Shown here in pieces: positions 1-64,000 of a stretch of DNA of 64,000 nucleotides. The stretch's first letter is position 1; each line of letters opens with the position of its first letter. The stretch is from Cyclobacteriaceae bacterium (GTDB lineage: Bacteria > Bacteroidota > Bacteroidia > Cytophagales > Cyclobacteriaceae): positions 930,001-994,000 of the forward strand of contig JAHBTX010000001.1 of assembly GCA_019638395.1 (NCBI GenBank). Direction: 5' to 3'. The translations under genes were made by a program, and so were the position numbers. The notes beneath the pieces were generated by a model. The model saw only the letters and a program-made list of their open reading frames with translations. It did not search any database and had not been told where the DNA came from.

Positions 1-1757
1 GCTACGAAAGGAAAATTGAGGTAGGAACGTTTGGTATCCAGAAAAGAATACGAAAGCCAATAATCTGCATTCTTTATAGTCTCACTATCGCGCCAGAAAA
101 GTTCTATGCCGCGTGCAAAGCCAGTACCTGAATTTGAAATGAGTTGTGGATTAGCAGTATCAAACTTCACCAAATTGCGGTATTCTTTCTGATATGCTTC
201 AATGCGAAATGTTTTACGGTTTGTAATTACCTGGTAGTTTATAATATAATGTTGTGCCGTTTCCGGATTCATTTGTGTATTCATGCGCAGGTATTGGTTC
301 TGTGCCGATTGTGTAAACGATCCGTAGGCTATTGAAAACTGACCTTGCTTGCCGGGTTTGTAAGCAAGTGAAAGTCGAGGACTTAAGGTGGCGGATTGAT
401 TCAGATTCACATATTCAAATCGGCCACCTGCCTTTGCTACAACTTTGTTGCTGATATAGTATTCACCTTCGGCAAATGTAGCCGACAACATTTCGCTAAA
501 CGAAAGTTCTTCGCTGCCGCCCAACACTTCGTTGTAACGGGCAGCTTCGTAGTGACGATGAATGATTTCGCTACCGATTCTGATTTCGAGTTGATCGGAT
601 ACAGAATGCTCAGCCACAAGTTTTGTATGAATACCAGTTTCTGTTTCGCCCATCGGTTTATCATCAACGCGTACATCATTTTGATTGTACGAATACGAAG
701 CCCCGCCCCGCAACGTCCATGTACCAAGCGCTTGCTGATACGAGGCATTACCATACCGATAGCGGTTGATGAGATCAAATTTTTGTTTGACAATTGGATT
801 TAGAATATCGTGATTGAACAACGAGAATGAAGATTGATTGAAGTTGACGAAGAATTTGAACATACCGGTTTTGCCCACCTGCTGCCGATACGCGGCACTG
901 CTCTCGAAAGATTCCGGTGCTTTAGTCCAATCTACAAGTTGATTGATTAGCCCGAAGTAAGGTTGAACATTGGTGTATTGCACTTTACCCGAAACCGAAG
1001 CCCGATCCCAAACCTGAGTATGCGCTACATCGGCACCCACCGAAAAAATGCCAATGTCAGTTTGATTCATCTCGGCTTTGTCTTTCGATGTAAGTACCAA
1101 TGCCGATGAAAGCGCCTGGCCATATTCAGCCGAATAGCCACCCGTACTAAAGCTTGTGCCTTTAAACATGAAAGGAAGAAATCTTCCGCGCGAAGGTGTA
1201 TTGGGTGCTGCCGGCCCATACGCATCCAACACCACCATGCCATCGATAAACGTGCGTGCTTCAGAGCCATCGCCACCGCGTACAAAAAGGCGACCGCTCT
1301 CACCCACTTTTTGTGTACCGGGCAATGTGTTTAATGCTCCGGCAATGTCGGCAGTAGCTCCGGCCGTCATGGCAATATCAACTGGTTTTAAAATGGTTCT
1401 GCGTTTTTCTTCACCAGCAGTAAACGAACCAGCCGAAATCACCACACCATCCAGTTGATTGATTTCTTCTTTTAGTGTGGCTACTATGGTAATGTCTTTG
1501 CCTGAAAGTTCAACCACTTGTTCAAAGTGTTTGAACCCCACGAACGTGATGAGCAATGTTTGCGGGCCCTTCTCTTCCGACACAAACGAAAATGTACCGT
1601 CCACTCCTGAGCTCGTGCCATCATACGAATCTTTAATCAGTACATTGGCTCCGGGAATTGGTTCACCAGTTGCATCGGTAACCTTGCCGGTAATTCGGGT
1701 TTGACTGAAAGCCGGAATCAGGATAGCGAAAAGAACAAGAGTGGTTAGTGCCTTCAT
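1..1757 (-). CDS. TonB-dependent outer-membrane receptor (C-terminus beyond window)
   Basis: Read on the minus strand from ATG at 1757 the frame stays open to the window edge, giving about 585 residues. It opens with a signal peptide (MKALTTLVLFAILIPAFSQ), then a carboxypeptidase-regulatory beta-sandwich (about residues 21-105, with GKVTDATGEPIPGANV), then a plug domain (about 115-230, including LFVRGGDGSEARTFIDG), then beta-barrel strands. The family imports substrates across the outer membrane using TonB-ExbBD energy; the substrate cannot be read from sequence. No SusD partner is visible on the side we can see. The last barrel strands are cut off by the window, so this is a partial gene, not a pseudogene. 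Confidence 0.93.
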   Translation of the reverse strand, partial: MKALTTLVLFAILIPAFSQTRITGKVTDATGEPIPGANVLIKDSYDGTSSGVDGTFSFVSEEKGPQTLLITFVGFKHFEQVVELSGKDITIVATLKEEINQLDGVVISAGSFTAGEEKRRTILKPVDIAMTAGATADIAGALNTLPGTQKVGESGRLFVRGGDGSEARTFIDGMVVLDAYGPAAPNTPSRGRFLPFMFKGTSFSTGGYSAEYGQALSSALVLTSKDKAEMNQTDIGIFSVGADVAHTQVWDRASVSGKVQYTNVQPYFGLINQLVDWTKAPESFESSAAYRQQVGKTGMFKFFVNFNQSSFSLFNHDILNPIVKQKFDLINRYRYGNASYQQALGTWTLRGGASYSYNQNDVRVDDKPMGETETGIHTKLVAEHSVSDQLEIRIGSEIIHRHYEAARYNEVLGGSEELSFSEMLSATFAEGEYYISNKVVAKAGGRFEYVNLNQSATLSPRLSLAYKPGKQGQFSIAYGSFTQSAQNQYLRMNTQMNPETAQHYIINYQVITNRKTFRIEAYQKEYRNLVKFDTANPQLISNSGTGFARGIELFWRDSETIKNADYWLSYSFLDTKRSYLNFPFV

Positions 1758-1909
1758 AACTTTTTTTGTGCGATTACACGGTAAAAGTGAAGGCTTAAGG
1801 CAGGATTATATAAAAGGAGTTACCGAACTGTAGCGTTAGCCGGATGAGCTGTTGAGGGCTGCCAACTGACCGATTTGATGGTTTTTGGTTTTATGTGTTA
1901 TCTTTAAAA

Positions 1910-2776
1910 ATGCAACAATCAGCCGCCACCGCACTCTTTCTTCCCATTGCTCTGGGCATTATTATGCTAGGGCTCGGACTTTCGCTTACGCTGGAAGATT
2001 TTAAACGGGTAACCAAATATCCAAAAGCAATAACCATCGCGTTGGTTTGCCAGATGGTGTTACTCCCAGCACTTTGTTTTGCAATTGCCATCTTCAGTAA
2101 TCTTAGTCCGGTGCTAAGTGTGGGTTTGGTTTTGTTAGCCGCATCGCCTGGCGGACCAACCGCCAATTTGTATAGTCACCTTTCCAAAGGCGATGTAGCC
2201 TTGAATATTACACTCACTGCTGTGAATAGTGTGCTTACGCTTTTCACCCTTCCGTTTGTGGTAAATCTGGGTATGGAATATTTTCTGGGTGCGGGGCAAT
2301 ACATTCCCTTACCCTTTGCTAAAGTAATTGAAGTTTTTGTGGTGGTGTTGGTGCCTGTAGCTATTGGCATGTTGATTAAAAGTAAAGCTCCCGGCTTTGC
2401 TGATAAAATGAATAAGCCCGTAAAAATTATTTCGGCACTATTACTGATAATCATAATCGTGTCGGTAACCCTTCGCGAAAAGCAAGTACTTACGGATAAC
2501 TTTGCTGAGTTGGGAATACCCGTGCTGCTTTTTAATATCGTAAGTCTGGCTGTCGGTTATTTTTTACCTATCCTTTTCAAAGTGGAAAAGAAGCAAGCCA
2601 TTGCCATTGGAATGGAAATAGGTATTCATAATGGTACGCTGGCCATTTACATCGCCTTGAATGTGCTGAACAATTCAACTATGAGTATACCTCCGGCTAT
2701 TTATAGTTTACTCATGTTCTTTACCGCAGCTGCGTTTGGGTTTATTGTCAATCTTGGTCGTAAGCAAACATTCTGA
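1910..2776 (+). CDS. Bile acid:sodium symporter family transporter
   Basis: This 288-residue protein is almost entirely hydrophobic, with about nine to ten membrane segments, and matches the BASS/SBF family in length and pattern. Recognisable parts are the N-terminal GIIMLGLGLSLTLEDF, the loop AASPGGPTANLYSHLSKGD near residue 80 and the late EIGIHNGTLAIYIAL segment, which correspond to the conserved Na+-binding crossover regions. An ATG five codons upstream (1895) is possible, but MQQSAATALF starts directly before the first helix. Family members move organic anions with sodium across the inner membrane; the substrate here is unknown. It is divergent from the TonB receptor across 152 bases. 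Confidence 0.9.
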   Translation: MQQSAATALFLPIALGIIMLGLGLSLTLEDFKRVTKYPKAITIALVCQMVLLPALCFAIAIFSNLSPVLSVGLVLLAASPGGPTANLYSHLSKGDVALNITLTAVNSVLTLFTLPFVVNLGMEYFLGAGQYIPLPFAKVIEVFVVVLVPVAIGMLIKSKAPGFADKMNKPVKIISALLLIIIIVSVTLREKQVLTDNFAELGIPVLLFNIVSLAVGYFLPILFKVEKKQAIAIGMEIGIHNGTLAIYIALNVLNNSTMSIPPAIYSLLMFFTAAAFGFIVNLGRKQTF

Positions 2777-2825
2777 CATTACTTCCCTCTAAAGCTTAAG
2801 GAATTGTTTGGGAAGACATGAGGTC

Positions 2826-2891
2826 ATCCCTACGGGATTACGATTTTTAAATTAACGTACTTTTCTACCATATGAATCGCCCCGCTGGGGC
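2826..2891 (-). repeat. REP-like unit A (two hairpins, inverted relative to unit B)
   Basis: ATCCC-TAC-GGGAT (2826-2838) and GCCCC-GCT-GGGGC (2879-2891) flank a 40-nt spacer. Read on the minus strand the spacer contains TATGGTAGA followed by an A/T-rich run with ACGTTAATTTAAAAA, which aligns with the spacer of unit B on the plus strand. The layout of short hairpins of variable sequence plus a conserved linker resembles repetitive extragenic palindromes moved by RAYT transposases (inference). Confidence 0.65.
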
Positions 2892-2992
2892 TTACAAATC
2901 CATATAAGAACAATCAATAGTTTGTAAAATAGATTAGCAAAAGTCCCAGTTGACGATTTCTCCTATCACGTGGATTTACCCTAAGCTTATGA

Positions 2993-3057
2993 GTCCTGTA
3001 AGGACGAACCTATGGTAGATTTGTATAACGGAATAAAAAAATAAGCTCCAGAGGAGC
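2993..3057 (+). repeat. REP-like unit B (two hairpins)
   Basis: GTCCT-GTA-AGGAC (2993-3005) and GCTCC-AGA-GGAGC (3045-3057) flank a 39-nt spacer with TATGGTAGA followed by TTGTATAACGGAATAAAAAA. All four hairpins in the two units have the same 5-3-5 geometry but different stem sequences, so pairing is kept while sequence varies. Confidence 0.65.
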
Positions 3058-3123
3058 GGCCTTATTTATGGTGTAAGAATTTTAAATGGCTATTAATTTT
3101 TCTGCAACAAACATTTGTTTTAC

Positions 3124-3131
3124 TATGTTTG
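3124..3131 (+). promoter_or_regulatory. Bacteroidota -7 element TATGTTTG for the M28 peptidase gene
   Basis: TATGTTTG is an exact TAnnTTTG match and ends only 4 nt before the ATG at 3136, so transcription would begin at or next to the start codon. A T-rich stretch sits near the expected -33 position, without a clear TTTG. Confidence 0.45.
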
Positions 3132-3135
3132 GGCC

Positions 3136-4437
3136 ATGAAACAGTTCACATTCCTTTTGGTTGCCTGTGCAAGTGTCACCTTTGGCCAACCCGTTAACAA
3201 ACACATTACAGAAGCCAATGTAACCCGCGTAATAAAAACGCTGGCAGCCGATGACATGATGGGCCGCTCAGCCACACGCCCGGAACACATTGATAAAGCA
3301 GCCGCATTTATCGCCAATGAGTTTAAAACCATCGGGCTTGCACCGCTGCAAGGCTTAAAAACATTCCGGCAGGAATTCAAAAAAGATATGATCGCGCCTC
3401 AGACTTTAGAGGTGGTGATTAACGGCCAGAAGATACCCTCCGAAAATGCGTTGCTCGTTACAGAGAACACTTCGGTAAACCTGACAAAAAACGTGGGCGT
3501 AATTATTATACCGTACGATACCGCCATTAAAAACACACGCCAGTATTTACTAAGTAAAGCTTTCAACTTAACCCGCGATACCACTACTGCCTTTGTGTTG
3601 GTCGCTCCCGAGTACAAGGAAAATTTTAAAGAACTGAAAGGCTATTTCGGTAAACGTTTTACCAGCGGCCGTAAAACCAACAAGATTTTTGTGTTGGGTG
3701 TTACCTCAGTACTTAATTATTCCGTAAAGGCTACTCAAAAAATTGAACCCATTACCATGAACAACGTGGTGGGCATTATACCCGGTAAAACAAAACCTAA
3801 TGAATATGTTGTATTCTCCGGTCATTACGATCACATTGGTATTCGTCCGGCTATTGAAGGCGATTCTATTTCCAACGGTGCCGATGATGATGCTTCGGGT
3901 ACAACTGCTGTGATTGAGTTGGCGCGCTATTTCAAAAAAATCAAAAACAATAACCGCACATTAATTTTTGTTGCCTTTACGGCTGAAGAAATTGGTGGTT
4001 ATGGTTCGCACTATTTCTCGGAGCAATTAAATCCCGATCAGGTAGTAGCCATGTTCAACATCGAAATGATTGGCAAGCCATCCAAGTGGGGACAAAATTC
4101 TGCTTTTATTACCGGTTACGAGCGTTCCGATTTTGGTGAGATTCTGCAAAAGAATCTGAAGGGCACCCAATTTCAGTTTCATCCTGATCCATATCCGCAA
4201 CAAAATCTGTTCTATCGTTCCGACAATGCTACGCTTGCGCGATTAGGCGTTCCGGCACACACCATCTCTACCGATGAAATTGACATTGATAAATTTTATC
4301 ACACCGTAAATGATGAAGTAGAGACATTGAACATGGCAAACATTACCAGTACGATCCGTGCCATTGCATTGAGCTCACAATCGATAGTAGCCGGAACGGA
4401 TACACCAAAAAGAATTGATAAGAGTACGGTGCGTTGA
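3136..4437 (+). CDS. Secreted M28-family metallopeptidase
   Basis: The protein has 433 residues with an N-terminal signal peptide (MKQFTFLLVACASVTFG). A PA-like insert occupies the first half and the zinc peptidase domain the second. Metal and catalytic motifs are intact and in order: SGHYDHIG, GADDDASGTTAV, AFTAEEIGGYGS (the EE pair), NIEMIGKP and a final HTVNDEVET. The family comprises di-zinc aminopeptidases that act in the periplasm or outside the cell. An in-frame ATG at 3115 exists, but the signal peptide and the -7 element favour 3136. A bidirectional hairpin terminator follows at 4455. Confidence 0.9.
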   Translation: MKQFTFLLVACASVTFGQPVNKHITEANVTRVIKTLAADDMMGRSATRPEHIDKAAAFIANEFKTIGLAPLQGLKTFRQEFKKDMIAPQTLEVVINGQKIPSENALLVTENTSVNLTKNVGVIIIPYDTAIKNTRQYLLSKAFNLTRDTTTAFVLVAPEYKENFKELKGYFGKRFTSGRKTNKIFVLGVTSVLNYSVKATQKIEPITMNNVVGIIPGKTKPNEYVVFSGHYDHIGIRPAIEGDSISNGADDDASGTTAVIELARYFKKIKNNNRTLIFVAFTAEEIGGYGSHYFSEQLNPDQVVAMFNIEMIGKPSKWGQNSAFITGYERSDFGEILQKNLKGTQFQFHPDPYPQQNLFYRSDNATLARLGVPAHTISTDEIDIDKFYHTVNDEVETLNMANITSTIRAIALSSQSIVAGTDTPKRIDKSTVR

Positions 4438-4454
4438 TTAAGATAACCTATTCA

Positions 4455-4489
4455 AAAGTGCATCAGGCAAATAACCTGATGCGCTTTTT
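4455..4489. terminator. Bidirectional rho-independent terminator
   Basis: Stem GCATCAGG (4460-4467) and CCTGATGC (4475-4482) with a 7-nt loop, extended by AAAAG/CTTTT arms. It lies between the convergent M28 peptidase gene and the membrane protein gene, and T-runs are available on both strands. Confidence 0.85.
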
Positions 4490-4498
4490 TATTCATGC

Positions 4499-5041
4499 CT
4501 ACCTGAGTTTGCTCCACACAAACAAAATAGCCGGCCTGATCAGTTTGTGAATAATGACAGCCGCTAAAATCAATATAGAGCCAATCAATATCGGCAGTAC
4601 GCCACCAAAAGTGTAGATCAAACCCAAAACAAATCCCAGTAAATATTCCGATCGATAAACCGGAAAAAAGAAAGCCATCACAAAAACAGATAGCATCATG
4701 TAACCCGGTAAACCTGAAACACGAAAAGCGAAAGAAACGGATAACAGAATACCGAACAACAGCGCAGCTAAAAATGGAAGCCAGATATTCCGAGGCACTT
4801 CAATAACTGGATGAATAGCTTCGCGCGTTAACCGCTTTTGAATTCTGAACGTAAGAAACCAGATTAAAACCGGAATCAAAACTCCACCCCACCAATTAGA
4901 AATTGAAGGCATGTCTTCGCGAGCCAGAATATGATGACTAGGCACACCGCCATGAAAATAATCCCAGATCAATAAACCCCATACAAAAAGAGTTATAAGC
5001 AGTGTAACGTAAATCCGCGTTTTAAAAAGTTTGTCAGTCAT
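4499..5041 (-). CDS. Hypothetical membrane protein, about 5 helices
   Basis: I do not recognise this 180-residue protein. It has about five membrane segments: one near residues 11-28, one near 48-63 (WWGGVLIPVLIWFLTF), and three more in the C-terminal half (about 88-105, 112-128, 133-160). Basic residues between helices 2 and 3 (RIQKRLTREAIH) suggest a cytoplasmic loop. There is no signature of a known enzyme or transporter. It is divergent from leuS and convergent with the M28 peptidase gene, and stands alone. Confidence 0.7.
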   Translation of the reverse strand: MTDKLFKTRIYVTLLITLFVWGLLIWDYFHGGVPSHHILAREDMPSISNWWGGVLIPVLIWFLTFRIQKRLTREAIHPVIEVPRNIWLPFLAALLFGILLSVSFAFRVSGLPGYMMLSVFVMAFFFPVYRSEYLLGFVLGLIYTFGGVLPILIGSILILAAVIIHKLIRPAILFVWSKLR

Positions 5042-5133
5042 TTGGATAAGGTTGCTCTTACAGACGGAGTCGGAGGCTTCCTTGTTGCGTTTTTAATAAT
5101 CTTATTCGGTAAAACTGATTATTGCCAATTGCT

Positions 5134-5141
5134 TACTTTTG
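5134..5141 (+). promoter_or_regulatory. -7 element TACTTTTG for leuS
   Basis: Exact TAnnTTTG match about 30 nt before the chosen leuS ATG. A clear -33 TTTG is not seen at the usual spacing. Confidence 0.4.
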
Positions 5142-5170
5142 TAGTTCAGACTACACAGAACTGCACGAAA

Positions 5171-8119
5171 ATGGCCGAATACACGAAAGACGAGATCAAG
5201 AAAATTGAAGAAAAATGGCGTAAGACCTGGATTGAAAAAGAAGTTTATAAGGTTTCCAACAATACAGACAAGCCCAAATGCTATGTGCTGGATATGTTTC
5301 CCTACCCTTCAGGGGCCGGCCTACATGTAGGCCACCCGCTGGGTTACATCGCGTCTGATATCTACGCCCGCTTTAAGCGCATTAAAGGCTTTAATGTGCT
5401 GCACCCGATGGGCTTTGATGCTTTCGGTCTTCCGGCTGAACAATATGCATTGGAGCATGGCATTCATCCCGCTGTTTCTACAGCCGATAACATCAACAAC
5501 TTCAAACGACAGTTAGGGAGTATTGGCTTTTCATACGATTGGAGTCGCGAGGTGCAGACCTGTGACCCAAAATATTACCGCTGGACGCAGTGGATTTTCT
5601 TACAGATTTTCGATAGCTGGTTCAATCGCAAGAAACAAAAAGCCGAGCGCATCAGCGAACTGATTAAAATTTTTGAGATGGAGGGAAATGCTAATCACGC
5701 TGTTCCCAATCCAAAATCCGAAATCCGAAATTTTAGTAGTTCTGACTGGAAAGCATTTTCAGAGAAAGAGCAACAAAGTATTCTTATGGAATACAGGTTA
5801 GCCTACCTCGCCTACACCGATGTAAACTGGTGCGAAGCATTAGGCACCGTGCTGGCCAACGATGAAGTAATTAATGGCGTAAGCTACCGCGGTGGTTTTT
5901 CGGTGGTGAAAAGACAAATGCGCCAATGGAGTTTACGTATCACCGAATATGCTGATCGTTTACTAAAAGGTTTAGACGAAATCGACTTTAGTGATTCGAT
6001 GAAAGAAATTCAGCGGAACTGGATTGGCAAGAGTGTGGGGGCGGAAATCGAATTCGAAATTCAAAATTCGAAATTCAAAATTAATGTATTTACCACTCGT
6101 CCCGATACCATCTTCGGAGTTGATTTCATGGTGCTTGCTCCCGAACACGATCTCGTAAAACAAATCACCACTGCTGCACAAAAAGAAGAAATTGAAAAAT
6201 ACCTGAAGTATGTAGAAAGTCGTTCGGAAGTGGATCGCATGGCTGAAGTAAAAAAGATTACCGGTGCGTTTACCGGAGCCTATGCCATCAATCCATTTAA
6301 TGGAAAACAAATTCCGGTGTGGATTAGTGAGTATGTGTTAGCCGGTTATGGAACCGGAGCCATTATGGCGGTGCCGTGTGGCGATGAACGCGATCATAAA
6401 TTTGCGAAACATTTCAACATTCCGATCACCAACATCATCGGTTCGCATTACAATGGTACCGTAGCCAACCCAACCAAAGAAGCCGTCTTGGAAAACTCAG
6501 GCTTCCTGAATGGTATGGTGATGCACAAAGCCATTGATGTAGCCATTGCAGAAATTGAAAAGCGTGGTATTGGTAAGCGACAAGTGAATTACAAAATGCG
6601 CGATGCCGGCTGGAGCCGACAGCGCTATTGGGGTGAACCTTTTCCTGTTTATTTTAAAGATGATGTACCATATGCAATGAACGAAAGTGAGTTGCCTTTG
6701 GAACTACCACCATCCAACAACTTTAAACCATCCGGTAATGGCGAAGGCCCGCTGGCCAACCTGCCCGACTGGATAAATTTTTCACCAAACGCAAAACGCG
6801 ATAGCAACACCATGCCTACCCATGCTGGTGCTGCGTGGTATTTTTTACGCTACATGGATCCGCACAATACCCACGCTTTTGCTGATAAGAAGGCGCTGGA
6901 TTATTGGAACCAGGTGGATGTGTACATAGGAGGCTCGGAGCATGCCGTAGCGCATTTGCTGTATGCACGCTTGTGGACAAAAGTACTGCACGATTTAGGC
7001 TACCTGAATTTTGATGAGCCGTTCAAGAAGTTGATTAATCAAGGTAAGATTACAGGAGATTCGAGGTTTGTGTATAGGTTATCTACTACTTATAAAGCAA
7101 CCTATCACAAAAGCTATCAGCAATTACCTGCAATTTTTATATCTGCAGGCATCGCAAAAAAGATTGAAACTAAATCCTTGACAAGCGATGATTCAAAATT
7201 CCTTCAGTCTGAAATTTCCAAAATCAATAAAAATATAATTTTAAAATACCCAGGATGGGATTTTCAATTCAGAGAAAATCAAGAAGAACTTACTACTCAA
7301 GCACTTCATGTAGATATCAGTATTGTAAATGGATTGGAATTGGAAACCGAAACATTTAAAAAATGGAAGCCTGATTTTGCCAACGCAGAATTTATCTTAG
7401 AAGATGGTAAATACATCTGCGGTTCGGCTATTGAAAAAATGAGTAAGTCCTACTTCAACGTAGTCAACCCCGATCAGATCATTGCTGATTACGGAGCCGA
7501 CACGCTGCGCATGTATGAAATGTTTCTCGGGCCATTGGAAGCCAGCAAACCTTGGAGTACACAAGGCATTGATGGCGTATTTAAATTCTTACGCAGATTC
7601 TGGAACCTGTTTCACGATAACACCGGTAAATTCAAAATCACCGATGCCGAAGCTACCCGCGATGAGTTAAAAGTGCTGCACAAAACTCTAAAGAAAGTTG
7701 AGTATGACATTGAAAACTTTTCGTTCAATACTTCTGTAAGTGAGTTTATGATTTGCGCCAATGAGCTTTCATCACTTAAGTGCAACAAACGCGCGGTGTT
7801 GGAACCATTAGTCATTGTCCTCTCTCCTTTCGCGCCACACATTGCAGAAGAGTTATGGTCGTTACTCGGTCACAAGGATACGGTGTTAAACGCATCCTTC
7901 CCGAAATACGATGAGCAATACTTAACTGAAAGTTCGCATAACTACCCTATCTCTATTAACGGCAAAGTGCGTGCGCAAATGAACTTTGCGTTGGACGTAC
8001 CCAAGGAAGAAATCGAGAAGCAAGTACTGGCTTCCGAGATCGTATTGAAATGGAGCGAAGGCAAACCACCAAAAAAAGTGATTGTAGTGCCGGGCAAGAT
8101 TGTGAATGTGGTGCTCTAA
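5171..8119 (+). CDS. leuS: Leucyl-tRNA synthetase
   Basis: The 982-residue class I synthetase charges tRNA-Leu. Motifs present: the HIGH-box region PYPSGAGLHVGHP near residue 50, the CP1 editing domain with FTTRPDTIFG near residue 306, the leucyl-specific insertion ending in FILEDGKYICG, and KMSKS (EKMSKSYFNVVNPD). Translation could begin 43 codons upstream at 5042, but that extension shares no synthetase features and overlaps the promoter, so MAEYTKDEIKKIEEKW is chosen. Two places in the frame, near residues 180-188 and 293-304, look like A/T-rich repeat sequence translated in frame (see repeats). Length is slightly above usual because of the Bacteroidota-type insertions. Confidence 0.97.
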   Translation: MAEYTKDEIKKIEEKWRKTWIEKEVYKVSNNTDKPKCYVLDMFPYPSGAGLHVGHPLGYIASDIYARFKRIKGFNVLHPMGFDAFGLPAEQYALEHGIHPAVSTADNINNFKRQLGSIGFSYDWSREVQTCDPKYYRWTQWIFLQIFDSWFNRKKQKAERISELIKIFEMEGNANHAVPNPKSEIRNFSSSDWKAFSEKEQQSILMEYRLAYLAYTDVNWCEALGTVLANDEVINGVSYRGGFSVVKRQMRQWSLRITEYADRLLKGLDEIDFSDSMKEIQRNWIGKSVGAEIEFEIQNSKFKINVFTTRPDTIFGVDFMVLAPEHDLVKQITTAAQKEEIEKYLKYVESRSEVDRMAEVKKITGAFTGAYAINPFNGKQIPVWISEYVLAGYGTGAIMAVPCGDERDHKFAKHFNIPITNIIGSHYNGTVANPTKEAVLENSGFLNGMVMHKAIDVAIAEIEKRGIGKRQVNYKMRDAGWSRQRYWGEPFPVYFKDDVPYAMNESELPLELPPSNNFKPSGNGEGPLANLPDWINFSPNAKRDSNTMPTHAGAAWYFLRYMDPHNTHAFADKKALDYWNQVDVYIGGSEHAVAHLLYARLWTKVLHDLGYLNFDEPFKKLINQGKITGDSRFVYRLSTTYKATYHKSYQQLPAIFISAGIAKKIETKSLTSDDSKFLQSEISKINKNIILKYPGWDFQFRENQEELTTQALHVDISIVNGLELETETFKKWKPDFANAEFILEDGKYICGSAIEKMSKSYFNVVNPDQIIADYGADTLRMYEMFLGPLEASKPWSTQGIDGVFKFLRRFWNLFHDNTGKFKITDAEATRDELKVLHKTLKKVEYDIENFSFNTSVSEFMICANELSSLKCNKRAVLEPLVIVLSPFAPHIAEELWSLLGHKDTVLNASFPKYDEQYLTESSHNYPISINGKVRAQMNFALDVPKEEIEKQVLASEIVLKWSEGKPPKKVIVVPGKIVNVVL
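5708..5734 (+). repeat. AAATCCG-type repeat inside leuS
   Basis: The run aatccaaaatccgaaatc continues with another atccgaaa unit and reads in frame as NPKSEIRNF. The same sequence style occurs between genes at 10581-10622. It falls in a surface-variable insertion before the LAYTDVNWCEALGTVLAN segment. Confidence 0.55.
6047..6082 (+). repeat. Tandem 14-bp repeat inside leuS editing domain
   Basis: ATTCGAAATTCAAA occurs twice in perfect tandem (6052-6065, 6066-6079), preceded by atcga. In frame it gives FEIQNSKFKI just before the conserved VFTTRPDTIFG of the CP1 domain. Confidence 0.7.
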
Positions 8120-8127
8120 GAGATTGA

Positions 8128-8175
8128 AATATTTCTTGAATTCCAAGAAATATTATTAAATATTTTCTTGAATTT
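8128..8175. promoter_or_regulatory. Palindromic operator candidate
   Basis: AATATTTCTTG (8128-8138) and CAAGAAATATT (8144-8154) form a perfect 11-bp inverted repeat with a 5-nt centre. A third half-site, AATATTTTCTTGAATTTC, follows at about 8158-8175 and runs into the -33 region of the next gene. The run of half-sites suggests binding of a regulator to this promoter, although a weak leuS 3' hairpin is also possible. Confidence 0.5.
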
Positions 8176-8196
8176 CAGGCAATTCAATTACCTTTG
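8168..8196 (+). promoter_or_regulatory. Promoter of the DUF4143 ATPase gene
   Basis: TTG at 8168-8170 lies 18 nt before TACCTTTG (8189-8196), matching the Bacteroidota TTG-N~19-TAnnTTTG layout. The ATG is only 4 nt downstream, so the mRNA may be leaderless. Confidence 0.55.
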
Positions 8197-8200
8197 GCTG

Positions 8201-9490
8201 ATGCGTCAGGTAATAAAAGATATTTTATCCGACTTCCACGCAACCCCGCTGGAGCCGGTAACGCCTCGTGAATTAGAGCTTCCGCTCAATTCAGGCAAGG
8301 CGATATCGCTAATAGGCCCAAGACGAAGTGGCAAAAGCTATTACTTCATCCACCTGATGCACCAATTGGTTAAAAGTGGAGTTGACAAAACGAAAATTCT
8401 ATACCTTAATTTTGAGGATGAGCGCCTTAACTTAAAGGCCGAAGATTTAGATGCCGTCTTAAAAGCCTACCAGGAATTATATCCCGAAACAGTTTGGAAA
8501 AACTGTTACTTCTTCTTTGATGAAATCCAGAACATAAGCAACTGGGAAAAATTCGCACGAAGATGTTATGACTCGTTCACTAAGAACATTTTCCTAACAG
8601 GCTCCAATGCCAATTTGCTTAGCATGGAAATAGCTACAGCAATGCGTGGCCGAACGCTTACTTTTGAGATTCTGCCACTGTCATTTAAAGAATACCTTAC
8701 CTTTAAGAAAGTAAACTACACCAAACAAGACACAAGTACTAAAGCGAAAATTAATAAACTCTTTACGAGCTATTTGGAAGAAGGTGGTTACCCTGAAGTA
8801 GTATTACTACCCGATCATCTTAAGACACAAGCCCTACAAGAGTATTTTGATGTGATGACTTATCGGGATCTTGTAGAGCGTTATCAATTTACCAACTTGT
8901 CGGTTGTAAAGTATTTTCTAAAAAGATTAGCCTCTACAACAGGATCTTACCTTTCATTGAATAAACTTTATAATGAATTACGTTCGCAAGGTTATAAACT
9001 TGATAAAAACTTTTTATACGAAGCCAACGAGGCTGCCAAAGCAGTTTACCTCTCCATTCCGGTTTCCAAATTTGATTTCTCAGAGTTAAAAAGAACCAAC
9101 AGCGACAAAAAAAATTACTTCATCGACAATGGATTACTAAATGCCATAACATTTAAATTTAGTAAAGATTACGGTAAACTATTAGAAAACCTTTGCTACT
9201 TGGAATTGAGGCGGCAAAAAAAAGAAATCTATTATTATAAAGACACAAAAGAGTGCGACTTTGTCCTGTTCGAAAAAGAAAAACCATTACCCGTACAAAT
9301 AGCGCATACTCTTACCGATCCAGACACATTAAATCGTGAATTAAATGGTCTGTATCATGCTTGTAAAAAACTGAAAACGAAGAAGGGAATAATCATCACC
9401 ACAACACCGCGAAAGGATGAAATCGTGGCTGGAATAAACGTAAAGTATCTTTCTGCTGTTGAGTTTGTCCTAAACACAAGCAGAGTTTAG
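8201..9490 (+). CDS. AAA ATPase with DUF4143 (AAA_14 family)
   Basis: This 429-residue protein has a Walker A loop (GPRRSGKSYYF, about residue 43), a Walker B segment (CYFFFDEIQNISNWE) and a sensor-like FLTGSNANLL, then the DUF4143 C-terminal domain with LEEGGYPEV and a nuclease-fold-like ECDFVLFEKEKPLPVQIA end. The family is widespread but patchy among bacteria and archaea, often variable between strains; its role is not established. Base composition is more A/T-rich than the neighbouring leuS and fabH, which fits an accessory gene (inference). The earlier in-frame ATG at 8168 overlaps the promoter and is less likely. Confidence 0.85.
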   Translation: MRQVIKDILSDFHATPLEPVTPRELELPLNSGKAISLIGPRRSGKSYYFIHLMHQLVKSGVDKTKILYLNFEDERLNLKAEDLDAVLKAYQELYPETVWKNCYFFFDEIQNISNWEKFARRCYDSFTKNIFLTGSNANLLSMEIATAMRGRTLTFEILPLSFKEYLTFKKVNYTKQDTSTKAKINKLFTSYLEEGGYPEVVLLPDHLKTQALQEYFDVMTYRDLVERYQFTNLSVVKYFLKRLASTTGSYLSLNKLYNELRSQGYKLDKNFLYEANEAAKAVYLSIPVSKFDFSELKRTNSDKKNYFIDNGLLNAITFKFSKDYGKLLENLCYLELRRQKKEIYYYKDTKECDFVLFEKEKPLPVQIAHTLTDPDTLNRELNGLYHACKKLKTKKGIIITTTPRKDEIVAGINVKYLSAVEFVLNTSRV

Positions 9491-9581
9491 TAAGAAACCA
9501 AATTACATTTTAGTAATCCCTAACACACATTAGTCTTTCCGTAACATTTCCTTAATTTTAGTGCGCATTTAACACACTTCT

Positions 9582-10580
9582 ATGCGCTACTCCAAAATTG
9601 TTGGTCTCGGCCATCACATTCCTGAAACTGTTATTACAAATCAGTATCTGTCTACCATCATGGATACTACGGACGAATGGATTATAGAACGCACCGGTAT
9701 TAAGGAACGCAGGTGGATTGATCCCGCCAAGGACACCGTAGCCAACATGGCTGCCAAAGCAACAAGACTTGCCTTGCAACGCGCCAACCTCACCGAAAAA
9801 GACATCGACTTTATTGTTTTCGCTACTATTACCCCGGATTACTTTTTTCCTGGCTCCGGGGTTTTACTCCAACGCGAGCTTGGTTTGGAAAGCATTGGCG
9901 CATTGGACATCCGCAATGCGTGTTCGGGGTTTATCTACGCACTTTCGGTAGCTGATCAGTTTATCAAATCGGGCATGTATAAAACCATATTGGTGGTAGG
10001 TGCCGAAATTCAATCAACTGCCATTGATGCCACCACCCGTGGAAGAAACACCGCTGTAATTTTTGCTGATGGTGCCGGGGCTGCTATCCTTCAGCCATCC
10101 GATAAGCCTGGGATTCTTTCTACACATTTACATTCCGATGGCCGGTTTGCAGAAGAACTTTATGTGCGCGATCCGGGCAGCAGTCGCAAACGGGAAGAGC
10201 GCCAGCCTGAACAAATTTTAGATACCACACATTTTAAAGTAGTGATGAATGGCAGCCAGGTTTTTAAACACGCGGTTGTTCGATTTATGGAAGTGATCAA
10301 CGAAGCCCTAACTGCTAACGGTATAAAAAAAGAAGAAATCGATTTATTGGTACCGCATCAGGCTAACCTTAGGATAAGTCAATTCATTCAACAAAAAATG
10401 GAATTGCCCGACTCGAAAGTTTATAATAATATTATGCGGTATGGAAATACCACCGCAGCCTCTATTCCAATTGCGATGAGTGAAGCCTGGGCAGAAGGTA
10501 AAATCAAAGAAAATGACGTTATTTGTTTAGCTGCTTTTGGTAGTGGATTTACCTGGGCATCTGCTTTGATTCGTTGGTAA
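9582..10580 (+). CDS. fabH: Beta-ketoacyl-ACP synthase III
   Basis: The 332-residue enzyme condenses an acyl-CoA starter with malonyl-ACP to begin fatty acid synthesis in the cytosol. The catalytic triad is complete: Cys114 in RNACSGF, His in LLVPHQANLR and Asn in YGNTTAASIP. The N-terminal TTDEWIIERTGIKERRW and the C-terminal LAAFGSGFTWASALIRW are typical of FabH. Length is normal. Genes for the rest of fatty acid synthesis are not next to it, and the following small gene is separated by a repeat-like spacer. Confidence 0.95.
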   Translation: MRYSKIVGLGHHIPETVITNQYLSTIMDTTDEWIIERTGIKERRWIDPAKDTVANMAAKATRLALQRANLTEKDIDFIVFATITPDYFFPGSGVLLQRELGLESIGALDIRNACSGFIYALSVADQFIKSGMYKTILVVGAEIQSTAIDATTRGRNTAVIFADGAGAAILQPSDKPGILSTHLHSDGRFAEELYVRDPGSSRKREERQPEQILDTTHFKVVMNGSQVFKHAVVRFMEVINEALTANGIKKEEIDLLVPHQANLRISQFIQQKMELPDSKVYNNIMRYGNTTAASIPIAMSEAWAEGKIKENDVICLAAFGSGFTWASALIRW

Positions 10581-10622
10581 TCCGAATCATAAATATTAAA
10601 TCCGAAATTTTGAATCGAACTA
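10581..10622 (+). repeat. A/T-rich AAATCCGAAATT-type repeat spacer
   Basis: Contains tccgaatcataaatatt followed by aaatccgaaattttgaatcg, the same style as the repeat inside leuS at 5708 and the spacer at 58827-58909. Confidence 0.5.
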
Positions 10623-10847
10623 ATGAAGACAACTGCTTATAACCCCAGCTCACTTGAAGTAGATTTTGCCAACGCTTTGTTTATCCTTCAAAAAGAAATT
10701 CAAAAGCATCTGCAAGACAATGAAATCATTCACGTAGAACCCAATCTAAACCGCGATAACCCCACCGTAACATTTAATCTGTTAGACAAAGATGGCGATC
10801 CGCATGAGATTGTTGTTCGTATAGTTCAAATTCCCGATAAGTTCTAA
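10623..10847 (+). CDS. Small conserved-type hypothetical protein (74 aa)
   Basis: I do not recognise this 74-residue soluble protein. It has a predicted N-terminal helix (LEVDFANALFILQKEIQKHL) and then beta strands (TVTFNLLDKDGD, EIVVRIVQIPDKF), and is acidic. It sits 9 nt before the GntP permease start, so it is probably cotranscribed with the downstream transport and amino-acid genes. The good codon structure and tight spacing support a real gene. Confidence 0.7.
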   Translation: MKTTAYNPSSLEVDFANALFILQKEIQKHLQDNEIIHVEPNLNRDNPTVTFNLLDKDGDPHEIVVRIVQIPDKF

Positions 10848-10856
10848 ATCCGCACC

Positions 10857-12173
10857 ATGTCCATACTCATCATTGTAGTATGTATTGCACTATTGGTAGT
10901 ACTTATTTCACATTTTAAAGTAAACGCATTCCTTTCATTCCTTATCGTTTCTATTCTAGCAGGTTTACTGTTGGGCATAGAAGTCTCTAAAATCAGCAGC
11001 TCGGTACAAAAAGGCGTGGGCGATATGCTCGGCTCGCTGGTAATTGTAGTAATTGCCGGAGCCATGCTGGGTAAATTGGTTGCTGATAGCGGTGCCGCAC
11101 AACGCATCTCTTCCGGGCTGACAAAAATCTTTGGCGAAAAGAATCTGCAATGGGCTTTAATGACAACCGGTTTTGTAATCGGTATTCCGTTGTTTTATAA
11201 TGTGGGATTTGTTTTGGTGTTCCCGCTCATCGCATCAATCGTGTATCGGTATAAACTGCCGGCTGTGTATATCGGATTACCCATGATGGCCGCACTATCA
11301 GTAACACATGGTTTTTTACCACCACATCCCTCGCCAACTGCCTTGGTCGCTCAGTTCAATGCACACATGGGCACTACTTTATTATATGGATTTGCAATTG
11401 CTATACCTACTGTGTTGATTGCCGGTTTACTCTATTCCAAAACCTTAAAAGGAATTAATACCAACCTGATTAAAACATTTCAATCGGAAGGTTTGCCAGA
11501 AGATAAACTACCCAGCTTAGGAAATAGTTTATTCTCGGCTTTGCTGCCGGTAATTTTTCTTACCACCACCACATTATTGAATCCCTATGTAGGCGAAAGT
11601 TCTTCTGTTAAACCTGTACTTACTTTTTTAAGTGATCCGGCTATTGTTATGCTCATCTCGTTGGTGGTAGCCACGTTCTCATTGGGCATTTTGCGCGGCA
11701 CACAAATGAAACACATCATGAACTCGTATGGCGATGCCGTAAAAGATGTGAGTATGATTCTGTTGATTATGGGTGGTGCCGGTGGCTTAAAACAGGTGTT
11801 AATGGACAGCGGTATCAGCAACGAAATTGCATCATTGCTGGATGGCATCAATGCGCATCCTTTGGTAGTGGGTTGGATAATCGCCTGCATCATTCGGGTA
11901 TGTGTCGGTTCAGCTACCGTGGCCGGACTTACTGCTGCAGGTATTATGATGCCATTCATCGGTCGCCCCGATGTTGATCCTAATTTAATGGTACTCTCCA
12001 TTGGTGCCGGAAGTTTAATGTTCTCGCATGTAAATGATGCCGGCTTTTGGTTATTTAAAGAATATTTTAATCTCAGCATCCGCGATACGGTAAGATCATG
12101 GTCGGTAATGGAAACCATTGTTGCCGTGTGCGGATTGATTGGTGTGATGGTGATAAATACTTTTCTGAATTAA
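10857..12173 (+). CDS. GntP-family permease
   Basis: The 438-residue protein has about 12 membrane segments and the GntP family layout: a first helix pair followed by FLSFLIVSILAGLLLGI, the central THGFLPPHPSPTALVAQF motif near residue 150, and the C-terminal SVGSATVAGLTAAGIM-like and SHVNDAGFWLFKEYFNLS segments. Named members carry gluconate, D-serine or related hydroxy acids. With RidA, a D-threonine-aldolase-like enzyme and a dipeptidase downstream, an amino or hydroxy acid is more likely than gluconate here (inference). Confidence 0.92.
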   Translation: MSILIIVVCIALLVVLISHFKVNAFLSFLIVSILAGLLLGIEVSKISSSVQKGVGDMLGSLVIVVIAGAMLGKLVADSGAAQRISSGLTKIFGEKNLQWALMTTGFVIGIPLFYNVGFVLVFPLIASIVYRYKLPAVYIGLPMMAALSVTHGFLPPHPSPTALVAQFNAHMGTTLLYGFAIAIPTVLIAGLLYSKTLKGINTNLIKTFQSEGLPEDKLPSLGNSLFSALLPVIFLTTTTLLNPYVGESSSVKPVLTFLSDPAIVMLISLVVATFSLGILRGTQMKHIMNSYGDAVKDVSMILLIMGGAGGLKQVLMDSGISNEIASLLDGINAHPLVVGWIIACIIRVCVGSATVAGLTAAGIMMPFIGRPDVDPNLMVLSIGAGSLMFSHVNDAGFWLFKEYFNLSIRDTVRSWSVMETIVAVCGLIGVMVINTFLN

Positions 12174-12180
12174 CTTTTAT

Positions 12181-12651
12181 ATGGATAATCTTACTCCCGA
12201 TCAACGCTTTGCGCAGCTAAACCTAACACTACCACCAGCCCCAACTCCACTTGGTGTATATAAACCATTCCTGATTGTAGATAAGTTTGTTTATGTATCG
12301 GGGCATGGCACAGTGAAGGAAGATAAAAGTTTAATCATTGGAAAAGTGGGCGTTGACTTTAATGCCGATGAAGCGAAACTTGCTGCGCAACAAGTAGGAC
12401 TTGCCATTCTGGCAACACTTAAAGCAAACCTTGGAAGCTTAAATAAAATCAAACGTGTAATAAAAGTTTTAGGAATGGTGAATGCCGTGCAGGAATTTGA
12501 ACGCCATCCATTTGTTATTAACGGTTGCAGCGAGTTATTCGCCAAAGTATGGGGGCCAGAAAATGGTGTAGGTGTACGCAGTGCAGTGGGCATGGGTTCG
12601 TTACCCGATAATATTCCGGTAGAAATTGAAGCGATGTTTGAATTAGTGTAA
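12181..12651 (+). CDS. RidA/YjgF-family protein
   Basis: This 156-residue protein belongs to the RidA (YjgF/YER057c/UK114) superfamily, with the characteristic FVYVSGHGTV strand, the central VIKVLGMVNAVQEFERHPFVINGCSELF and the C-terminal VRSAVGMGSLPDNIPVEIEAMF, where the Arg and Glu line the active site. RidA deaminates reactive enamine/imine products of PLP enzymes such as serine/threonine dehydratases. It starts 7 nt after gntP and precedes a PLP enzyme gene, a sensible partnership. It is longer than classical RidA (about 130) and closer to the 150-residue subgroup. Confidence 0.88.
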   Translation: MDNLTPDQRFAQLNLTLPPAPTPLGVYKPFLIVDKFVYVSGHGTVKEDKSLIIGKVGVDFNADEAKLAAQQVGLAILATLKANLGSLNKIKRVIKVLGMVNAVQEFERHPFVINGCSELFAKVWGPENGVGVRSAVGMGSLPDNIPVEIEAMFELV

Positions 12652-12654
12652 AAC

Positions 12655-12727
12655 CAAGTCCATAGTCGACAGTCCATAGTTATAACTGCTATCGACCATA
12701 AAACTATGGACTATCGACCAAAAGACT
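12655..12727. repeat. CTATGGACTATCGAC-type palindromic repeat, copy 1
   Basis: GTCGACAGTCCATAGT (12665-12680) pairs with ACTATGGACTATCGAC (12703-12718), 15 of 16 positions, around a 22-nt centre that itself contains CTATCGACCATA. A similar element follows the next gene. Confidence 0.75.
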
Positions 12728-13834
12728 ATGAACAATTCTTACTTAATAAAGAACATAACCGAACTAGACTCCCCTGCTCTCGCAGTTTATCCTGATCGTA
12801 TAAAACAGAACATTAAAATCCTGCAACAGTTCGTGCCCGATGTAAACCAGTTGCGGCCACACGTAAAAACCAACAAGACTCCCGAAGTTTGTCAACTAAT
12901 GATGGATGCCGGAATCCGAAAATTTAAATGTGCCACCATTGCTGAAGCCGAAATGCTGACTACGATTGGTGCGCCAGATGTATTGCTGGCCTATCAACCG
13001 GTTGGACCACGGGGTGTACGCTTTGTACAACTCATTAAAAAATTTACGGCTACACAATTTTCCTGCTTGATTGATAATGAAGCTACCGCTCAAGAACTAT
13101 CTACGGTCGCCCAGGTCAATGATCTCACCATTCGTATCTTTCTTGATTTGAATGTGGGCATGAGTCGCACGGGAATTCTCCCGGAAAACGCCTTGCAACT
13201 TTTTGTGTTCTGTAAATCATTAAAAGGATTAACCCCAGTTGGCTTGCATGCATACGATGGGCATCATCGAGATGCAGATATGGAAGTAAGGACAAAAGGT
13301 TGCGATGCCGGTTTTGAGCGAGTCTTAAATCTGAAAGAAACCATTGCCGCACAAACCGGAATTGATGCAACCATTGTTACCAGTGGTAATACCACTATCT
13401 CCATTCATAGCAAACGAAAAAATATTGAAGTAAGCCCGGGCACATTTATTTTCTGGGATTACGGTTATCACAAACAATTTGCAGAACAACCCTTTGTGTT
13501 TGCCGCTTTGTTAATTACGCGTATCATTTCAAAACCTGATGATGAAACGCTTTGTATTGATCTTGGGCATAAAGCAGTAGCTTCAGAAAACCCATTGAAC
13601 AATAGAGTGTATTTTATCAACGCGCCAGAACTACAAGCATTTGGTCATAGCGAAGAACACTTGATCCTTAAAGCACCAAAAGGCAATACATACAAAGTTG
13701 GCGATGTTTTATATGGTGTTCCCTTTCACATTTGCCCTACTGTTGCCTTGCACGAAACCTTAGCTGTGGTTGAAAATAATACAGTAACGAAGCATTGGAA
13801 TGTGGTGGCGAGGAAAAGAAAAATTACTGTTTGA
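12728..13834 (+). CDS. D-threonine aldolase / D-serine dehydratase-like PLP enzyme
   Basis: The 368-residue protein has the fold-type III alanine-racemase barrel: the PLP lysine Lys47 in RPHVKTNK, IRIFLDLNVGMSRTG near residue 140, GLHAYDGHH, VTSGNTT and the C-terminal beta domain. The H334-x-C336 pair in PFHICPTV matches the metal site of D-threonine aldolase and eukaryotic-type D-serine dehydratase. The reaction is expected to be metal-dependent cleavage or dehydration of a D-beta-hydroxy amino acid; which one is not decidable by eye. It is flanked on both sides by related palindromic repeats. Confidence 0.87.
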   Translation: MNNSYLIKNITELDSPALAVYPDRIKQNIKILQQFVPDVNQLRPHVKTNKTPEVCQLMMDAGIRKFKCATIAEAEMLTTIGAPDVLLAYQPVGPRGVRFVQLIKKFTATQFSCLIDNEATAQELSTVAQVNDLTIRIFLDLNVGMSRTGILPENALQLFVFCKSLKGLTPVGLHAYDGHHRDADMEVRTKGCDAGFERVLNLKETIAAQTGIDATIVTSGNTTISIHSKRKNIEVSPGTFIFWDYGYHKQFAEQPFVFAALLITRIISKPDDETLCIDLGHKAVASENPLNNRVYFINAPELQAFGHSEEHLILKAPKGNTYKVGDVLYGVPFHICPTVALHETLAVVENNTVTKHWNVVARKRKITV

Positions 13835-13847
13835 TAACTATTCTATA

Positions 13848-13915
13848 GTCCATGGTCAATAGTCGATAGCAAATCACCGCTATGGACTATCGACTAAGAC
13901 TATGAACTATTAAAC
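13848..13915. repeat. CTATGGACTATCGAC-type palindromic repeat, copy 2
   Basis: AGTCGATAG (13861-13869) pairs with CTATCGACT (13887-13895); the block also holds tagtccatggtcaatagtc and ctatggactatcgac, shared with the copy at 12655-12727. Confidence 0.75.
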
Positions 13916-13925
13916 CAACAAAAGA

Positions 13926-14990
13926 ATGTCAACTTTCATTGTCGATGCCCACCTTGATCTTAGTATGAATGCGATGGAATGGAATCGCGATTTACGCAAA
14001 CCCATATCAGAAATCCGCCAACGCGAAAAAAATCTTACCGATAAACCCGATCGTGGTAACGGTGTGGTTAGCTTTGAAGCACTTCGCAAAGGAAATATAG
14101 GACTGATTGTAGCTACTCAAATTGCTCGCTATGTAGCTCCCGATAATCCACTTCCAGGCTGGCATTCGCCCGAACAAGCGTGGGCACATACACAGGCGCA
14201 ACGCGCATGGTATGCCGAGATGGAAAAAGTTGGCGAACTAAAAGCCATTACTGATCTCGCTTCACTTGAAGCACATCTTAAAGATTGGTCGCCAGAAAAA
14301 CCGATTGGTTATATCTTAAGTTTGGAAGGCGCAGATTCGTTGGTTACGCTAAGACATTTAGAGACCGCATATGAATATGGACTTCGAGCTATCGGTCCAG
14401 CACATTACGGGCCTGGTCGCTATGCACAAGGTACCGATGCTACAGGCGGAATCGGATCAAAAGGAAAAGAGTTGTTGAAAGAAATGGAGCGACTCAACAT
14501 CATTCTGGATGCAACACACTTGTGCGATGATTCCTTCTGGGAAGCAATGGATAATTTTAATGGTGCCATTTGGGCCAGCCATAACAACTGCCGTGTGTTG
14601 GTAAATCACAATCGCCAGTTTAGCGATGAGCAACTTAAAGAATTAATTATGCGTGGAGCTGTAATTGGTGGTGTGTTGGATGCGTGGATGTTGGTGCCCA
14701 ACTGGGTGCGAGGTAAATCAACACCACAAAATATGAATTGTACGTTGGAAAAATTAATAGACAACTATGATCATATTTGCCAGTTGGCGGGTAATTCCCT
14801 TCACATTGGTATTGGATCTGACCTAGATGGTGCATTTGGTAAAGAACAATGCCCTACCGATATAGAAACCATTGCCGATCTGCAAAAAATTTCCACCCTG
14901 CTATCGCAACGAGGGTATAAAAAGCAAGACATTGAAAATGTAATGCATGGCAATTGGTTGCGGTTTTTGAGAAAGGTTTGGAGTAAATAA
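13926..14990 (+). CDS. M19-family (renal-type) dipeptidase
   Basis: The 354-residue zinc enzyme belongs to the amidohydrolase-fold M19 family. Metal ligands are visible in VDAHLDLSMNA (His9, Asp11), the bridging Glu of LSLEGADSL, the histidines around ILDATHLCDDSF and NCRVLVNHNRQF, and the Asp of GIGSDLDGAFG. There is no signal peptide, so it is probably cytoplasmic. Family members hydrolyse dipeptides, often with a D-residue at the C-terminal side. Behind GntP, RidA and the D-amino-acid enzyme it may supply D-amino acids to that pathway (inference). Confidence 0.9.
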   Translation: MSTFIVDAHLDLSMNAMEWNRDLRKPISEIRQREKNLTDKPDRGNGVVSFEALRKGNIGLIVATQIARYVAPDNPLPGWHSPEQAWAHTQAQRAWYAEMEKVGELKAITDLASLEAHLKDWSPEKPIGYILSLEGADSLVTLRHLETAYEYGLRAIGPAHYGPGRYAQGTDATGGIGSKGKELLKEMERLNIILDATHLCDDSFWEAMDNFNGAIWASHNNCRVLVNHNRQFSDEQLKELIMRGAVIGGVLDAWMLVPNWVRGKSTPQNMNCTLEKLIDNYDHICQLAGNSLHIGIGSDLDGAFGKEQCPTDIETIADLQKISTLLSQRGYKKQDIENVMHGNWLRFLRKVWSK

Positions 14991-15061
14991 CACGCTTTAA
15001 ACCTGGCCGCCAAGCCACATAATTTCACATAATATTCTTAACCCGCACGCGCTAGTTTTCG

Positions 15062-15069
15062 TACCTTTC
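15062..15069 (+). promoter_or_regulatory. -7-like element TACCTTTC for the S41 protease gene
   Basis: Seven of eight positions fit TAnnTTTG. It ends 1 nt before the ATG at 15071 but 19 nt before the ATG at 15089, which supports the later start. Confidence 0.35.
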
Positions 15070-15088
15070 AATGTTGAACCGTGCGTCT

Positions 15089-16741
15089 ATGAAAATCTGG
15101 AAGAAAAAATTGGTGGTAGCTGCATTGATTTTGGGTGGTGCTGTAGCATTCTCATTTACATCACCAGCAGAGCGCTATTTCGAAATAGCTAAAAATCTCG
15201 ACATTTTTGCCTCTCTCTTCAAGGAGGTGAATGCCTTGTATGTAGATGAGGTAAATCCCAACAAAACCATTCGCACCGGCATTGATGCCATGCTGGAGTC
15301 GCTCGATCCATACACTAATTTTATTTCAGAAGATGAAGTGGAAGATTTCCGCACGTTAAATACAGGCCAGTATGGCGGCATTGGTGCTGTTACCCGGCCC
15401 ATTGGTAAACGAACGGTGGTAACAATGGTGTATGAAAACTACCCTGCCTATAAAAGCGGTTTACGGATAGGCGATGAAGTACTTAAGATAAACGGTATAG
15501 AGTTAGCCCGGCTCACATCCGAAGAAGCTAACCACATTATGCGTGGCCAGGTGGGTACGCTTGTTAACCTAACAGTAAAAAGAATTGGTGTTGACAAACC
15601 GCTTGAGCTGGAGTTTAAACGTGAAAAAATAAAAATCAGTAACGTACCATACTTCGGCATGCTGGCAGCAGATGTGGGTTACATCCAACTTACAGAATTT
15701 ACACCCGATGCCGGTAAGGAAGTGAAGAATGCCTTGGTTAGTCTGAAAGAAAAAGGTGCTAAGTATTTAATACTCGATCTGCGCAACAACGGTGGTGGCT
15801 TGTTGCATGAGGCCGTTAATATCTGCAACCTCTTCATCCCGAAAGGAAAAAAAGTGGTTGATACCAAAGGCAAAGTTGTAGAAAATAATATCACGTATGA
15901 AACACTTAACCCTCCGGTTGACCTGGATATTCCGGTTACAGTGTTGATTAACCGCGGCAGTGCTTCGGCTTCCGAGATTGTAGCCGGCACCCTTCAGGAT
16001 TATGATCGGGGTGTAATTATTGGCGAACGTTCTTATGGAAAAGGATTGGTGCAGGTACCGCGTTTATTGTCATACAATTCGCAAGTTAAAATTACCACCG
16101 CCAAATATTATACACCTACAGGCCGTTGCATTCAGGTGTTGGATTATACACACCGCAGAGAAGATGGCAGCGTTGCCTCTATTCCCGATTCACTCAAAAA
16201 AGAATTTCGCACCACCCATGGTCGTAAAGTATATGATGGTGGCGGTATTGATCCTGACATTACAATTGCCGTTGCCGATGATGCTGCTATTACCAAAGTT
16301 GTTTACCTGAACGGATTTATTTTTGATTATGCCACCGTGTATGCACATCAACACCCCACGCTGGCAGAGCCGCGCACCTTTTCGCTTACGGATAAAGAGT
16401 ATTCTGATTTTGTAAGTTGGATGAAAACCAAAGACTACTCCTTTCAATCGCCTGTGGAGACAGAATTGGAGGAACTGATTGCCGAGGCCACCAAAGAAAA
16501 ATCGTATGATGAATTGAAACCCAACATCGATCAAATTCAAACACGCCTGAAAGAGTTACGCAAAAACGAATTAGTGAATCATAAAGATGCGATCAAAGCG
16601 CTGTTGGAACGCGAAATTGCCTCGCGCTACTATTTTGAACGCGGGGCTGCAGAAACAGGCTTTAAGTCCGACAAAGAGATTAAAGCCGCTATGGATATAA
16701 TGCGCAATCAGGCAGAGTACAAACGCATTCTTAAAATCTGA
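15089..16741 (+). CDS. C-terminal processing protease (S41, CtpA/Prc-like)
   Basis: This 550-residue exported serine protease begins with MKIWKKKLVVAALILGGAVAF as signal or anchor. Next come an N-terminal helical region, a PDZ domain (about residues 85-170, with YKSGLRIGDEVLKINGIEL) and the S41 core with YLILDLRNNGGG. The catalytic Ser lies in NRGSASASEIVAG and the Lys in GERSYGKGLVQVP. The family trims periplasmic protein C-termini. Start 15071 would add six residues but leaves no room after the -7 element. The C-terminal 150 residues are helical and charged. The stop overlaps the next gene in TGATG, indicating translational coupling. Confidence 0.92.
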   Translation: MKIWKKKLVVAALILGGAVAFSFTSPAERYFEIAKNLDIFASLFKEVNALYVDEVNPNKTIRTGIDAMLESLDPYTNFISEDEVEDFRTLNTGQYGGIGAVTRPIGKRTVVTMVYENYPAYKSGLRIGDEVLKINGIELARLTSEEANHIMRGQVGTLVNLTVKRIGVDKPLELEFKREKIKISNVPYFGMLAADVGYIQLTEFTPDAGKEVKNALVSLKEKGAKYLILDLRNNGGGLLHEAVNICNLFIPKGKKVVDTKGKVVENNITYETLNPPVDLDIPVTVLINRGSASASEIVAGTLQDYDRGVIIGERSYGKGLVQVPRLLSYNSQVKITTAKYYTPTGRCIQVLDYTHRREDGSVASIPDSLKKEFRTTHGRKVYDGGGIDPDITIAVADDAAITKVVYLNGFIFDYATVYAHQHPTLAEPRTFSLTDKEYSDFVSWMKTKDYSFQSPVETELEELIAEATKEKSYDELKPNIDQIQTRLKELRKNELVNHKDAIKALLEREIASRYYFERGAAETGFKSDKEIKAAMDIMRNQAEYKRILKI

Positions 16742-17613
16742 TGCTGATAAATCACTTTCGAAAAAAAAATTTGCGGCCACTGATTTTTGTGGCCGTTCTT
16801 TTTGGAATCACCTTTGTGTTGGATTCGTGCATGCAATTCAGAATGAGTAAATCTGAAATTGACAAATACTTTGAAAACAAAATTCCCAAAGCCGAACTTA
16901 AAAGCTATAACATTGGCAAGCGTAAGCAAACCTACCTGATTAATGGCGATTCACTTAAACCGTTGGTGATTTTTGTTCACGGTTCGCCAGGTTCGCTCAG
17001 TGCGTTTATAGATTTTCTGGCCGATACATCCCTGCTGAAATCGGTTCGAATGATAAGTGTTGATAGACCCGGTTTTGGTAGCGCCAACTTTGGAAATGCC
17101 GAACCATCGTTGGCGAAACAAGCCGAATTATTAAAACCCGTTTTACTCGCACATAAAAACAATCGCCCTGTATTTTTAGTCGGGCATTCACTTGGTGGGC
17201 CACTCATTGCACAAATGGCGTTGGACTACCCCGAATTAGTTGATGGTTTAATTATGGTTGCGCCATCTATTGCACCCGAACTTGAGCCTAACGAATGGTT
17301 TCGGGCACCTTTGGCCACACCCTTTCTAAAGTGGATGCTTCCACGATCATTGCGAGCATCTAACGATGAAATTTATAAACTAAAACCCCAACTGGAAGCG
17401 TTACTTCCACGCTGGAAAGAAGTTCAAACGCCTGTGATTGTAATACAGGGTGGAAAAGATTCATTGGTTCATCCGGATAATGCCGTTTTTGCTAAGCGCA
17501 TGATGACCAACACAACGGTGGAGGTTCTTTTTGTAGAGACGATGGATCACTTTGTTCCCTGGAGTAATCCAGAACTAATACGGGAGGCAGTGGTTAAGAT
17601 GGTTGGCTGGTAG
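16741..17613 (+). CDS. Alpha/beta hydrolase, probable lipoprotein
   Basis: The 290-residue protein has the alpha/beta hydrolase fold: oxyanion region IFVHGSPGS, nucleophile Ser in LVGHSLGGPL, acid in IQGGKDSLVHP and His in MDHFVPW. A hydrophobic N-terminus ending VLDSC gives a plausible lipobox, so it is probably anchored in a membrane facing the periplasm. It shares the TGATG overlap with the processing protease gene, so the two are made together. The substrate is unknown. The gene converges with the caspase-like gene only 2 nt away, with no clear terminator between them. Confidence 0.87.
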   Translation: MLINHFRKKNLRPLIFVAVLFGITFVLDSCMQFRMSKSEIDKYFENKIPKAELKSYNIGKRKQTYLINGDSLKPLVIFVHGSPGSLSAFIDFLADTSLLKSVRMISVDRPGFGSANFGNAEPSLAKQAELLKPVLLAHKNNRPVFLVGHSLGGPLIAQMALDYPELVDGLIMVAPSIAPELEPNEWFRAPLATPFLKWMLPRSLRASNDEIYKLKPQLEALLPRWKEVQTPVIVIQGGKDSLVHPDNAVFAKRMMTNTTVEVLFVETMDHFVPWSNPELIREAVVKMVGW

Positions 17614-17614
17614 T

Positions 17615-18787
17615 TTACCTTCGTGCTTTTGAAACAAAAACAAAATCACTTAACCTTTCATCATCACCAAATGCACCAAAGCGCGGCAGGGTTTTTAGTT
17701 TTTCCATTGCCGCCTGAATCTCGGTAAGCGTAAGCACAAAATCATCACCACCATTGGTTCGTAACGATTCTAAAAATTTCGCAGCAAATGGGGAATGGCT
17801 GCCGGCAACACCATCACTCACATATTCTTTGCCGCCTGAAGTAAGGTATTTTCTTGTTTTATAGGATAATTTTCTGGCAAGCATTTCCCGCTCAGTAACT
17901 TCATCGGCTGCACTCCGGGCTCGGGCTATTACCGGATCCAAGGTTCCTCCAAAGCATACGTCCATCATTAGCAGCACATGCTGGCATGGAATGTTATTAA
18001 CTATACCCCTTAAGCGCGCATGCGCTATATAACTCGTTCTGCTTTTATCATCGGCCAGCGAGTTCTTCGCTACTACATAACCTTCGCCAAAGGCATCATC
18101 AAAAAGTCCATGCCCGGCAAAAAATATTAATAGCTGATCTTGTGGCTTAAATTTTTTCAGGTTGTATTCTCTTATTTTTTCAAATACTTCCTCGGTAGTT
18201 GCATTTGTTATTACTTCTGTCTCAAAGTTATACTTTTCCTTCAGCTCGCGTGCAATTGTTTGGCCATCGTTGATCGGGTTTACCAGATCATCCCAATGAT
18301 CATAATTATCGGTTGCAAAAATTAAAGCAACATCCTTTCGATCTGCCGAGATGTAGTCCAAGGCGTCCTCTCCAACAATTAACGTGCGTTTACTGGAAAC
18401 TTTTACACCCTGTATGTTTTCAGTTGTGATTTCAATGTAGCGGGTACCTTCTTTTAAGTTAACATTCATGTTAACTGAAAATGTATTGCCTGAAACTGAT
18501 TCAAACGTTTTTCCACCGTCCACTTCGCCAGTGGTTGAATTACCAATGCTAAGTGTCACTGATTTTAAACCAACATTATCCTGAACATTTGCTTCAACGG
18601 CAACTCTTGTTTCCTGGCTGCTGCTATAATCTAACGCGGGTTTAACCCATGTTATATAAGGTGTACTACTTGCTGATTTTGGTTCTTTAAAATTCAGATG
18701 AACGTCATTACTCGTCCATGTTAAGGTTTGAGCCTTCAAAAAGCCGAACGAAAGGAAACATAAAATTAATGCAGCTAATTTTTTCAT
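17615..18787 (-). CDS. Secreted caspase-family (C14) protease
   Basis: This 390-residue protein starts with a signal peptide ending near FLKAQ, then an Ig-like beta-sandwich (about 22-140), then a caspase/metacaspase p20-like domain (about 150-385). The dyad is intact: His226 in IFFAGHGLFDD and Cys278 in MMDVCFGGTLD. The lead strand VALIFATDNYDHWDDLVNP and the acidic substrate-pocket pattern fit the family. Known relatives cleave after Arg/Lys or Asp; specificity here is unknown. It is the last gene of a three-gene operon of exported proteins, starting 3 nt after the preceding stop. Confidence 0.88.
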   Translation of the reverse strand: MKKLAALILCFLSFGFLKAQTLTWTSNDVHLNFKEPKSASSTPYITWVKPALDYSSSQETRVAVEANVQDNVGLKSVTLSIGNSTTGEVDGGKTFESVSGNTFSVNMNVNLKEGTRYIEITTENIQGVKVSSKRTLIVGEDALDYISADRKDVALIFATDNYDHWDDLVNPINDGQTIARELKEKYNFETEVITNATTEEVFEKIREYNLKKFKPQDQLLIFFAGHGLFDDAFGEGYVVAKNSLADDKSRTSYIAHARLRGIVNNIPCQHVLLMMDVCFGGTLDPVIARARSAADEVTEREMLARKLSYKTRKYLTSGGKEYVSDGVAGSHSPFAAKFLESLRTNGGDDFVLTLTEIQAAMEKLKTLPRFGAFGDDERLSDFVFVSKARR

Positions 18788-18790
18788 AAG

Positions 18791-19531
18791 CTAATTTCCG
18801 GGTGGTGTACCTAAGGGATCTAAAATATCTGAAGGTCTTTCTGGCTCATTCGAAGTAAGAATACCAGATGCAAATACACCCCCAATCGCTAAAAACGGTA
18901 ATGCCTTTACCAAAAACGGAACCCTGGGTTTAACTACAAATGGCATCGTCTGAATGGCCAGATCTTTATTCTTACTTTCTACAATTTTCAAAGTATAACC
19001 TTTACCCTTTTTAACACTTGATGGTATTACTAATTGCGTATGCCCGGCATTAGGCACATTGGGTATGGTTAACACCCGCTCGCCTTTACGCCACAACTCA
19101 AAGTTTAAAACATGTTGCGGAGTGCCTCCACGCCAGGTTACTTGAGTTGGCTTGCCACGTTTAATTTTAGTAAATGAATCAAATCGCAAAAATGGAATGT
19201 AAACCTTTGCCCGAAGTTCAATAGCTATTTTATCATCAAATGATGCACCCAACTCTTGCTTAGCGTTCCATACAACTTTGCGTTCCACTCCGGGCTTAAT
19301 ATCCATACCTGTATCGCCTGAAACATGTACAAGTGGATTTACAAAATTATCGAGGGAGGAATAAAGATTTACAGTGTAGGTTCGGCCTGCCAAACTATCC
19401 AGTAATGAAAAGTGTAAGATGATGTTATCCCCATTCAGCTCCATTCGTTTAACATTTAATTGCTGAGCTGTTAATGCCCGGCCACCCAGCAAGCATAAAC
19501 ACATCACTAAAAATTTTGAACCAGCTCTCAT
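18791..19531 (-). CDS. Exported beta-sandwich protein with C-terminal membrane segment
   Basis: I do not recognise this 246-residue protein by name. It begins with a signal peptide (MRAGSKFLVMCLCLLGGRALTAQ). The first domain (about 25-120) is a beta-sandwich like those preceding formylglycine-generating-enzyme-type modules in Bacteroidota, with SGDTGMDIKPGVERKVVWN. A second beta domain (about 125-205) follows, then one helix (FLVKALPFLAIGGVFASGIL) and a short Pro-rich tail. The start at 19627 would overlap the upstream gene heavily and lacks a signal, so 19531 is used. It sits 1 nt after the giant T9SS gene and 3 nt before the caspase gene. Confidence 0.75.
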   Translation of the reverse strand: MRAGSKFLVMCLCLLGGRALTAQQLNVKRMELNGDNIILHFSLLDSLAGRTYTVNLYSSLDNFVNPLVHVSGDTGMDIKPGVERKVVWNAKQELGASFDDKIAIELRAKVYIPFLRFDSFTKIKRGKPTQVTWRGGTPQHVLNFELWRKGERVLTIPNVPNAGHTQLVIPSSVKKGKGYTLKIVESKNKDLAIQTMPFVVKPRVPFLVKALPFLAIGGVFASGILTSNEPERPSDILDPLGTPPGN

Positions 19532-19532
19532 G

Positions 19533-22500
19533 TTAAAGTTTGATGATTTTACCCTGACTACTAATTGTACCTGAACCGGTTTGATAGATGATTTTATAGA
19601 TATACAAACCAGCGGGAACAAATTCATGTTTAAGATTAAGGCCCCACCATTCCGGTTGAATTAAACCTTGTTGTTCCGTTTGCAGATGTTGATGATACAC
19701 TTCCTCACCCGCCATATTCAGAATTTTAATTTCTATCGCAGTACTCTTTCCATTTGCATTGAAGTATGCTGGCAAGTTAACATGCTCATTAAAAGGATTG
19801 GGGTAAGGTCTGTTCAAATCACCAATCAGATTTTCAAATCCATTTCGGGAATAAATTACCTGTAACTCTCGTCTGGTTCCATTAGGTAATAAATACTTAT
19901 TTGATTTCCCCATATCGGTTAATACACCGCCAACGGGATCGTATAAAAGTAACTGAGCCTTACTACCTTCTATACCTGAGTTATCCCAACTTATTTCAAC
20001 AGCCTCATTGCGGCTTGCCTCAAAATTGAGTGTCCACATATAACTTTCCTGTTGCGGAACTATATCGCGCGAAAAATAGGGTGCGAAAAATTCACCATGA
20101 TGAGATGTTAATTCAACATAGTCAAGAAATCCGGGAAGTGCTATGCGATCAAATTTATCTTTACTCAGATTTGCATCCGGATGCATACCAATTGCTGAAC
20201 GGGTATTCTCAATTGTTCCTTGTTTTAATTTGAGCGGTACTAACCAATTCTTCGCATCAATATCCGATTGAAAATCATTCACCGCACGTTTTCTTCCTCC
20301 TGCCGTATTTTTTAATGTTACCGGAATTTCAAGGGTAGTTGCGTTAGCGGCAAACACAAAACCGCCTTCGAAGGGTTTCAGGCTATTACTTTCATCATAC
20401 CCTCGCTTTATTGGATTAAATACATAATATTCATCATCAACCTGTACACTTGGGTTCGCATCTATCACATCACTCCAATCAATAACAAATGGATACGGTG
20501 TGGCGATCATGTTCCAACCTTGCCTAAGCGTTAAATTAAATGGTGCCGTTTGATTGTTTTGCGAAACTGTACCCTCCCCAAGTTCTATTGTAGGCTTATT
20601 TCTTGAATTGAACCAATATCCTCTACCTACAACTACACTTGGTGGATTATCCTGGTATGGTAAGGAGCCATTATATTCTAGCAAACGCCACTGTTTCCTA
20701 TATTCACCTAAACCGGAAAAAACTATAGAAGTGCTTTTAATCGTGAGGTTATATGGTATGGAAATGATTCGATAATCTTTTTCTTGTCCACCAAATGAAA
20801 GACCTGGGATAACTGTTTCAGGATTAATGCTTCTGTAAATAAATCGACTAGTTGAGTTTGTAGTAGTTGAGGCATCTTGTGCACGCACAAAAAACTCAAT
20901 TCCTAGTTCGTCTGCACCTGCAACAGGCAAATTGAAAGTGTAAGTATTACCACTGGTGCTGGTTGGAACAACGGGAGTACCAAAAGCGGTTGCTGTAATT
21001 GCTCGTTGAAGAATCTCTACATTTTTATTGCCATTACCACCCGCTATTTCCACAGTAACAGGAACTGTTGCAACACCGTTAGCTAAAAGAGAATTAAAAT
21101 TAATCTGGCTAATGGTTAAGGGGGTGCTAACCTGAGATGCTTGTGTAGTAATAATCTGTATCTCTGAATTCGCAGAACTTCCACTTTCATTAATTGCTCT
21201 TATTCGGCAATAGTATTGTGTATTTTGTTGCAACCCGTTAACTCCTATAACATTTCCACTGGTAATTATCTTTGGGTTATATTCCGAGATCAAATTAACA
21301 CTTTCAAATCCATCGCTCAAAGAAACTTCAAGTTCATAACGAATTGCACTTGCAACAGGAGTCCAGGTAGCCGTAAAATTTGATGTAGTGGGATCAGAAA
21401 GAGATAAAGTTGGTGTTGCAGGCAATGTAAACTTATTAGAAGATAAAGGATTTACCGTAAGATAATTTATGAACTGTCCATTGCCGTTATATGCAAATAC
21501 TGTGTAAAAATATTGAGTCCCTGCTAGTAGACCCGAACTGGCAAAGCTTGTGCTGCTACCATTATGCACTACTGTGCTTGTCCCATAGGTTCCGGTGTAC
21601 TGAGAGCCATCGATGGGAACTTCAGACGGTGATGATCCAACTTTACGCAGGACTAAATAACCGGTGGGTGATCCAGTAGCTGCTGTAAATGATACATTCA
21701 TTGATGCAGTTGCGATTGAAGAAAACTGAAGAGAGGTTGGTTGGCTGGAAGGTTGAGAAGCAAGTATTGTTAGTGTTTGTTGTACGCTTGTGGCAGCATT
21801 AAAATTTACATTGCCCGCTTGAGAAGCAGTTATTACCGTTGTTCCATTTCCTAAAATTGATACTGTGTTACCTGCAATAGTCGCAATCGATGGTGCACTA
21901 CTTGAATACGTTATTGGTAAACCAGACGAGGTTGATGCGTTTAAGGCAAACGGTGCATCGCCTTGTTGTTTAACAGGCAAAGTATTAAATGTAATTGTCT
22001 GATTTGCTTTATTAACTGTAACTATGCGAGCCTCCCCAATTGCCGGATGGTAGTCTGAATTACCTGTTTGTGTGGCAGAAATTACCGCAGAACCCACGCC
22101 TGTTACAGTAATATTACCCCCGGATACATTCGCAACAGCGGTGTTACTACTCGTGTACGTTATCGGTAAACCCGATGAAGTTGAAGCTGGAATAAAGGCT
22201 GGATCGCCATAGGTTTTAGGTGTAATCTCAGAAAAGGTTAACAATTGAAATACTTTCCCTCCGATAACACGGGCAATTCTGTTTGCTCCAATTCCTGAAT
22301 ATGAAGAAAACTCCCCTCCAACTATGAAATTACCATCTGATTGGGCTGCAAGAGCATTGATATTTGCATTTGCGCCTGGATTAGGATTAAAACTTGAATC
22401 AAGAGTTCCATTAGCATTAAGCCTTGCGATCCTATGCCTAATAATTCCATTAAATTGAGTAAAGGTTCCTGCAATTAAAATTTTACCATCAGGTTGAAAT

Positions 22501-24467
22501 GCCATTGCTTTGACATCTCCGTTGGCGCCCGTTCCTGCCGCATAGAAACTGTTTTGACCTGTTTGGTCTAAAAACTCAACTCCGCCAAACATTGTACCTC
22601 CAATTACATTAAGTCCGGCATTTGTATATCCTACTGATGATACATGCCAATTTGATGTTACTGAATAATTAAAGTCTTGATTCAAAGATCCATCGGAGTT
22701 TAACAAGACAACATTTCCACGAAAATCACTCTCTATATTGAAATATCCACCAATCAAAACTTTTCCATCAGGCTTCACTTTAACAGAGGAGAAGTATTGA
22801 TCTGATGAACTAATATTAGTGTTAATAAAATTCAATTGCGGAACAAATCCAGAATCTACAGTTCCATCAATAAAAATCTTTACTATTGGCTTGCATGCTA
22901 CACCTCGATACTGCGTAAACTTTCCTGCCAGATATATTCCACCATCAGAATCAACTGTGATCGCGTTGACTACATTATTACATCCAGCCCCAACGTTGAA
23001 GGATGTATATAAACTACCATCTTGATTTAAGCCAGCAACTCTATTTCGTGACACCCCATTGTACGTGGTAAAATCACCTGCAATAATTATTTTATCACCC
23101 ATTAGGGCTACTGCATTAATTTCACCATTTGCGCCTGTTCCCGGATTGAAACTATTATCAATTGCCCCGTTTGATAGTAATCTGACAATCCGATTTCTGG
23201 CAATACCATTAAAAGTTGTAAAGCTACCAGCTACTATTATTTTTCCATCAGACTGAATTGCTAATGCTTTAACATTTCCGTTGAGACCAGTGCCTATTCT
23301 CAGACCAGAATCTATATGGCCATCGTTATTTAATCGGGCAATGTTGTTTACACTTACTGCATCATAAAGATTGAAAGTTCCTCCTATTAAAACCCGACCA
23401 TCTGGTTGTGTGGTTATTGCATTAACAATACCAGAAGTTGAGAACCCAGAATTGTAACTTTCATTTAGACTACCATCTTGGTTTAATTGCGCCAACCCAA
23501 CCCTATCAATGTTATTATAACTATAAAATTCACCCCCAATTAGTATCTTACCATCAATCAGAATTTTAATAGACCTAACCGCATAAGAATCCACTCCACT
23601 CCCTGAATTAAAACTTTCATCAGTAGTGCCATTTGGGTTTAGTCTTATAATATTATTCGGATTACCATAGTCCTGAAAAAAATCCCCTCCGGCTATAATT
23701 TTACCATCTGGCTGTATAGCAATTGTATATACTGTACTTACTTCAAAATCCGTTCCTCCGATAATAGAAGATAAAAAACCTGCATCGTGGCTACCGTCTT
23801 GGTTAAGTCGCTGAATACCTGAATACATTTCTCCTCCTATCAAAATTCTTCGATCTGGCTGAATTACAATTGATTGTACAGATGTACTTAGAAATACTTT
23901 ATTGAATGATATATCAAGACTTCCATCTGAATTTAAGCGGGCTATATTATTTCGGGCAATCAAATTATACTCACTAAAACCACCTCCTATCAAAATTTTA
24001 CCATCTGTTTGAATAGCAATTGTTTTAACGTAGGCATTTGTACCATTACCGGGATTAAACGAAGTATCTAAACTACCGTCAACATTCAACCGTGCTATTC
24101 GATTACGGGAAGTTCCGTTATAGCTTGTAAAGCAACCACCAATAATAATCTTGCCGTCTGATTGCAGTGCAATGGCATTAATAAGGCAATTTGCGCCAGA
24201 ACCAGGATTAAAACTATTGTCAATACTGCCATCAGCATTTAATCGAGCGATATAATTCCTGCTTACCCCATTGTAAGTTGTAAAATATCCGCCTATTAGT
24301 ATTTTCCCATCTGTCTGAACAACAATTGAGCTTACAGTACTGTTAGCTCCCAAACCAGAGGAAAAAGCTGAACTGTTGAAATCGATTGATCCTGGAACAG
24401 GAAATTGACCTTTTGATGAAATGGAGTAAAAAAGTAATGACAAGGAAATGATTAAGAAATTCTTCAT
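19533..24467 (-). CDS. Giant T9SS-secreted delta-60 repeat / Ig / fibronectin protein
   Basis: The 1644-residue protein has a signal peptide (MKNFLIISLSLLFYSI). About 14 delta-60 repeats of roughly 45-55 residues follow (about 25-740); the typical unit reads DGKILIGGYFTTYNGVSRN and continues IARLNADGSIDNSFNPG. After them come two bacterial Ig-like domains (each around LPITYTSSN or LPITYSSSA), two fibronectin-type segments (about 910-1110) and a late beta region. The C-terminal T9SS type A sorting domain contains RPYPNPFNEHV and AGLYIYKIIY. Such proteins cross the outer membrane by the type IX system and stay at the surface or are released; the function is unknown. Repeats 4, 10 and 12 are degenerate. 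ATG at 24482 is an alternative start. Confidence 0.92.
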   Translation of the reverse strand: MKNFLIISLSLLFYSISSKGQFPVPGSIDFNSSAFSSGLGANSTVSSIVVQTDGKILIGGYFTTYNGVSRNYIARLNADGSIDNSFNPGSGANCLINAIALQSDGKIIIGGCFTSYNGTSRNRIARLNVDGSLDTSFNPGNGTNAYVKTIAIQTDGKILIGGGFSEYNLIARNNIARLNSDGSLDISFNKVFLSTSVQSIVIQPDRRILIGGEMYSGIQRLNQDGSHDAGFLSSIIGGTDFEVSTVYTIAIQPDGKIIAGGDFFQDYGNPNNIIRLNPNGTTDESFNSGSGVDSYAVRSIKILIDGKILIGGEFYSYNNIDRVGLAQLNQDGSLNESYNSGFSTSGIVNAITTQPDGRVLIGGTFNLYDAVSVNNIARLNNDGHIDSGLRIGTGLNGNVKALAIQSDGKIIVAGSFTTFNGIARNRIVRLLSNGAIDNSFNPGTGANGEINAVALMGDKIIIAGDFTTYNGVSRNRVAGLNQDGSLYTSFNVGAGCNNVVNAITVDSDGGIYLAGKFTQYRGVACKPIVKIFIDGTVDSGFVPQLNFINTNISSSDQYFSSVKVKPDGKVLIGGYFNIESDFRGNVVLLNSDGSLNQDFNYSVTSNWHVSSVGYTNAGLNVIGGTMFGGVEFLDQTGQNSFYAAGTGANGDVKAMAFQPDGKILIAGTFTQFNGIIRHRIARLNANGTLDSSFNPNPGANANINALAAQSDGNFIVGGEFSSYSGIGANRIARVIGGKVFQLLTFSEITPKTYGDPAFIPASTSSGLPITYTSSNTAVANVSGGNITVTGVGSAVISATQTGNSDYHPAIGEARIVTVNKANQTITFNTLPVKQQGDAPFALNASTSSGLPITYSSSAPSIATIAGNTVSILGNGTTVITASQAGNVNFNAATSVQQTLTILASQPSSQPTSLQFSSIATASMNVSFTAATGSPTGYLVLRKVGSSPSEVPIDGSQYTGTYGTSTVVHNGSSTSFASSGLLAGTQYFYTVFAYNGNGQFINYLTVNPLSSNKFTLPATPTLSLSDPTTSNFTATWTPVASAIRYELEVSLSDGFESVNLISEYNPKIITSGNVIGVNGLQQNTQYYCRIRAINESGSSANSEIQIITTQASQVSTPLTISQINFNSLLANGVATVPVTVEIAGGNGNKNVEILQRAITATAFGTPVVPTSTSGNTYTFNLPVAGADELGIEFFVRAQDASTTTNSTSRFIYRSINPETVIPGLSFGGQEKDYRIISIPYNLTIKSTSIVFSGLGEYRKQWRLLEYNGSLPYQDNPPSVVVGRGYWFNSRNKPTIELGEGTVSQNNQTAPFNLTLRQGWNMIATPYPFVIDWSDVIDANPSVQVDDEYYVFNPIKRGYDESNSLKPFEGGFVFAANATTLEIPVTLKNTAGGRKRAVNDFQSDIDAKNWLVPLKLKQGTIENTRSAIGMHPDANLSKDKFDRIALPGFLDYVELTSHHGEFFAPYFSRDIVPQQESYMWTLNFEASRNEAVEISWDNSGIEGSKAQLLLYDPVGGVLTDMGKSNKYLLPNGTRRELQVIYSRNGFENLIGDLNRPYPNPFNEHVNLPAYFNANGKSTAIEIKILNMAGEEVYHQHLQTEQQGLIQPEWWGLNLKHEFVPAGLYIYKIIYQTGSGTISSQGKIIKL

Positions 24468-24499
24468 TTTAAAACTTAGCATTAAACTTAGTTACTTTT

Positions 24500-24530
24500 C
24501 AAAAGTATAGGGGAGAATAAACCCTGGCAA
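24500..24530 (-). promoter_or_regulatory. Promoter of the giant T9SS / caspase operon
   Basis: On the minus strand, TTG (24530-24528) lies 20 nt before TACTTTTG (24507-24500), a full Bacteroidota promoter match about 33 nt before the ATG. A palindrome ACTTTT-C-AAAAGT overlaps the -7 element, and two direct AATAGCTA copies (24529-24536, 24539-24546) sit at the -33 edge, next to the divergent LuxR gene. Confidence 0.6.
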
Positions 24531-24603
24531 TAGCTAAAAATAGCTATTCTAACCCCAAGGCCACTTGCCTTAAACCATACTTTCAATTATTTTAGTAAGG
24601 TCT

Positions 24604-25392
24604 ATGGCCCAATCTATCCCCAATTCCTATCAAGACTTGCTTGTGCAAGCCAGCCTCTTCGAAAACCAGCCGGTTTTTCCACCCATTGATTCTTTGCTGC
24701 AAAATTTTGGCATGGAACCGAAAGGCGTACAAGTTCAGACCCCATTATACTATGTGTTGGATTATGTGAATAAAAGATACCTGCACATCGCACCATCGGT
24801 AGCCTCTATCTTAGGTTACACCAATACCCAACTTTTAGAATCCGGTCCGGGCTTTTACATGAATCTCTGGCATCCAGATGACTTAGCGGTTTACAGTAAT
24901 AAGGTAGTGCCTGCTACCATTAAATTCCTTAAGGAAAAATCAAACAGCACAAGGGAACTTTACGCGGTAAGCCATAACCATCGCCTTAAAAATGCATTTG
25001 GGAACTGGCTGATGTTCTTACAACGAAGTTCGTATATCTGGACTGATACCGGAGAAATAATTGGCGCTTTTGGTTTCTCAATTGATATTACACATTTCAA
25101 GGAAAGTTTATCGATTATTCATACGATAGAAAGAATAGATGGAAATTTTAACCCTACCGAACAAGAGCCTTGTTACAAAATGACCTATTATCCTACTAAC
25201 GGCATTTTTAGTTTACGCGAAATACAGGTATTGAAAGAAATTTACAAGGGACTAAGTAGCAAACAAATTGCTACCGGGCTAAAGATTAGCCAACATACCG
25301 TTCATAATCACAGAAAAAATTTACTCGAAAAATCTAATTGCGTTAATACAGCTGAGTTGATACGGTTTGCAGTAAGTCACCAATTACTATAA
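24604..25392 (+). CDS. PAS-domain LuxR-family transcription regulator
   Basis: The 262-residue protein has a central PAS/PAC-like domain (about 50-175, with YVLDYVNKRYLHIAPSV, HPDDLAVY and IIGAFGFSIDITHFKESL). The C-terminal LuxR-type helix-turn-helix spans about 198-262 (FSLREIQVLKEIYKGLSSKQ, then IATGLKISQHTVHNH and LLEKSNCVNTAELIRFA). There is no receiver domain, so a ligand or PAS-sensed signal is expected instead of phosphorylation. It is divergent from the T9SS/caspase operon and is its natural candidate regulator (inference). Its 3' end overlaps the convergent hydrolase gene by 6 bases. Confidence 0.87.
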   Translation: MAQSIPNSYQDLLVQASLFENQPVFPPIDSLLQNFGMEPKGVQVQTPLYYVLDYVNKRYLHIAPSVASILGYTNTQLLESGPGFYMNLWHPDDLAVYSNKVVPATIKFLKEKSNSTRELYAVSHNHRLKNAFGNWLMFLQRSSYIWTDTGEIIGAFGFSIDITHFKESLSIIHTIERIDGNFNPTEQEPCYKMTYYPTNGIFSLREIQVLKEIYKGLSSKQIATGLKISQHTVHNHRKNLLEKSNCVNTAELIRFAVSHQLL

Positions 25393-26205
25393 ATAATCTG
25401 ACAAGTAACCGCGAAGCAGTGAGTTGAACTCACTGGGGTTATCGATATTGACAAAATGATTTCCGCTTATTTTAACAATCTCTTTATTCCAAACTATAAG
25501 TTTTGCCTCATCCAGATAATCTATATTTACGGCCTGTTCATTTTTTCCAAATACTATTAATAGACATCCATTAAAACCACTGATAAGTTTGATCTCATCA
25601 CTAAATTTGTTTTGCGCAACTGAAATTCCTAAGGATGATCTAAATGGAGATTTTACCTGATAGTATTCATTAATGCATTGCTGTCTTTCGGCCGGATCGT
25701 TAATAATTGATGTGTAACCTGCTTCTACCCTACTTTCATCTGATTGATCTGTAAATAAAAAACTCAGATCAATCTCAGTTTTAAAGATTTTATCAATCGT
25801 CAATTCATCGCCTGTAATACAACTTGATATTAACACAATTCCCTTCGGTGAAATCTCTTTATAAGCCAGCATCTCGGCAATGATGTTGGTTCCCAGTGAA
25901 AGTCCTGCCAAAACATAACTACTGCCTGCTGGCGCAATAGTACTTACTGCATTAGCCATAATACGGCCCAATCCTATCAAACTATAATCTTCTGCCGGAT
26001 TAGGCGCAGCATCCGATTCGCCATGAGCAGGCAAATCAAATGCAATCAGCCGATAGCCTTGCAGCGATTCATCTTCGTATTGCTTGTGCCAATACCTTGC
26101 TGAGCCAGAGTTACCATGTATAAAAAAAATAATATTGGCAGAATCGGCCTCATTATCCAGATAGGATAATCTTATACCCTGTACTTTAATAAATTTTCTA
26201 TTCAT
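25387..26205 (-). CDS. Alpha/beta hydrolase
   Basis: This 272-residue cytoplasmic protein shows the alpha/beta hydrolase pattern: NIIFFIHGNSGSARYWHKQY (oxyanion region), LIAFDLPAHGESD, nucleophile elbow VLAGLSLGTNIIAEML with Ser, a late LIVFGKNEQAV strand and His in ISGNHFVNIDNPSEF. The elbow GLSLG is within the usual G-x-S-x-G pattern. There is no signal peptide. The substrate is not deducible. It lies alone between the LuxR regulator and glnN, in the same direction as glnN but after its terminator. Confidence 0.85.
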   Translation of the reverse strand: MNRKFIKVQGIRLSYLDNEADSANIIFFIHGNSGSARYWHKQYEDESLQGYRLIAFDLPAHGESDAAPNPAEDYSLIGLGRIMANAVSTIAPAGSSYVLAGLSLGTNIIAEMLAYKEISPKGIVLISSCITGDELTIDKIFKTEIDLSFLFTDQSDESRVEAGYTSIINDPAERQQCINEYYQVKSPFRSSLGISVAQNKFSDEIKLISGFNGCLLIVFGKNEQAVNIDYLDEAKLIVWNKEIVKISGNHFVNIDNPSEFNSLLRGYLSDYL

Positions 26206-26224
26206 TAATACAAGATAAGAATAA

Positions 26225-26256
26225 AAACAAAACGCAGACCTGCCAAGATCTGCGCT
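26225..26256 (-). terminator. Rho-independent terminator of glnN
   Basis: On the minus strand CGCAGATCT-TGGC-AGGTCTGCG forms a 9-bp stem (one U-G wobble) and is followed by TTTTGTTTTT, about 28 nt after the glnN stop. Confidence 0.85.
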
Positions 26257-26281
26257 TTTTAAAGAGTTATTTCTGACTCAC

Positions 26282-28444
26282 TTATCTCAAAAACAGCAAC
26301 TCTCTGTATTTAACCAACGGCCAGTCTTCATCATCAACTAACAACTCCAGTTTATCTACTGCATCGCGGATTTTCTCAAAGTATTTCTCTTTAACATCAT
26401 CGCAATAGCCGAAGGCACGCTTGTGGGTATCGGTTAATTTGTTCAGGCGTTTGCGTTCCTCCACCATTTCGCGTACGCTTACCTTAATGGTTTCGATGTG
26501 CCCCGAAATCTCCTTAATGGTTTGAGTAACAGCTGTGTTATCAATACCCAACCCTTTTAAACCGTTAGCATTGTTGATTAACTTGTTTTGGTATGCAATG
26601 GCTGTTGGTATAATGTGGTTCATAGCCAGATCACCAATTACACGTGCTTCAATCTGCACGCGTTTAATATAACTCTCTAACTTAATTTCGTTGCGCGCTT
26701 CTACTTCTTTGTTGCTCATTACCCCATGTTTTTCGAATAAAGCCAACGATTTTTTAGAAACATAAGCCTCAATGGCCCGCGGCATATTTTTGATATTACT
26801 CAAGCCCCGCTTTTCTGCTTCTTTCACCCATTCATCCGAGTAGCCATCGCCTTCAAAACGAATGGCTTTTGATTCTTTGATATACTTGCGTAGTACATTC
26901 ACAAGGGCCAATCGCTTCTCTTCACCTTTTTCAATTTCGGCCGAAACAGTTTCAAACAATTGTGTGAGTTGTTCTGCCACAATCAGATTGAGGGCAGCCA
27001 TAGGTGTAGCACAGTTATCAGACCCCCCAACAGCCCGAAACTCAAATTTATTACCGGTAAAAGCAAATGGCGATGTGCGGTTACGATCAGTAGCATCCAG
27101 AATAATTTCCGGAATCTGATCGATACCCAACTTCATGTACATGTTATCGCCTTTCTCAATTTTTACATTTCCGTTCTTCTCCAATTCATCCAACACGGCT
27201 GTCATTTGAGACCCAATGAACACAGACATGATCGCCGGAGGAGCTTCGTTGGCACCCAAACGAAAATCGTTACCGGCAGTGGCAATACTAGCCCTTAATA
27301 AATCGGCATATTCATGCACCGCCTTGATGGTGGTTACAAAGAAAGTAAGGAAGAGTAAGTTATCGCGCGCTGAGCTGGAGGGTGCATATAAGTTTACTCC
27401 GCTATCGGTTATCAGCGACCAGTTATTGTGTTTACCACTACCATTTAAACCGGCAAATGGTTTTTCATGAAAAAGTATTTTTAGTTCATGCTTATCAGCC
27501 ACACGGCTCATCACATCCATCATAAGTTGGTTATGATCGTTGGCCACATTTACTTCTTCAAATAACGGGGCTACCTCAAACTGACTTGGCGCCACTTCAT
27601 TATGACGGGTACGAACGGGAATACCCAACTTCCAGCATTCAATTTCAAAATCGCGCATAAAATCATAAACGCGACCGGGGATAGCTCCAAAATAATGATC
27701 TTCCAATTGCTGTCCACGAGCCGGAGCATGACCAAAAACCGTGCGACCAGCCATTACCAGATCGGGCCGGGCATTAAACAATGCTTTATCTACTGCAAAA
27801 TACTCCTGCTCGGGGCCTAATGAGGCAACTACGTGCTGAATGTCTTTATCGAATAACTGGCAAACTTTAGTGGCGGCAATATCAACTGCCTTTAATGCTT
27901 TTAATAATGGCGATTTAGTATCCAATGTTTCGCCTGTATAGGAAACAAAAATGGTGGGGATACTTAACGTTTTACCATATAAAAACATGGGCGAGGTTGG
28001 ATCCCAGGCTGTATAACCCCGCGCTTCGAATGTGCTGCGGATACCACCGCTGGGGAATGATGAAGCATCGGGTTCTTGCTGAACAAGCTCACTGCCTTTA
28101 AATTTTTCAATCCCCGAAAGGGCATCGAAAAATGAATCATGCTTTTCGGCAGTTCCGCCCGTCATGGGTTGAAACCAATGTGTAAAATGCGTAGCCCCTT
28201 TTGCAATAGCCCACGATTTTGCCGCAGAAGCAACGGCATCGGCAGTAGCTTCATCTATCTTTTCGTGGTTCTTGATTGCGTGACTAACTTTTTTAAAAAC
28301 GGCTGGTGCCAGTGTGCTCCGCATTTGTTCCATACCAAACACATTCTCGCCAAAAAATTGCGAAATGTGCGGGGTGGTGGGTTCAACGTGCACCTTAGCT
28401 CGTTCATTTAATTTTTTCAGGGCTTCAAATCGTAGTTGCGCCAT
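26282..28444 (-). CDS. glnN: Glutamine synthetase type III
   Basis: The 720-residue enzyme makes glutamine from glutamate, ammonia and ATP. The type III features are the long N-terminal region (QFFGENVFGMEQMR), THFTHWFQPMTGGTAEKHDSF, SFPSGGIRSTFEARGYTAWD, and the GS core with GPEQEYFAVD, RHNEVAPSQFEVAPLFEEVN, FAGLNGSGKHNNWS and NRTSPFAFTGNKFEFRAVG. The helical C-terminal extension is complete. Length is typical for GSIII, common in Bacteroidota. The gene stands alone with its own terminator; the 5' region shared with a small divergent ORF could hold regulation, but no known nitrogen-responsive motif is evident. Confidence 0.97.
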   Translation of the reverse strand: MAQLRFEALKKLNERAKVHVEPTTPHISQFFGENVFGMEQMRSTLAPAVFKKVSHAIKNHEKIDEATADAVASAAKSWAIAKGATHFTHWFQPMTGGTAEKHDSFFDALSGIEKFKGSELVQQEPDASSFPSGGIRSTFEARGYTAWDPTSPMFLYGKTLSIPTIFVSYTGETLDTKSPLLKALKAVDIAATKVCQLFDKDIQHVVASLGPEQEYFAVDKALFNARPDLVMAGRTVFGHAPARGQQLEDHYFGAIPGRVYDFMRDFEIECWKLGIPVRTRHNEVAPSQFEVAPLFEEVNVANDHNQLMMDVMSRVADKHELKILFHEKPFAGLNGSGKHNNWSLITDSGVNLYAPSSSARDNLLFLTFFVTTIKAVHEYADLLRASIATAGNDFRLGANEAPPAIMSVFIGSQMTAVLDELEKNGNVKIEKGDNMYMKLGIDQIPEIILDATDRNRTSPFAFTGNKFEFRAVGGSDNCATPMAALNLIVAEQLTQLFETVSAEIEKGEEKRLALVNVLRKYIKESKAIRFEGDGYSDEWVKEAEKRGLSNIKNMPRAIEAYVSKKSLALFEKHGVMSNKEVEARNEIKLESYIKRVQIEARVIGDLAMNHIIPTAIAYQNKLINNANGLKGLGIDNTAVTQTIKEISGHIETIKVSVREMVEERKRLNKLTDTHKRAFGYCDDVKEKYFEKIRDAVDKLELLVDDEDWPLVKYRELLFLR

Positions 28445-28777
28445 AGTGTGGTTGTTTTAAGGTAGATGGGAGTCAAAAATATATGATTTCGGTAAATCAA
28501 TGGTTGCATATTACCTTATTTTAAAAAAATTATTACCGCATTCGATAGCAGGATGGTAAAAATTAACCCTAACAGGAATTAGTTATAAGAAATTGTTCAT
28601 TCACCCCGATTGTGGCAGGAGGCTGCGTAAGGCACACCATAAACATAGCGCAACCCTGATTTCACCAGTTATGCAAACCGTTTCGGGCGAAAGGGGATCA
28701 AATTTTTTTATTCAATACAAACTAAAACGCTATTTTTTACGTCTAACCGATTAGCAAATTATTAAAATCTACAGGGT
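28445..28777. other. Divergent 333-nt spacer between glnN and a small ORF
   Basis: No gene is visible. A/T-rich flanks surround a more G/C-rich core at about 28610-28700 with small hairpins: GCAG-GAGG-CTGC (28615-28626) and TTTC-GGGC-GAAA (28681-28692), the latter followed by ggggatcaaattttttt. It could be a structured leader for either gene, but it fits no riboswitch class I know. Confidence 0.35.
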
Positions 28778-28927
28778 ATGATTAATGCAGCATTTATCCA
28801 GCCCAACTTCGGCAATACCAAAACAGTGGGTTCTTATTTAAAGAGCTTTAACCTGGCCTTGGTAAACTGGGAACTAAACCGAAAGGAAGATGGCCAACGT
28901 GTAAAACGTATGCGCAAAGGAAAATAA
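28778..28927 (+). CDS. Small basic protein, 49 aa (hypothetical)
   Basis: An ATG-started 49-codon frame encodes a basic peptide: MINAAFIQPNFGNTKTVGSY, then LKSFNLALVNWELNRK and a Lys/Arg-rich tail RVKRMRKGK. It is unrecognised. Support comes from its position: a long non-coding leader before it and a strong hairpin terminator starting 2 nt after the stop. A structured, positively charged tail suggests RNA, DNA or ribosome contact, but this is a guess. Confidence 0.45.
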   Translation: MINAAFIQPNFGNTKTVGSYLKSFNLALVNWELNRKEDGQRVKRMRKGK

Positions 28928-28928
28928 A

Positions 28929-28960
28929 AAAGATCGGGCAGAACGTCCGATCTTTCTTTG
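28929..28960. terminator. Bidirectional terminator
   Basis: AAAGATCGG (28929-28937) pairs perfectly with CCGATCTTT (28947-28955), with CTTTGTTTT following on the plus strand and an A-run before it. It serves the 49-aa ORF and possibly the convergent DUF2807 gene. Confidence 0.85.
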
Positions 28961-28962
28961 TT

Positions 28963-29649
28963 TTAGTTAGCGAGCACTTTCTTAACCGACCCTCCGCTGC
29001 TGGAATTGGTATTGGTTTTTTCCGGACTGCCCCGATAACGGATGCTGCCCCCGCTGCTTGCACGGGCAAGCAATTCTTTTGAAACAGAAAATTTTGCAGT
29101 TCCTGCACTACTGGCACCCGCCTGCACAACTTCAGCATCCAACGAGTAGGCGTCCACTTCGCCTGCGCTGCTCACATCAACATCCAAATTTTTGGCTTTA
29201 CCTTCTAATACCACATCGCCAGCACTGGAAGCCTCGGCCGAAATGGAACCAACATCAATTGAGATTTCGATAGAGGCAGCACTGGAAGCACTTACATCTA
29301 ACCTGCCGGTTTTTATTACTCCTTCTGAAAATATGTTGGCAGCAGAACTGGCGTGAATTTTTGTAAGGTTTATATACGTTACATAAACTTTTACACTTTT
29401 GTTTTTATGGCGGCCATCGCGCATGTGAATACGCAGGTAGCCACCAGCCACCTCGGTTAGCACATTACTGGCATCGGTGCCTGAAACAACTACCCGCACC
29501 GATTCTTTATCGCCCTTCTTTAAATAGACATCAATGGCCTCGCCTGCCTTTACCCCATTAAATGAACCGACTGACCGTACCTCGCCAGGTTGTGCGCCAA
29601 CCACCAGCGCCATCAATACAACAAATGAGGCAATCAAAAACTTTTTCAT
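28963..29649 (-). CDS. DUF2807 (head GIN) domain protein, exported
   Basis: This 228-residue protein has a signal peptide (MKKFLIASFVVLMALVVGAQ), then the repetitive right-handed beta structure typical of DUF2807: repeated Ser-Ala-rich turns such as HASSAANIFS, VSASSAASIEI, AEASSAGDVVL, VDVSSAGEVDA, AGASSAGTAKF and ARASSGGSIRY. Bacteroidota carry many of these as single-domain periplasmic or surface proteins of unknown role; the Pfam text calls them putative autotransporter adhesin heads. The C-terminus is Ser/Gly-rich and lacks a T9SS sorting domain. Confidence 0.87.
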   Translation of the reverse strand: MKKFLIASFVVLMALVVGAQPGEVRSVGSFNGVKAGEAIDVYLKKGDKESVRVVVSGTDASNVLTEVAGGYLRIHMRDGRHKNKSVKVYVTYINLTKIHASSAANIFSEGVIKTGRLDVSASSAASIEISIDVGSISAEASSAGDVVLEGKAKNLDVDVSSAGEVDAYSLDAEVVQAGASSAGTAKFSVSKELLARASSGGSIRYRGSPEKTNTNSSSGGSVKKVLAN

Positions 29650-29780
29650 TGTACTTCGATTTTACAAATAGACCTTCGGTTTACGAATGGGTTGCGTGTT
29701 GAGTACTACCACCTTGCTTTTTTTTATAAATGGTGTAAGAAATAATCAATTTTTGCTCTAAATTTCGATTATTGACATCA

Positions 29781-29788
29781 TACTTTTG
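29781..29788 (+). promoter_or_regulatory. -7 element TACTTTTG for the TerB-like gene
   Basis: Exact TAnnTTTG match 20 nt before the ATG at 29809. A -33 TTTG is present further upstream, but at longer than usual spacing. Confidence 0.45.
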
Positions 29789-29808
29789 CACAAAACTAAA
29801 AACTAGTC

Positions 29809-30201
29809 ATGATAAAAGAACAACTGAATGTGCTAATTAACCTTGCTGCCAGCGATCGTAGCGTGGGCGAAAAGGAAGCCAAAGTAATTCATATGATTGG
29901 TAAAGCCAATGGCCTGAGCAAAGACGAGGTGGAACAAATGATGAAAACCCCAAAACCCATTGGAGACCTGAGCGCTTTTTCAGAAGACCAAAAATTTGAA
30001 AACCTCTACCATCTTATTCAACTCATGAAAAGCGATGGCCAGGTATTTAAAAGCGAAATACACTTCTGCGAGCAGATTGCCGAAAAATTAGGTTACAAGA
30101 AGGGTGTAGTAGGCGAATTATCCAGTCGTATTTATGCCGACCCTACCATTACTTCGGATAGAAAATTGCTCTTTGAAAGAGCACACAAATTTTTGAAATA
30201 A
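29809..30201 (+). CDS. TerB-like protein
   Basis: The 130-residue all-helical protein matches the TerB/DjlA N-terminal-like fold: the opening LNVLINLAASDRSVGEKEAK has the acidic residue pattern seen around the metal site, and a second similar half follows (LYHLIQLMKSDGQVFKSEIH). TerB-like domains occur in tellurite-resistance operons and as stand-alone proteins; no other ter gene is nearby, so a tellurite role should not be assumed. It has its own promoter element and a terminator 24 nt after the stop, so it is a single-gene unit. Confidence 0.75.
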   Translation: MIKEQLNVLINLAASDRSVGEKEAKVIHMIGKANGLSKDEVEQMMKTPKPIGDLSAFSEDQKFENLYHLIQLMKSDGQVFKSEIHFCEQIAEKLGYKKGVVGELSSRIYADPTITSDRKLLFERAHKFLK

Positions 30202-30224
30202 GCATAATCAATATCTGTACCTCT

Positions 30225-30259
30225 AAAAAAAAAGCTGCTCCTACGAACAGCCTTTTTTT
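30225..30259. terminator. Bidirectional rho-independent terminator
   Basis: GCTGCTC-CTAC-GAACAGC (30234-30251) with a long A-run before it and CTTTTTTT after it. It separates the convergent TerB-like and amidohydrolase genes and gives good T-runs on both strands. Confidence 0.88.
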
Positions 30260-30273
30260 ATTTTTATAAAATT

Positions 30274-31986
30274 CTACTTTTTCTCATAAAGAATTTTACC
30301 TCCTAAAATTGTCATTGCTACCTCGGTGGAAAGTATTTCCGAATCGGGTACTGTAAGTAGATCTTTATTCAAGACTACAAAATCGGCCAACTTACCAACC
30401 TTAATTGAGCCTTTGATATTTTCTTCAAATGCTCCGTAGGCTGCATCTAACGTATAAGATCGTAAAGCCTGCATGCGTGTCATTTTTTCAGCAGGTTCAT
30501 AACCACCTTCCGGTTGGCCTGTTAGCGTTTGGCGCGTTACGGAAGCATAGAACGAAGCTATCGGGTTTATCGGTTCAACGGGAACATCCGTACCATTTAC
30601 AATTATCGCACCCGACTTTAATAATGATTGCCACATGTAGGCACCTTCTTTAATTCGCTTTTCACCTAACCGATCTATTGCCCACGATCTATCGGACGAT
30701 AAGTGAATGGCTTGCATGGCAGGTATTACACCCATTTTTCCAAATCGTGGAATATCGTTGGGATGTAAATGCTGTGCATGCTCAATTCGATACCGGTGGT
30801 TGATAGCCTTATCGGGATTTTCGGAAAATGCTACTTCATACCGATCCAGAATTTCTTTATTGGCACGATCGCCAATAGCATGCGAACAAACCTGAAACCC
30901 GTATCTTAATCCTTCGCGGGAAATTTTTAGAACAGTATCCATCGATAATGTAGCCATACCACTAAAATCCGGTCTGTCGGAATAAGGCTCAAGCAACCAG
31001 GCCCCGCGCGAACCCAGGGCCCCATCGCAATTCAATTTAATAGCCCGAATGGTTAACAGATTTGACGCGTCTATTTCAGGGCCTCGCTTAAACCACTCAT
31101 AGAGCAATTCACTATCAAAACCCGTAAGCATTACATATAAACGGGTGCTTAACTTTCCGGCTGCTTTAAACTTTCGAAACAACTCAATATTCTCGCGCGA
31201 CACTCCGGCATCGTGAAAACTGGTTATGCCGTTACGTAAGCTCGCAGCAATGGCAAGCTCAAGGGCTTGCTCATCTGTTTCGGCTGTGTTATCAGGTATA
31301 TATTTTGTTATTAGCGACTGTGCGCGTTCATTAAATAACCCTGTTGGGTTTCCCAACTCATCCAACAGAATTTCTCCGCCCTCGCCTAAGTTTTTACCAA
31401 GCTTCTCAACCGAAAGTTGATTTACTCCGGCCAACTGCATGGCTTTGGCATTGGCAAAACCTGCGTGCCCACTGGCATGGCGCAGAAACACCGGGTTGTT
31501 GGGCGAAACTTCGCTTAGTAATTGGTGCGTTTGAAACCCTTTAATCAACTTCTCTGGCTTTTTTGTCCATTTATCCTGATGCCAGCCTCTGCCAACAATC
31601 CACTGGCCGGGCTGTGCTTTAGCAACTGCCTCTTTCACTTTTTCTACCATCTCTTCGTAGCTGGTAATGTTCATCAGGTCAAGGTTTAATTCGTTATAGC
31701 CCAAGCCCATAAAGTGGCCATGCCCTTCAATAAAACCGGGGGTCATTGTTTTTCCTGCCAGATCAATTACTTTGGTTCGTTCGCCTTCGTATTTGGAAAG
31801 GCCTGCCAGATCGCCAGCGTAAATAATGGTATCGCCTTTAACTGCAACTGCCTCTACGATTGAAGCCGATTCTACTGTGTAGATGGTTCCGCCTTTAATG
31901 ATGAGGTCGGCCGGTATTCGCTTGTCGGAGCATTGGATTGTTATGATAGTTAAAGACAGTAGTGTTAAGTAGAGCCATCGGTTCAT
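30274..31986 (-). CDS. Amidohydrolase family protein, probable lipoprotein
   Basis: The 570-residue protein belongs to the YtcJ-like amidohydrolase group. The N-terminus is a hydrophobic signal ending TIQCSDK, a plausible lipobox with Cys19. The core begins LIIKGGTIYTV, with the metal motif EGHGHFMGLG near residue 90, a long insert, FHDAGVSRENIELF, CSHAIGDRANKEIL and the final GTDVPVEPINPIASFYASV. Relatives include N-substituted formamide deformylase, but substrates are mostly unknown. Exported location is inferred from the signal. It is divergent from the LTA-synthase-like gene. Confidence 0.88.
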   Translation of the reverse strand: MNRWLYLTLLSLTIITIQCSDKRIPADLIIKGGTIYTVESASIVEAVAVKGDTIIYAGDLAGLSKYEGERTKVIDLAGKTMTPGFIEGHGHFMGLGYNELNLDLMNITSYEEMVEKVKEAVAKAQPGQWIVGRGWHQDKWTKKPEKLIKGFQTHQLLSEVSPNNPVFLRHASGHAGFANAKAMQLAGVNQLSVEKLGKNLGEGGEILLDELGNPTGLFNERAQSLITKYIPDNTAETDEQALELAIAASLRNGITSFHDAGVSRENIELFRKFKAAGKLSTRLYVMLTGFDSELLYEWFKRGPEIDASNLLTIRAIKLNCDGALGSRGAWLLEPYSDRPDFSGMATLSMDTVLKISREGLRYGFQVCSHAIGDRANKEILDRYEVAFSENPDKAINHRYRIEHAQHLHPNDIPRFGKMGVIPAMQAIHLSSDRSWAIDRLGEKRIKEGAYMWQSLLKSGAIIVNGTDVPVEPINPIASFYASVTRQTLTGQPEGGYEPAEKMTRMQALRSYTLDAAYGAFEENIKGSIKVGKLADFVVLNKDLLTVPDSEILSTEVAMTILGGKILYEKK

Positions 31987-32087
31987 GTGGAATCAGGATT
32001 TTTTTATAAAGGTACATTGAATTTCGAAAGTGCTTTTTGCTGTTTTATCAATGGTTGCATTTGTTCTTTATATAACTTCGCAGCCTG

Positions 32088-33914
32088 ATGCGCGATCGGT
32101 TACGATTCTTTGGTTTGTTGGCTCTCTTTTGGATGGCCTTCTTTACAATCGGCCGTATGCTTTTCTTTCTTTACCTTTTTCCGCAAAGTCGCTCCCTCTC
32201 TTTTACTGAAATTGCCATGCCGCTGCTGCTGGGCTTGCGCATGGATGCTGCCATGACGGGCTATTGGTTGCTCCTGCCCGGGTTAATATTTGTAGCTTCG
32301 GCATTTTTACCAAACCGCTTTACATACGTTTCCACCGGCATACTAACCACCCTGCTGTTGTTGATTTCAACCGGGGTGGTAGTTGCCGATCTTGAGCTTT
32401 ACAAACATTGGGGCTTCCGCATTAATTCAACACCGCTTATGTACATGGAGCGCGAAGCGGTAAGCAGTGTAAACACCGCGGTATTAATTGGGTTAATAGG
32501 AATATTTATTCTGTTAGTAGGAATATTTGTGTGGGTATATGCACGCTGGCTTGGGCCGAAACTACTCGCGCTTAAACCCATTGGAAAAAAACGTGCACTT
32601 ACCTGGCTGCTGATTACGGGCGCGTTGATCATTCCCATTCGCAGCAGTTTTACAGTTGCCCCATTAAATACCGGGGTTGTTTATTTTCATAAAACAAAAT
32701 CTTTCCCGAATCATGCCGGAATTAATCCGGTGTGGAATTTTTTCAGAAGTGTTTCTAAAAGTAAAACCATTAAATATCCGGGCGACTTTTATAAATCTGA
32801 TAACCTGGCTACTGATTTCAAATCCTTAATTCAAACCGGCAGGACTCAACCTATCCTCGATAGCAGCATTCATAATCCCAATATCTTGCTGATTATTTTA
32901 GAAGGGTTCACTTCTAAAATTATTGAACCGCTGGGTGGATTACCTCACATTACTCCACAATTCAATGCGTTAACGCAGGAAGGAATTCTCTTCGATAATT
33001 TTTATGCGAGTGGTGATCGAACAGACAAAGGCCTTGTATCGATACTCAGTGCTTACCCGGCCCAGCCGCGTACTTCCATTATAAAATTTCCAGAAAAAAC
33101 ACAGCAATTACCGTTCTTATCGAAAGAGTTGGCTCGTGCCGGATATGCCACTTCCTTTATTTATGGTGGCGATATTGGGTTTGCCAACATGGAATCGTAT
33201 TTAACACTGGCTGGCTTTGGCTCCATTACCGATGAGGATGCCTTTGATAGCGATCTGAATGATTCGAAATGGGGTGTGGCTGATCATTACGTGTTTACGA
33301 AAATGCTGAGCGAACTGGATACCACGCATACACCGTTCTTCAAAGTAATGTTAAGCCTTAGCAGCCACGAACCTTTTGAGGTACCCATGAAAACTGTAAT
33401 AGAAGGAGATGATGAAGGCTCTATGTACCTGAACTCCTGTTATTATACTGATAAAAGTTTGGGCGAGTTTATACGCCAGGCCAAACAAAAACCGTGGTGG
33501 AAAAATACCTGGGTGATTATTACAGCCGACCACGGCCATCGGTTTCCGGATGTGCAGGAGTTGAAGGATAAGTCGCGGTTTAAAATTCCCATGCTGTGGC
33601 TGGGAGGTGCAATTACAAACCCCGGGCGCATTCATACTTTTGCCGGCCAGCCCGATATTGCCAACACCGTGTTAGCCCAACTTCAAATCCAGCCTCAATC
33701 AGAATTTTCATTCAGTAAAAACATACTGTCACAATCCATCAATCCATTTGCTGTGTATGTTTTTAACAATGGTTATGGTTATGTAAGTGCCACACATGAG
33801 AGTATTTACGATTTTGATTTGAAAGATTACAGTAGCAAATGGGGCAATGAAAATGAATTAACCCAGGGGCAGGTTTACATGCAAACCTTATTTAATGATT
33901 ACAACCACAAGTAG
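32088..33914 (+). CDS. LTA synthase-family sulfatase-fold membrane protein
   Basis: The 608-residue protein has about five N-terminal membrane segments (residues 1-200), then an extracytoplasmic sulfatase-type domain. Recognisable motifs are NILLIILEGFTSKIIEPLGG, FYASGDRTDKGLVSILSAYP with the Thr nucleophile position, FIYGGDIGFANM, HTPFFKVMLSLSSHEPFEVP and WVIITADHGHR, which carry the metal ligands. Gram-positive LtaS polymerises lipoteichoic acid; in Bacteroidota this family more likely transfers a phospho-alcohol to envelope glycans (inference). The next gene begins 3 nt after the stop. Confidence 0.9.
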   Translation: MRDRLRFFGLLALFWMAFFTIGRMLFFLYLFPQSRSLSFTEIAMPLLLGLRMDAAMTGYWLLLPGLIFVASAFLPNRFTYVSTGILTTLLLLISTGVVVADLELYKHWGFRINSTPLMYMEREAVSSVNTAVLIGLIGIFILLVGIFVWVYARWLGPKLLALKPIGKKRALTWLLITGALIIPIRSSFTVAPLNTGVVYFHKTKSFPNHAGINPVWNFFRSVSKSKTIKYPGDFYKSDNLATDFKSLIQTGRTQPILDSSIHNPNILLIILEGFTSKIIEPLGGLPHITPQFNALTQEGILFDNFYASGDRTDKGLVSILSAYPAQPRTSIIKFPEKTQQLPFLSKELARAGYATSFIYGGDIGFANMESYLTLAGFGSITDEDAFDSDLNDSKWGVADHYVFTKMLSELDTTHTPFFKVMLSLSSHEPFEVPMKTVIEGDDEGSMYLNSCYYTDKSLGEFIRQAKQKPWWKNTWVIITADHGHRFPDVQELKDKSRFKIPMLWLGGAITNPGRIHTFAGQPDIANTVLAQLQIQPQSEFSFSKNILSQSINPFAVYVFNNGYGYVSATHESIYDFDLKDYSSKWGNENELTQGQVYMQTLFNDYNHK

Positions 33915-33917
33915 CAA

Positions 33918-34604
33918 ATGAAACGATACATACTCATGCTTATGATCAGTCTTGGCAGCTTACAGGTATTTGCACAAGATGTAGGTTTATCCTTTTCTTA
34001 TTTTATTCCGCGCAACGGATATTTTTCTACACCCATTAGTCCGTTTTCGTTTCGGGGCGTGGGTGTAAACCTGAATCGGTTTATCGCATTGGAAACCGGG
34101 GCCTCGCTCTACCGCATGTCGGGAATGAATATGCTTGATCTGCCTTTCGAAACCAAAGATCCATTACTTGGCCCCAACTTTACGGTGTTTGTTCCTGCAG
34201 AGTTGGTGCTGGAATTTAAAGGCAAGCAAGCCGAGTTTGATTTAAAAGGTGGTGGCTTTGCCTTTTATGGATTCGATCAGAAATTAAACCTCGGTAATTT
34301 TGATCGTGCCATTCGCACATACGAAAGCTGGGATGTAGCCAACTCCGATTTGAGTTTTGAAAACAATCCCGGCTTTGGGTTATTAGCCGGGGTTGAGCTT
34401 ACCTTTCCGGTAACTCGGCAATTTTCGGTCTCGCTTGAAATAAATTACCTAATGGGCACCGCGAAGTTTCCTCTGCGTGGATCGTACACCGGGGGTACAG
34501 CTGCCACCGGATTGGAAACAATAGTTGTAGATTATAAAAACGCTAAGGTTGATTTTACCGGCCTGGAATTTTCAATCGGAATTATTTTCGGATCAGGGCG
34601 GTAA
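33918..34604 (+). CDS. Exported outer-membrane beta-barrel-like protein
   Basis: This 228-residue protein starts with a signal peptide (MKRYILMLMISLGSLQVFAQ) and continues as alternating short beta strands such as GLSFSYFIPRNGYF, VGVNLNRFIALETGASLY, FSVSLEINYLMG and FTGLEFSIGIIFG. It looks like an outer-membrane porin-type barrel of about 8 strands. There is no OmpA domain. It lies 3 nt after the LTA-synthase-like gene, so both are probably transcribed together and act on the envelope. No specific family is assigned. Confidence 0.78.
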   Translation: MKRYILMLMISLGSLQVFAQDVGLSFSYFIPRNGYFSTPISPFSFRGVGVNLNRFIALETGASLYRMSGMNMLDLPFETKDPLLGPNFTVFVPAELVLEFKGKQAEFDLKGGGFAFYGFDQKLNLGNFDRAIRTYESWDVANSDLSFENNPGFGLLAGVELTFPVTRQFSVSLEINYLMGTAKFPLRGSYTGGTAATGLETIVVDYKNAKVDFTGLEFSIGIIFGSGR

Positions 34605-34606
34605 TT

Positions 34607-35236
34607 TTATTTCAAAAACTCGTTTACCGTTTTGGTGATTGTCTGTTTAACCGATGTCCATGTTTGTCCCTTCAGGCTTACCGGTTCTTCACTGTCTTCG
34701 GCATCGTCAAAATATAGTAATGCTTGTGGTATTGAAATCAATATTAGTTGATTTGGATATTTCCGCTGATGCCACATAATAATTTCATTAAGCGAGTATT
34801 TTTTGAAAAGTTCAGCCAAATCCCAAAAATCTTTCTTTTTTCCTCGGCCAAGTATAGCGTTGATTTTCATTGCCGCTATATCTAAATCAGAATATAATCT
34901 CAGGCCATTAGGATAAACTTCTGGACTTTGAAGTATCGGATGCGGGTAGTGGATAAGGTCAACTTTAACACTGTTAATGAAACAAAAAATTCCAAACGAC
35001 TTAAGATTTCCATTAAACTCGAAACCTGTACCAAACTCCCGTTCAAGAGTGGAAACCAACACTGGTTTATCAAATGATTCATTTGAAAAAAGATCAAGGT
35101 CTATCGAGATTCTATGTCCAAATTTTAATGACAACGCAGTTCCACCAACCAAAGAGAAACCAGACAACTCTTTAATGCGAAAAAGGTGGTTCAATAAGGA
35201 AAGAGTCCCGGGGTCAACTGTCTCAAAGTGTAACAT
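34607..35236 (-). CDS. Nucleotidyltransferase AbiEii/AbiGii-type toxin
   Basis: The 209-residue protein carries the complete nucleotidyltransferase signature of the AbiEii/AbiGii group: FSLVGGTALSLKFGHR then SIDLDLF (GG and DxD metal ligands), a third Asp in VKVDLIHY, and the family motif DIAAMKINAILGRGKKKDFW. AbiEii proteins are the toxins of type IV toxin-antitoxin or abortive infection pairs and modify tRNA or other nucleotides. The usual partner is upstream and overlaps by 46 bases, an arrangement typical of coupled toxin-antitoxin genes. Confidence 0.85.
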   Translation of the reverse strand: MLHFETVDPGTLSLLNHLFRIKELSGFSLVGGTALSLKFGHRISIDLDLFSNESFDKPVLVSTLEREFGTGFEFNGNLKSFGIFCFINSVKVDLIHYPHPILQSPEVYPNGLRLYSDLDIAAMKINAILGRGKKKDFWDLAELFKKYSLNEIIMWHQRKYPNQLILISIPQALLYFDDAEDSEEPVSLKGQTWTSVKQTITKTVNEFLK

Positions 35237-35490
35237 CTGAATTGCTCAATAGGAATATCAAAAAGCACTGCCACAAACTTCAATGTATGGTCGTGTAAAA
35301 ACTTCGCATGTATTAGTGACTCTTTAACAGTTTCATCACCATAATACCTCCTGCATTGGCGAATGTCTTCCACATCGCCTCGTTCAAATACCCGTTCAAT
35401 TACAAACTTATACCGCAGATCGTAATCCAGTTTGTCAAAATCAACATCCCAGAAAATGCGTCTGTGAAATATCGGCTTGGGTTTTTCCAT
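35191..35490 (-). CDS. DUF6922-type putative antitoxin partner
   Basis: The 99-residue protein fits the small DUF6922-like partner found before AbiEii toxins in Bacteroidota: FWDVDFDKLDYDLRYKFVIE then RVFERGDVEDIRQCRRYYG. It is mostly helical and probably binds DNA or the toxin. Its reading frame overlaps the toxin gene by 46 bases in another frame, so the two products are translationally linked. Sequence recognition is from memory of the motif; the antitoxin role is inferred from position. Confidence 0.72.
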   Translation of the reverse strand: MEKPKPIFHRRIFWDVDFDKLDYDLRYKFVIERVFERGDVEDIRQCRRYYGDETVKESLIHAKFLHDHTLKFVAVLFDIPIEQFRCYTLRQLTPGLFPY

Positions 35491-35514
35491 TACTCAAAGA
35501 TAGGGTATTCTGTT

Positions 35515-36837
35515 TTACTGCACACGCCTTATCATTCGGGCTCGTCTAAAAACCGGCAACGCATGAATCTCAGTCAATACTTGTCGCGCGATTTCAGCAT
35601 CGTAAAATTTTCCTACATAGCAATTCACTTTCCCTTGTTCATCCGAAACCTGTGTTAGTCCGTAGAATTTGAGTAGTTCATTGCTATTAACCAACGTATC
35701 CGCTTCATCAAAAATACCCAGATAGATTGCATACTCAGTCGAATCAGCGGCTTGTGTAAATTTTCGTTCAGCTATCTGCATATTATGTTTGGTGAGTAAC
35801 GCTCTGGAATCTTTTGCAAACAACTGCATTGCCTCGCGGGCCGGTTTATCTTTTACAAAAACAGTATCGCCTTCAAAGTAGCGCAAAGGCCGCATAACAA
35901 ACTCATTCGATTTTTGTACCCACGCCAATTCATACTCAGCATTAAGAATGGTGGTATTGGCAATGGTATCTTGTACTACTTTTTGCAAATCCACCCATAA
36001 TAGCGCACCACCATCGCGGTAACGCGGCCGCTGCCCCGAAATAAAATTACCAAGTGAATACACAATCAACTGATCGCGTTCTTTGTTCCACTCCATGGGT
36101 TGCACTACATGCGGATGCGCCCCAATCACCAACCGGGCACCTTCGCGAAATAAAATCTTAGCCAATTTCTTTTGTGTGGAATTGGGTAATGGCTGGTACT
36201 CATCGCCCCAGTGCATAAACACAATAATTGCATCTGTTTTTTGTGTGCGCGCTTGGGCCATATCTAATTTTAGCTGCACCGTGTCGATCAGGTTAACAAT
36301 GTTTGGCCTTGTTACCGGAATACCATTGGTGCCGTAGGTGTAATTCAACAATGAAAGTCGGAAGCCTTTCTTTTCGATGATTAACGGATAGGTGCTTGCC
36401 CGTGCAGTTGAATCTACAAATGTACCCGTATGTAAAATCCCCAATGAATCCAGCACCCGAATGGTTCGTTCCACGCCCTTCTTCCTGCGATCAACACTGT
36501 GGTTATTGGCCGTAACCAGTACATCAAAACCAATGCGCTTTAATTCAATTGCTAATGCATCGGGTGCACTAAACTGCGGATAACCCTTGTAGGGCGATCC
36601 GGCCAATGTAAGCTCCAGGTTGCCAATGGCAAGATCGGCCGTGCGAATAATGGGGGCCACGTACTCAAAGCAAGTTGAATAATCATACCGTTTAGAAACC
36701 GGATCGTAAGCAGCAGCAATGTTGGAATCGTGTTGCATGATATCGCCCACAAACACAAACGAAAGCCGCGTAGTATCTTGTGCAAAGCCAAAACCGGCAC
36801 TAATTAAAGTAAAAAATGTAAGCACAAATTTAGGCAT
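35515..36837 (-). CDS. CapA/PgsA-like metallophosphatase-fold protein, exported
   Basis: The 440-residue protein has a signal peptide (MPKFVLTFFTLISAGFGFAQ) and a CapA (PGA_cap) calcineurin-like domain with FVFVGDIMQHD, LVTANNHSVDRRKKG, IIVFMHWGDEYQPLPNSTQ, VIGAHPHVVQPMEW and YSLGNFISGQRP. CapA proteins take part in poly-gamma-glutamate or other capsule polymer synthesis, but in Bacteroidota many act in unknown envelope tasks. The last 75 residues resemble a SPOR peptidoglycan-binding domain (VNCYVGKFYDAEIARQVL). It overlaps the 3' end of pdeM by 8 bases, so the two are cotranscribed. Confidence 0.88.
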   Translation of the reverse strand: MPKFVLTFFTLISAGFGFAQDTTRLSFVFVGDIMQHDSNIAAAYDPVSKRYDYSTCFEYVAPIIRTADLAIGNLELTLAGSPYKGYPQFSAPDALAIELKRIGFDVLVTANNHSVDRRKKGVERTIRVLDSLGILHTGTFVDSTARASTYPLIIEKKGFRLSLLNYTYGTNGIPVTRPNIVNLIDTVQLKLDMAQARTQKTDAIIVFMHWGDEYQPLPNSTQKKLAKILFREGARLVIGAHPHVVQPMEWNKERDQLIVYSLGNFISGQRPRYRDGGALLWVDLQKVVQDTIANTTILNAEYELAWVQKSNEFVMRPLRYFEGDTVFVKDKPAREAMQLFAKDSRALLTKHNMQIAERKFTQAADSTEYAIYLGIFDEADTLVNSNELLKFYGLTQVSDEQGKVNCYVGKFYDAEIARQVLTEIHALPVFRRARMIRRVQ

Positions 36838-37477
36838 GCGGGTAAGCTATCACTTTGTTTTCTGCAATAACAAAAATTCTATCGTCTTTTTTAGGAACGA
36901 TGCGGGCCGTTCCGGTAAACGAACCAAAGGCTGGAAGAACACCTTGTTGCTTTGCAAAATAAAAACACGGCAAGGTTACGGATTGCCGCCCGGTACCTCT
37001 TAACCGAACTGCAGGATGAATATGGCCACAGATGTTATACGTATCTGGTGGAATACTTGCCAATGGTTCATGCGATAGCAGCAAATTACCCAGCCGGTAT
37101 GTACCCACATGCAATTGCAGGTTATTGCGTTGATACTGCAATGCACTTAAAATATCATGATTACCCAACACCAACTCAAACGAACAATTAACAAAATGCC
37201 TGCGCACCTGGCCCAGCACTTCCCATTCTCCATTGTAATGGCTATGAAATAAGTCGCCTAAAAAGATAATGCGTTCGGGTTTGGTAATTTGTAAAACCGA
37301 AATCAGCCGATCGGTATTTTTATGGTTGGCTTGTGGAGGCACCGGAATACCCGACTTTCGAAAATGGTTGATCTTACCTAAATGCAAGTCGGCAAGCAAA
37401 ACCACATTTTTACTTTTAAGCCACAATGCCTTTTGGGGCATTAACTCTACTACTTCTTCCAGAATTTCAACCTCCAT
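36830..37477 (-). CDS. pdeM: Ligase-associated DNA damage response endonuclease PdeM
   Basis: The calcineurin-fold metallophosphoesterase (215 residues from ATG at 37477) has LLADLHLGKINHFRKSG, FLGDLFHSHYNGEWE, LVLGNHDIL, LLSHEPL and ICGHIHPAV, the full set of metal ligands. PdeM belongs to the four-gene ligase/helicase/exonuclease/phosphoesterase repair set. The longer frame from 37576 adds 33 residues with no similarity to the family, so the internal ATG, about 12 residues before LMPQKALWL, is preferred. The helicase of the same set is about 2 kb away; ligase and exonuclease are not in the window. Confidence 0.88.
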   Translation of the reverse strand: MEVEILEEVVELMPQKALWLKSKNVVLLADLHLGKINHFRKSGIPVPPQANHKNTDRLISVLQITKPERIIFLGDLFHSHYNGEWEVLGQVRRHFVNCSFELVLGNHDILSALQYQRNNLQLHVGTYRLGNLLLSHEPLASIPPDTYNICGHIHPAVRLRGTGRQSVTLPCFYFAKQQGVLPAFGSFTGTARIVPKKDDRIFVIAENKVIAYPHA

Positions 37478-37875
37478 TTTATCGATGTTCAAAACATATT
37501 GCAAGTTGTTATATATAAACCAATGATTTATATAATTTTCCGGATGTAGCCAACCTTTGTCTTTTATGACTTTCATGGTTCACCGCAAGGTTTAGGAAAC
37601 CCATAGTCAGCTAAATCACATCAATCATCCTTTTTCAGGAATAGAAAACTAACTTTCACAACTTCTAAAAGATTCTTACTGCTCAAATCAGGATTTTAAA
37701 AAATATAGCGGACTCTGCTAAAATTTTCTTAGTTATTGATAATCATCTATTTGACTGATTTATATGGTTATGATCGGCAGGCAGGCCTGCGAACTTAAAA
37801 TCTAAATTGGTAACATTACCTTAACAATGGCCTTTAGCCAACCCTGTACCTTTACCGCACCTACATGTAACCTGT
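37478..37875. other. Spacer upstream of the phosphate transporter gene
   Basis: About 400 nt if pdeM starts at 37477. It holds the upstream in-frame extension of pdeM (to 37576), an A/T-rich stretch, the palindrome GCAGGCCTGC (37781-37790) and a -7-like TACCTTTA (37847-37854) 21 nt before the PiT start. No pho-box was recognised. Confidence 0.4.
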
Positions 37876-39288
37876 ATGTTCGATTTAGAGTTCTCCTACA
37901 CGATCCTCCTTATCATTTGTTTATTGGCCGCTTGCGGATTTGAGTTTGTAAATGGTTTTCACGACACTGCCAATGCCGTTGCCACGGTTATTTACACCAA
38001 CTCGTTGAAACCCTGGGTAGCCGTTGTGTGGTCGGGTATATGCAATGCTGTTGGTGTATTTTTAGGTGGTATTACTGTTGCCATGGGCATAGTAAACCTG
38101 TTGCCTGTGGAGTCGCTGGTAGATCAAAATATAGCACACAGCCTGGCTATGGTAATGGCATTATTGCTAAGTGCTATTTTCTGGAATTTGCTTACATGGT
38201 ATTTTGGAATTCCCTGCTCAAGCTCGCACACGTTAATCGGTTCCATACTGGGTGTGGGCCTGGCCTACTCGTTGTTGCCCGATGCCAACGAAGCCGCAGT
38301 AAATTGGGGCAAGGCTCAGGAAATCGGAGCCTCGTTATTAATCTCACCTCTGTTCGGATTTTCACTTACCATCATCTTAATGTTTTTGTTACGCAACCTT
38401 ACCAAAAATACGGAGGCCGGCGATGGACTCTTTAAAGAACCCAAAAAGAACCAACCACCACCGTGGTGGATTCGCATCATTCTGATTCTTACATGCACAG
38501 CCGTAAGTGGCTTTCATGGTTCTAACGATGGCCAGAAAGGTGTGGGGTTAGTAATGCTGATTCTGATTGGTATTGTGCCAACTTATTTTGCACTCAATCC
38601 TACTTTTGAACCTGCCCGACTCAGCGATCCACTTAAGAAAATAGAAATTACAATAAACGCGCTGGATGCCTCGCCCTTAGCGCAATCCGAAAAAATTAAA
38701 CTGGATAGCGCCAAACTAATGACCACCCGGCTCATTACCCGGTTAGGTGGACTTAAATCCGTTAGCAACATCCCCTCGGGGGAACGATTTGTTGTTCGGA
38801 AAGACATCATGTTATTAAACAATAACATTTCAACATTAACCGAAAGCACAGACCTGGCCATGAGTGAAGCGGATAAAAAAACTTTCTCCGATAATTTAAA
38901 AGCCGTGCGTAAACTTACCGACTACTCACCGCGTTGGGTAATCGTTATGATTGCGCTATCGCTGGGATTGGGAACTATGATTGGCTGGAAGCGCATTGTA
39001 AAAACCATTGGCGAAAAAATAGGTAAGGAACATTTAACGTATGCACAAGGGGCCAGTGCCGAATTGGTTGCTTCTACTACCATCGGACTTTCTACTGCAT
39101 TTGGTTTACCGGTAAGTACTACGCATGTGTTGTCATCCGGCATTGCCGGCTCCATGGTGGCGAGCAAAGGCATAAAAAATCTACAACCCGATACGGTACG
39201 CAATATTTTAATTGCCTGGTTACTTACATTACCGGTAGTAATGGTTATGGCCGGAACATTGTTCTTGATATTCAGAGCTACGTTTTAG
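37876..39288 (+). CDS. PiT-family inorganic phosphate transporter
   Basis: The 470-residue inner-membrane protein carries the two PiT signatures: near the N-terminus GFEFVNGFHDTANAVATVIY with PCSSSHTLIGSILGVG, and in the middle FHGSNDGQKGVGLVML with late LPVSTTHVLSSGIAGSM. About 10 membrane segments are split by a hydrophilic insert (about residues 225-345, rich in Lys, Asp and Ser) that is large but known in the family. PiT proteins move phosphate with protons or sodium, often low-affinity. No phoU homologue lies beside it. It separates pdeM from the DEXH helicase gene. Confidence 0.93.
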   Translation: MFDLEFSYTILLIICLLAACGFEFVNGFHDTANAVATVIYTNSLKPWVAVVWSGICNAVGVFLGGITVAMGIVNLLPVESLVDQNIAHSLAMVMALLLSAIFWNLLTWYFGIPCSSSHTLIGSILGVGLAYSLLPDANEAAVNWGKAQEIGASLLISPLFGFSLTIILMFLLRNLTKNTEAGDGLFKEPKKNQPPPWWIRIILILTCTAVSGFHGSNDGQKGVGLVMLILIGIVPTYFALNPTFEPARLSDPLKKIEITINALDASPLAQSEKIKLDSAKLMTTRLITRLGGLKSVSNIPSGERFVVRKDIMLLNNNISTLTESTDLAMSEADKKTFSDNLKAVRKLTDYSPRWVIVMIALSLGLGTMIGWKRIVKTIGEKIGKEHLTYAQGASAELVASTTIGLSTAFGLPVSTTHVLSSGIAGSMVASKGIKNLQPDTVRNILIAWLLTLPVVMVMAGTLFLIFRATF

Positions 39289-39387
39289 ATTTATCGATCG
39301 CAGTTGATTCAATCATCTAAATCTATATCTCGCCTGTGGAATGCTATTCTACTTATTTCGCAAACGGTCTAAAGTAATGACAATGAA

Positions 39388-41820
39388 TTACTGAAACTCT
39401 ACCCTCATCCTTCTAATCCTGTCTTCCAATTTCTCTGAAGTCAGTTTTTCTCTTGTGCGATCTACCATAATAGGAAAAGCAAAGGGCGTTGGTTTTTCAG
39501 GTTCAGTAATAATAATTTTTTGTTGGGCAATGCGATTCAATGCCTGGCGCAAACGCGCTTCTTCCAATTGAAAATCCATAACTTCTTCAAATGCTTGTTG
39601 CAACAACAGGTTGTGCGATTCATACTCATGAAACACATTGAAGAACAATTGCGAAGATGATTGCAGGTGCCGTTCTTTTATTTTTTGGCCGGGCAAGCCT
39701 TTAAAAATTAAACCTGAGATGGCGGCAATATCGCGGAATTTTCGTTTCGCCATTTCAGTAGCATTGATACTCGCCTGGATGTGTTTCAACAAATCATCCG
39801 CGCCCAACACGTTGGTTTCAATGGCTTCATAAATCGGTATCTCCTGATCGGATAACAATTCAAAACCATAATCATTCATGGCAATGGAAAATGTAATGGG
39901 TTGTATTTGCGCGATGCGATACGCTACCAATGCCGCCATACCTTCGTGTACTGCCCGACCTTCAAACGGATACATCAGCACATGATACCCCTCGTTGGTA
40001 TGAAAGTATTCAACCAGAAACTCATTTTTCTTCGGTAAATGAGAACGGTCGCGCTGCAAATGCATAAGTGGTTGTAAAAACTTCATCTCCGTATCTGATT
40101 CCATTCCGGTTGCCGCTTCATCTATCTTTACCCGAATCATTTCACTGAGCTGCGATGACAACGGCATGCGTCCGCCTTGCCACGAAGGCACCTTACCGGT
40201 CTTCTTTTTTGATTTGCGCACCTGTGCCTCCATCTCTTTAATGCGCACCAATTCAAGACTTTGACCCGCAAACCAAAACACATCGCCAATCTTTAAGCTG
40301 GAGATAAAATATTCTTCAATCGTACCCAGAAATTTTCCGCTAACGTATTTTACGTACAACAAGCTATCGCCTACAATCGCACCAATCGATAAGCGATGCT
40401 TAAAAGCAATGCGTTTGTTCTCCACTTTAAACAGTCCATTCTCTACAACTACTTTTCGGTATTCATTGTAAGCAGTTAATGCTTCACCTCCTGTTGTAAT
40501 AAAATGGAGTAACCAACTCCACTCTTCATCGGTTAAGGAAGCATAACTAACTGTACTGCGCACTTCCTCTAAAATTTCTTCCTGTCGAAATCCATCCGAC
40601 ACGGCCAACGTAATTAAATATTGAATCAACACATCGAACGACCGGAGGTAGGGCAACCGATCTTCTACAATATTCCGATGCATGGCCTCGCGCAAGGCCG
40701 CACCCTCGGTTAGCTCAAGCGAGTTGGTGGGAAGAAAATAAATTTTACTAACTGCACCGGGTTGATGTCCGCTTCTGCCCGCGCGTTGTAAAAATCGGGC
40801 AACGCCTTTGGGGCTGCCCACTTGTATTACGGTTTCTACCGGGCGAAAATCAACACCGAGATCCAAACTAGAAGTACAAACAACAGCTTTCAGTTTACCG
40901 GCATGCAGTTGGTCTTCTACCCAATCGCGAAGTTCCTTGCTGATGGAACCGTGGTGCATGGCAATAACACCTGCCAGTTCGGGTGCGGTATCCAACATTT
41001 TCTGATACCAGATTTCGGCAAACGATCGAGTATTGGTGAAGATCAACGTGCTGTTGCTCTGCTTCACAATCGGAATAACTTTATCGAGCAACTGAATACC
41101 CAGGTGCCCCGACCACGGCATGCGCTCCACCTCATCGGGAAAGATGGAGACAATTTCAACCTGCTTGCTGATGTTAGCCTTTACAACTTTGATTTTACGT
41201 TCAGTAAAAAAATTACCCAACAAAATTTGCATGGACTGTTCCATGTTGCCAATGGTGGCTGAGATACCCCAAATGCGAAGCTGTGATGAAATAGTTTTTA
41301 AGCGCGAAAGTGCAAGCTCCATCATTACGCCTCGTTTAGAACCCATCAACTCGTGCCATTCATCTACTACAATAGTGCGCAAATCGGCAAAGTAATCGGC
41401 ATACCCTTTTTGCGAAATGAGCAGGTGTAAACTTTCTGGCGTGGTGATTAAAAAGTCGGGCGGAGTTTCTTTTTGTTTGGCCCGCTCGCGGGTACTGGTA
41501 TCGCCACTACGCACGCCCACGCGCCAGGTTGGTTGTAAATCGGTTACCGCGCGGTTGGCCGAGATTTCAATTTCTTTGGCTAATGCCCGGATGGGTGTAA
41601 TCCAAATTGCTTTGGGGCCCTTTGCCCTTTTTGTTGCCGGCTCCTCCAGCACAATCGGAATCAGCAACGAATAGGTTTTACCACTGCCGGTGGGTGCATT
41701 TACAATACCGTGGTAATTAGCCCACAGCGCTTGCCAGGCCTCGGTCTGAAACGGAAATGGTTTCCAGCCACGAGCTTCAAACCAGGTAATACCTCGCTCC
41801 AGCTTGCCATTCATTGCCAT
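39388..41820 (-). CDS. Ligase-associated DNA damage response DEXH-box helicase
   Basis: The 810-residue Lhr-core superfamily 2 helicase contains Walker A APTGSGKTYSLLIP, VVDEWHELMGSKRG (DEWH), SATIGN, LIFTNTRSFAEIWY, VVCTSSLDLGVDF and QRAGRSGHQPGA, followed by the Lhr winged-helix and C-terminal regions. Start is ATG at 41820. Relatives unwind DNA 3'-5' within the LigD-type repair set shared with PdeM. It is divergent from the light-regulator gene with only 62 nt between starts, so both promoters share the same DNA, and light-linked control of a repair helicase is possible (inference). Confidence 0.92.
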   Translation of the reverse strand: MAMNGKLERGITWFEARGWKPFPFQTEAWQALWANYHGIVNAPTGSGKTYSLLIPIVLEEPATKRAKGPKAIWITPIRALAKEIEISANRAVTDLQPTWRVGVRSGDTSTRERAKQKETPPDFLITTPESLHLLISQKGYADYFADLRTIVVDEWHELMGSKRGVMMELALSRLKTISSQLRIWGISATIGNMEQSMQILLGNFFTERKIKVVKANISKQVEIVSIFPDEVERMPWSGHLGIQLLDKVIPIVKQSNSTLIFTNTRSFAEIWYQKMLDTAPELAGVIAMHHGSISKELRDWVEDQLHAGKLKAVVCTSSLDLGVDFRPVETVIQVGSPKGVARFLQRAGRSGHQPGAVSKIYFLPTNSLELTEGAALREAMHRNIVEDRLPYLRSFDVLIQYLITLAVSDGFRQEEILEEVRSTVSYASLTDEEWSWLLHFITTGGEALTAYNEYRKVVVENGLFKVENKRIAFKHRLSIGAIVGDSLLYVKYVSGKFLGTIEEYFISSLKIGDVFWFAGQSLELVRIKEMEAQVRKSKKKTGKVPSWQGGRMPLSSQLSEMIRVKIDEAATGMESDTEMKFLQPLMHLQRDRSHLPKKNEFLVEYFHTNEGYHVLMYPFEGRAVHEGMAALVAYRIAQIQPITFSIAMNDYGFELLSDQEIPIYEAIETNVLGADDLLKHIQASINATEMAKRKFRDIAAISGLIFKGLPGQKIKERHLQSSSQLFFNVFHEYESHNLLLQQAFEEVMDFQLEEARLRQALNRIAQQKIIITEPEKPTPFAFPIMVDRTREKLTSEKLEDRIRRMRVEFQ

Positions 41821-41882
41821 AAATCAGAGACTTGCAAAAACAATTTGACTGCGGCTTTGTTAATTTGCCAAACTTAAACGGT

Positions 41883-42752
41883 ATGGGTAAGTATTCGATT
41901 AAAGAACTGGAAAAACTTTCGGGCATAAAAGCCCATACCATTCGCATTTGGGAAAAACGCCACCAACTTGTAAGTCCGCAGCGTACTCAAACCAATATCC
42001 GCTTTTATTCCGATGATGATCTTAAAAAGATTATCAACGTTTCGGTGCTGAATAACCACGGAGTAAAAATCTCCAAGATTGTAGGTTTGAGTCTTCCTGA
42101 TCTGAACCAGAAAGTATCGGAGCTGAGCGAAGCCCAAAACAGCGTTGAAATTTACATCGATCAATTGGTTTTAGCCATGATCGACATGGAAGAAGAAAAG
42201 TTCGAAAAGATACTTTCAAACCTGATTCTGAAGTACGGATTCGAAAAAACCATCGTAGAAATAGTTTACCCGTTTCTGGAGAAGATTGGCGTGCTGTGGC
42301 TTACCAACAATATTACTCCCGCGCAGGAACATTTTATCTCTAACCTGGTGCGTCAAAAACTTATAGTGGCCATTGATGGTTTACCACTTGCACCTAAAAC
42401 TGCTCCCCGCATTTTGTTGTTCCTACCCGAAAACGAATTACACGAACTGGCGCTGCTTTTCTATTATTACCTGGCGAAGCAAGCAGGTTATCGCACGTAT
42501 TACCTCGGCCAAACCGTACCGTACAAAGATTTGAAATCGGTTTATGAAGAGCATCAGCCACACATGTTGGTAACATCGCTTACCAGTGGGCCATCGCCAG
42601 CAACTATGCCCAAGTACCTGGCCCGTTTAAGTGAAGATTTTGCCGCTGCTAAAATTTTGATTTCGGGGGGGGCCTTGAAAAAAGCACGATTTGAACCTGC
42701 TTCCAACATTAACTTCTTCTCCAACGCACTGGATTTCAAGCGCTTAATTTAG
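41883..42752 (+). CDS. MerR-family B12-dependent photoreceptor repressor, CarH/LitR-like
   Basis: The 289-residue protein has an N-terminal MerR helix-turn-helix (YSIKELEKLSGIKAHTIRIW and TNIRFYSDDDLKKI), a helical bundle and a Rossmann B12-binding domain. The light-sensing signature W-x9-E-H is present (Trp139, Glu149, His150 in WLTNNITPAQEH), and the lower-ligand motif is ENELHELA (His187). The GG of ILISGG follows. In CarH, adenosylcobalamin in the dark lets tetramers repress DNA, and light releases it. One variation: Ala190 replaces the Gly usual in E-x-H-x-x-G. ATG 41832 would add 17 non-MerR residues. It opens the carotenoid cluster, exactly where litR/carH lies in other bacteria. Confidence 0.9.
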   Translation: MGKYSIKELEKLSGIKAHTIRIWEKRHQLVSPQRTQTNIRFYSDDDLKKIINVSVLNNHGVKISKIVGLSLPDLNQKVSELSEAQNSVEIYIDQLVLAMIDMEEEKFEKILSNLILKYGFEKTIVEIVYPFLEKIGVLWLTNNITPAQEHFISNLVRQKLIVAIDGLPLAPKTAPRILLFLPENELHELALLFYYYLAKQAGYRTYYLGQTVPYKDLKSVYEEHQPHMLVTSLTSGPSPATMPKYLARLSEDFAAAKILISGGALKKARFEPASNINFFSNALDFKRLI

Positions 42753-42760
42753 TAATTTTT

Positions 42761-42856
42761 TGTTTAATCTTTGATTAAATTATTTAGACAAAATATTTTG
42801 ATATCAGTTTGTCATCGCTATTTTTGTTTAACAATTCAAACTAAACGTTAAACACA
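42761..42856 (+). promoter_or_regulatory. Promoter and operator region of the ECF sigma gene
   Basis: TTTG (42797-42800) lies 18 nt before TATTTTTG (42819-42826), a full Bacteroidota promoter. Around it are three inverted repeats: TTTAATC-TTT-GATTAAA (42763-42779); GACAAA/TTTGTC (42787-42792, 42808-42813) straddling the -33 box; and TGTTTAAC/GTTAAACA (42825-42832, 42847-42854), spanning the predicted start of transcription. The core TGTTTAA occurs at 42761, at 42825 and inverted at 42848. It is the most likely target of the adjacent CarH-like repressor. Confidence 0.65.
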
Positions 42857-43360
42857 ATGACAGCGATAGAATTCAGTAAGCAATTGGCCATGCTTCGGCC
42901 TACGCTCAGAACGTTTACACGTAGATTTACTACCGACCGTGATGAAAGCCTGGACCTGGTTCAGGATACTATACTAAAAGCACTGACCTACCGCGACAAG
43001 TTTAGGGAAGACACCAACCTGAAAGGTTGGTTATTCACCATCATGCGCAACACTTACATCAACAGCTATCGCAAAAACCAACGTGCAAGAACTTCGCACG
43101 ATGACACGAAAGAACTATACTATTTGAATGTGGAAGACACGCACACCTTTAACCAACCGGAAGGCAGCGTAGAGTTTAAGGAAGTGTGGAGGAATGTGAA
43201 CAATCTGAAGGACGAATTATTAATACCCTTCAAAATGCACACAACCGGGTATAAATACCACGAAATTGCCGAGCACCTAAACATTCCAATTGGTACTGTT
43301 AAGAACAGAATTTTCCATGCCCGAAAAGAGATCCAAAAAAAATTAACCGGCTATCAGTAA
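42857..43360 (+). CDS. ECF-family RNA polymerase sigma factor
   Basis: The 167-residue sigma factor has region 2 (DESLDLVQDTILKALTYRDK, then LKGWLFTIMRNTYINSYRK) and region 4 (TTGYKYHEIAEHLNIPIGTV then KNRIFHARKEI) helix-turn-helix. No anti-sigma gene lies beside it, which is unusual for ECF sigmas but fits control by the upstream repressor, as in the LitR-LitS and CarH systems. It is placed between the photoreceptor gene and crtI and probably drives the crt genes. There are 52 nt to crtI. Confidence 0.92.
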   Translation: MTAIEFSKQLAMLRPTLRTFTRRFTTDRDESLDLVQDTILKALTYRDKFREDTNLKGWLFTIMRNTYINSYRKNQRARTSHDDTKELYYLNVEDTHTFNQPEGSVEFKEVWRNVNNLKDELLIPFKMHTTGYKYHEIAEHLNIPIGTVKNRIFHARKEIQKKLTGYQ

Positions 43361-43380
43361 CTGCAAGCGAAACCAGGTTT

Positions 43381-43413
43381 ATGAAATCGGGTTTTATGCT
43401 TAAACTCACGTAA
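43381..43413 (+). CDS. Possible 10-codon leader ORF before crtI
   Basis: An ATG-started frame encodes MKSGFMLKLT and stops in TAATG, overlapping the crtI ATG by one base. It could couple translation to crtI, or be chance. Confidence 0.2.
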   Translation: MKSGFMLKLT

Positions 43414-44885
43414 TGAAGAAAGTAGCCGTAATTGGAGCAGGATTTTCGGGGCTGGCTGCAGCAAGTTGTTTGGCAAAAGAAGGTTATGAAGTAACATTGT
43501 TTGAAAAGAACAGTTTGCCTGGAGGCCGTGCACGCAAATTTGAAGCAGAAGGTTTTATTTTTGATATGGGCCCGAGTTGGTATTGGATGCCCGATGTGTT
43601 CGAGAAGTATTTTGCGCATTTTGGTAAAAAGCCATCTGATTATTATACGCTTGAGCGGCTGAGTCCCTCCTACCGTATTTTTTATGGTAAAGATGATTTC
43701 CTCGATATTCCTGCAGGAGTAGAAGCACTTTGCAAGTTGTTTGACGAATTGGAACCCGGAAGCTCAAAACAATTGCTTCAGTTTCTGGAAGAAGGCAAAT
43801 ACAAGTATGATATAGGAATTAATGAACTGGTTTATAAACCTGGAATTTCCCTTAGCGAATTAATGGATGCCCGATTGATAGCTGGAGTTTTTAAACTTCA
43901 TGTCTTTCAATCCATATCGCAATACGTTCGCAAATTTTTCAAACATCCACGCATCATTCAATTGTTGGAGTTTCCGGTTTTATTTCTCGGAGCCACAGCA
44001 CGAAAAACTCCTGCACTCTACAGTTTAATGAATTATGCCGATATGGCTTTGGGTACCTGGTACCCAAAAGGCGGAATGTATAAAATTGTAGAGGGCATGA
44101 CTACACTGGCAAAAGAACAATGCGTAACATTTCAATTCAACAGCGAGGTAACGCAATTCAATTTGTTGAACAATGCCATACACGAGGTGGTTGTAAATGG
44201 AGCGGAGTATCAATTTGATTATGTGGTTGCCAGTGCTGATTACAACTTTATCGAACAAAAGCTATTACCACCAACCCATCGCCACTATTCCGAATCATAT
44301 TGGGAGAATAGAAACATGGCGCCTTCCAGTTTGATTTTTTATTTAGGTCTGAATAAAAAAATTGATGGATTGTTGCATCATACCTTATTCTTTGATGAAG
44401 ACTTCGGGTTACATGCACGCGAGATTTATGAAAATCCTCGATGGCCAACTGCACCTCAGTTTTATGTTTCGTGCACCTCGCAAACAGATCCAACCGTAGC
44501 ACCAGCAGGATGCGAGAATATTTTTATACTTGTACCAGTGGCACCCGGCTTACCCGATGATACTGCCACCCGCGAAAAATATTTTAACCTTATACTGGAT
44601 CGCTTCGAAAACATAATGGGTCAACCTATACGATCGCACATAGTTTTTAAAAGAAGTTATGCCCATACCGACTTTATTGGCGACTATCATGCTTTTAAAG
44701 GAAATGCCTATGGGCTTGCCAATACGCTTAAACAAACGGCCAATCTTAAGCCCGGTATCTTAAACAAAAAGGTTTCAAATCTGTTTTATACTGGGCAACT
44801 TACCGTGCCGGGACCGGGTGTTCCACCTGCTTTAATATCCGGACAGGTAGTAGCACGCGAATTAATAAAGCGCGATAAAAATTAG
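43413..44885 (+). CDS. crtI: Phytoene desaturase
   Basis: The 490-residue FAD enzyme converts phytoene to lycopene in successive dehydrogenations. The dinucleotide-binding start VAVIGAGFSGLAAASCLAKE is intact, followed by LFEKNSLPGGRARKFEAEGF and DMGPSWYWMPDVFEKYF. The C-terminal carotenoid oxidoreductase end TGQLTVPGPGVPPALISGQ is also present. It is a membrane-associated enzyme of normal length. It is the first crt gene after the ECF sigma, and phytoene synthase follows after 57 nt, so both are likely in one operon. Confidence 0.95.
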   Translation: MKKVAVIGAGFSGLAAASCLAKEGYEVTLFEKNSLPGGRARKFEAEGFIFDMGPSWYWMPDVFEKYFAHFGKKPSDYYTLERLSPSYRIFYGKDDFLDIPAGVEALCKLFDELEPGSSKQLLQFLEEGKYKYDIGINELVYKPGISLSELMDARLIAGVFKLHVFQSISQYVRKFFKHPRIIQLLEFPVLFLGATARKTPALYSLMNYADMALGTWYPKGGMYKIVEGMTTLAKEQCVTFQFNSEVTQFNLLNNAIHEVVVNGAEYQFDYVVASADYNFIEQKLLPPTHRHYSESYWENRNMAPSSLIFYLGLNKKIDGLLHHTLFFDEDFGLHAREIYENPRWPTAPQFYVSCTSQTDPTVAPAGCENIFILVPVAPGLPDDTATREKYFNLILDRFENIMGQPIRSHIVFKRSYAHTDFIGDYHAFKGNAYGLANTLKQTANLKPGILNKKVSNLFYTGQLTVPGPGVPPALISGQVVARELIKRDKN

Positions 44886-44942
44886 ATTTTGGTTAATAAT
44901 GATTGTAAAGCGACAGTTTAATTAAATTGGTGGTTGATCAGC

Positions 44943-45782
44943 ATGAGTAAAAATCTTTACGATTCCGTTTCGCTTACATGTAGTAAGTTAACTACCAGGG
45001 CTTACAGCACTTCCTTCTCGCTGGGCATCCAATGCCTGAAAAAAGAATTGCAAGGGCCTATCTATTCTATTTATGGTTTTGTACGCTTTGCCGATGAAAT
45101 TGTGGATACATTTCACGATTTTGACAAGGCTACTTTGTTAAGCCGATTTCGTGAAGATACCTATCGGGCTTTAGAAGAAGGCATTAGTCTGAATCCTATT
45201 TTAAACAGCTACCAGCAAACCGCCAATCACTTTAATTTTGAACGAGCCCTTACCGATCAGTTTCTGAAGAGTATGGAAATGGATTTACATCTTACTTCAT
45301 ACGATCAAAAAGGCATTGAAGATTATATTATGGGTTCGGCAGAAGTAGTAGGGTTAATGTGTTTACGGGTGTTTTGCGAAGGCGATGAAGCACAGTATCA
45401 AAAGCTGAAACCAGCGGCCATGAAACTTGGATCAGCATTTCAAAAAATTAATTTTTTACGCGATCTCAATGCCGACTTCAATGGTATGGGGCGCACGTAT
45501 TTTCCTGGAATTGATTTAACTAATTTTGACGAGGCCAGTAAATCTAAAATTGAAGCCGACATTGCCGAAGATTTTCATGCCGCCTATCTTGGAATTAAGC
45601 AGCTACCCCGCACGGCACGTTTTGGTGTTTACGTGGCATATTTGTATTACCTGGCCTTATTTAAAAAAATCAAGAACACGCCAAGCCACGTGGTATTACA
45701 AAACAGAATAAGAGTACGCAACCGCCACAAACTTTCCATTCTTGCATACTCATTTGTGAAGCATCAACTAAACATGATTTAA
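44943..45782 (+). CDS. crtB: Phytoene synthase
   Basis: The 279-residue squalene/phytoene synthase-family protein joins two geranylgeranyl diphosphates into phytoene. The first aspartate-rich motif YGFVRFADEIVDTFHDFD and the second FLRDLNADFNGMGRTYFP are both intact, with AYSTSFSLGIQCL near the N-terminus. A TTG three codons upstream (44934) is not needed; ATG at 44943 is used. The stop overlaps the idi start in TAATG. The GGPP-producing crtE is not in the window, so substrate must come from a distant gene. Confidence 0.94.
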   Translation: MSKNLYDSVSLTCSKLTTRAYSTSFSLGIQCLKKELQGPIYSIYGFVRFADEIVDTFHDFDKATLLSRFREDTYRALEEGISLNPILNSYQQTANHFNFERALTDQFLKSMEMDLHLTSYDQKGIEDYIMGSAEVVGLMCLRVFCEGDEAQYQKLKPAAMKLGSAFQKINFLRDLNADFNGMGRTYFPGIDLTNFDEASKSKIEADIAEDFHAAYLGIKQLPRTARFGVYVAYLYYLALFKKIKNTPSHVVLQNRIRVRNRHKLSILAYSFVKHQLNMI

Positions 45783-46300
45783 TGGAAGAGGTTATTTTAG
45801 TTGATGAGCAAGACCGTGAAATCGGAACGATGGAAAAACTGGCTGCACATGAGCAAGGTAAACTTCATCGTGCGTTTTCTATACTGATCTTTAATAGAAA
45901 AGGCGAGTTAATGTTGCAACAGCGGGCTCTTGATAAATATCATAGTGGTGGTTTGTGGACCAATACGTGTTGCAGCCATCCGCGACCGGGCGAAACAGCG
46001 ATTGAAGCCGGCAGAAGAAAATTAATCCAAGAGATGGGATTCGATTGCGAACTGACCTATTCGCATAAGTTTATTTATAAGGTTGAATTGGATAACAACC
46101 TGATTGAACATGAATGGGATCATGTATTAATTGGATCGTATAATGGAGAACCGGCCCTGAATCCGGAAGAAGCCTTAAGCTGGAAGTTTATGGCATTAGA
46201 TGCAATTCAGAAAGATGTGTCCGTTAACCCACAAAACTACACGCAATGGTTTAAAATAATTTTACAACAGCCACAACTTAATAAGCTTCAAATTGCGTGA
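45782..46300 (+). CDS. idi: Isopentenyl-diphosphate delta-isomerase, type I
   Basis: The 172-residue Nudix-fold enzyme interconverts IPP and DMAPP. Motifs: LHRAFSILIFNRKGELMLQQ, LWTNTCCSHPRPGE with the catalytic Cys, and the Nudix-like AGRRKLIQEMGFDC followed by the metal-binding EHEWDHVLIG. Length is typical of bacterial type I. Placing it after crtB with a one-base overlap keeps precursor supply matched to carotenoid demand. Its own stop overlaps the next small gene in TGATG. Confidence 0.93.
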   Translation: MEEVILVDEQDREIGTMEKLAAHEQGKLHRAFSILIFNRKGELMLQQRALDKYHSGGLWTNTCCSHPRPGETAIEAGRRKLIQEMGFDCELTYSHKFIYKVELDNNLIEHEWDHVLIGSYNGEPALNPEEALSWKFMALDAIQKDVSVNPQNYTQWFKIILQQPQLNKLQIA

Positions 46301-46476
46301 TGTTTAAATTTTTTAAATCTGATCCATTAAAAAAATTAAAAGCACAGCATGCTCGCATGTTAGAAGAAGCCGTACAAATACAACGTTCTGGCGATCTGAA
46401 AAAATATGCCTTTCACATGGAGGCCATAGATAAGATTGAAAAACAACTTGAAGACTTACAAAAATCCGGTCGCTGA
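46300..46476 (+). CDS. DUF6435/Lacal_2735-type small protein (58 aa)
   Basis: A 58-codon frame starts with the ATG that overlaps the idi stop and encodes MFKFFKSDPLKKLKAQHARM followed by a helical stretch ending in QLEDLQKSGR. The MF-x-FFKSDP-xKKL start and the alternating helix match the small DUF6435 (Lacal_2735) family that often sits beside photolyase and carotenoid genes in Bacteroidota. The function is unknown; it is too short for most gene callers' default view. Its end overlaps or abuts the photolyase frame. Confidence 0.8.
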   Translation: MFKFFKSDPLKKLKAQHARMLEEAVQIQRSGDLKKYAFHMEAIDKIEKQLEDLQKSGR

Positions 46477-47773
46477 TCTGATCGATTCTTCCACCACAGT
46501 ATGCTGGTTTAGAAGAGATTTACGATTACAGGATAATGCTGCATTGTATCGTGCTTTAAAGGGTAATAATAGCGTTGTGTGCATCTTTATATTCGACACC
46601 AACATACTCGATAAACTAGAAGATAAAACCGATGCGCGGGTTGAGTTTATTCTGGAAGCATTAACCAATATGCAAACACAATTAGTTGAACTCGGAAGTT
46701 CATTAGTGGTATTTCGGGGTAACCCCCTTGCTATTTTTAAAGGTATAAATCCGAAAGCTGTTTACACCAACCACGATTACGAACCTTATGCCCACCAACG
46801 AGATGAAGCAGTAAAGAAAATTCTGGAGCAAAAAGGTGCAACCTTCCGAACTTTTAAAGACCAGGTAATCTTTGAGAGAGATGAAGTGTTAAAAGATGAT
46901 GGAAAGCCTTACACCGTTTTTACACCTTATAGTAGAAAATGGAAATCGCTACTCAAACCATTTTACCTTAAATCATATCCAACCGAAAAATACTTCGGCT
47001 CCTTTAAAAAGCTAAAACCAGTTGCGCTACCAACGCTTAGCGAAATTGGTTTTGAAACTGCGGGTATTCTGTTTCCGGAGCGGGTGATTAAACAATCGGT
47101 TATTGAAAAGTATGATCAGCAACGCAACTTTCCGGCTATAGCCGGCACTACCAAACTAAGTGTGCATTTGCGTTTTGGTACAGTAAGCATTCGCAAGCTG
47201 GCCCAGGTTGCTTTAAAAAAGAATGAAGCGTGGTTAAATGAATTAATCTGGCGTGATTTCTATCACATGATTCTCTGGCACTTTCCACAAGTAGAAACCA
47301 AAGCCTTTAAAACAGCCTACGATGCTATTGAGTGGCGCAACGATGCCAATGAATTTAAAGCCTGGTGCGAAGGCCGTACCGGCTACCCAATTGTAGATGC
47401 CGGCATGCGCGAACTCAACTCAACCGGTTTTATGCACAACCGCGTGCGCATGATTGTAGCCAGCTTTCTTACAAAACATTTATTAATTGATTGGCGCTGG
47501 GGCGAAGCCTACTTCGCAAAAAAATTACTTGACTTTGATCTGGCTGCCAACAATGGCGGCTGGCAATGGGCAGCAGGTTCGGGTTGCGATGCGGCCCCAT
47601 ACTTCCGGGTATTTAATCCGGAACTTCAAACTGAAAAATTCGACCCTGAATTTAAGTACATTAAACAGTGGGTGCCGGAGGTTGGTACATCAAAATATCC
47701 CAAACCAATTGTTGATCATAAGTTTGCCCGCGATCGGGTACTGAAAGTGTACAAAGAAGCGCTTGGAGGATAA
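46436..47773 (+). CDS. phr: Deoxyribodipyrimidine photolyase (cryptochrome/photolyase family)
   Basis: The enzyme repairs UV-made pyrimidine dimers using FADH- and blue light. The N-terminal antenna domain starts VCWFRRDLRLQDNAALY. The FAD domain includes WRDFYHMILWHFP, EGRTGYPIVDAGMRELNSTG, HNRVRMIVASFLTKHLLIDW and DLAANNGGWQWAAGSG. All are class I photolyase hallmarks. No ATG precedes the conserved core in this frame: candidates are TTG at 46436 or 46448, or CTG at 46478 just after the upstream stop, so the start is uncertain. The product is about 431-445 residues. It fits a light-induced cluster. Confidence 0.93.
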   Translation: MKNNLKTYKNPVADLIDSSTTVCWFRRDLRLQDNAALYRALKGNNSVVCIFIFDTNILDKLEDKTDARVEFILEALTNMQTQLVELGSSLVVFRGNPLAIFKGINPKAVYTNHDYEPYAHQRDEAVKKILEQKGATFRTFKDQVIFERDEVLKDDGKPYTVFTPYSRKWKSLLKPFYLKSYPTEKYFGSFKKLKPVALPTLSEIGFETAGILFPERVIKQSVIEKYDQQRNFPAIAGTTKLSVHLRFGTVSIRKLAQVALKKNEAWLNELIWRDFYHMILWHFPQVETKAFKTAYDAIEWRNDANEFKAWCEGRTGYPIVDAGMRELNSTGFMHNRVRMIVASFLTKHLLIDWRWGEAYFAKKLLDFDLAANNGGWQWAAGSGCDAAPYFRVFNPELQTEKFDPEFKYIKQWVPEVGTSKYPKPIVDHKFARDRVLKVYKEALGG

Positions 47774-47813
47774 TTGCCAAAAACTCTTTGCCACCAAGCC
47801 TGTTATTAACTAC

Positions 47814-48278
47814 ATGAAGCTTTATACAATTTCGCGAAAGCAATTTTTACCCATATCATTAAACGAGGCGTGGGCATTTTTCTCTACACCTCGGAATCTC
47901 GCTAAAATAACACCCGCTGAAATGGGCTTTCATATCCTCTACGTAAGTGGTGGCGAAAAGACTTATGCCGGACAAATTATCCGGTATAAAGTGCAGGTAT
48001 TTCCCGGCATTAAAATGCATTGGGTTACTGAAATTACACACGTAAACGAACCATTCTATTTTGTAGATGAACAGCGGTTTGGGCCTTATGCGCTGTGGCA
48101 TCATCAGCATCGCTTCAAAGAAGTACCGGGTGGGGTGGAAATGGTTGATGAAGTAAACTATGCAATACCTTTAGGATTGTTAGGTCGGTTTGCCAATGCA
48201 CTTTTTGTTGGCCGCGAGGTTAATCGTATTTTTGACTATCGCTTTAAGATTTTAGAAGAATATTTTAAAAAGAAGTGA
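47814..48278 (+). CDS. SRPBCC-family ligand-binding protein
   Basis: The 154-residue protein has the START/SRPBCC helix-grip pattern: ISRKQFLPISLNEAWAFFST, NLAKITPAEMGFHI, WVTEITHVNEPFYFVDEQR and a C-terminal helix (FANALFVGREVNRIFDYRFK). Such proteins bind hydrophobic ligands and are frequently found in carotenoid clusters, where a carrier or chaperone role for the pigment has been proposed only by location. A TTG at 47763 would add 17 residues overlapping photolyase; ATG at 47814 fits the domain. The crtZ start follows 1 nt after the stop. Confidence 0.8.
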   Translation: MKLYTISRKQFLPISLNEAWAFFSTPRNLAKITPAEMGFHILYVSGGEKTYAGQIIRYKVQVFPGIKMHWVTEITHVNEPFYFVDEQRFGPYALWHHQHRFKEVPGGVEMVDEVNYAIPLGLLGRFANALFVGREVNRIFDYRFKILEEYFKKK

Positions 48279-48279
48279 C

Positions 48280-48774
48280 ATGGACTGGAAAGTAATTTTG
48301 TTTTGTTCGTTAATAACCATCGGCACTTTTCTATTCTGGGAGTTTGTGGCCTGGTTTACGCATAAATATGTTATGCACGGTTTCTTATGGGTATGGCACA
48401 AATCGCATCACACCGTGCACGATCACTCATTGGAAAAAAATGATTGGTTTGCGGTTGTGTTCAGTATTCCTTCAATTGGCATTTTTTATTATTTCAGTTT
48501 GGTTAAGTATAATCCCTACATGCTGGCCGTTGGGCTCGGCATTTTTTGCTATGGATTGTTCTACCTGATCTTTCACGATATTATTGTACACCAACGCTTA
48601 AAGTGGCGACCTGAAAAAAGAAGCAAGTATTTGCAACGGATGATTCACGCACATTACATTCATCACGCCAAACACACCAAAGAAGACTGCGAAGCATTTG
48701 GATTTCTATACGCACCAAAAAAATACGAACCTGGTAAATTCGTGTTCAAACAAAAGCGACAAGAAACGCAATAG
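48280..48774 (+). CDS. crtZ: Beta-carotene hydroxylase
   Basis: The 164-residue membrane di-iron hydroxylase adds 3-OH to the beta-ionone rings, giving zeaxanthin. The histidine motifs are in place: HKYVMHGFLW, HKSHHTVHDH, FHDIIVHQRL and HAHYIHHAKHTKED. Four short membrane segments are predicted. It lies between the SRPBCC gene and the lycopene cyclase gene. A ketolase (crtW) is not present here, so zeaxanthin, not astaxanthin, is the expected product. Confidence 0.92.
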   Translation: MDWKVILFCSLITIGTFLFWEFVAWFTHKYVMHGFLWVWHKSHHTVHDHSLEKNDWFAVVFSIPSIGIFYYFSLVKYNPYMLAVGLGIFCYGLFYLIFHDIIVHQRLKWRPEKRSKYLQRMIHAHYIHHAKHTKEDCEAFGFLYAPKKYEPGKFVFKQKRQETQ

Positions 48775-48816
48775 AAGTGGTTACTTTAAAGTTTGATTAA
48801 CCAAAAAAAGATTCGC

Positions 48817-49539
48817 TTGAAAGATCGTTACGTTTACCTGGCTGTCGATTTTTTCTCCATCATTTTCCCGTTTCTCTTCAGCTTTTATTCGAAAGCAAAT
48901 TTTTCAAAGAAGTGGCGTTACTTATGGCTGGCGATATTGGCTCCGGCAATATTCTTTATTGTGTGGGATGAATGGTTTACGCAAATGGGCGTGTGGGGAT
49001 TTACTCCACGGTACTTAACTGGTTTACACATTGGTTCATTGCCTATTGAGGAGATTCTGTTTTTCATTTGTATTCCATATGCCTGTGTTTTTACCTACGA
49101 AGCAGTGAATTACCTGATCAAGTGGCGACTTAATCAAAAATACACCAATCTGATTACTGACTTGTTAATCTTCGCCATGCTTTTGGTTGGTGGCATCAAT
49201 ATCGAAAAATGGTACACAAGTGTAACGTTTATTTTATTGGCAATATTTCTTACACTTCATCGCTGGGTATGGAAATCGGACTATCTCGGTAAATTCTATT
49301 TCGCTTTTCTATTTATTCTTATCCCCTTCTTTATAACCAATGGGATACTTACCGGTACCGGTATTGAAGAACAAGTAGTGTGGTATAACGATGCCGAGAA
49401 TTTAGGCATACGCATGGGCACCATACCCGTGGAGGATACTTTTTATGGCATGCTGTTGTTGATGATGAACGTATCCCTCTTTGAATACCTGCAAAGAAAA
49501 AGGGGCACGCGGCCCCTTGATTTCTTTTGGAAAGCTTGA
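48817..49539 (+). CDS. Lycopene cyclase, fused CrtYc/CrtYd (CarR-domain) type
   Basis: The membrane protein of about 241 residues contains two CrtYc/d-like halves, each with the acidic motif: LPIEEILFFICIPY and IPVEDTFYGMLLLM. The duplicated membrane segments begin YVYLAVDFFSIIFPFLF. It cyclises lycopene to beta-carotene and feeds CrtZ. No ATG exists near the start: TTG at 48817 (MKDRYVYL) matches family N-termini, and TTG at 48793 is the alternative. A strong hairpin lies inside the last codons (49500-49518). It is the last gene of the light/carotenoid cluster. Confidence 0.9.
   Translation: MKDRYVYLAVDFFSIIFPFLFSFYSKANFSKKWRYLWLAILAPAIFFIVWDEWFTQMGVWGFTPRYLTGLHIGSLPIEEILFFICIPYACVFTYEAVNYLIKWRLNQKYTNLITDLLIFAMLLVGGINIEKWYTSVTFILLAIFLTLHRWVWKSDYLGKFYFAFLFILIPFFITNGILTGTGIEEQVVWYNDAENLGIRMGTIPVEDTFYGMLLLMMNVSLFEYLQRKRGTRPLDFFWKA
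49493..49527 (+). terminator. Terminator-like hairpin overlapping the lycopene cyclase 3' end
   Basis: AAGGGGC (49500-49506) and GCCCCTT (49512-49518) pair perfectly around ACGCG, extended by AAAGAAA/TTTCTTT. It lies within the coding region, about 20 nt before the stop, and has a T-rich right arm. Confidence 0.6.
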
Positions 49540-49540
49540 C

Positions 49541-49780
49541 TTAGGCTGTAACCAATTCGGCTGCTTTCTTTTCTTTTTTAGCTTTAGGAGCTTTCAGTTT
49601 TTTAAGTTCTTTCTTCATTTGTGCGGCAACAACTGCTGCCAAACGCTTTGACGATTTTTCAATTAATCGTTCGGCCTTCTTTTTAGATTTTGATACGCCC
49701 AATGTTTGTACAGTCTGGTGCAGCGAATCGGCTAACAGCATCCTGATTTCTTTTTTTCCCTTAAGCACTAGTTTTTCCAT
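49541..49780 (-). CDS. Small Lys/Ala-rich basic protein (79 aa)
   Basis: The 79-residue protein is strongly basic and helical: SKSKKKAERLIEKSSKRLAA, KKELKKLKAPKAKKEKKA. The C-terminal Lys-Ala-Pro tail resembles histone-H1-like or nucleoid-binding tails, which occur in Bacteroidota, but I do not recognise a family. It converges with the lycopene cyclase gene with only one base between the stops. Confidence 0.72.
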   Translation of the reverse strand: MEKLVLKGKKEIRMLLADSLHQTVQTLGVSKSKKKAERLIEKSSKRLAAVVAAQMKKELKKLKAPKAKKEKKAAELVTA

Positions 49781-49893
49781 AAATACATGAATTTAGAAAC
49801 CCAAATTATCAGGTTAACTCAGTATTACCAAGCGGTTAAAAAAACTTAACATTGGAATTTAAAAAGTCCAAAATCAAGCAAATATTGCACTTT

Positions 49894-52305
49894 TTACTCG
49901 TAACGCAACGAGTTAATCGGGTTGCTTTGAGCTGCTTTGATAGACTGATACGCCACTGTTAACCAAGCAATGGCGATAGCAGCCAATCCACAACCTACGA
50001 AAATCCAGATGCCAATCTCTACCTTATAAGTAAAGTCGCTTAGCCACCAATGCGCTACAAACCAGCCACCAACTAATGCAGGCACGATAGCCAATAACAC
50101 TAACCGCGTAAATTCTTTTGAAAGCAGTAACGTTAATCCAAACACCGAGGCGCCCAGCGCTTTGCGAACCCCAATTTCCTTGGTGCGTTGCTCGGTTGTA
50201 AAAGCAGCTAGTGCAAACAAACCCAAACAAGCAATAACGATTGCCAGACTTGAGAAAGTAATGAAGATGTTACGAAGCTGAAGTTCGGCCCGAAACATCG
50301 AATCAAAATTCTGATCCAGAAAATTATACTCAAAGGGTTCGCCTGGAGCCAACTCTTTCCAATGTGATTCAATTACAGCCACTACGTTGGAAGGATCACC
50401 ATCGTAACGGATCATAAACTGGCGCGATTGATCAGTGAGGCGAATAACTACCGGCCTTACAGTGCTGCGCAACGATTCAAAATTAAAATCGCTAACCACG
50501 CCAATTATGCGCACATGTTGTGGTTGCTCTTTGCTAAAATCGGTTAGTTCTTCATTTAATGGATTCTCGAAACCATACTCACGCACCGCAGCTTCATTGA
50601 TTACAGCGGCAATTGTATCAGAGCCAATATCGCGCGAAAAGAATCTTCCTTCTTTCATTTCGAATTTCATAACCGCAAGATGATCCCAATCTGCATAGTA
50701 TAAACCTACCAGGTGATCAATTTCCTTTCCCTTCTCGCGGATAACTGTTGTATTGTTAATACCTGGAAAAATATTATTCGTATAACTCGAAACGGTTACT
50801 CCACTTTGCGATTCTACCAATTCCTTAAAAGCTTTTCGATTATCGCCTAGGCGCGAAGCATTGTTAACAACAATAACATTCTGCTTATCTAGTCCCAGAT
50901 TTTTGTTTTGCATGAAATTCAATTGCTTGAACACAATTACAGTGGCCAGAATCAAAAATGTGGAAACAGCAAACTGCACTACCACTAATGAACTACGTAC
51001 ACCTTTACTTTTCAAACCAGCCCTTACTTTACCTTTCAATACTTCTGCCGGATTAAATGATGTTAAGTAAAATGCAGGATAGCTGCCAGCTAAAATTCCT
51101 ACACACAGAACCAGCAAAAAAGCAACCAGAATAAACCCAGGTGAAAGCAACGCCTGTAAGGTAAGTTGTTTACCCGCCAGCAAGTTAAATTGTGGTAGTA
51201 ACAGAAAGCAAACTCCGATTGAAATGATCAGCGCAATGATTCCGTAAACAAATGACTCAGACAAAAACTGACCGATCATCTGTGCGCGTTGTGAACCTAA
51301 TGATTTGCGGAGTCCAACTTCTTTGGCTCGACCTGCTGAACGCGCTGTAGAAAGATTCATAAAATTTATACAAGCCAAAATCAAAATAAAAACTCCGATC
51401 CCTGAAAAGATATACACATAGGTAATATTTCCGGAAGGCTCCAGGTCATCCTGAAAAACAGATCGCAAGTGCGTATCTTCTAACGCATAAGCTATATAAC
51501 TATAAATGCCACCCTGCTTCCGGAATTCATCAAACTTTATTCCGAGTCCTTCCTCCAATTCCTTGCCCACATATTTTTCAACCATGTCTTCCAACTTTGC
51601 ATTAATCTGCGCTAAAGATGTAGCTGTTGTTTTTTTAAAGTAGGTTTGAATGCTGTTGCCCGTCCACCCCTGGTAAAAAGATTGTTCAACTGTTTGGTAC
51701 GAGATTACTGCATTGAATTGCAAGTGCGAATTGCCGGGCGACTGTTTTGCAATACCGGTAACCTTTAAGGGTAGTTTATCATTGCCCACCAACAGTGTTT
51801 TCCCGATGGCATCAGTAGTTGGGAAGTATTTTTTCGCAGTTGCCTCAGTAAGTACAATGAAATTAGGTTCGCGCAAAACTGTTCGGGCATCGCCTTGCAA
51901 CAACTCGAAAGTAAAGAATGAGAAAAAGTTAGAATCAGCATACAAAACTTTTTCCTCCATAAATATCCTTTCTTCGTAGCGAACAGGAAGCCCCGTTCCA
52001 CTGGTGGCTTGAATTAGCCTTAACATTTCTTCCACTCCGGGTATCTCGGTAGCCATGGCCGGGCCAAGAGGAATACATGAATTGGAGGTGTAGATTTCCT
52101 GGCCAGCAATTTTTCCGTGCAAGCCTACGCGATAAATATTCTGATAATCTTTATGGAACTTGTCAAAACTCAGTTCATCCTGTACATAAATAAAAATAAA
52201 CAGGCAGCAGGCCATGCCAATAACTAAGCCAGCAATATTTATAAATGAATAAAATTTGTGCTTCAGAATATTGCGAAGTGCTACAGTGATAAAATTTTTA
52301 AACAT
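49894..52305 (-). CDS. MacB-like FtsX-family ABC transporter permease
   Basis: The 803-residue permease starts with HKFYSFINIAGLVIGMACCL, has a periplasmic MacB-type core domain (about 50-270), then four-helix FtsX blocks around 290-440 and 680-800 with an internal second periplasmic domain. Motif EVGLRKSLGSQRAQM and EIGVRKALGASVFGL mark the two FtsX repeats. Such duplicated permeases work with an ATPase of the MacB/LolD type, moving peptides, lipids or antibiotics outwards. It lies downstream of another permease with a terminator between, so it has its own transcription start. Confidence 0.87.
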   Translation of the reverse strand: MFKNFITVALRNILKHKFYSFINIAGLVIGMACCLFIFIYVQDELSFDKFHKDYQNIYRVGLHGKIAGQEIYTSNSCIPLGPAMATEIPGVEEMLRLIQATSGTGLPVRYEERIFMEEKVLYADSNFFSFFTFELLQGDARTVLREPNFIVLTEATAKKYFPTTDAIGKTLLVGNDKLPLKVTGIAKQSPGNSHLQFNAVISYQTVEQSFYQGWTGNSIQTYFKKTTATSLAQINAKLEDMVEKYVGKELEEGLGIKFDEFRKQGGIYSYIAYALEDTHLRSVFQDDLEPSGNITYVYIFSGIGVFILILACINFMNLSTARSAGRAKEVGLRKSLGSQRAQMIGQFLSESFVYGIIALIISIGVCFLLLPQFNLLAGKQLTLQALLSPGFILVAFLLVLCVGILAGSYPAFYLTSFNPAEVLKGKVRAGLKSKGVRSSLVVVQFAVSTFLILATVIVFKQLNFMQNKNLGLDKQNVIVVNNASRLGDNRKAFKELVESQSGVTVSSYTNNIFPGINNTTVIREKGKEIDHLVGLYYADWDHLAVMKFEMKEGRFFSRDIGSDTIAAVINEAAVREYGFENPLNEELTDFSKEQPQHVRIIGVVSDFNFESLRSTVRPVVIRLTDQSRQFMIRYDGDPSNVVAVIESHWKELAPGEPFEYNFLDQNFDSMFRAELQLRNIFITFSSLAIVIACLGLFALAAFTTEQRTKEIGVRKALGASVFGLTLLLSKEFTRLVLLAIVPALVGGWFVAHWWLSDFTYKVEIGIWIFVGCGLAAIAIAWLTVAYQSIKAAQSNPINSLRYE

Positions 52306-52394
52306 GGATCAGGGTTTTAACTGTTGGAAGATGCAAAACAGCTTGCAAGGGTTGCATTGCTTTAAAATCTGGAGCTAACATCTTTCGGGAAAAG

Positions 52395-52423
52395 GCAGGT
52401 GGCTTTTAGACGATGCCACCTGC
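52395..52423 (-). terminator. Terminator after the upstream permease gene
   Basis: GCAGGTGGC (52395-52403) and GCCACCTGC (52415-52423) form a perfect 9-bp stem; on the minus strand CTTTTCCC follows. It lies 24 nt after the stop of the permease gene at 52447. Confidence 0.75.
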
Positions 52424-52446
52424 AGGAATGTTACATGGAACAAGTA

Positions 52447-54849
52447 CTATTCGTCTCGTAAGGTTTTGGTAGGATTAAGCATGGCGGTAGAAATAGTCTT
52501 GTAGCCTACGGATGCAAGCGCTATAATCAACAACACAAAAGCAGATAAGCCGAGGCTGAGTGCGCCCACTTGTAAATAATACTTCCATATTGAACTCATC
52601 AGACCATCGGCCATTACGTAGCCCGCTGCTCCTCCAATAACAGTAGCAATACACAGGTTAATAATAAACTCAAAGTTGATTACCCCGGCAATATTCAATA
52701 CCGAAGCTCCCAAAACTTTTCGTACTCCAATCTCTTTCATCTTCTTTACAATATTCAACGATACCAGCGAGTACATGCCAATGCCCGTCATCAGCGTAGC
52801 GAAAATTGCCAGGAAACCAAACATGGTTACGATGTTTTTATTGATATCGTTAGTTTCCTGCAATTGTTCTTCTACCATCCTGCCATAGTACACTGTATTT
52901 GGAAACACTTCCTTCCATTTTTTTTCCATAAACTCATTTACTGAAGAAATTTTAGCAGGATCGGCTTTTACAACTAACTGTTGGTATTGTGCGGGTGCAG
53001 CATAGCGGATCATTACCGGGTTGAGAGGATCCCACAAGGCTGCTGGGTAAACATCTTTAATAACACCCACTACAAATAACTGTACGGTATCCATCCAAAC
53101 CAGGCGCTTACCAATTGGATTATCTGCCCAACCAAACTGCCGAACAAGTTCTTCCGATACCAGTACCGATTCTTTACGATCAGTCTCCGAATCTTTTATA
53201 AACTTACGGCCGGTAATTAACGTCATATCCATTGCTTCGAAGTAGTTATCGCCAATATCAAAAATATCTACTTCGCGCTCTATCGATTCAAACTTAACAG
53301 GATCGTTATACCAACCATTACCCAGGTGATGGCGGGTACCTGCTATAACCTGGATGTCTTTATTGGAAGCAAGCGCATCGCGGTAGGTATTAAAGCCACC
53401 TTCGTTGTTTACCCAAACCGAAATGGCTCCGTGTGTTGCAAAACCTAAATCATAATCGCGTTGAAATGCTCCATTGCGATAGAACGCAACTCCCATAATG
53501 ATGGAGAGCAATGATATAGCAAACTGGCAACACAACAACACACGTGTAAACCAATTGGTGCCTCCAAACTTTGCTTTGCCCTTTAAAATACTTACTGGTT
53601 CGAACGAGGTAACATAAAAGGATGGATAACCACCGGCAATCAATGCAGTTACCAGTAACAAGCCAAACAAGAAAAGTATGAATCCGATATTTTCGGTATA
53701 GCTTAATTTTAATTCAAGCCAGGGCCATAGCGAATCGTAAGCCGGAACCAACCACTCTGCCAGCAGCAAACCGGCTGCCAAACCCAACACACAAAGTATC
53801 AGGTTTTCACCCATAAACTGAAAAACCAATTGTCTGCGTAAGCCACCCATTACTTTACGAATTCCTATTTCCTTTAGCCTGCGACTGGCTATTGAAATAG
53901 ATGTATTGGTAAAGTTGAAACAAGCCAGCAACATGAGTAAACCAGCCATTACTGCGGGTAGTGTTATAGCCTGATCGGGGATACCACCGCGTAACCAATC
54001 ATTGTTTACGCGCGGCTCAGCCCGGTTGCGCTTCATCATCCCTTCAAAATTCTCTAAATAATAACTGGTTATTTTAAAATCCTCGCGAGCCAGGTTTTGT
54101 GGTTCTACATATTGTTGAAGTTGCTGCGTTACAATGGCAACATCTGAGGCATCGGGTATTTCGAGGAATAAGGTATTCCAACGTTTCCAACTGGTTTCGC
54201 TGTTGTCTTTGTCAAGGTTAACATCCCAGAAATTATCGAAGATGGTTGCAATATCAAACCGAAAGCTGGAGTTCTCTGGCAACTGCTGAAACACCGCACC
54301 AATTTCAAACTCCTTGGGTCTGCGTACACCATCCGAACCAAGTATAATTTGTGTAATGGTACGACCCACTACATTTTCATCATTAAAGTACCTGCGGGCA
54401 ACCTCATCGCTTATAAATACTTTGCTCTTATCATAAAAGTTGGTAAACGATCCGTACTTTAGTTTGTAGGTAAATAAATCAAAGAAGGCAGAGTCCACAA
54501 ACACCATTTGGGTTCCAAAAACTTCTTCACCAATGCGAATGTCGCTATAGGTAGATTGGTACCGAACTCGATTGGCTACTTCTTTGATATTCTGCTTCAC
54601 AAAATTACCAAGGGGATTAGGAGCCATTCCATATTTGGTGGTGTTACCTTGAAAATCACGATAGAATTGTACCCGGTAAATTTTAGTTGCATTTACATGA
54701 CCGGAATCCCACTTGTTGGCAAAATCCCAATTAACATATGCCACCACACAGCAGGCTATGGCTATGCCCATACCAAATACATTAATTAAAATAAAAAGTT
54801 TATTCTTAGCGAGGTTACGTAGTGTAATGAGCAGGTAATTCTTAATCAT
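52447..54849 (-). CDS. MacB-like FtsX-family ABC transporter permease
   Basis: The 800-residue permease has the same duplicated layout as the 49894-52305 protein: NKLFILINVFGMGIAIACCV, a periplasmic domain, FtsX repeat marked EIGIRKVMGGLRRQL, second periplasmic domain, and a C-terminal repeat marked EIGVRKVLGASVLNI. The two are clearly paralogous but diverged. A sigma-54-like site lies 62 nt upstream, matching the one before the adaptor gene, so the two promoters are likely controlled by the same NtrC-type regulator. A terminator follows its stop. Confidence 0.87.
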   Translation of the reverse strand: MIKNYLLITLRNLAKNKLFILINVFGMGIAIACCVVAYVNWDFANKWDSGHVNATKIYRVQFYRDFQGNTTKYGMAPNPLGNFVKQNIKEVANRVRYQSTYSDIRIGEEVFGTQMVFVDSAFFDLFTYKLKYGSFTNFYDKSKVFISDEVARRYFNDENVVGRTITQIILGSDGVRRPKEFEIGAVFQQLPENSSFRFDIATIFDNFWDVNLDKDNSETSWKRWNTLFLEIPDASDVAIVTQQLQQYVEPQNLAREDFKITSYYLENFEGMMKRNRAEPRVNNDWLRGGIPDQAITLPAVMAGLLMLLACFNFTNTSISIASRRLKEIGIRKVMGGLRRQLVFQFMGENLILCVLGLAAGLLLAEWLVPAYDSLWPWLELKLSYTENIGFILFLFGLLLVTALIAGGYPSFYVTSFEPVSILKGKAKFGGTNWFTRVLLCCQFAISLLSIIMGVAFYRNGAFQRDYDLGFATHGAISVWVNNEGGFNTYRDALASNKDIQVIAGTRHHLGNGWYNDPVKFESIEREVDIFDIGDNYFEAMDMTLITGRKFIKDSETDRKESVLVSEELVRQFGWADNPIGKRLVWMDTVQLFVVGVIKDVYPAALWDPLNPVMIRYAAPAQYQQLVVKADPAKISSVNEFMEKKWKEVFPNTVYYGRMVEEQLQETNDINKNIVTMFGFLAIFATLMTGIGMYSLVSLNIVKKMKEIGVRKVLGASVLNIAGVINFEFIINLCIATVIGGAAGYVMADGLMSSIWKYYLQVGALSLGLSAFVLLIIALASVGYKTISTAMLNPTKTLRDE

Positions 54850-54910
54850 GTTGTTGGGATTTTAATGAGGCAAGGACAGTTGATTAGTATTTGAGGTTGC
54901 ATGCACAAAC

Positions 54911-54926
54911 CCAACAAATGTGCCAG
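54911..54926 (-). promoter_or_regulatory. Sigma-54-like promoter of permease gene
   Basis: Read on the minus strand: CTGGCACATTTGTTGG. The -24 half TGGCAC is exact, and TTG follows at sigma-54 spacing, but the -12 half is TTGG instead of TTGC. Nearly identical to the site at 57221-57239. Confidence 0.55.
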
Positions 54927-55010
54927 CATAAATTATTTACTTATTGCAAAAATCAAATACCTGGTATAAGTGCTTGTGTTCAAAATTGTACAATGCGGTG
55001 TACGAAAAAT

Positions 55011-55044
55011 AATAAAGCCCATTCCGCGGGGAACAGGCTTTATT
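55011..55044. terminator. Bidirectional terminator downstream of the ABC ATPase gene
   Basis: AATAAAGCC (55011-55019) pairs with GGCTTTATT (55036-55044). On the minus strand TATTTTTCG follows, giving a T-run. A further perfect 8-bp hairpin TCAAGGAA/TTCCTTGA lies at 55076-55096, nearer the stop. Confidence 0.8.
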
Positions 55045-55112
55045 CTTAACCTAAACCTAAACTATGAAGAACGAATCAAGGAAACGCGTTCCTTGAAATC
55101 TTTAATCAATTT

Positions 55113-55802
55113 TTAAATATGAAACTGTTCTTTGATGTTTTCAGTAACCACTTTACCATCAAACAGGTTAACAATGCGGTGTGCATAGTTGGCATCGTAT
55201 GGCGAGTGCGTAACCATAATTACGGTAGTGCCCTCTTCATTCAATTGCGATAACAGTTTCATTACTTCCTCGCCATTGGCTGAGTCCAGGTTACCGGTAG
55301 GTTCATCGGCCAGAATTACTTTTGGCTTTGCCACAATAGCACGTGAAATAGCTACACGCTGTTGCTGACCACCCGAAAGTTGTTGCGGAAAGTGATTTCT
55401 ACGGTGCATAATGTTCATGCGCTCCAACACTTCTTCTACTCGTTTCTTCCGCTCGTCCGAAGGAACTTTCAGATATAATAAGGGCAACTCAACGTTTTCA
55501 AATACTGTTAACTCATCAATCAGGTTAAAGCTCTGGAATACAAAGCCGATAGAACCTTTGCGTAGCTGCGCACGCTGGCGTTCAGAATATTTTGCCACTT
55601 CGTTTTCACCAAAGTGATATTCGCCACCGGTGGGGTTATCCAGCAAACCCAAAATGTTGAGTAAGGTTGACTTACCGCATCCAGACGGGCCCATAATGGC
55701 AACAAATTCTCCGTCTTTTATTTCGAGGTTAATGTTATTAAGGGCGGTGGTTTCTACTTCTTCGGTGGTATAAACCTTCTCTAAGTTTTTTAATTTGATC
55801 AT
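55113..55802 (-). CDS. ABC transporter ATP-binding protein (MacB/LolD type)
   Basis: The 229-residue ATPase has Walker A GPSGCGKST, the Q-loop FVFQSFNLIDELTVFEN, the signature LSGGQQQRVAISRAIV, Walker B VILADEPTGNLDS and the H-loop VTHSPYDANYAHR. Those are the hallmarks of the MacB/LolD branch that pairs with FtsX-type permeases. It sits between the HlyD adaptor gene and the permease genes in the same direction; a 131-nt gap separates it from the adaptor gene. Confidence 0.94.
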   Translation of the reverse strand: MIKLKNLEKVYTTEEVETTALNNINLEIKDGEFVAIMGPSGCGKSTLLNILGLLDNPTGGEYHFGENEVAKYSERQRAQLRKGSIGFVFQSFNLIDELTVFENVELPLLYLKVPSDERKKRVEEVLERMNIMHRRNHFPQQLSGGQQQRVAISRAIVAKPKVILADEPTGNLDSANGEEVMKLLSQLNEEGTTVIMVTHSPYDANYAHRIVNLFDGKVVTENIKEQFHI

Positions 55803-55933
55803 GACCGTTTCGGGTTAAGTGTTAGATGTTGTGCGATTGGGTTTAGTTCTATGGAATACTGGTTATTTGTTTAAAAGTTACAGGTTGCTCTAAAATCATT
55901 CTATTAGACGCCACCATTTATAAATAGTTGCAT

Positions 55934-57181
55934 TTAGTTCAGAATTAATACTTCATTGTTTCCAAAATTTTCGTACGAAGAAGTGATGACACGGTCGCCC
56001 GGCTTCAATCCTTCTAATACTTCAAAGTTCTCGCTGTTCTTACGGCCCAGCTTAATGTTTCTGCGCACGGCCTTGTTGTCGCTCTCCAACACAAATACCC
56101 AGTTACCACCGGTATCTTTATAAAATCCACCTACCGGCAACAACAATTCTTCCGAAGCCTGGCCTAACTCAATGCGCATGCGTAACGATTGCCCTCTGCG
56201 TATTCCTTGCGGAATTTCACCTTGAAATTCCATGTCCACTTCAAACCTTCCGTTTTGAATAGTTGGATAGATGTAAGTGATGGCAAGCATGTAGTCTTTA
56301 TTGGCAAAGCTGGTTGAGGCCGGCAACCCAACTGAAATTTTGGGAAGGTATAATTCATCTATCGGTACACGCACTTTGTAGCTGCCTACAATATCAACCT
56401 GGCCTAAGCGCTGGCCTTGGGTTACAGCCTGGCCAATTTCCCAGTGTGGTGTTGAAAGCTGGCCATCAATTGGTGCTTTGATTTCCAGGTTATCTAGAAT
56501 TTTAGAAAGGTTATTCAAACTCACCATCATTTTCTGTTCACTTTCGGCTGTAAACTTTAATTGACGAATGCGATCAACTGAATCAGCTTTATATACCTCG
56601 TGTGCAATCCGGTATCGTTCTTTGTTAAACTTGTAGTTTGCTTCTGTTTGTTCAAACTCCTGCTTGGCAATTAATCGTTTTTCAAAAAGTTGCTTTTGCC
56701 GCTCGTACTGCGGACCTAATATATCCAATTGGTTTTGAATGGTGGTTAATAACTGGCGTTGCTCCAAATCGTTGCGCATAATATTCAACTTCGTTTCGCG
56801 TGCGCGGTTAATACTTTCGTTAAACGATGCCTCCTGTTGTAATACCGATAGCTCCCGGTTTAAATTGGTAAGCTCCAGAATAACATCACCCTTCTTAAGC
56901 AACTTACCACTCTCGCTTACAATATTTTTTATGTTTCCACCTTCAATGGCATCTAAGTAAACCGTACGGGCAGGTTCAACTGTACCGGTTTGTGGTATAA
57001 ATTCTTTGAACTCACCCCGCTGAACTGTGGAGATGGTAAGCTTGTCTTTATCGGTTTTAAAAGTTGATCTGCGATCAGTAAAAAACAACATATAAACTAC
57101 AAACCCCACAAACAGGGCAATACCACCATAAGTAGCAATTCGCTTAATAGTCCAGGTCTTCTTAGCAATTTTCTTATCCAT
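55934..57181 (-). CDS. HlyD/MacA-like membrane fusion protein
   Basis: The 415-residue adaptor has one N-terminal membrane helix (IATYGGIALFVGFVVYMLFF), a barrel-sandwich split by a long coiled-coil (about 100-225), a lipoyl-like half IKAPIDGQLSTPHWEIGQ and a C-terminal beta domain (LKPGDRVITSSYENFGNNEV). It would join the ABC permeases to an outer-membrane channel, as MacA does for MacB. No TolC-like gene is in the window. A sigma-54-like site lies about 40 nt upstream, and the gene is divergent from the NtrC-type regulator. Confidence 0.9.
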   Translation of the reverse strand: MDKKIAKKTWTIKRIATYGGIALFVGFVVYMLFFTDRRSTFKTDKDKLTISTVQRGEFKEFIPQTGTVEPARTVYLDAIEGGNIKNIVSESGKLLKKGDVILELTNLNRELSVLQQEASFNESINRARETKLNIMRNDLEQRQLLTTIQNQLDILGPQYERQKQLFEKRLIAKQEFEQTEANYKFNKERYRIAHEVYKADSVDRIRQLKFTAESEQKMMVSLNNLSKILDNLEIKAPIDGQLSTPHWEIGQAVTQGQRLGQVDIVGSYKVRVPIDELYLPKISVGLPASTSFANKDYMLAITYIYPTIQNGRFEVDMEFQGEIPQGIRRGQSLRMRIELGQASEELLLPVGGFYKDTGGNWVFVLESDNKAVRRNIKLGRKNSENFEVLEGLKPGDRVITSSYENFGNNEVLILN

Positions 57182-57220
57182 GCGCTTAAAACAAAGGGTA
57201 AAAGTTTTCTGCCTGCTCCT

Positions 57221-57239
57221 TTGCCAACAAGTGTGCCAA
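57221..57239 (-). promoter_or_regulatory. Sigma-54-like promoter of the efflux adaptor gene
   Basis: Read on the minus strand: TTGGCACACTTGTTGGCAA. TGGCAC and TTG are at -24/-12 spacing, with GG instead of GC at the -12 position. The adjacent divergent gene encodes a sigma-54 activator. Confidence 0.6.
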
Positions 57240-57440
57240 CCGGTTTCTGTTACCCAAAAGGGCCTTTTAGCTGTAGTTTATACTTTTTTCAAGTTCAGAT
57301 GTGAACGGACATGTCCGAATGCGGACGGAGAATTATATCTTTAATGCAGCAAAACTTGTGAAAACGCCATAAACCGGGTTGTTCCGATTTCGGTACTAAT
57401 ATTGCCCACTGGCGGACATGATAACCCAATTAATTGCTTT

Positions 57441-58826
57441 ATGTCTGAATCCAAACATGGAAAAATTCTCATTGTTGACGATAACGAAGACCTTTTAAAG
57501 GCCGCCAAAATGTACCTGAAGCGCCATGTGGCGCAGGTGGATATCGAGAAAAACCCCGAAGCTATACCAGCCTTGATGAGCAATGATGATTACGATGTGA
57601 TTTTGCTCGACATGAACTTTACCAAAGATGTAAGCAGCGGCAGCGAAGGGTATTACTGGCTCGAAAAAATTCTAAGCATCGATCCCTCGGCTGTGGTGGT
57701 TTTGATTACGGCTTATGGCGATGTGCAAATGGCGGTACGCGCTATTAAAGCCGGGGCAACCGATTTTGTTTTGAAACCCTGGGAAAATGAAAAGCTGCTG
57801 GCCACTATTTACTCATCTATGCGACTACGCGAATCGCGCGATCAGGTGCAGACGCTCAAGACAAAAAATCAAGAGATCAACCAATCCATAAACGATAAGT
57901 ATGCCGATATCATTGGCCAAAGCCAGGCCATGCACAAAATTTTTCAAACAATAGAACGCGTTGCCCAAACCGATGCCAACGTGTTGATATTAGGCGAAAA
58001 CGGAACTGGTAAAGAATTGATTGCGCGCGCCATTCATCGCAACTCTGCCCGCAAGAATGAATCGTTTGTTGGGGTTGACCTTGGCTCCATTACCGAAACA
58101 CTTTTTGAAAGCGAACTTTTTGGACATAAAAAAGGATCGTTTACCGATGCCAAAGAAGATAGAGCCGGGCGTTTTGAGTTAGCCAATCAGGGCACGTTGT
58201 TTTTAGATGAGATCGGAAATTTATCAATGCCTTTGCAAGCCAAGTTACTTACCGCGATTCAGAATAAACGAGTAAGTCGGGTTGGGTCAAACAAAGATAC
58301 TGTTATTGATCTGCGTTTGATTTGTGCTACCAATATGCCGTTGTATGAAATGGTAAAGGAAAATCGTTTCCGCCAGGATTTATTGTACCGCATCAACACC
58401 ATCGAAATTGAAATTCCACCCCTGCGAGAACGCATTGAAGATATCCCCTTGCTGGCGCAGCACTTTTTAAAACATTATGCTTCGCGCTATGGAAAAAGTG
58501 TAAATAAAATAAGCGAAGCCGCCATGACACGCATGAGTAAACATCCGTGGCCGGGAAACATTCGAGAGTTACAACATGCCCTTGAACGAGCGATTATTCT
58601 TTGCAACGGAACAGTTTTACAACCTGAAGACTTTAACTTTAACAGTACAACTGCCCGTGAGGGTGATCAGCAAATCAACCTCGACCAGTTTAATCTGGAT
58701 GAGGTCGAAAAATTACTGATCCGCAAAGTGCTAAAAAAATACAATGGCAATATTACGCAGGCCGCAGCCGAACTTGGGCTTACACGATCTTCACTTTACA
58801 GAAGATTGGAAAAGCATGGACTTTAA
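57441..58826 (+). CDS. NtrC-family sigma-54-dependent response regulator
   Basis: The 461-residue regulator has a receiver (phosphoacceptor Asp57 in VILLDMNF, KPWEN later), an AAA+ domain with GENGTGKELIARAIHR, FLDEIGNL and LRLICATNMPLY, and a Fis-type C-terminal helix-turn-helix (NITQAAAELGLTRSSLYRRL). The GAFTGA loop that contacts sigma-54 reads GSFTDA in KKGSFTDAKEDRAG; the FT core is kept. The earlier ATG at 57402 would add 13 residues. Its kinase follows at 58910, and the divergent efflux adaptor gene has a sigma-54-like site, so self-contained control is likely. Confidence 0.93.
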   Translation: MSESKHGKILIVDDNEDLLKAAKMYLKRHVAQVDIEKNPEAIPALMSNDDYDVILLDMNFTKDVSSGSEGYYWLEKILSIDPSAVVVLITAYGDVQMAVRAIKAGATDFVLKPWENEKLLATIYSSMRLRESRDQVQTLKTKNQEINQSINDKYADIIGQSQAMHKIFQTIERVAQTDANVLILGENGTGKELIARAIHRNSARKNESFVGVDLGSITETLFESELFGHKKGSFTDAKEDRAGRFELANQGTLFLDEIGNLSMPLQAKLLTAIQNKRVSRVGSNKDTVIDLRLICATNMPLYEMVKENRFRQDLLYRINTIEIEIPPLRERIEDIPLLAQHFLKHYASRYGKSVNKISEAAMTRMSKHPWPGNIRELQHALERAIILCNGTVLQPEDFNFNSTTAREGDQQINLDQFNLDEVEKLLIRKVLKKYNGNITQAAAELGLTRSSLYRRLEKHGL

Positions 58827-58909
58827 GAATTTAAAACTTCAGATTTACGAAGTTCGATTAGGCAAAAATTAAATTCGTAATTCGATATTCCAAATTCGTA
58901 ATTATAATA
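58827..58909. repeat. AATTCGTAATTCG-type A/T-rich spacer
   Basis: Contains aattcgtaattcgatattc and aaattcgtaattataat, repeating the AATTCGTAATT unit twice. Similar in style to the repeats at 6047 and 10581. Confidence 0.5.
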
Positions 58910-60256
58910 ATGGCTTTCAATGATTTTCGGTTCAGGGTTGCATTCAGGGTTGTGTTGGTGGGCATTACCATGGCCGTGTTTATCTATATGATAACCCGGC
59001 CCAACATGATTTTTGCCGCAGGGCTTATTTCGTTTATTATCATAGGTCAGTTGATTGAACTTTATCGGTTTACTTCTCAAACCAACCGGAAACTCACGCG
59101 ATTTCTAGAGTCGGTGCGCTATTCAGATTTTATTTCGGGCTTTGCACATGATAATAAGTTAGGCAAAAGTTTTCGTGAGTTGAACACCGCTTTTAACGAA
59201 GTGCTGGAAGCATTTCGAAAAGCCCGCACCGAAAAAGAAGAACACTGGCAATACCTCAACACCATTGTACAGCAAGTCCGCACCGGTATTATTTCGTTCG
59301 ATCCGGAAGGCGAAGTACAATTGATTAACCCCATTGCCCGAAAGTTTATCGGCATTAACAACATTAAAAATATTAATGAACTAACAGCCCGCAACCCAAA
59401 ATTATTCGAAGCCCTGATGGAAGTTGAATCAGGGAAAAGTGTTTTGTACAAAGGCGGAGCCGATGTGTTGCTTACCCTGCAAGCTACCGAGCTGCGCATA
59501 CGGGGTGGTAATGTGAAACTGGTTACATTGCAAAACATTCAAACAGAATTACAAAAGCAAGAACTGGAAGCGTGGCAAAATCTTACGCGAGTGTTGCGTC
59601 ATGAAATCATGAATTCGATTACACCTATTTCATCGCTCACTTCTACCTTACGCGAAATTCTGGATTATGATCTCACCAAAAAAGAAACACATTACGAGTT
59701 AAAACAAGAAGGTGCAGAAGACCTGCGCGAAGGTTTGGCTACCATTGAAGGCCGCAGCAAAGGCTTAATCAAATTTATTGATGCCTACCGCGAATACACT
59801 TCGGTGCCGCAACCCAAACTAAAAACGATTCTACTGAAAGACCTGATCGAAAAAGTCACTCAATTACTAAAACCTGAAATTAAAAAGACTAACATCCGTT
59901 TTGAAAGCATTTGCGAATCGGAATACCTTACCATACAGGCTGATGCCGAAATGATTGAACAGGTATTGATTAACCTGGTTAAGAATGCGATGGAAGCAGT
60001 TGAAAATAATTCAAATTCGTGCATTACCCTTAAAGGCTTGTATGCAGATAACGCAGTACTGATTGAAGTTATCGACAATGGACCCGGTATAATTCCTGAA
60101 GCTATTGAGCGGGTATTTGTTCCTTTTTTCACAACCAAAAAAACCGGATCGGGTATTGGGCTTGCGTTATCGCGGCAAATCATGCAAATGCATAATGGAA
60201 CACTCACGGTTCAATCCGAACCGGACGTAAAGACTACGTTTACGTTGAGGTTTTAG
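58910..60256 (+). CDS. Sensor histidine kinase (NtrY/NtrB-like)
   Basis: The 448-residue kinase has two N-terminal membrane helices (about 10-50), a PAS-like domain (about 115-205, LNTIVQQVRTGIISFDPEGE), the phospho-acceptor H-box VLRHEIMNSITPISSL and the ATPase domain with N-box LVNLVKNAMEAV-like LVKNAMEAVENN, G1 VIDNGPGI and GSGIGLALSRQIM. It lies 83 nt after the NtrC-type regulator and is its obvious partner. The signal it senses is unknown; the short periplasmic loop suggests membrane or cytoplasmic sensing. Confidence 0.93.
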   Translation: MAFNDFRFRVAFRVVLVGITMAVFIYMITRPNMIFAAGLISFIIIGQLIELYRFTSQTNRKLTRFLESVRYSDFISGFAHDNKLGKSFRELNTAFNEVLEAFRKARTEKEEHWQYLNTIVQQVRTGIISFDPEGEVQLINPIARKFIGINNIKNINELTARNPKLFEALMEVESGKSVLYKGGADVLLTLQATELRIRGGNVKLVTLQNIQTELQKQELEAWQNLTRVLRHEIMNSITPISSLTSTLREILDYDLTKKETHYELKQEGAEDLREGLATIEGRSKGLIKFIDAYREYTSVPQPKLKTILLKDLIEKVTQLLKPEIKKTNIRFESICESEYLTIQADAEMIEQVLINLVKNAMEAVENNSNSCITLKGLYADNAVLIEVIDNGPGIIPEAIERVFVPFFTTKKTGSGIGLALSRQIMQMHNGTLTVQSEPDVKTTFTLRF

Positions 60257-60292
60257 TTTTTTTTCTATATTTAAATAACATTTTGAACACTT

Positions 60293-60556
60293 ATGAAAAA
60301 TGAAGAAAAAATCATTGAGCTTTTAGCAGAATACCTCAAAAAGACCGATCAGGCTTTAGAAAGAATTGACAAGGCTTATGAGTCTATAAAAAAGCATTCA
60401 GAGCAATTTGATAAGCATTCAGAGCAATTTGATAAACACTGGCAAGAAATAACAGCACTCCGGAAAGAGAGTATGAGAATGCAAATCCAGAACGATGTGT
60501 TACTAAAAGAGATTCTCTCTATCTCAAAACGAGTTCAAAATCTAGAAGATCTATAA
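60293..60556 (+). CDS. Small coiled-coil protein with internal tandem repeat (87 aa)
   Basis: The 87-residue protein is nearly all charged helix with heptad-like spacing, and I do not recognise it. A 21-bp unit aagcattcagagcaatttgat is duplicated in tandem (about 60392-60433), giving HSEQFDKHSEQFDK, with a third partial copy (KHWQEI). The end LLKEILSISKRVQNLEDL is also coiled-coil. Position after the kinase gene does not imply a shared role, as a gap of 36 nt and its own start exist. Confidence 0.7.
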   Translation: MKNEEKIIELLAEYLKKTDQALERIDKAYESIKKHSEQFDKHSEQFDKHWQEITALRKESMRMQIQNDVLLKEILSISKRVQNLEDL

Positions 60557-61048
60557 TTATCCCAAATAATCATCCCACTCGGTATGGGTATTATTTCCAT
60601 CTCGCAGAAATAAAGAGTAAGAAGGCTTATAAGGCTTGCGCCTTAAAGGCATACCCGCTTCTTCTGGTGTAAAATCGCCCTTCTTTGCATTGCACCGTTT
60701 ACATGCAGTAGTTAAGTTAGTCCAGGTATGCGCACCCCCACGCGAACTGGGTAGAACATGATCGAGCGTTAGGTCTTTATGGGTGCCGCAATACTGGCAT
60801 TCAAAATTATCGCGCTTAAAAACGTTTTGTCGGGTTAAGCTAACTCCTTTATATGGGGCATTTACATACCGGTTTAGCCGGATAACCGAAGGCATGGGAA
60901 ACGATTGGGTGATGGAATGAATCCGGTATCCATTGGCAGGGCGTACCAATTCACTTTTGTTCAGGTAAACGAGTACAAAGGCACGTTCCACTGAACAAAC
61001 CATGAGCGGGGAGTCGTCTTGATTTAATACCAATACCCGATTATTCAT
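60557..61048 (-). CDS. HNH endonuclease
   Basis: The 163-residue protein (from ATG 61048) has an N-terminal region (NNRVLVLNQDDSPLMVCSVE) typical of the HNH protein found across Cytophagales and Cyanobacteria, and an HNH domain: zinc Cys pairs in FECQYCGTHKD and TACKRCNAKKGD, with LDHVLPSSRGGAHTWTNLTT carrying the catalytic His-Asn. ATG 61084 adds 12 residues with poor fit. It is widespread in chromosomes and not tied to a restriction system; cellular role unknown. Confidence 0.88.
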   Translation of the reverse strand: MNNRVLVLNQDDSPLMVCSVERAFVLVYLNKSELVRPANGYRIHSITQSFPMPSVIRLNRYVNAPYKGVSLTRQNVFKRDNFECQYCGTHKDLTLDHVLPSSRGGAHTWTNLTTACKRCNAKKGDFTPEEAGMPLRRKPYKPSYSLFLRDGNNTHTEWDDYLG

Positions 61049-61098
61049 AGTGTGAAATATAAACCCAAAGTTTGGGTTTATCAAATAGCAAATGCCAT

Positions 61099-61890
61099 TC
61101 AGGCAGCTGCTATAAGCCTACGCAGGCCTACAAGTTGGTGGGTATAAACTTTGGTATCCAATCGCAGAATACCATCTTCATTAAGATAATCAATGCGCAC
61201 CTTGCCATCCACATGAATAATGCGGTCTTCATCCAGTATAATTCCTGTATGTAAACCGGATTTGGTTGCATTAAAAAAGGCAATATCACCGGGTTTGGCT
61301 TCCCCTAGTGACTGAAGCTTATGTCCCTCATTAATTTGTTGCTGGGGCAATCTGCTTAACTGATATCCGGAAATCTTCATTACCATTTGAACAAAGCCGG
61401 AAGCATCAATTCCAAACGGACTTTTTCCTCCGGCTACCTGGGGCGCGTTTAGGTATTTTTGAGCAATAGTTTTCACAAACTCAAACTCGCGCTTTTGCCC
61501 CAGGCTTTTTGATTCGCCATTAAATGCAAACTGTTCTTCCATTTTAAATAGTTCTGAATTGGAGATTGGTACAATGCTTCCTAACAAAATGGTAAGCGGA
61601 CTTTTTTTGTATAAAATGCTGCAGGTGAGGTCGGTCGTGATTTTAAAATTAGCAAGGTTAATCTGCTCGAAATAATCTTGCGTAATGCCATGATGATGGC
61701 CCGCATCTATCCAACCCTCCATGCCATCCATGTGTATGCGAATGTAAATCCGGCTGTGTTTATCATGCACGCGTAACAATTCGTAATGATCGCCAAAGAG
61801 TAACTGTGTTACCTGGGGGGCGTGCTCCTCCGGGCCCATCCGAACTGGTACAAGGGCTAATCTGCAAACACCATAACCCAGTATGTCCAT
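61099..61890 (-). CDS. NlpC/P60-family protein with catalytic Cys replaced by Ala
   Basis: The 263-residue protein has N-terminal SH3-like domains (about 10-115) and an NlpC/P60 domain (about 135-255). The core GGKSPFGIDASGFVQMVMK is unmistakable, but the catalytic position (usually IDCSG) is Ala163. The His residues (His214 in GLHTGIIL, His226 in RIIHVDGK) remain. Active members cleave peptidoglycan peptides; this one is probably inactive as a peptidase and may bind only. No frameshift or stop, so it is kept as an intact gene. No signal peptide is evident from this start. Confidence 0.87.
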   Translation of the reverse strand: MDILGYGVCRLALVPVRMGPEEHAPQVTQLLFGDHYELLRVHDKHSRIYIRIHMDGMEGWIDAGHHHGITQDYFEQINLANFKITTDLTCSILYKKSPLTILLGSIVPISNSELFKMEEQFAFNGESKSLGQKREFEFVKTIAQKYLNAPQVAGGKSPFGIDASGFVQMVMKISGYQLSRLPQQQINEGHKLQSLGEAKPGDIAFFNATKSGLHTGIILDEDRIIHVDGKVRIDYLNEDGILRLDTKVYTHQLVGLRRLIAAA

Positions 61891-61891
61891 A

Positions 61892-62356
61892 CTATCGTAA
61901 CTTTATGCGGTTTAGTTCTCGTTTCACATCCCGTTCTTTGATGCTCTCCCGTTTATCATGCGTTTTCTTACCACGTCCTAATCCAATCTCAACTTTAGCT
62001 AACCCGCTATCATTTATAAATAACCTGATGGGAATAAGCGTAAGTCCTTTTTCCTCTACTTTTGCCTCCAACTTATTTAGTTCAGCCCGTTTCATTAATA
62101 GCTTTCGTTCACGGCCTGCTTCGTGATTATAATGAGTACCCTGCGCATAAGGAGTAATGCTTATTCCTTTTACAAAAATTTCACCCTTGCTAAAATAGCA
62201 ATATCCGTCTTGTAAATTCACTTTTCCTTCGCGAATGGATTTTATTTCGGTGCCGCGCAGCACAATACCGGCAATAAACTTATCTAACAACTCGTAATTA
62301 AAAGTTGCCTGCTTATTGCGTATGTTGATTGTATTTGAAAAACGCTTCTCTGCCAT
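61892..62356 (-). CDS. smpB: SsrA-binding protein SmpB
   Basis: The 154-residue protein binds tmRNA to rescue stalled ribosomes. The hallmark segments are NKQATFNYELLDKFIAGIVL, RGTEIKSIREGKVNLQDGYC, the GITPY-like SITPYAQGTHYNHEAGR, and the basic tail GLGRGKKTHDKRESIKERD. Length is normal. It is tightly packed with the thioesterase gene (1-nt gap) and before the NlpC gene (1 nt), forming a run of genes in one direction. The tmRNA gene itself is not in the window. Confidence 0.96.
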   Translation of the reverse strand: MAEKRFSNTINIRNKQATFNYELLDKFIAGIVLRGTEIKSIREGKVNLQDGYCYFSKGEIFVKGISITPYAQGTHYNHEAGRERKLLMKRAELNKLEAKVEEKGLTLIPIRLFINDSGLAKVEIGLGRGKKTHDKRESIKERDVKRELNRIKLR

Positions 62357-62743
62357 CTATCTGTTTATTAACCTGTATAGTTTTTCCTTCTTCAGCATCT
62401 TTTGGCCTGTTCTACCAATGGCTATGATGCGGCCCTGACACGTTGCTTCTATCGTACAAATTAATTCGGTTTCTCTAAGTAATTCCACCGTAGCCGTAAT
62501 CAAAACTTCCTCACCTACCCGCGCCATTCCTGTATGTTCAATCGAAAGCATGGTTCCCACACCTTCTTCATCAGCTTCTTTCATCTCCAAAAAAAATAAT
62601 CGCGATGACCATTCAAAGTCGCGGGCTAATGCAAACGTAGCATAGACCGGATGCACTACCGCACCATGAAAAGCAGCGCAATCAGCCTCGGTTACACGCA
62701 GCCGGTATTCTTTTGTATCTCCAGGCTTAAATAATGCTTTCAC
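62357..62743 (-). CDS. Hotdog-fold thioesterase-like protein
   Basis: The 128-residue protein has a hotdog-fold pattern similar to FlK-type thioesterases: FKPGDTKEYRLRVTEADCAA, HPVYATFALARDFEWSSRLF, VGTMLSIEHTGMARVGEEVL and a final beta strand ATCQGRIIAIGRTGQKML. Relatives hydrolyse acyl-CoA or related thioesters. No specific substrate can be named. It lies between smpB and tsaD in one direction. Confidence 0.82.
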   Translation of the reverse strand: MKALFKPGDTKEYRLRVTEADCAAFHGAVVHPVYATFALARDFEWSSRLFFLEMKEADEEGVGTMLSIEHTGMARVGEEVLITATVELLRETELICTIEATCQGRIIAIGRTGQKMLKKEKLYRLINR

Positions 62744-62754
62744 ACAAAGAATTT

Positions 62755-63768
62755 TTATCCGCTAATTACCAGGTTCGCAGCAGGTGCGACTTCCAAAGAT
62801 GCAAAACGCTTGGCAACAAATTTATAATGTGCAGCTATAGCAATCATAGCTGCGTTATCGGTGCAATATTCAAACTTTGGCATAAACACATTCCAACCCG
62901 CTTGATCGGCCTGAATCTGTAAGCTTTTTCGAAGCCCTGAGTTTGCCGCTACGCCTCCGGCAATTGCCACATGGTTAATGCCTGTTTGCTCAACAGCCAG
63001 TTTTAGTTTTTCCATAACCATGTTTACCAAATGAGCTTGCAGGCTGGCGCAAATATCGTTTTTATTTATCTCCACAAAACGCGGTTCAGTTTTTTTATTG
63101 TCGCGTAAAAAATAAAGAAACGCTGTTTTAATTCCACTAAATGAAAAATCCAAGCCGGGAATAGCTGTATGCGGAAAGGAAAACGCTTTAGGGTTTCCTT
63201 CCTTTGCGTATGCATCAATCAGTGGCCCACCGGGATAAGGAAAGTCCATCATCTTGGCGGCCTTATCGAACGCTTCGCCAATGGCATCGTCTCGGGTTTC
63301 GCCAATCACCTCCATGGTAAGATAATCGTGCACTACTACCAATTGCGTATGTCCGCCACTTACTGTTAAACACAAAAAAGGAAACGCTGGCCTGGGATCA
63401 TCAATAAAGTGAGCCAACACGTGTGCTTCCATGTGGTTTACCTCGAGCAATGGTACTTGCAACCCCAATGCCATACCCTTAGCAAATGAAACCCCAACTA
63501 AAAGAGAACCCAACAAACCAGGACCACGTGTAAAAGCAATTGCATTTAATTGACGGACTTGCATACCAGCCGATGTAAGGGCCTCGTTTACTACCGAGTA
63601 AATCTGCTGTTGATGTGCGCGTGAAGCTAACTCAGGCACCACCCCACCATATTTCTGGTGCACTGTTTGTGAGGCAATTACATTATTAAGTACCTTGCCG
63701 GCTTGTATTATCGATGCAGAAGTTTCATCGCACGAAGACTCAATGGCAAGGATTATGGGTTGTGTCAT
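62755..63768 (-). CDS. tsaD: tRNA N6-adenosine threonylcarbamoyltransferase TsaD
   Basis: The 337-residue ASKHA-fold enzyme transfers threonylcarbamoyl to A37 of ANN-decoding tRNAs. Motifs: AIESSCDETSASII near the N-terminus, VVPELASRAHQQQI, the metal-binding VNHMEAHVLAHF, LTVSGGHTQLV and GGVAANSGLRKSL. It is essential in most bacteria and works with TsaB, TsaE and TsaC. Length is normal. The gene is divergent from the TamB-like gene with only 10 nt between the starts, so both promoters lie inside coding DNA or overlap. Confidence 0.96.
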   Translation of the reverse strand: MTQPIILAIESSCDETSASIIQAGKVLNNVIASQTVHQKYGGVVPELASRAHQQQIYSVVNEALTSAGMQVRQLNAIAFTRGPGLLGSLLVGVSFAKGMALGLQVPLLEVNHMEAHVLAHFIDDPRPAFPFLCLTVSGGHTQLVVVHDYLTMEVIGETRDDAIGEAFDKAAKMMDFPYPGGPLIDAYAKEGNPKAFSFPHTAIPGLDFSFSGIKTAFLYFLRDNKKTEPRFVEINKNDICASLQAHLVNMVMEKLKLAVEQTGINHVAIAGGVAANSGLRKSLQIQADQAGWNVFMPKFEYCTDNAAMIAIAAHYKFVAKRFASLEVAPAANLVISG

Positions 63769-63778
63769 TATTAGGTAA

Positions 63779-64000
63779 ATGAAATTGCAAGTTATTAAAA
63801 ATCGGGTTTTTATCTGGTTAAAGCGTGTGTTGCTTTACACAACCTACTTCGTGTTGTTAGTGGTAATTGGAAGCTTTTTTATTTTGCAAATACCGGCCGT
63901 TCAAAAACGCATTGCACAACGCTTTACAAATAAATTCTCACAAGTATCTGGTTTTGTAATCAACTATTCCCGCTTACACGTAGTTTGGTACGATCGTGTT
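63779..64000 (+). CDS. TamB-like translocation/assembly protein (N-terminus only)
   Basis: An open frame from ATG 63779 runs to the window end (74 codons). It starts with an uncleaved membrane anchor (about 20-42, TTYFVLLVVIGSFFILQIPA) followed by VQKRIAQRFTNKFSQVSGF and INYSRLHVVWYDRV, the typical TamB/DUF490 N-terminus in Bacteroidota. Full proteins have about 1400-1700 residues and help move lipids or assemble outer-membrane proteins. The window cuts this gene, so the call rests on the N-terminus only. Confidence 0.78.
   Translation, partial: MKLQVIKNRVFIWLKRVLLYTTYFVLLVVIGSFFILQIPAVQKRIAQRFTNKFSQVSGFVINYSRLHVVWYDRV

Follow-up and report, generated by a model that had tools for sequence, protein, structure and literature searches.

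The locus at positions 41883 to 49539 of the window (the whole stretch of Cyclobacteriaceae DNA analysed, 64,000 nucleotides) combines a MerR-type regulator gene with genes for an ECF sigma factor, carotenoid synthesis and a photolyase. It raises the question of whether light would act on the pigment genes directly through the regulator or by way of the sigma factor. A preliminary description had proposed the second route, a chain in which light releases the repressor, the sigma factor is made and pigment and photolyase then follow. All of the genes it named were found, crtZ and the SRPBCC gene without a meaningful family match; its "nearly all co-directional" can be strengthened, as each of the ten genes lies on the + strand:

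41883..42752, + strand: MerR/B12-binding regulator (CarH-like), 289 aa; Pfam MerR_1 and B12-binding_2, W-x9-EH, E-x-H
42761..42790: distal operator-like repeat, one mismatch to TGTTTAA-N16-TTAAACA, kept in relatives
42797..42800, + strand: possible -33 box TTTG of the Bacteroidota type, from position alone
42819..42826, + strand: TATTTTTG, fits the -7 box TAnnTTTG and overlaps the proximal repeat
42825..42854: proximal operator-like repeat, exact TGTTTAA-N16-TTAAACA, the sole exact copy in the genome
42857..43360, + strand: ECF sigma factor, 167 aa; Sigma70_r2 and Sigma70_r4_2
43413..44885, + strand: crtI, phytoene desaturase family; NCBIfam CrtID 737 bits (cut-off 640), crtI_fam
44943..45782, + strand: crtB, phytoene synthase family; SQS_PSY, PF00494
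45782..46300, + strand: idi, isopentenyl-diphosphate isomerase type 1; PRK03759 153 bits (cut-off 127), TIGR02150 above cut-off
46300..46476, + strand: DUF6435 protein, 58 aa; PF20027 73 bits (cut-off 26.9)
46436..47773, + strand: DNA photolyase/cryptochrome family protein; FAD_binding_7 (PF03441), DNA_photolyase (PF00875), TTG start uncertain
47814..48278, + strand: SRPBCC-like protein, from sequence reading and recurrence in related loci
48280..48774, + strand: crtZ-like carotene hydroxylase, from histidine motifs and position; match in 44 of 80 carH loci
48793..49539, + strand: lycopene cyclase, fused CrtYcd type; PF18916 (Lycopene_cyc) and TIGR03462, two stretches each
49500..49518, both strands: terminator-like hairpin at the operon end, by pattern match alone

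The start of crtB is most likely ATG 44943, and that of the SRPBCC gene is corrected to ATG 47814. In the photolyase frame no ATG precedes the domain; TTG 46436 and TTG 46448 are candidate starts, and the 5' part overlaps the 3' end of the DUF6435 gene. Against the NCBIfam model TIGR03556 the photolyase scored 409.5 bits, short of the cut-off of 884.6. The SRPBCC protein gave no Pfam match up to E 10 and no NCBIfam match at 0.01; it is so called because of its sequence reading and its recurrence (tblastn match at 9 of 80 carH loci, in 7 of them within the crt-photolyase cluster), and in one related locus (L208) it is the first gene of a crt operon headed by the inverted repeat. For the crtZ-like protein, Pfam returned a chance-level DUF1639 match alone (E 0.15) and NCBIfam nothing at 0.01; we take the histidine motifs in the 48280..48774 product to mark a CrtZ. 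A profile search of the genome for CruF (PF04240), which served as the test for acyclic hydroxylated carotenoids, found none, so that a zeaxanthin-type product is the likelier one. The NCBIfam name of the crtI family, "bifunctional phytoene desaturase/3,4-desaturase", is at odds with any simple reading.

The regulator is probably CarH-like, with an adenosyl-capping motif and a lower-axial His, and is a predicted vitamin-B12 light sensor. Its profile scores were 51.4 bits for MerR_1 (PF13411) and 43 bits for B12-binding_2, but 20.4 bits for Pfam B12-binding, under that profile's cut-off of 32.1; the NCBIfam CarH equivalog NF052513 gave 90.5 bits, and its 400-bit cut-off was not reached. The W-x9-EH signature of the preliminary description was recovered as WLTNNITPAQEH at residues 139-150 and is kept in 150 of 154 unique homologues. 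The B12 motif D/ExHx2G/P-x41-SxT/V-x22-27-GG (PMC9304148) reads E185-x-H187-x2-A190, x41, S232-x-T234, x27 and G262-G263, with Ala190 as the sole misfit. From the light signature GxxW, EH, GxxH and GxxxP (PMC11796333), GxxW, EH and GxxxP match; in GxxH the Gly is replaced by Asn184, which is also the case in 40 of 132 homologues. The Ala for Gly/Pro in E-x-H-x2-G/P, the Asn for Gly in GxxH and the 90.5 bits against 400 are points that count against the mechanism set out below.

An AF2 model of the regulator (mean pLDDT 89.9) had Thermus CarH as top Foldseek matches (E 4.9e-16), with TM scores by target length of 0.75-0.80 for the cobalamin-domain chains. About 200 columns align with the Thermus cobalamin domains, including the Rossmann part, and the best PDB sequence match was Thermus CarH as well. 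The genome also encodes a cobalamin adenosyltransferase (family PF01923). In many, although not all, CarH proteins the Trp is followed by a His, which in Thermus serves as the upper cobalt ligand once light has produced the bis-His state. The regulator has Leu140 at the position of this cobalt ligand, where a typical relative has Gln; His was found there in 3 of the 150 motif-bearing homologues and was missing from 147, a rarity judged by comparison with the literature. Variation at this residue has already been published for other proteins (PMC11796333). The preliminary description had passed over both the loss of this His and an operator layout unlike that of described CarH operators.

Such departures might also indicate a relic cobalamin pocket in a B12-independent, CarA-like regulator controlled by another signal, such as redox state or a partner protein. 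The missing bis-His residue, the Ala in the motif and the weak Rossmann Pfam score would fit, and three homologues (L138, L139 and L143) are without EH and the lower-axial His, which means that loss of the pocket does occur in the phylum. We nevertheless regard this as improbable: among 132 unique homologues W139 is conserved in 131, E149 in 132, H150 in 129 and H187 in 129, as expected under selected cofactor binding, and no operator lies near any of the three decayed homologues. Moreover, Trp139 is present here and absent from CarA (PMC9304148), and light responses persist in relatives whose His is replaced by Arg or Gln (PMC11796333). One homologue (L221) has E-Q for E-H, yet an operator lies nearby.

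Both repeat copies sit between the regulator gene and the sigma gene and are predicted operators, probably gripped by the CarH-like sensor. Bacteroidota promoters have the consensus TTTG at -33 and TAnnTTTG at -7, and a -7 box at offset -6 to the repeat occurred 23 times in 84 site-bearing regions. Further one-mismatch sites lie in the same genome at C2:12582 and C12:262469. With two mismatches allowed, the pattern matched 73 times in the whole genome and its reverse 78 times, which is uninformative for the regulon.

At least 591 encoded relatives were counted in Bacteroidota genomes. The repeat accompanies carH across the phylum. A count of pairs at spacer 16 (≤2 mismatches) gave 140 in 94 unique carH-sigma regions, where 1.45 were expected, and 84 of the regions had at least one repeat; a further excess of pairs appeared at spacers 5-9. 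Phylum-wide, the repeat was present at 103 of 153 carH loci (1.2 expected) and missing at the same stringency from 50. Across 58 related genomes, an exact copy was found in 29 of the 40 that have carH and in 2 of the 18 that lack it.

The CarH operators described so far consist of 11-bp direct repeats in tandem, with a TnnACA core (PMC9304148). In the 94 regions, head-to-head pairs of this core at offset 24 numbered 130 against 0.9 expected. Same-direction pairs numbered 10 against 1.9 at offset 11 and 7 against 2.1 at offset 22; the excess was mild at offset 11 and also at offset 13 (16 against 1.6), and offset 21 gave 34 against 1.9, which by eye is read as the promoter-box TTTG beside the right half-site. 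Tail-to-tail pairs at offset 20 (20 against 1.2) are likewise read by eye as a pair of sites separated by 44 bp. As far as sequence can tell, neither the strict published consensus nor the relaxed core supported an operator made of tandem direct repeats.

The grouping of carH, sigma and crt genes does not occur by chance. At 80 named carH loci, matches were counted downstream on the same strand: sigma at 62 (within 400 bp at 49), crtI at 43, crtB at 44 and crtZ at 44. The presence of an SRPBCC and a DUF6435 gene within the operon had been singled out as well; an SRPBCC match lies inside the cluster at 7 of the 80 loci. All 3 loci in which DUF6435 was detected have it next to the photolyase gene, so that it looks linked to photolyase rather than to pigment. 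The arrangement itself is already published for other strains: a merR-rpoE-crt cluster in Echinicola (PMC8683446) and a MerR/B12-crt cluster in a flavobacterium (PMC6974559) come from the same phylum and have the same gene types in partly the same order. The word "light" is absent from the Echinicola main text (PMC8683446), and the portions of the two papers available contain no analysis of operator, regulon or cofactor pocket.

How the sigma factor fits in can be judged from loci in which sigma and crt genes are separated. In 14 of 16 sediment Bacteroidales with carH-sigma and no adjacent crt genes, a crtI-family gene above cut-off lies elsewhere (exceptions G360 and G361), and the notion that these bacteria are without carotenoids was dropped. 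Eighteen unlinked crtI stretches from 13 of these 14 genomes (G362 left out) and 18 stretches in which carH is followed by crtI with no sigma gene between were analysed, both outside the set used to define the operator. Among the unlinked stretches, 6 of 18, from 6 of the 13 genomes, have the repeat directly in front of a crt operon; the crt stretches fetched from the other 7 genomes have none. In the carH-crtI stretches it occupies the gap in 10 of 18, once at spacer 17, and 7 of the 9 spacer-16 cases have no sigma match anywhere in the stretch; in the remaining 8, a search that took in 150 bp around the gap and allowed two mismatches found none.

These counts bear on whether the repeat belongs to CarH at all. 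It stands upstream of sigma in 84 of 94 regions and its binding by CarH is a prediction, so it could be the site of another regulator or of the sigma factor; this we hold to be very improbable, given that it precedes crtI without an intervening sigma gene, heads unlinked crt operons, follows the presence of carH from genome to genome and has TAAACA half-sites that fit the TnnACA core (PMC9304148).

The same counts make direct repression of crt likelier than the chain first proposed. If the regulator controlled the sigma gene alone and the ECF sigma factor transcribed crt and photolyase from promoters of its own, the frequent position of sigma downstream of carH, the sole exact operator of the genome in front of sigma and the operator-free crt stretches of 7 of 13 genomes would be accounted for, as would two loci (L041 and L043) in which genes on the opposite strand set a photolyase operon apart and no operator precedes it. 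Against this stand the operators at unlinked crt operons and in carH-crtI gaps. Furthermore, a pattern search of the 52-bp sigma-crtI gap found nothing resembling a terminator on the coding strand, and by eye no sigma-dependent promoter motif was found upstream of crtI or of the split-off photolyase genes. The sigma gene appears to share a single operon with the pigment genes, and we consider sole control through sigma unlikely. Repression probably acts on the pigment genes directly and not solely via sigma, which is likelier to be a parallel output; its gene is flanked by carH and crtI, with no anti-sigma gene between them. The light-switch idea is mostly supported, with motifs, fold, adenosyltransferase and a repeat over the probable promoter in its favour; its sigma-mediated step, as first worded, is not.

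We therefore favour a mechanism to which, taken jointly, a probability of roughly 0.7 may be given. In the dark, a CarH-like repressor carrying adenosylcobalamin would occupy both repeats, the proximal of which overlaps both the -7 box and the likely start site of a single promoter serving sigma-crtI-crtB-idi-DUF6435-photolyase-SRPBCC-crtZ-crtY. Green or blue light would break the Co-C bond, and the lit protein would change its shape or oligomer state, without a Thermus-type bis-His cobalt complex, and leave the DNA. The primary sigma factor could then read the entire operon, yielding a zeaxanthin-type carotenoid and photolyase, while the ECF sigma factor, made in parallel, would turn on further genes. 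The carH loci (50 of 153), the genomes with unlinked crt stretches (7 of 13) and the carH-crtI gaps (8 of 18) that showed no site weigh against this mechanism.

More broadly, the chances seem about even that a large and separate class of B12 photoreceptors exists in Bacteroidota, with DNA release independent of bis-His ligation, a head-to-head TGTTTAA-N16/17-TTAAACA operator and a co-expressed ECF sigma factor spreading the signal to a second regulon. The operator copies frequently come in twos, 44 or 63 bp apart and thus roughly on one helix face, which suggests binding by dimers or a pair of dimers, in contrast to Thermus CarH, which occupies direct repeats as a tetramer. The need for the bis-His switch is unsettled, since two reports on Thermus H132A disagree (PMC10442372). 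This variant remains mostly tetrameric in light (PMC10442372), so loss of the His could mean poor light release, a further point against the mechanism favoured here. As nearly all native proteins of this group are without it, the requirement becomes testable. With the operator, many Bacteroidota genomes can be searched for light regulons, and light-induced pigment in strains without a recognised regulator has a candidate explanation; the system could also supply green-light switches for Bacteroidota genetics. The literature cited here reports neither DNA or B12 binding nor a response to light for this protein group.

With the CarH proteins of Thermus thermophilus and Bacillus megaterium (class I LitR), the regulator shares the MerR domain, the four-helix and Rossmann cobalamin domains, W-x9-EH, the lower-axial His and, as predicted here, a guarded carotenoid promoter. 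Judged from sequence, it appears to depart from Thermus CarH in operator layout and in the missing lit-state cobalt His, replaced by Leu. The predicted operator is head-to-head with a 16-bp spacer, whereas those of Thermus and Bacillus consist of 11-bp direct repeats in tandem; the operon here is headed by an ECF sigma gene. In the LitR-LitS system of Streptomyces, a B12-type LitR is encoded beside crt genes and an ECF sigma factor that directs crt transcription, whereas direct crt repression is likelier here. CtMerR of Chloracidobacterium thermophilum, reported as a tetramer in the dark and a monomer in light, is likewise CarH-like without the bis-His residue, having Arg instead; it comes from a different phylum, and its target DNA is not given in the available part of the source (PMC11796333). 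The Pseudomonas class II LitR proteins PplR1 and PmlR2 bind TGTACA-N12-TGTACA, so that paired repeats and two sites per promoter are common to both systems, with different half-sites and spacer, and the P. putida light regulon includes photolyase and folE (PMC9758184). Class II LitR has the four-helix bundle alone, and PmlR2 is under the control of a LOV protein (PMC9758184); the regulator described here, by contrast, has the Rossmann B12 part in its model alignment.

The ten genes from the MerR/B12-binding regulator to the lycopene cyclase, which the preliminary description had read as one cluster, are all present on the plus strand at 41883-49539, in a genome of 4.78 Mb (27 contigs). Their order is MerR/B12 regulator (carH), ECF sigma factor, crtI, crtB, idi, DUF6435, photolyase-family, SRPBCC-like, crtZ-like and fused lycopene cyclase. 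Pfam and NCBIfam scans gave no support for the SRPBCC-like and crtZ-like proteins. Among the matches listed from the genome collection, the closest named regulator belongs to a Cyclobacteriaceae MAG (82% identity). A large helicase-like gene (39388-41820, minus strand; identity read from sequence) diverges from carH, and a match occupies this position in 9 of the 80 named loci. At the other end, a 79-aa lysine-rich ORF (49541-49780, minus strand) converges on the operon, 2 bases from the cyclase stop; a Pfam scan found no family above cut-off for it. In L040, a relative's stretch with the same cluster type, a photolyase-related protein (DPRP, PF04244; 16161-17636) is inserted after the photolyase, and L044 has a similar-sized protein there.

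The regulator probably works like CarH. The features that hold adenosylcobalamin are present (W139-x9-E149-H150 and the lower-axial H187 in E-x-H), and every position of the longer B12 motif in the accessible text of PMC9304148 fits except Ala190, where Gly/Pro is expected. Among 132 unique homologues from 140 loci, W139 was conserved in 131, E149 in 132, and H150 and H187 in 129 each. Both histidines are lost in three homologues, L138, L139 and L143 (the same genes as in L236, L237 and L234), which lack the pocket EH and the lower-axial His and have no operator nearby; the pattern suggests that Bacteroidota, too, may have evolved a B12-independent, CarA-like form. An AlphaFold2 model (50 input sequences, mean pLDDT 89.9) had full-length Thermus CarH as its top Foldseek matches (E 4.9e-16), with TM lowered to about 0.57 by a different placement of the domains; for the cobalamin domain, alignment to solved domains of Thermus CarH gave TM values of 0.75-0.80 (normalised to target length). 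The genome also encodes the PF01923 cobalamin adenosyltransferase family (200.7 bits, cut-off 24). On cobalamin binding, for which a structure-based alignment had been proposed, sequence and predicted fold give no argument against binding and fall short of proof. The protein falls outside strict CarH membership: it scores below the NCBIfam cut-off, lacks the bis-His residue and has a predicted operator with another layout. It also deviates at one motif position.

The residue that follows the Trp is a His in Thermus CarH, where it serves as the upper cobalt ligand once the protein is lit; one study found that H132A remains mostly tetrameric in light, with which an earlier report disagrees (PMC10442372, excerpt). 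Many myxobacterial CarH proteins carry this His (PMC9304148, excerpt). The regulator studied here has Leu140 at that position. When homologues identical over their last 230 residues are counted once, 150 of 154 have W-x9-EH (exceptions L138, L139, L143 and, with E-Q, L221), and the residue after the Trp in these 150 is Gln (95), Leu (30), Thr (6), His (3) or another (16). Such variation is already in print for other proteins: CtMerR has Arg, and its tetramer still falls apart into monomers in light, SasPcob has Gln and AbDPcob has Tyr (PMC11796333, excerpt).

The predicted operator emerged from 102 carH-sigma intergenic regions (94 unique). Head-to-head TGTTTAA/TTAAACA pairs with at most 2 mismatches in 14 bases occurred 140 times at spacer 16 (1.45 expected from dinucleotide-preserving shuffles) and 29 times at spacer 17 (2.1 expected); pairs at spacers 5-9 were likewise above chance (22-39 versus about 2). 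At least one spacer-16 site was present in 84 of the 94 regions, with two or three in 50 of those, and was absent from ten (L073, L076, L091, L126, L128, L130, L131, L132, L135 and L136). Successive sites (n=56) were spaced 62-64 bp in 24 cases and 43-45 bp in 18. TAnnTTTG, the Bacteroidota -7 promoter consensus, recurred at set distances from the proximal site in the 84 regions, with offset -6 in 23 cases, 14 in 19, 4 in 11 and 15 in 9. The elements in the window are:

41883-42752, plus strand: carH, 289 aa
42761-42790: distal site, one mismatch
42819-42826: TATTTTTG, TAnnTTTG-type box overlapping the proximal site
42825-42854: proximal site, exact match
42857: start codon of the sigma gene (plus strand)

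Taken by itself, the pair of sites in the window is not significant, since 25 of 100 shuffles contain at least two at 2 mismatches; what supports an operator here is the exact match, its location and the evidence from relatives.

The proximal site is the one exact site in the whole genome, and the distal site is among three with one mismatch; at two mismatches, 73 sites versus 78 for the reversed pattern correspond to chance. Within the genus (36 genomes), the exact site occurred in 16/23 genomes with carH versus 1/13 without (Fisher p 4e-4), and in all 58 related genomes in 29/40 versus 2/18 (p 1.5e-5), both p-values being too small by some amount because the genomes are related. The reversed pattern gave 2/23 and 4/13 in the genus. 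By hand count, 20 of 24 genus-wide exact sites adjoin carH. Of 153 loci with enough flank, 103 have a site between 300 bp ahead of carH and 700 bp beyond it (spacer 16 or 17, at most 1 mismatch), versus 1.2 expected, and 50 have none.

The site also occurs at crt genes outside the defining set. Sixteen genomes with a carH-sigma pair but no crt genes in its stretch were searched for crtI, which was found above cut-off elsewhere in 14; 18 stretches around these matches were taken from 13 of them. Six stretches, from six different genomes (L201, L203, L204, L205, L207 and L208), had a site, exact in five and with one mismatch in the sixth; it precedes the first gene of a crtI-crtB operon or, in L208, of SRPBCC-crtI-crtB-crtZ-crtY. 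The other 12 stretches, which come from six of the seven remaining genomes and include second stretches of a genome, had none, leaving 7 of the 13 genomes without a site in the stretches examined; two crtI genes are present in the layout of many of the site-free cases. Across these 18 stretches, the remaining spacers between 8 and 25 yielded three matches in all. Forty further stretches sampled across the phylum, 18 of them loci already in the first set, gave 23 sites at spacer 16, 11 at spacer 17 and six in all at other spacers from 10 to 22. Eighteen of the 40 have crtI after carH with no sigma gene separating them; ten have a site inside the gap (L213, L217, L219, L222, L223, L224, L225, L235, L249 and, at spacer 17, L250), and in the other eight no site appears within 150 bp even when two mismatches are allowed.

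Some algal fasciclin proteins bind carotenoids. A gene of one family lies ahead of carH, itself preceded by the operator, in L098, L100 and L114; Pfam assigns a fasciclin domain to the L114 copy, and the gene may encode a light-induced carotenoid carrier. L079, from a MAG named Chryseobacterium gleum, has carH followed by a one-mismatch operator and crtI-crtB-hypothetical-idi-crtZ-crtY, with no sigma gene. For one light-pigmented Chryseobacterium, car or lit genes were reported to be lacking (PMC7064467, excerpt); by analogy, a CarH-like gene may have been overlooked there.

Taken as sequence evidence, these results point towards a single CarH-controlled promoter serving the whole operon, at which a CarH-like repressor would control sigma and all downstream crt and photolyase genes. 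This reading is based on the 52-bp sigma-crtI gap, which has no terminator-like site on the coding strand, and on the crt genes located elsewhere, which carry their own operator in part of the genomes. On the same grounds, the relay through sigma suggested in the preliminary description is not needed for pigment, although it may add to pigment control. The sigma factor has 14 weaker matches in its own genome at E 1e-5 (best 39% identity). Pterin genes lie directly 3' of the carH-linked sigma gene in two loci: GTP cyclohydrolase I in L096 (5543-6247), and 6-pyruvoyl tetrahydropterin synthase followed by GTP cyclohydrolase I in L091 (11793-12878), where sigma has no operator ahead. Pseudomonas putida folE is light-induced under a class II LitR (PMC9758184, excerpt), a hint, by analogy, at a shared pterin branch. 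In the split-off photolyase operons of L041 and L043, no full operator was found upstream of phr; TGTTTAAAC, seen by eye within 200 bp upstream, is a possible overlapping half-site pair.

The cluster is probably a light-switch operon whose general type is known. A flavobacterium has been described with a MerR/B12 gene ahead of its crt genes (PMC6974559, excerpt), and a merR-rpoE-crt cluster in Echinicola, of the same phylum (PMC8683446, excerpt). The CarH operators in the literature consist of 11-bp direct repeats in tandem, with TnnACA as their core (PMC9304148, PMC8156234; excerpts). The half-site core is the same here, whereas the arrangement is head to head: TnnACA pairs in this orientation at offset 24 numbered 130 (0.9 expected), and same-direction pairs at offset 11 numbered 10 (1.9 expected). 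For M. xanthus CarA, an inverted-repeat reading was later revised to direct repeats (PMC9304148, excerpt), and the head-to-head layout therefore stays a sequence-based prediction. A literature search, with most subscription journals outside its reach, found no description of the operator predicted here. Compared with these systems, the regulator and its predicted operator form a variant characteristic of Bacteroidota.
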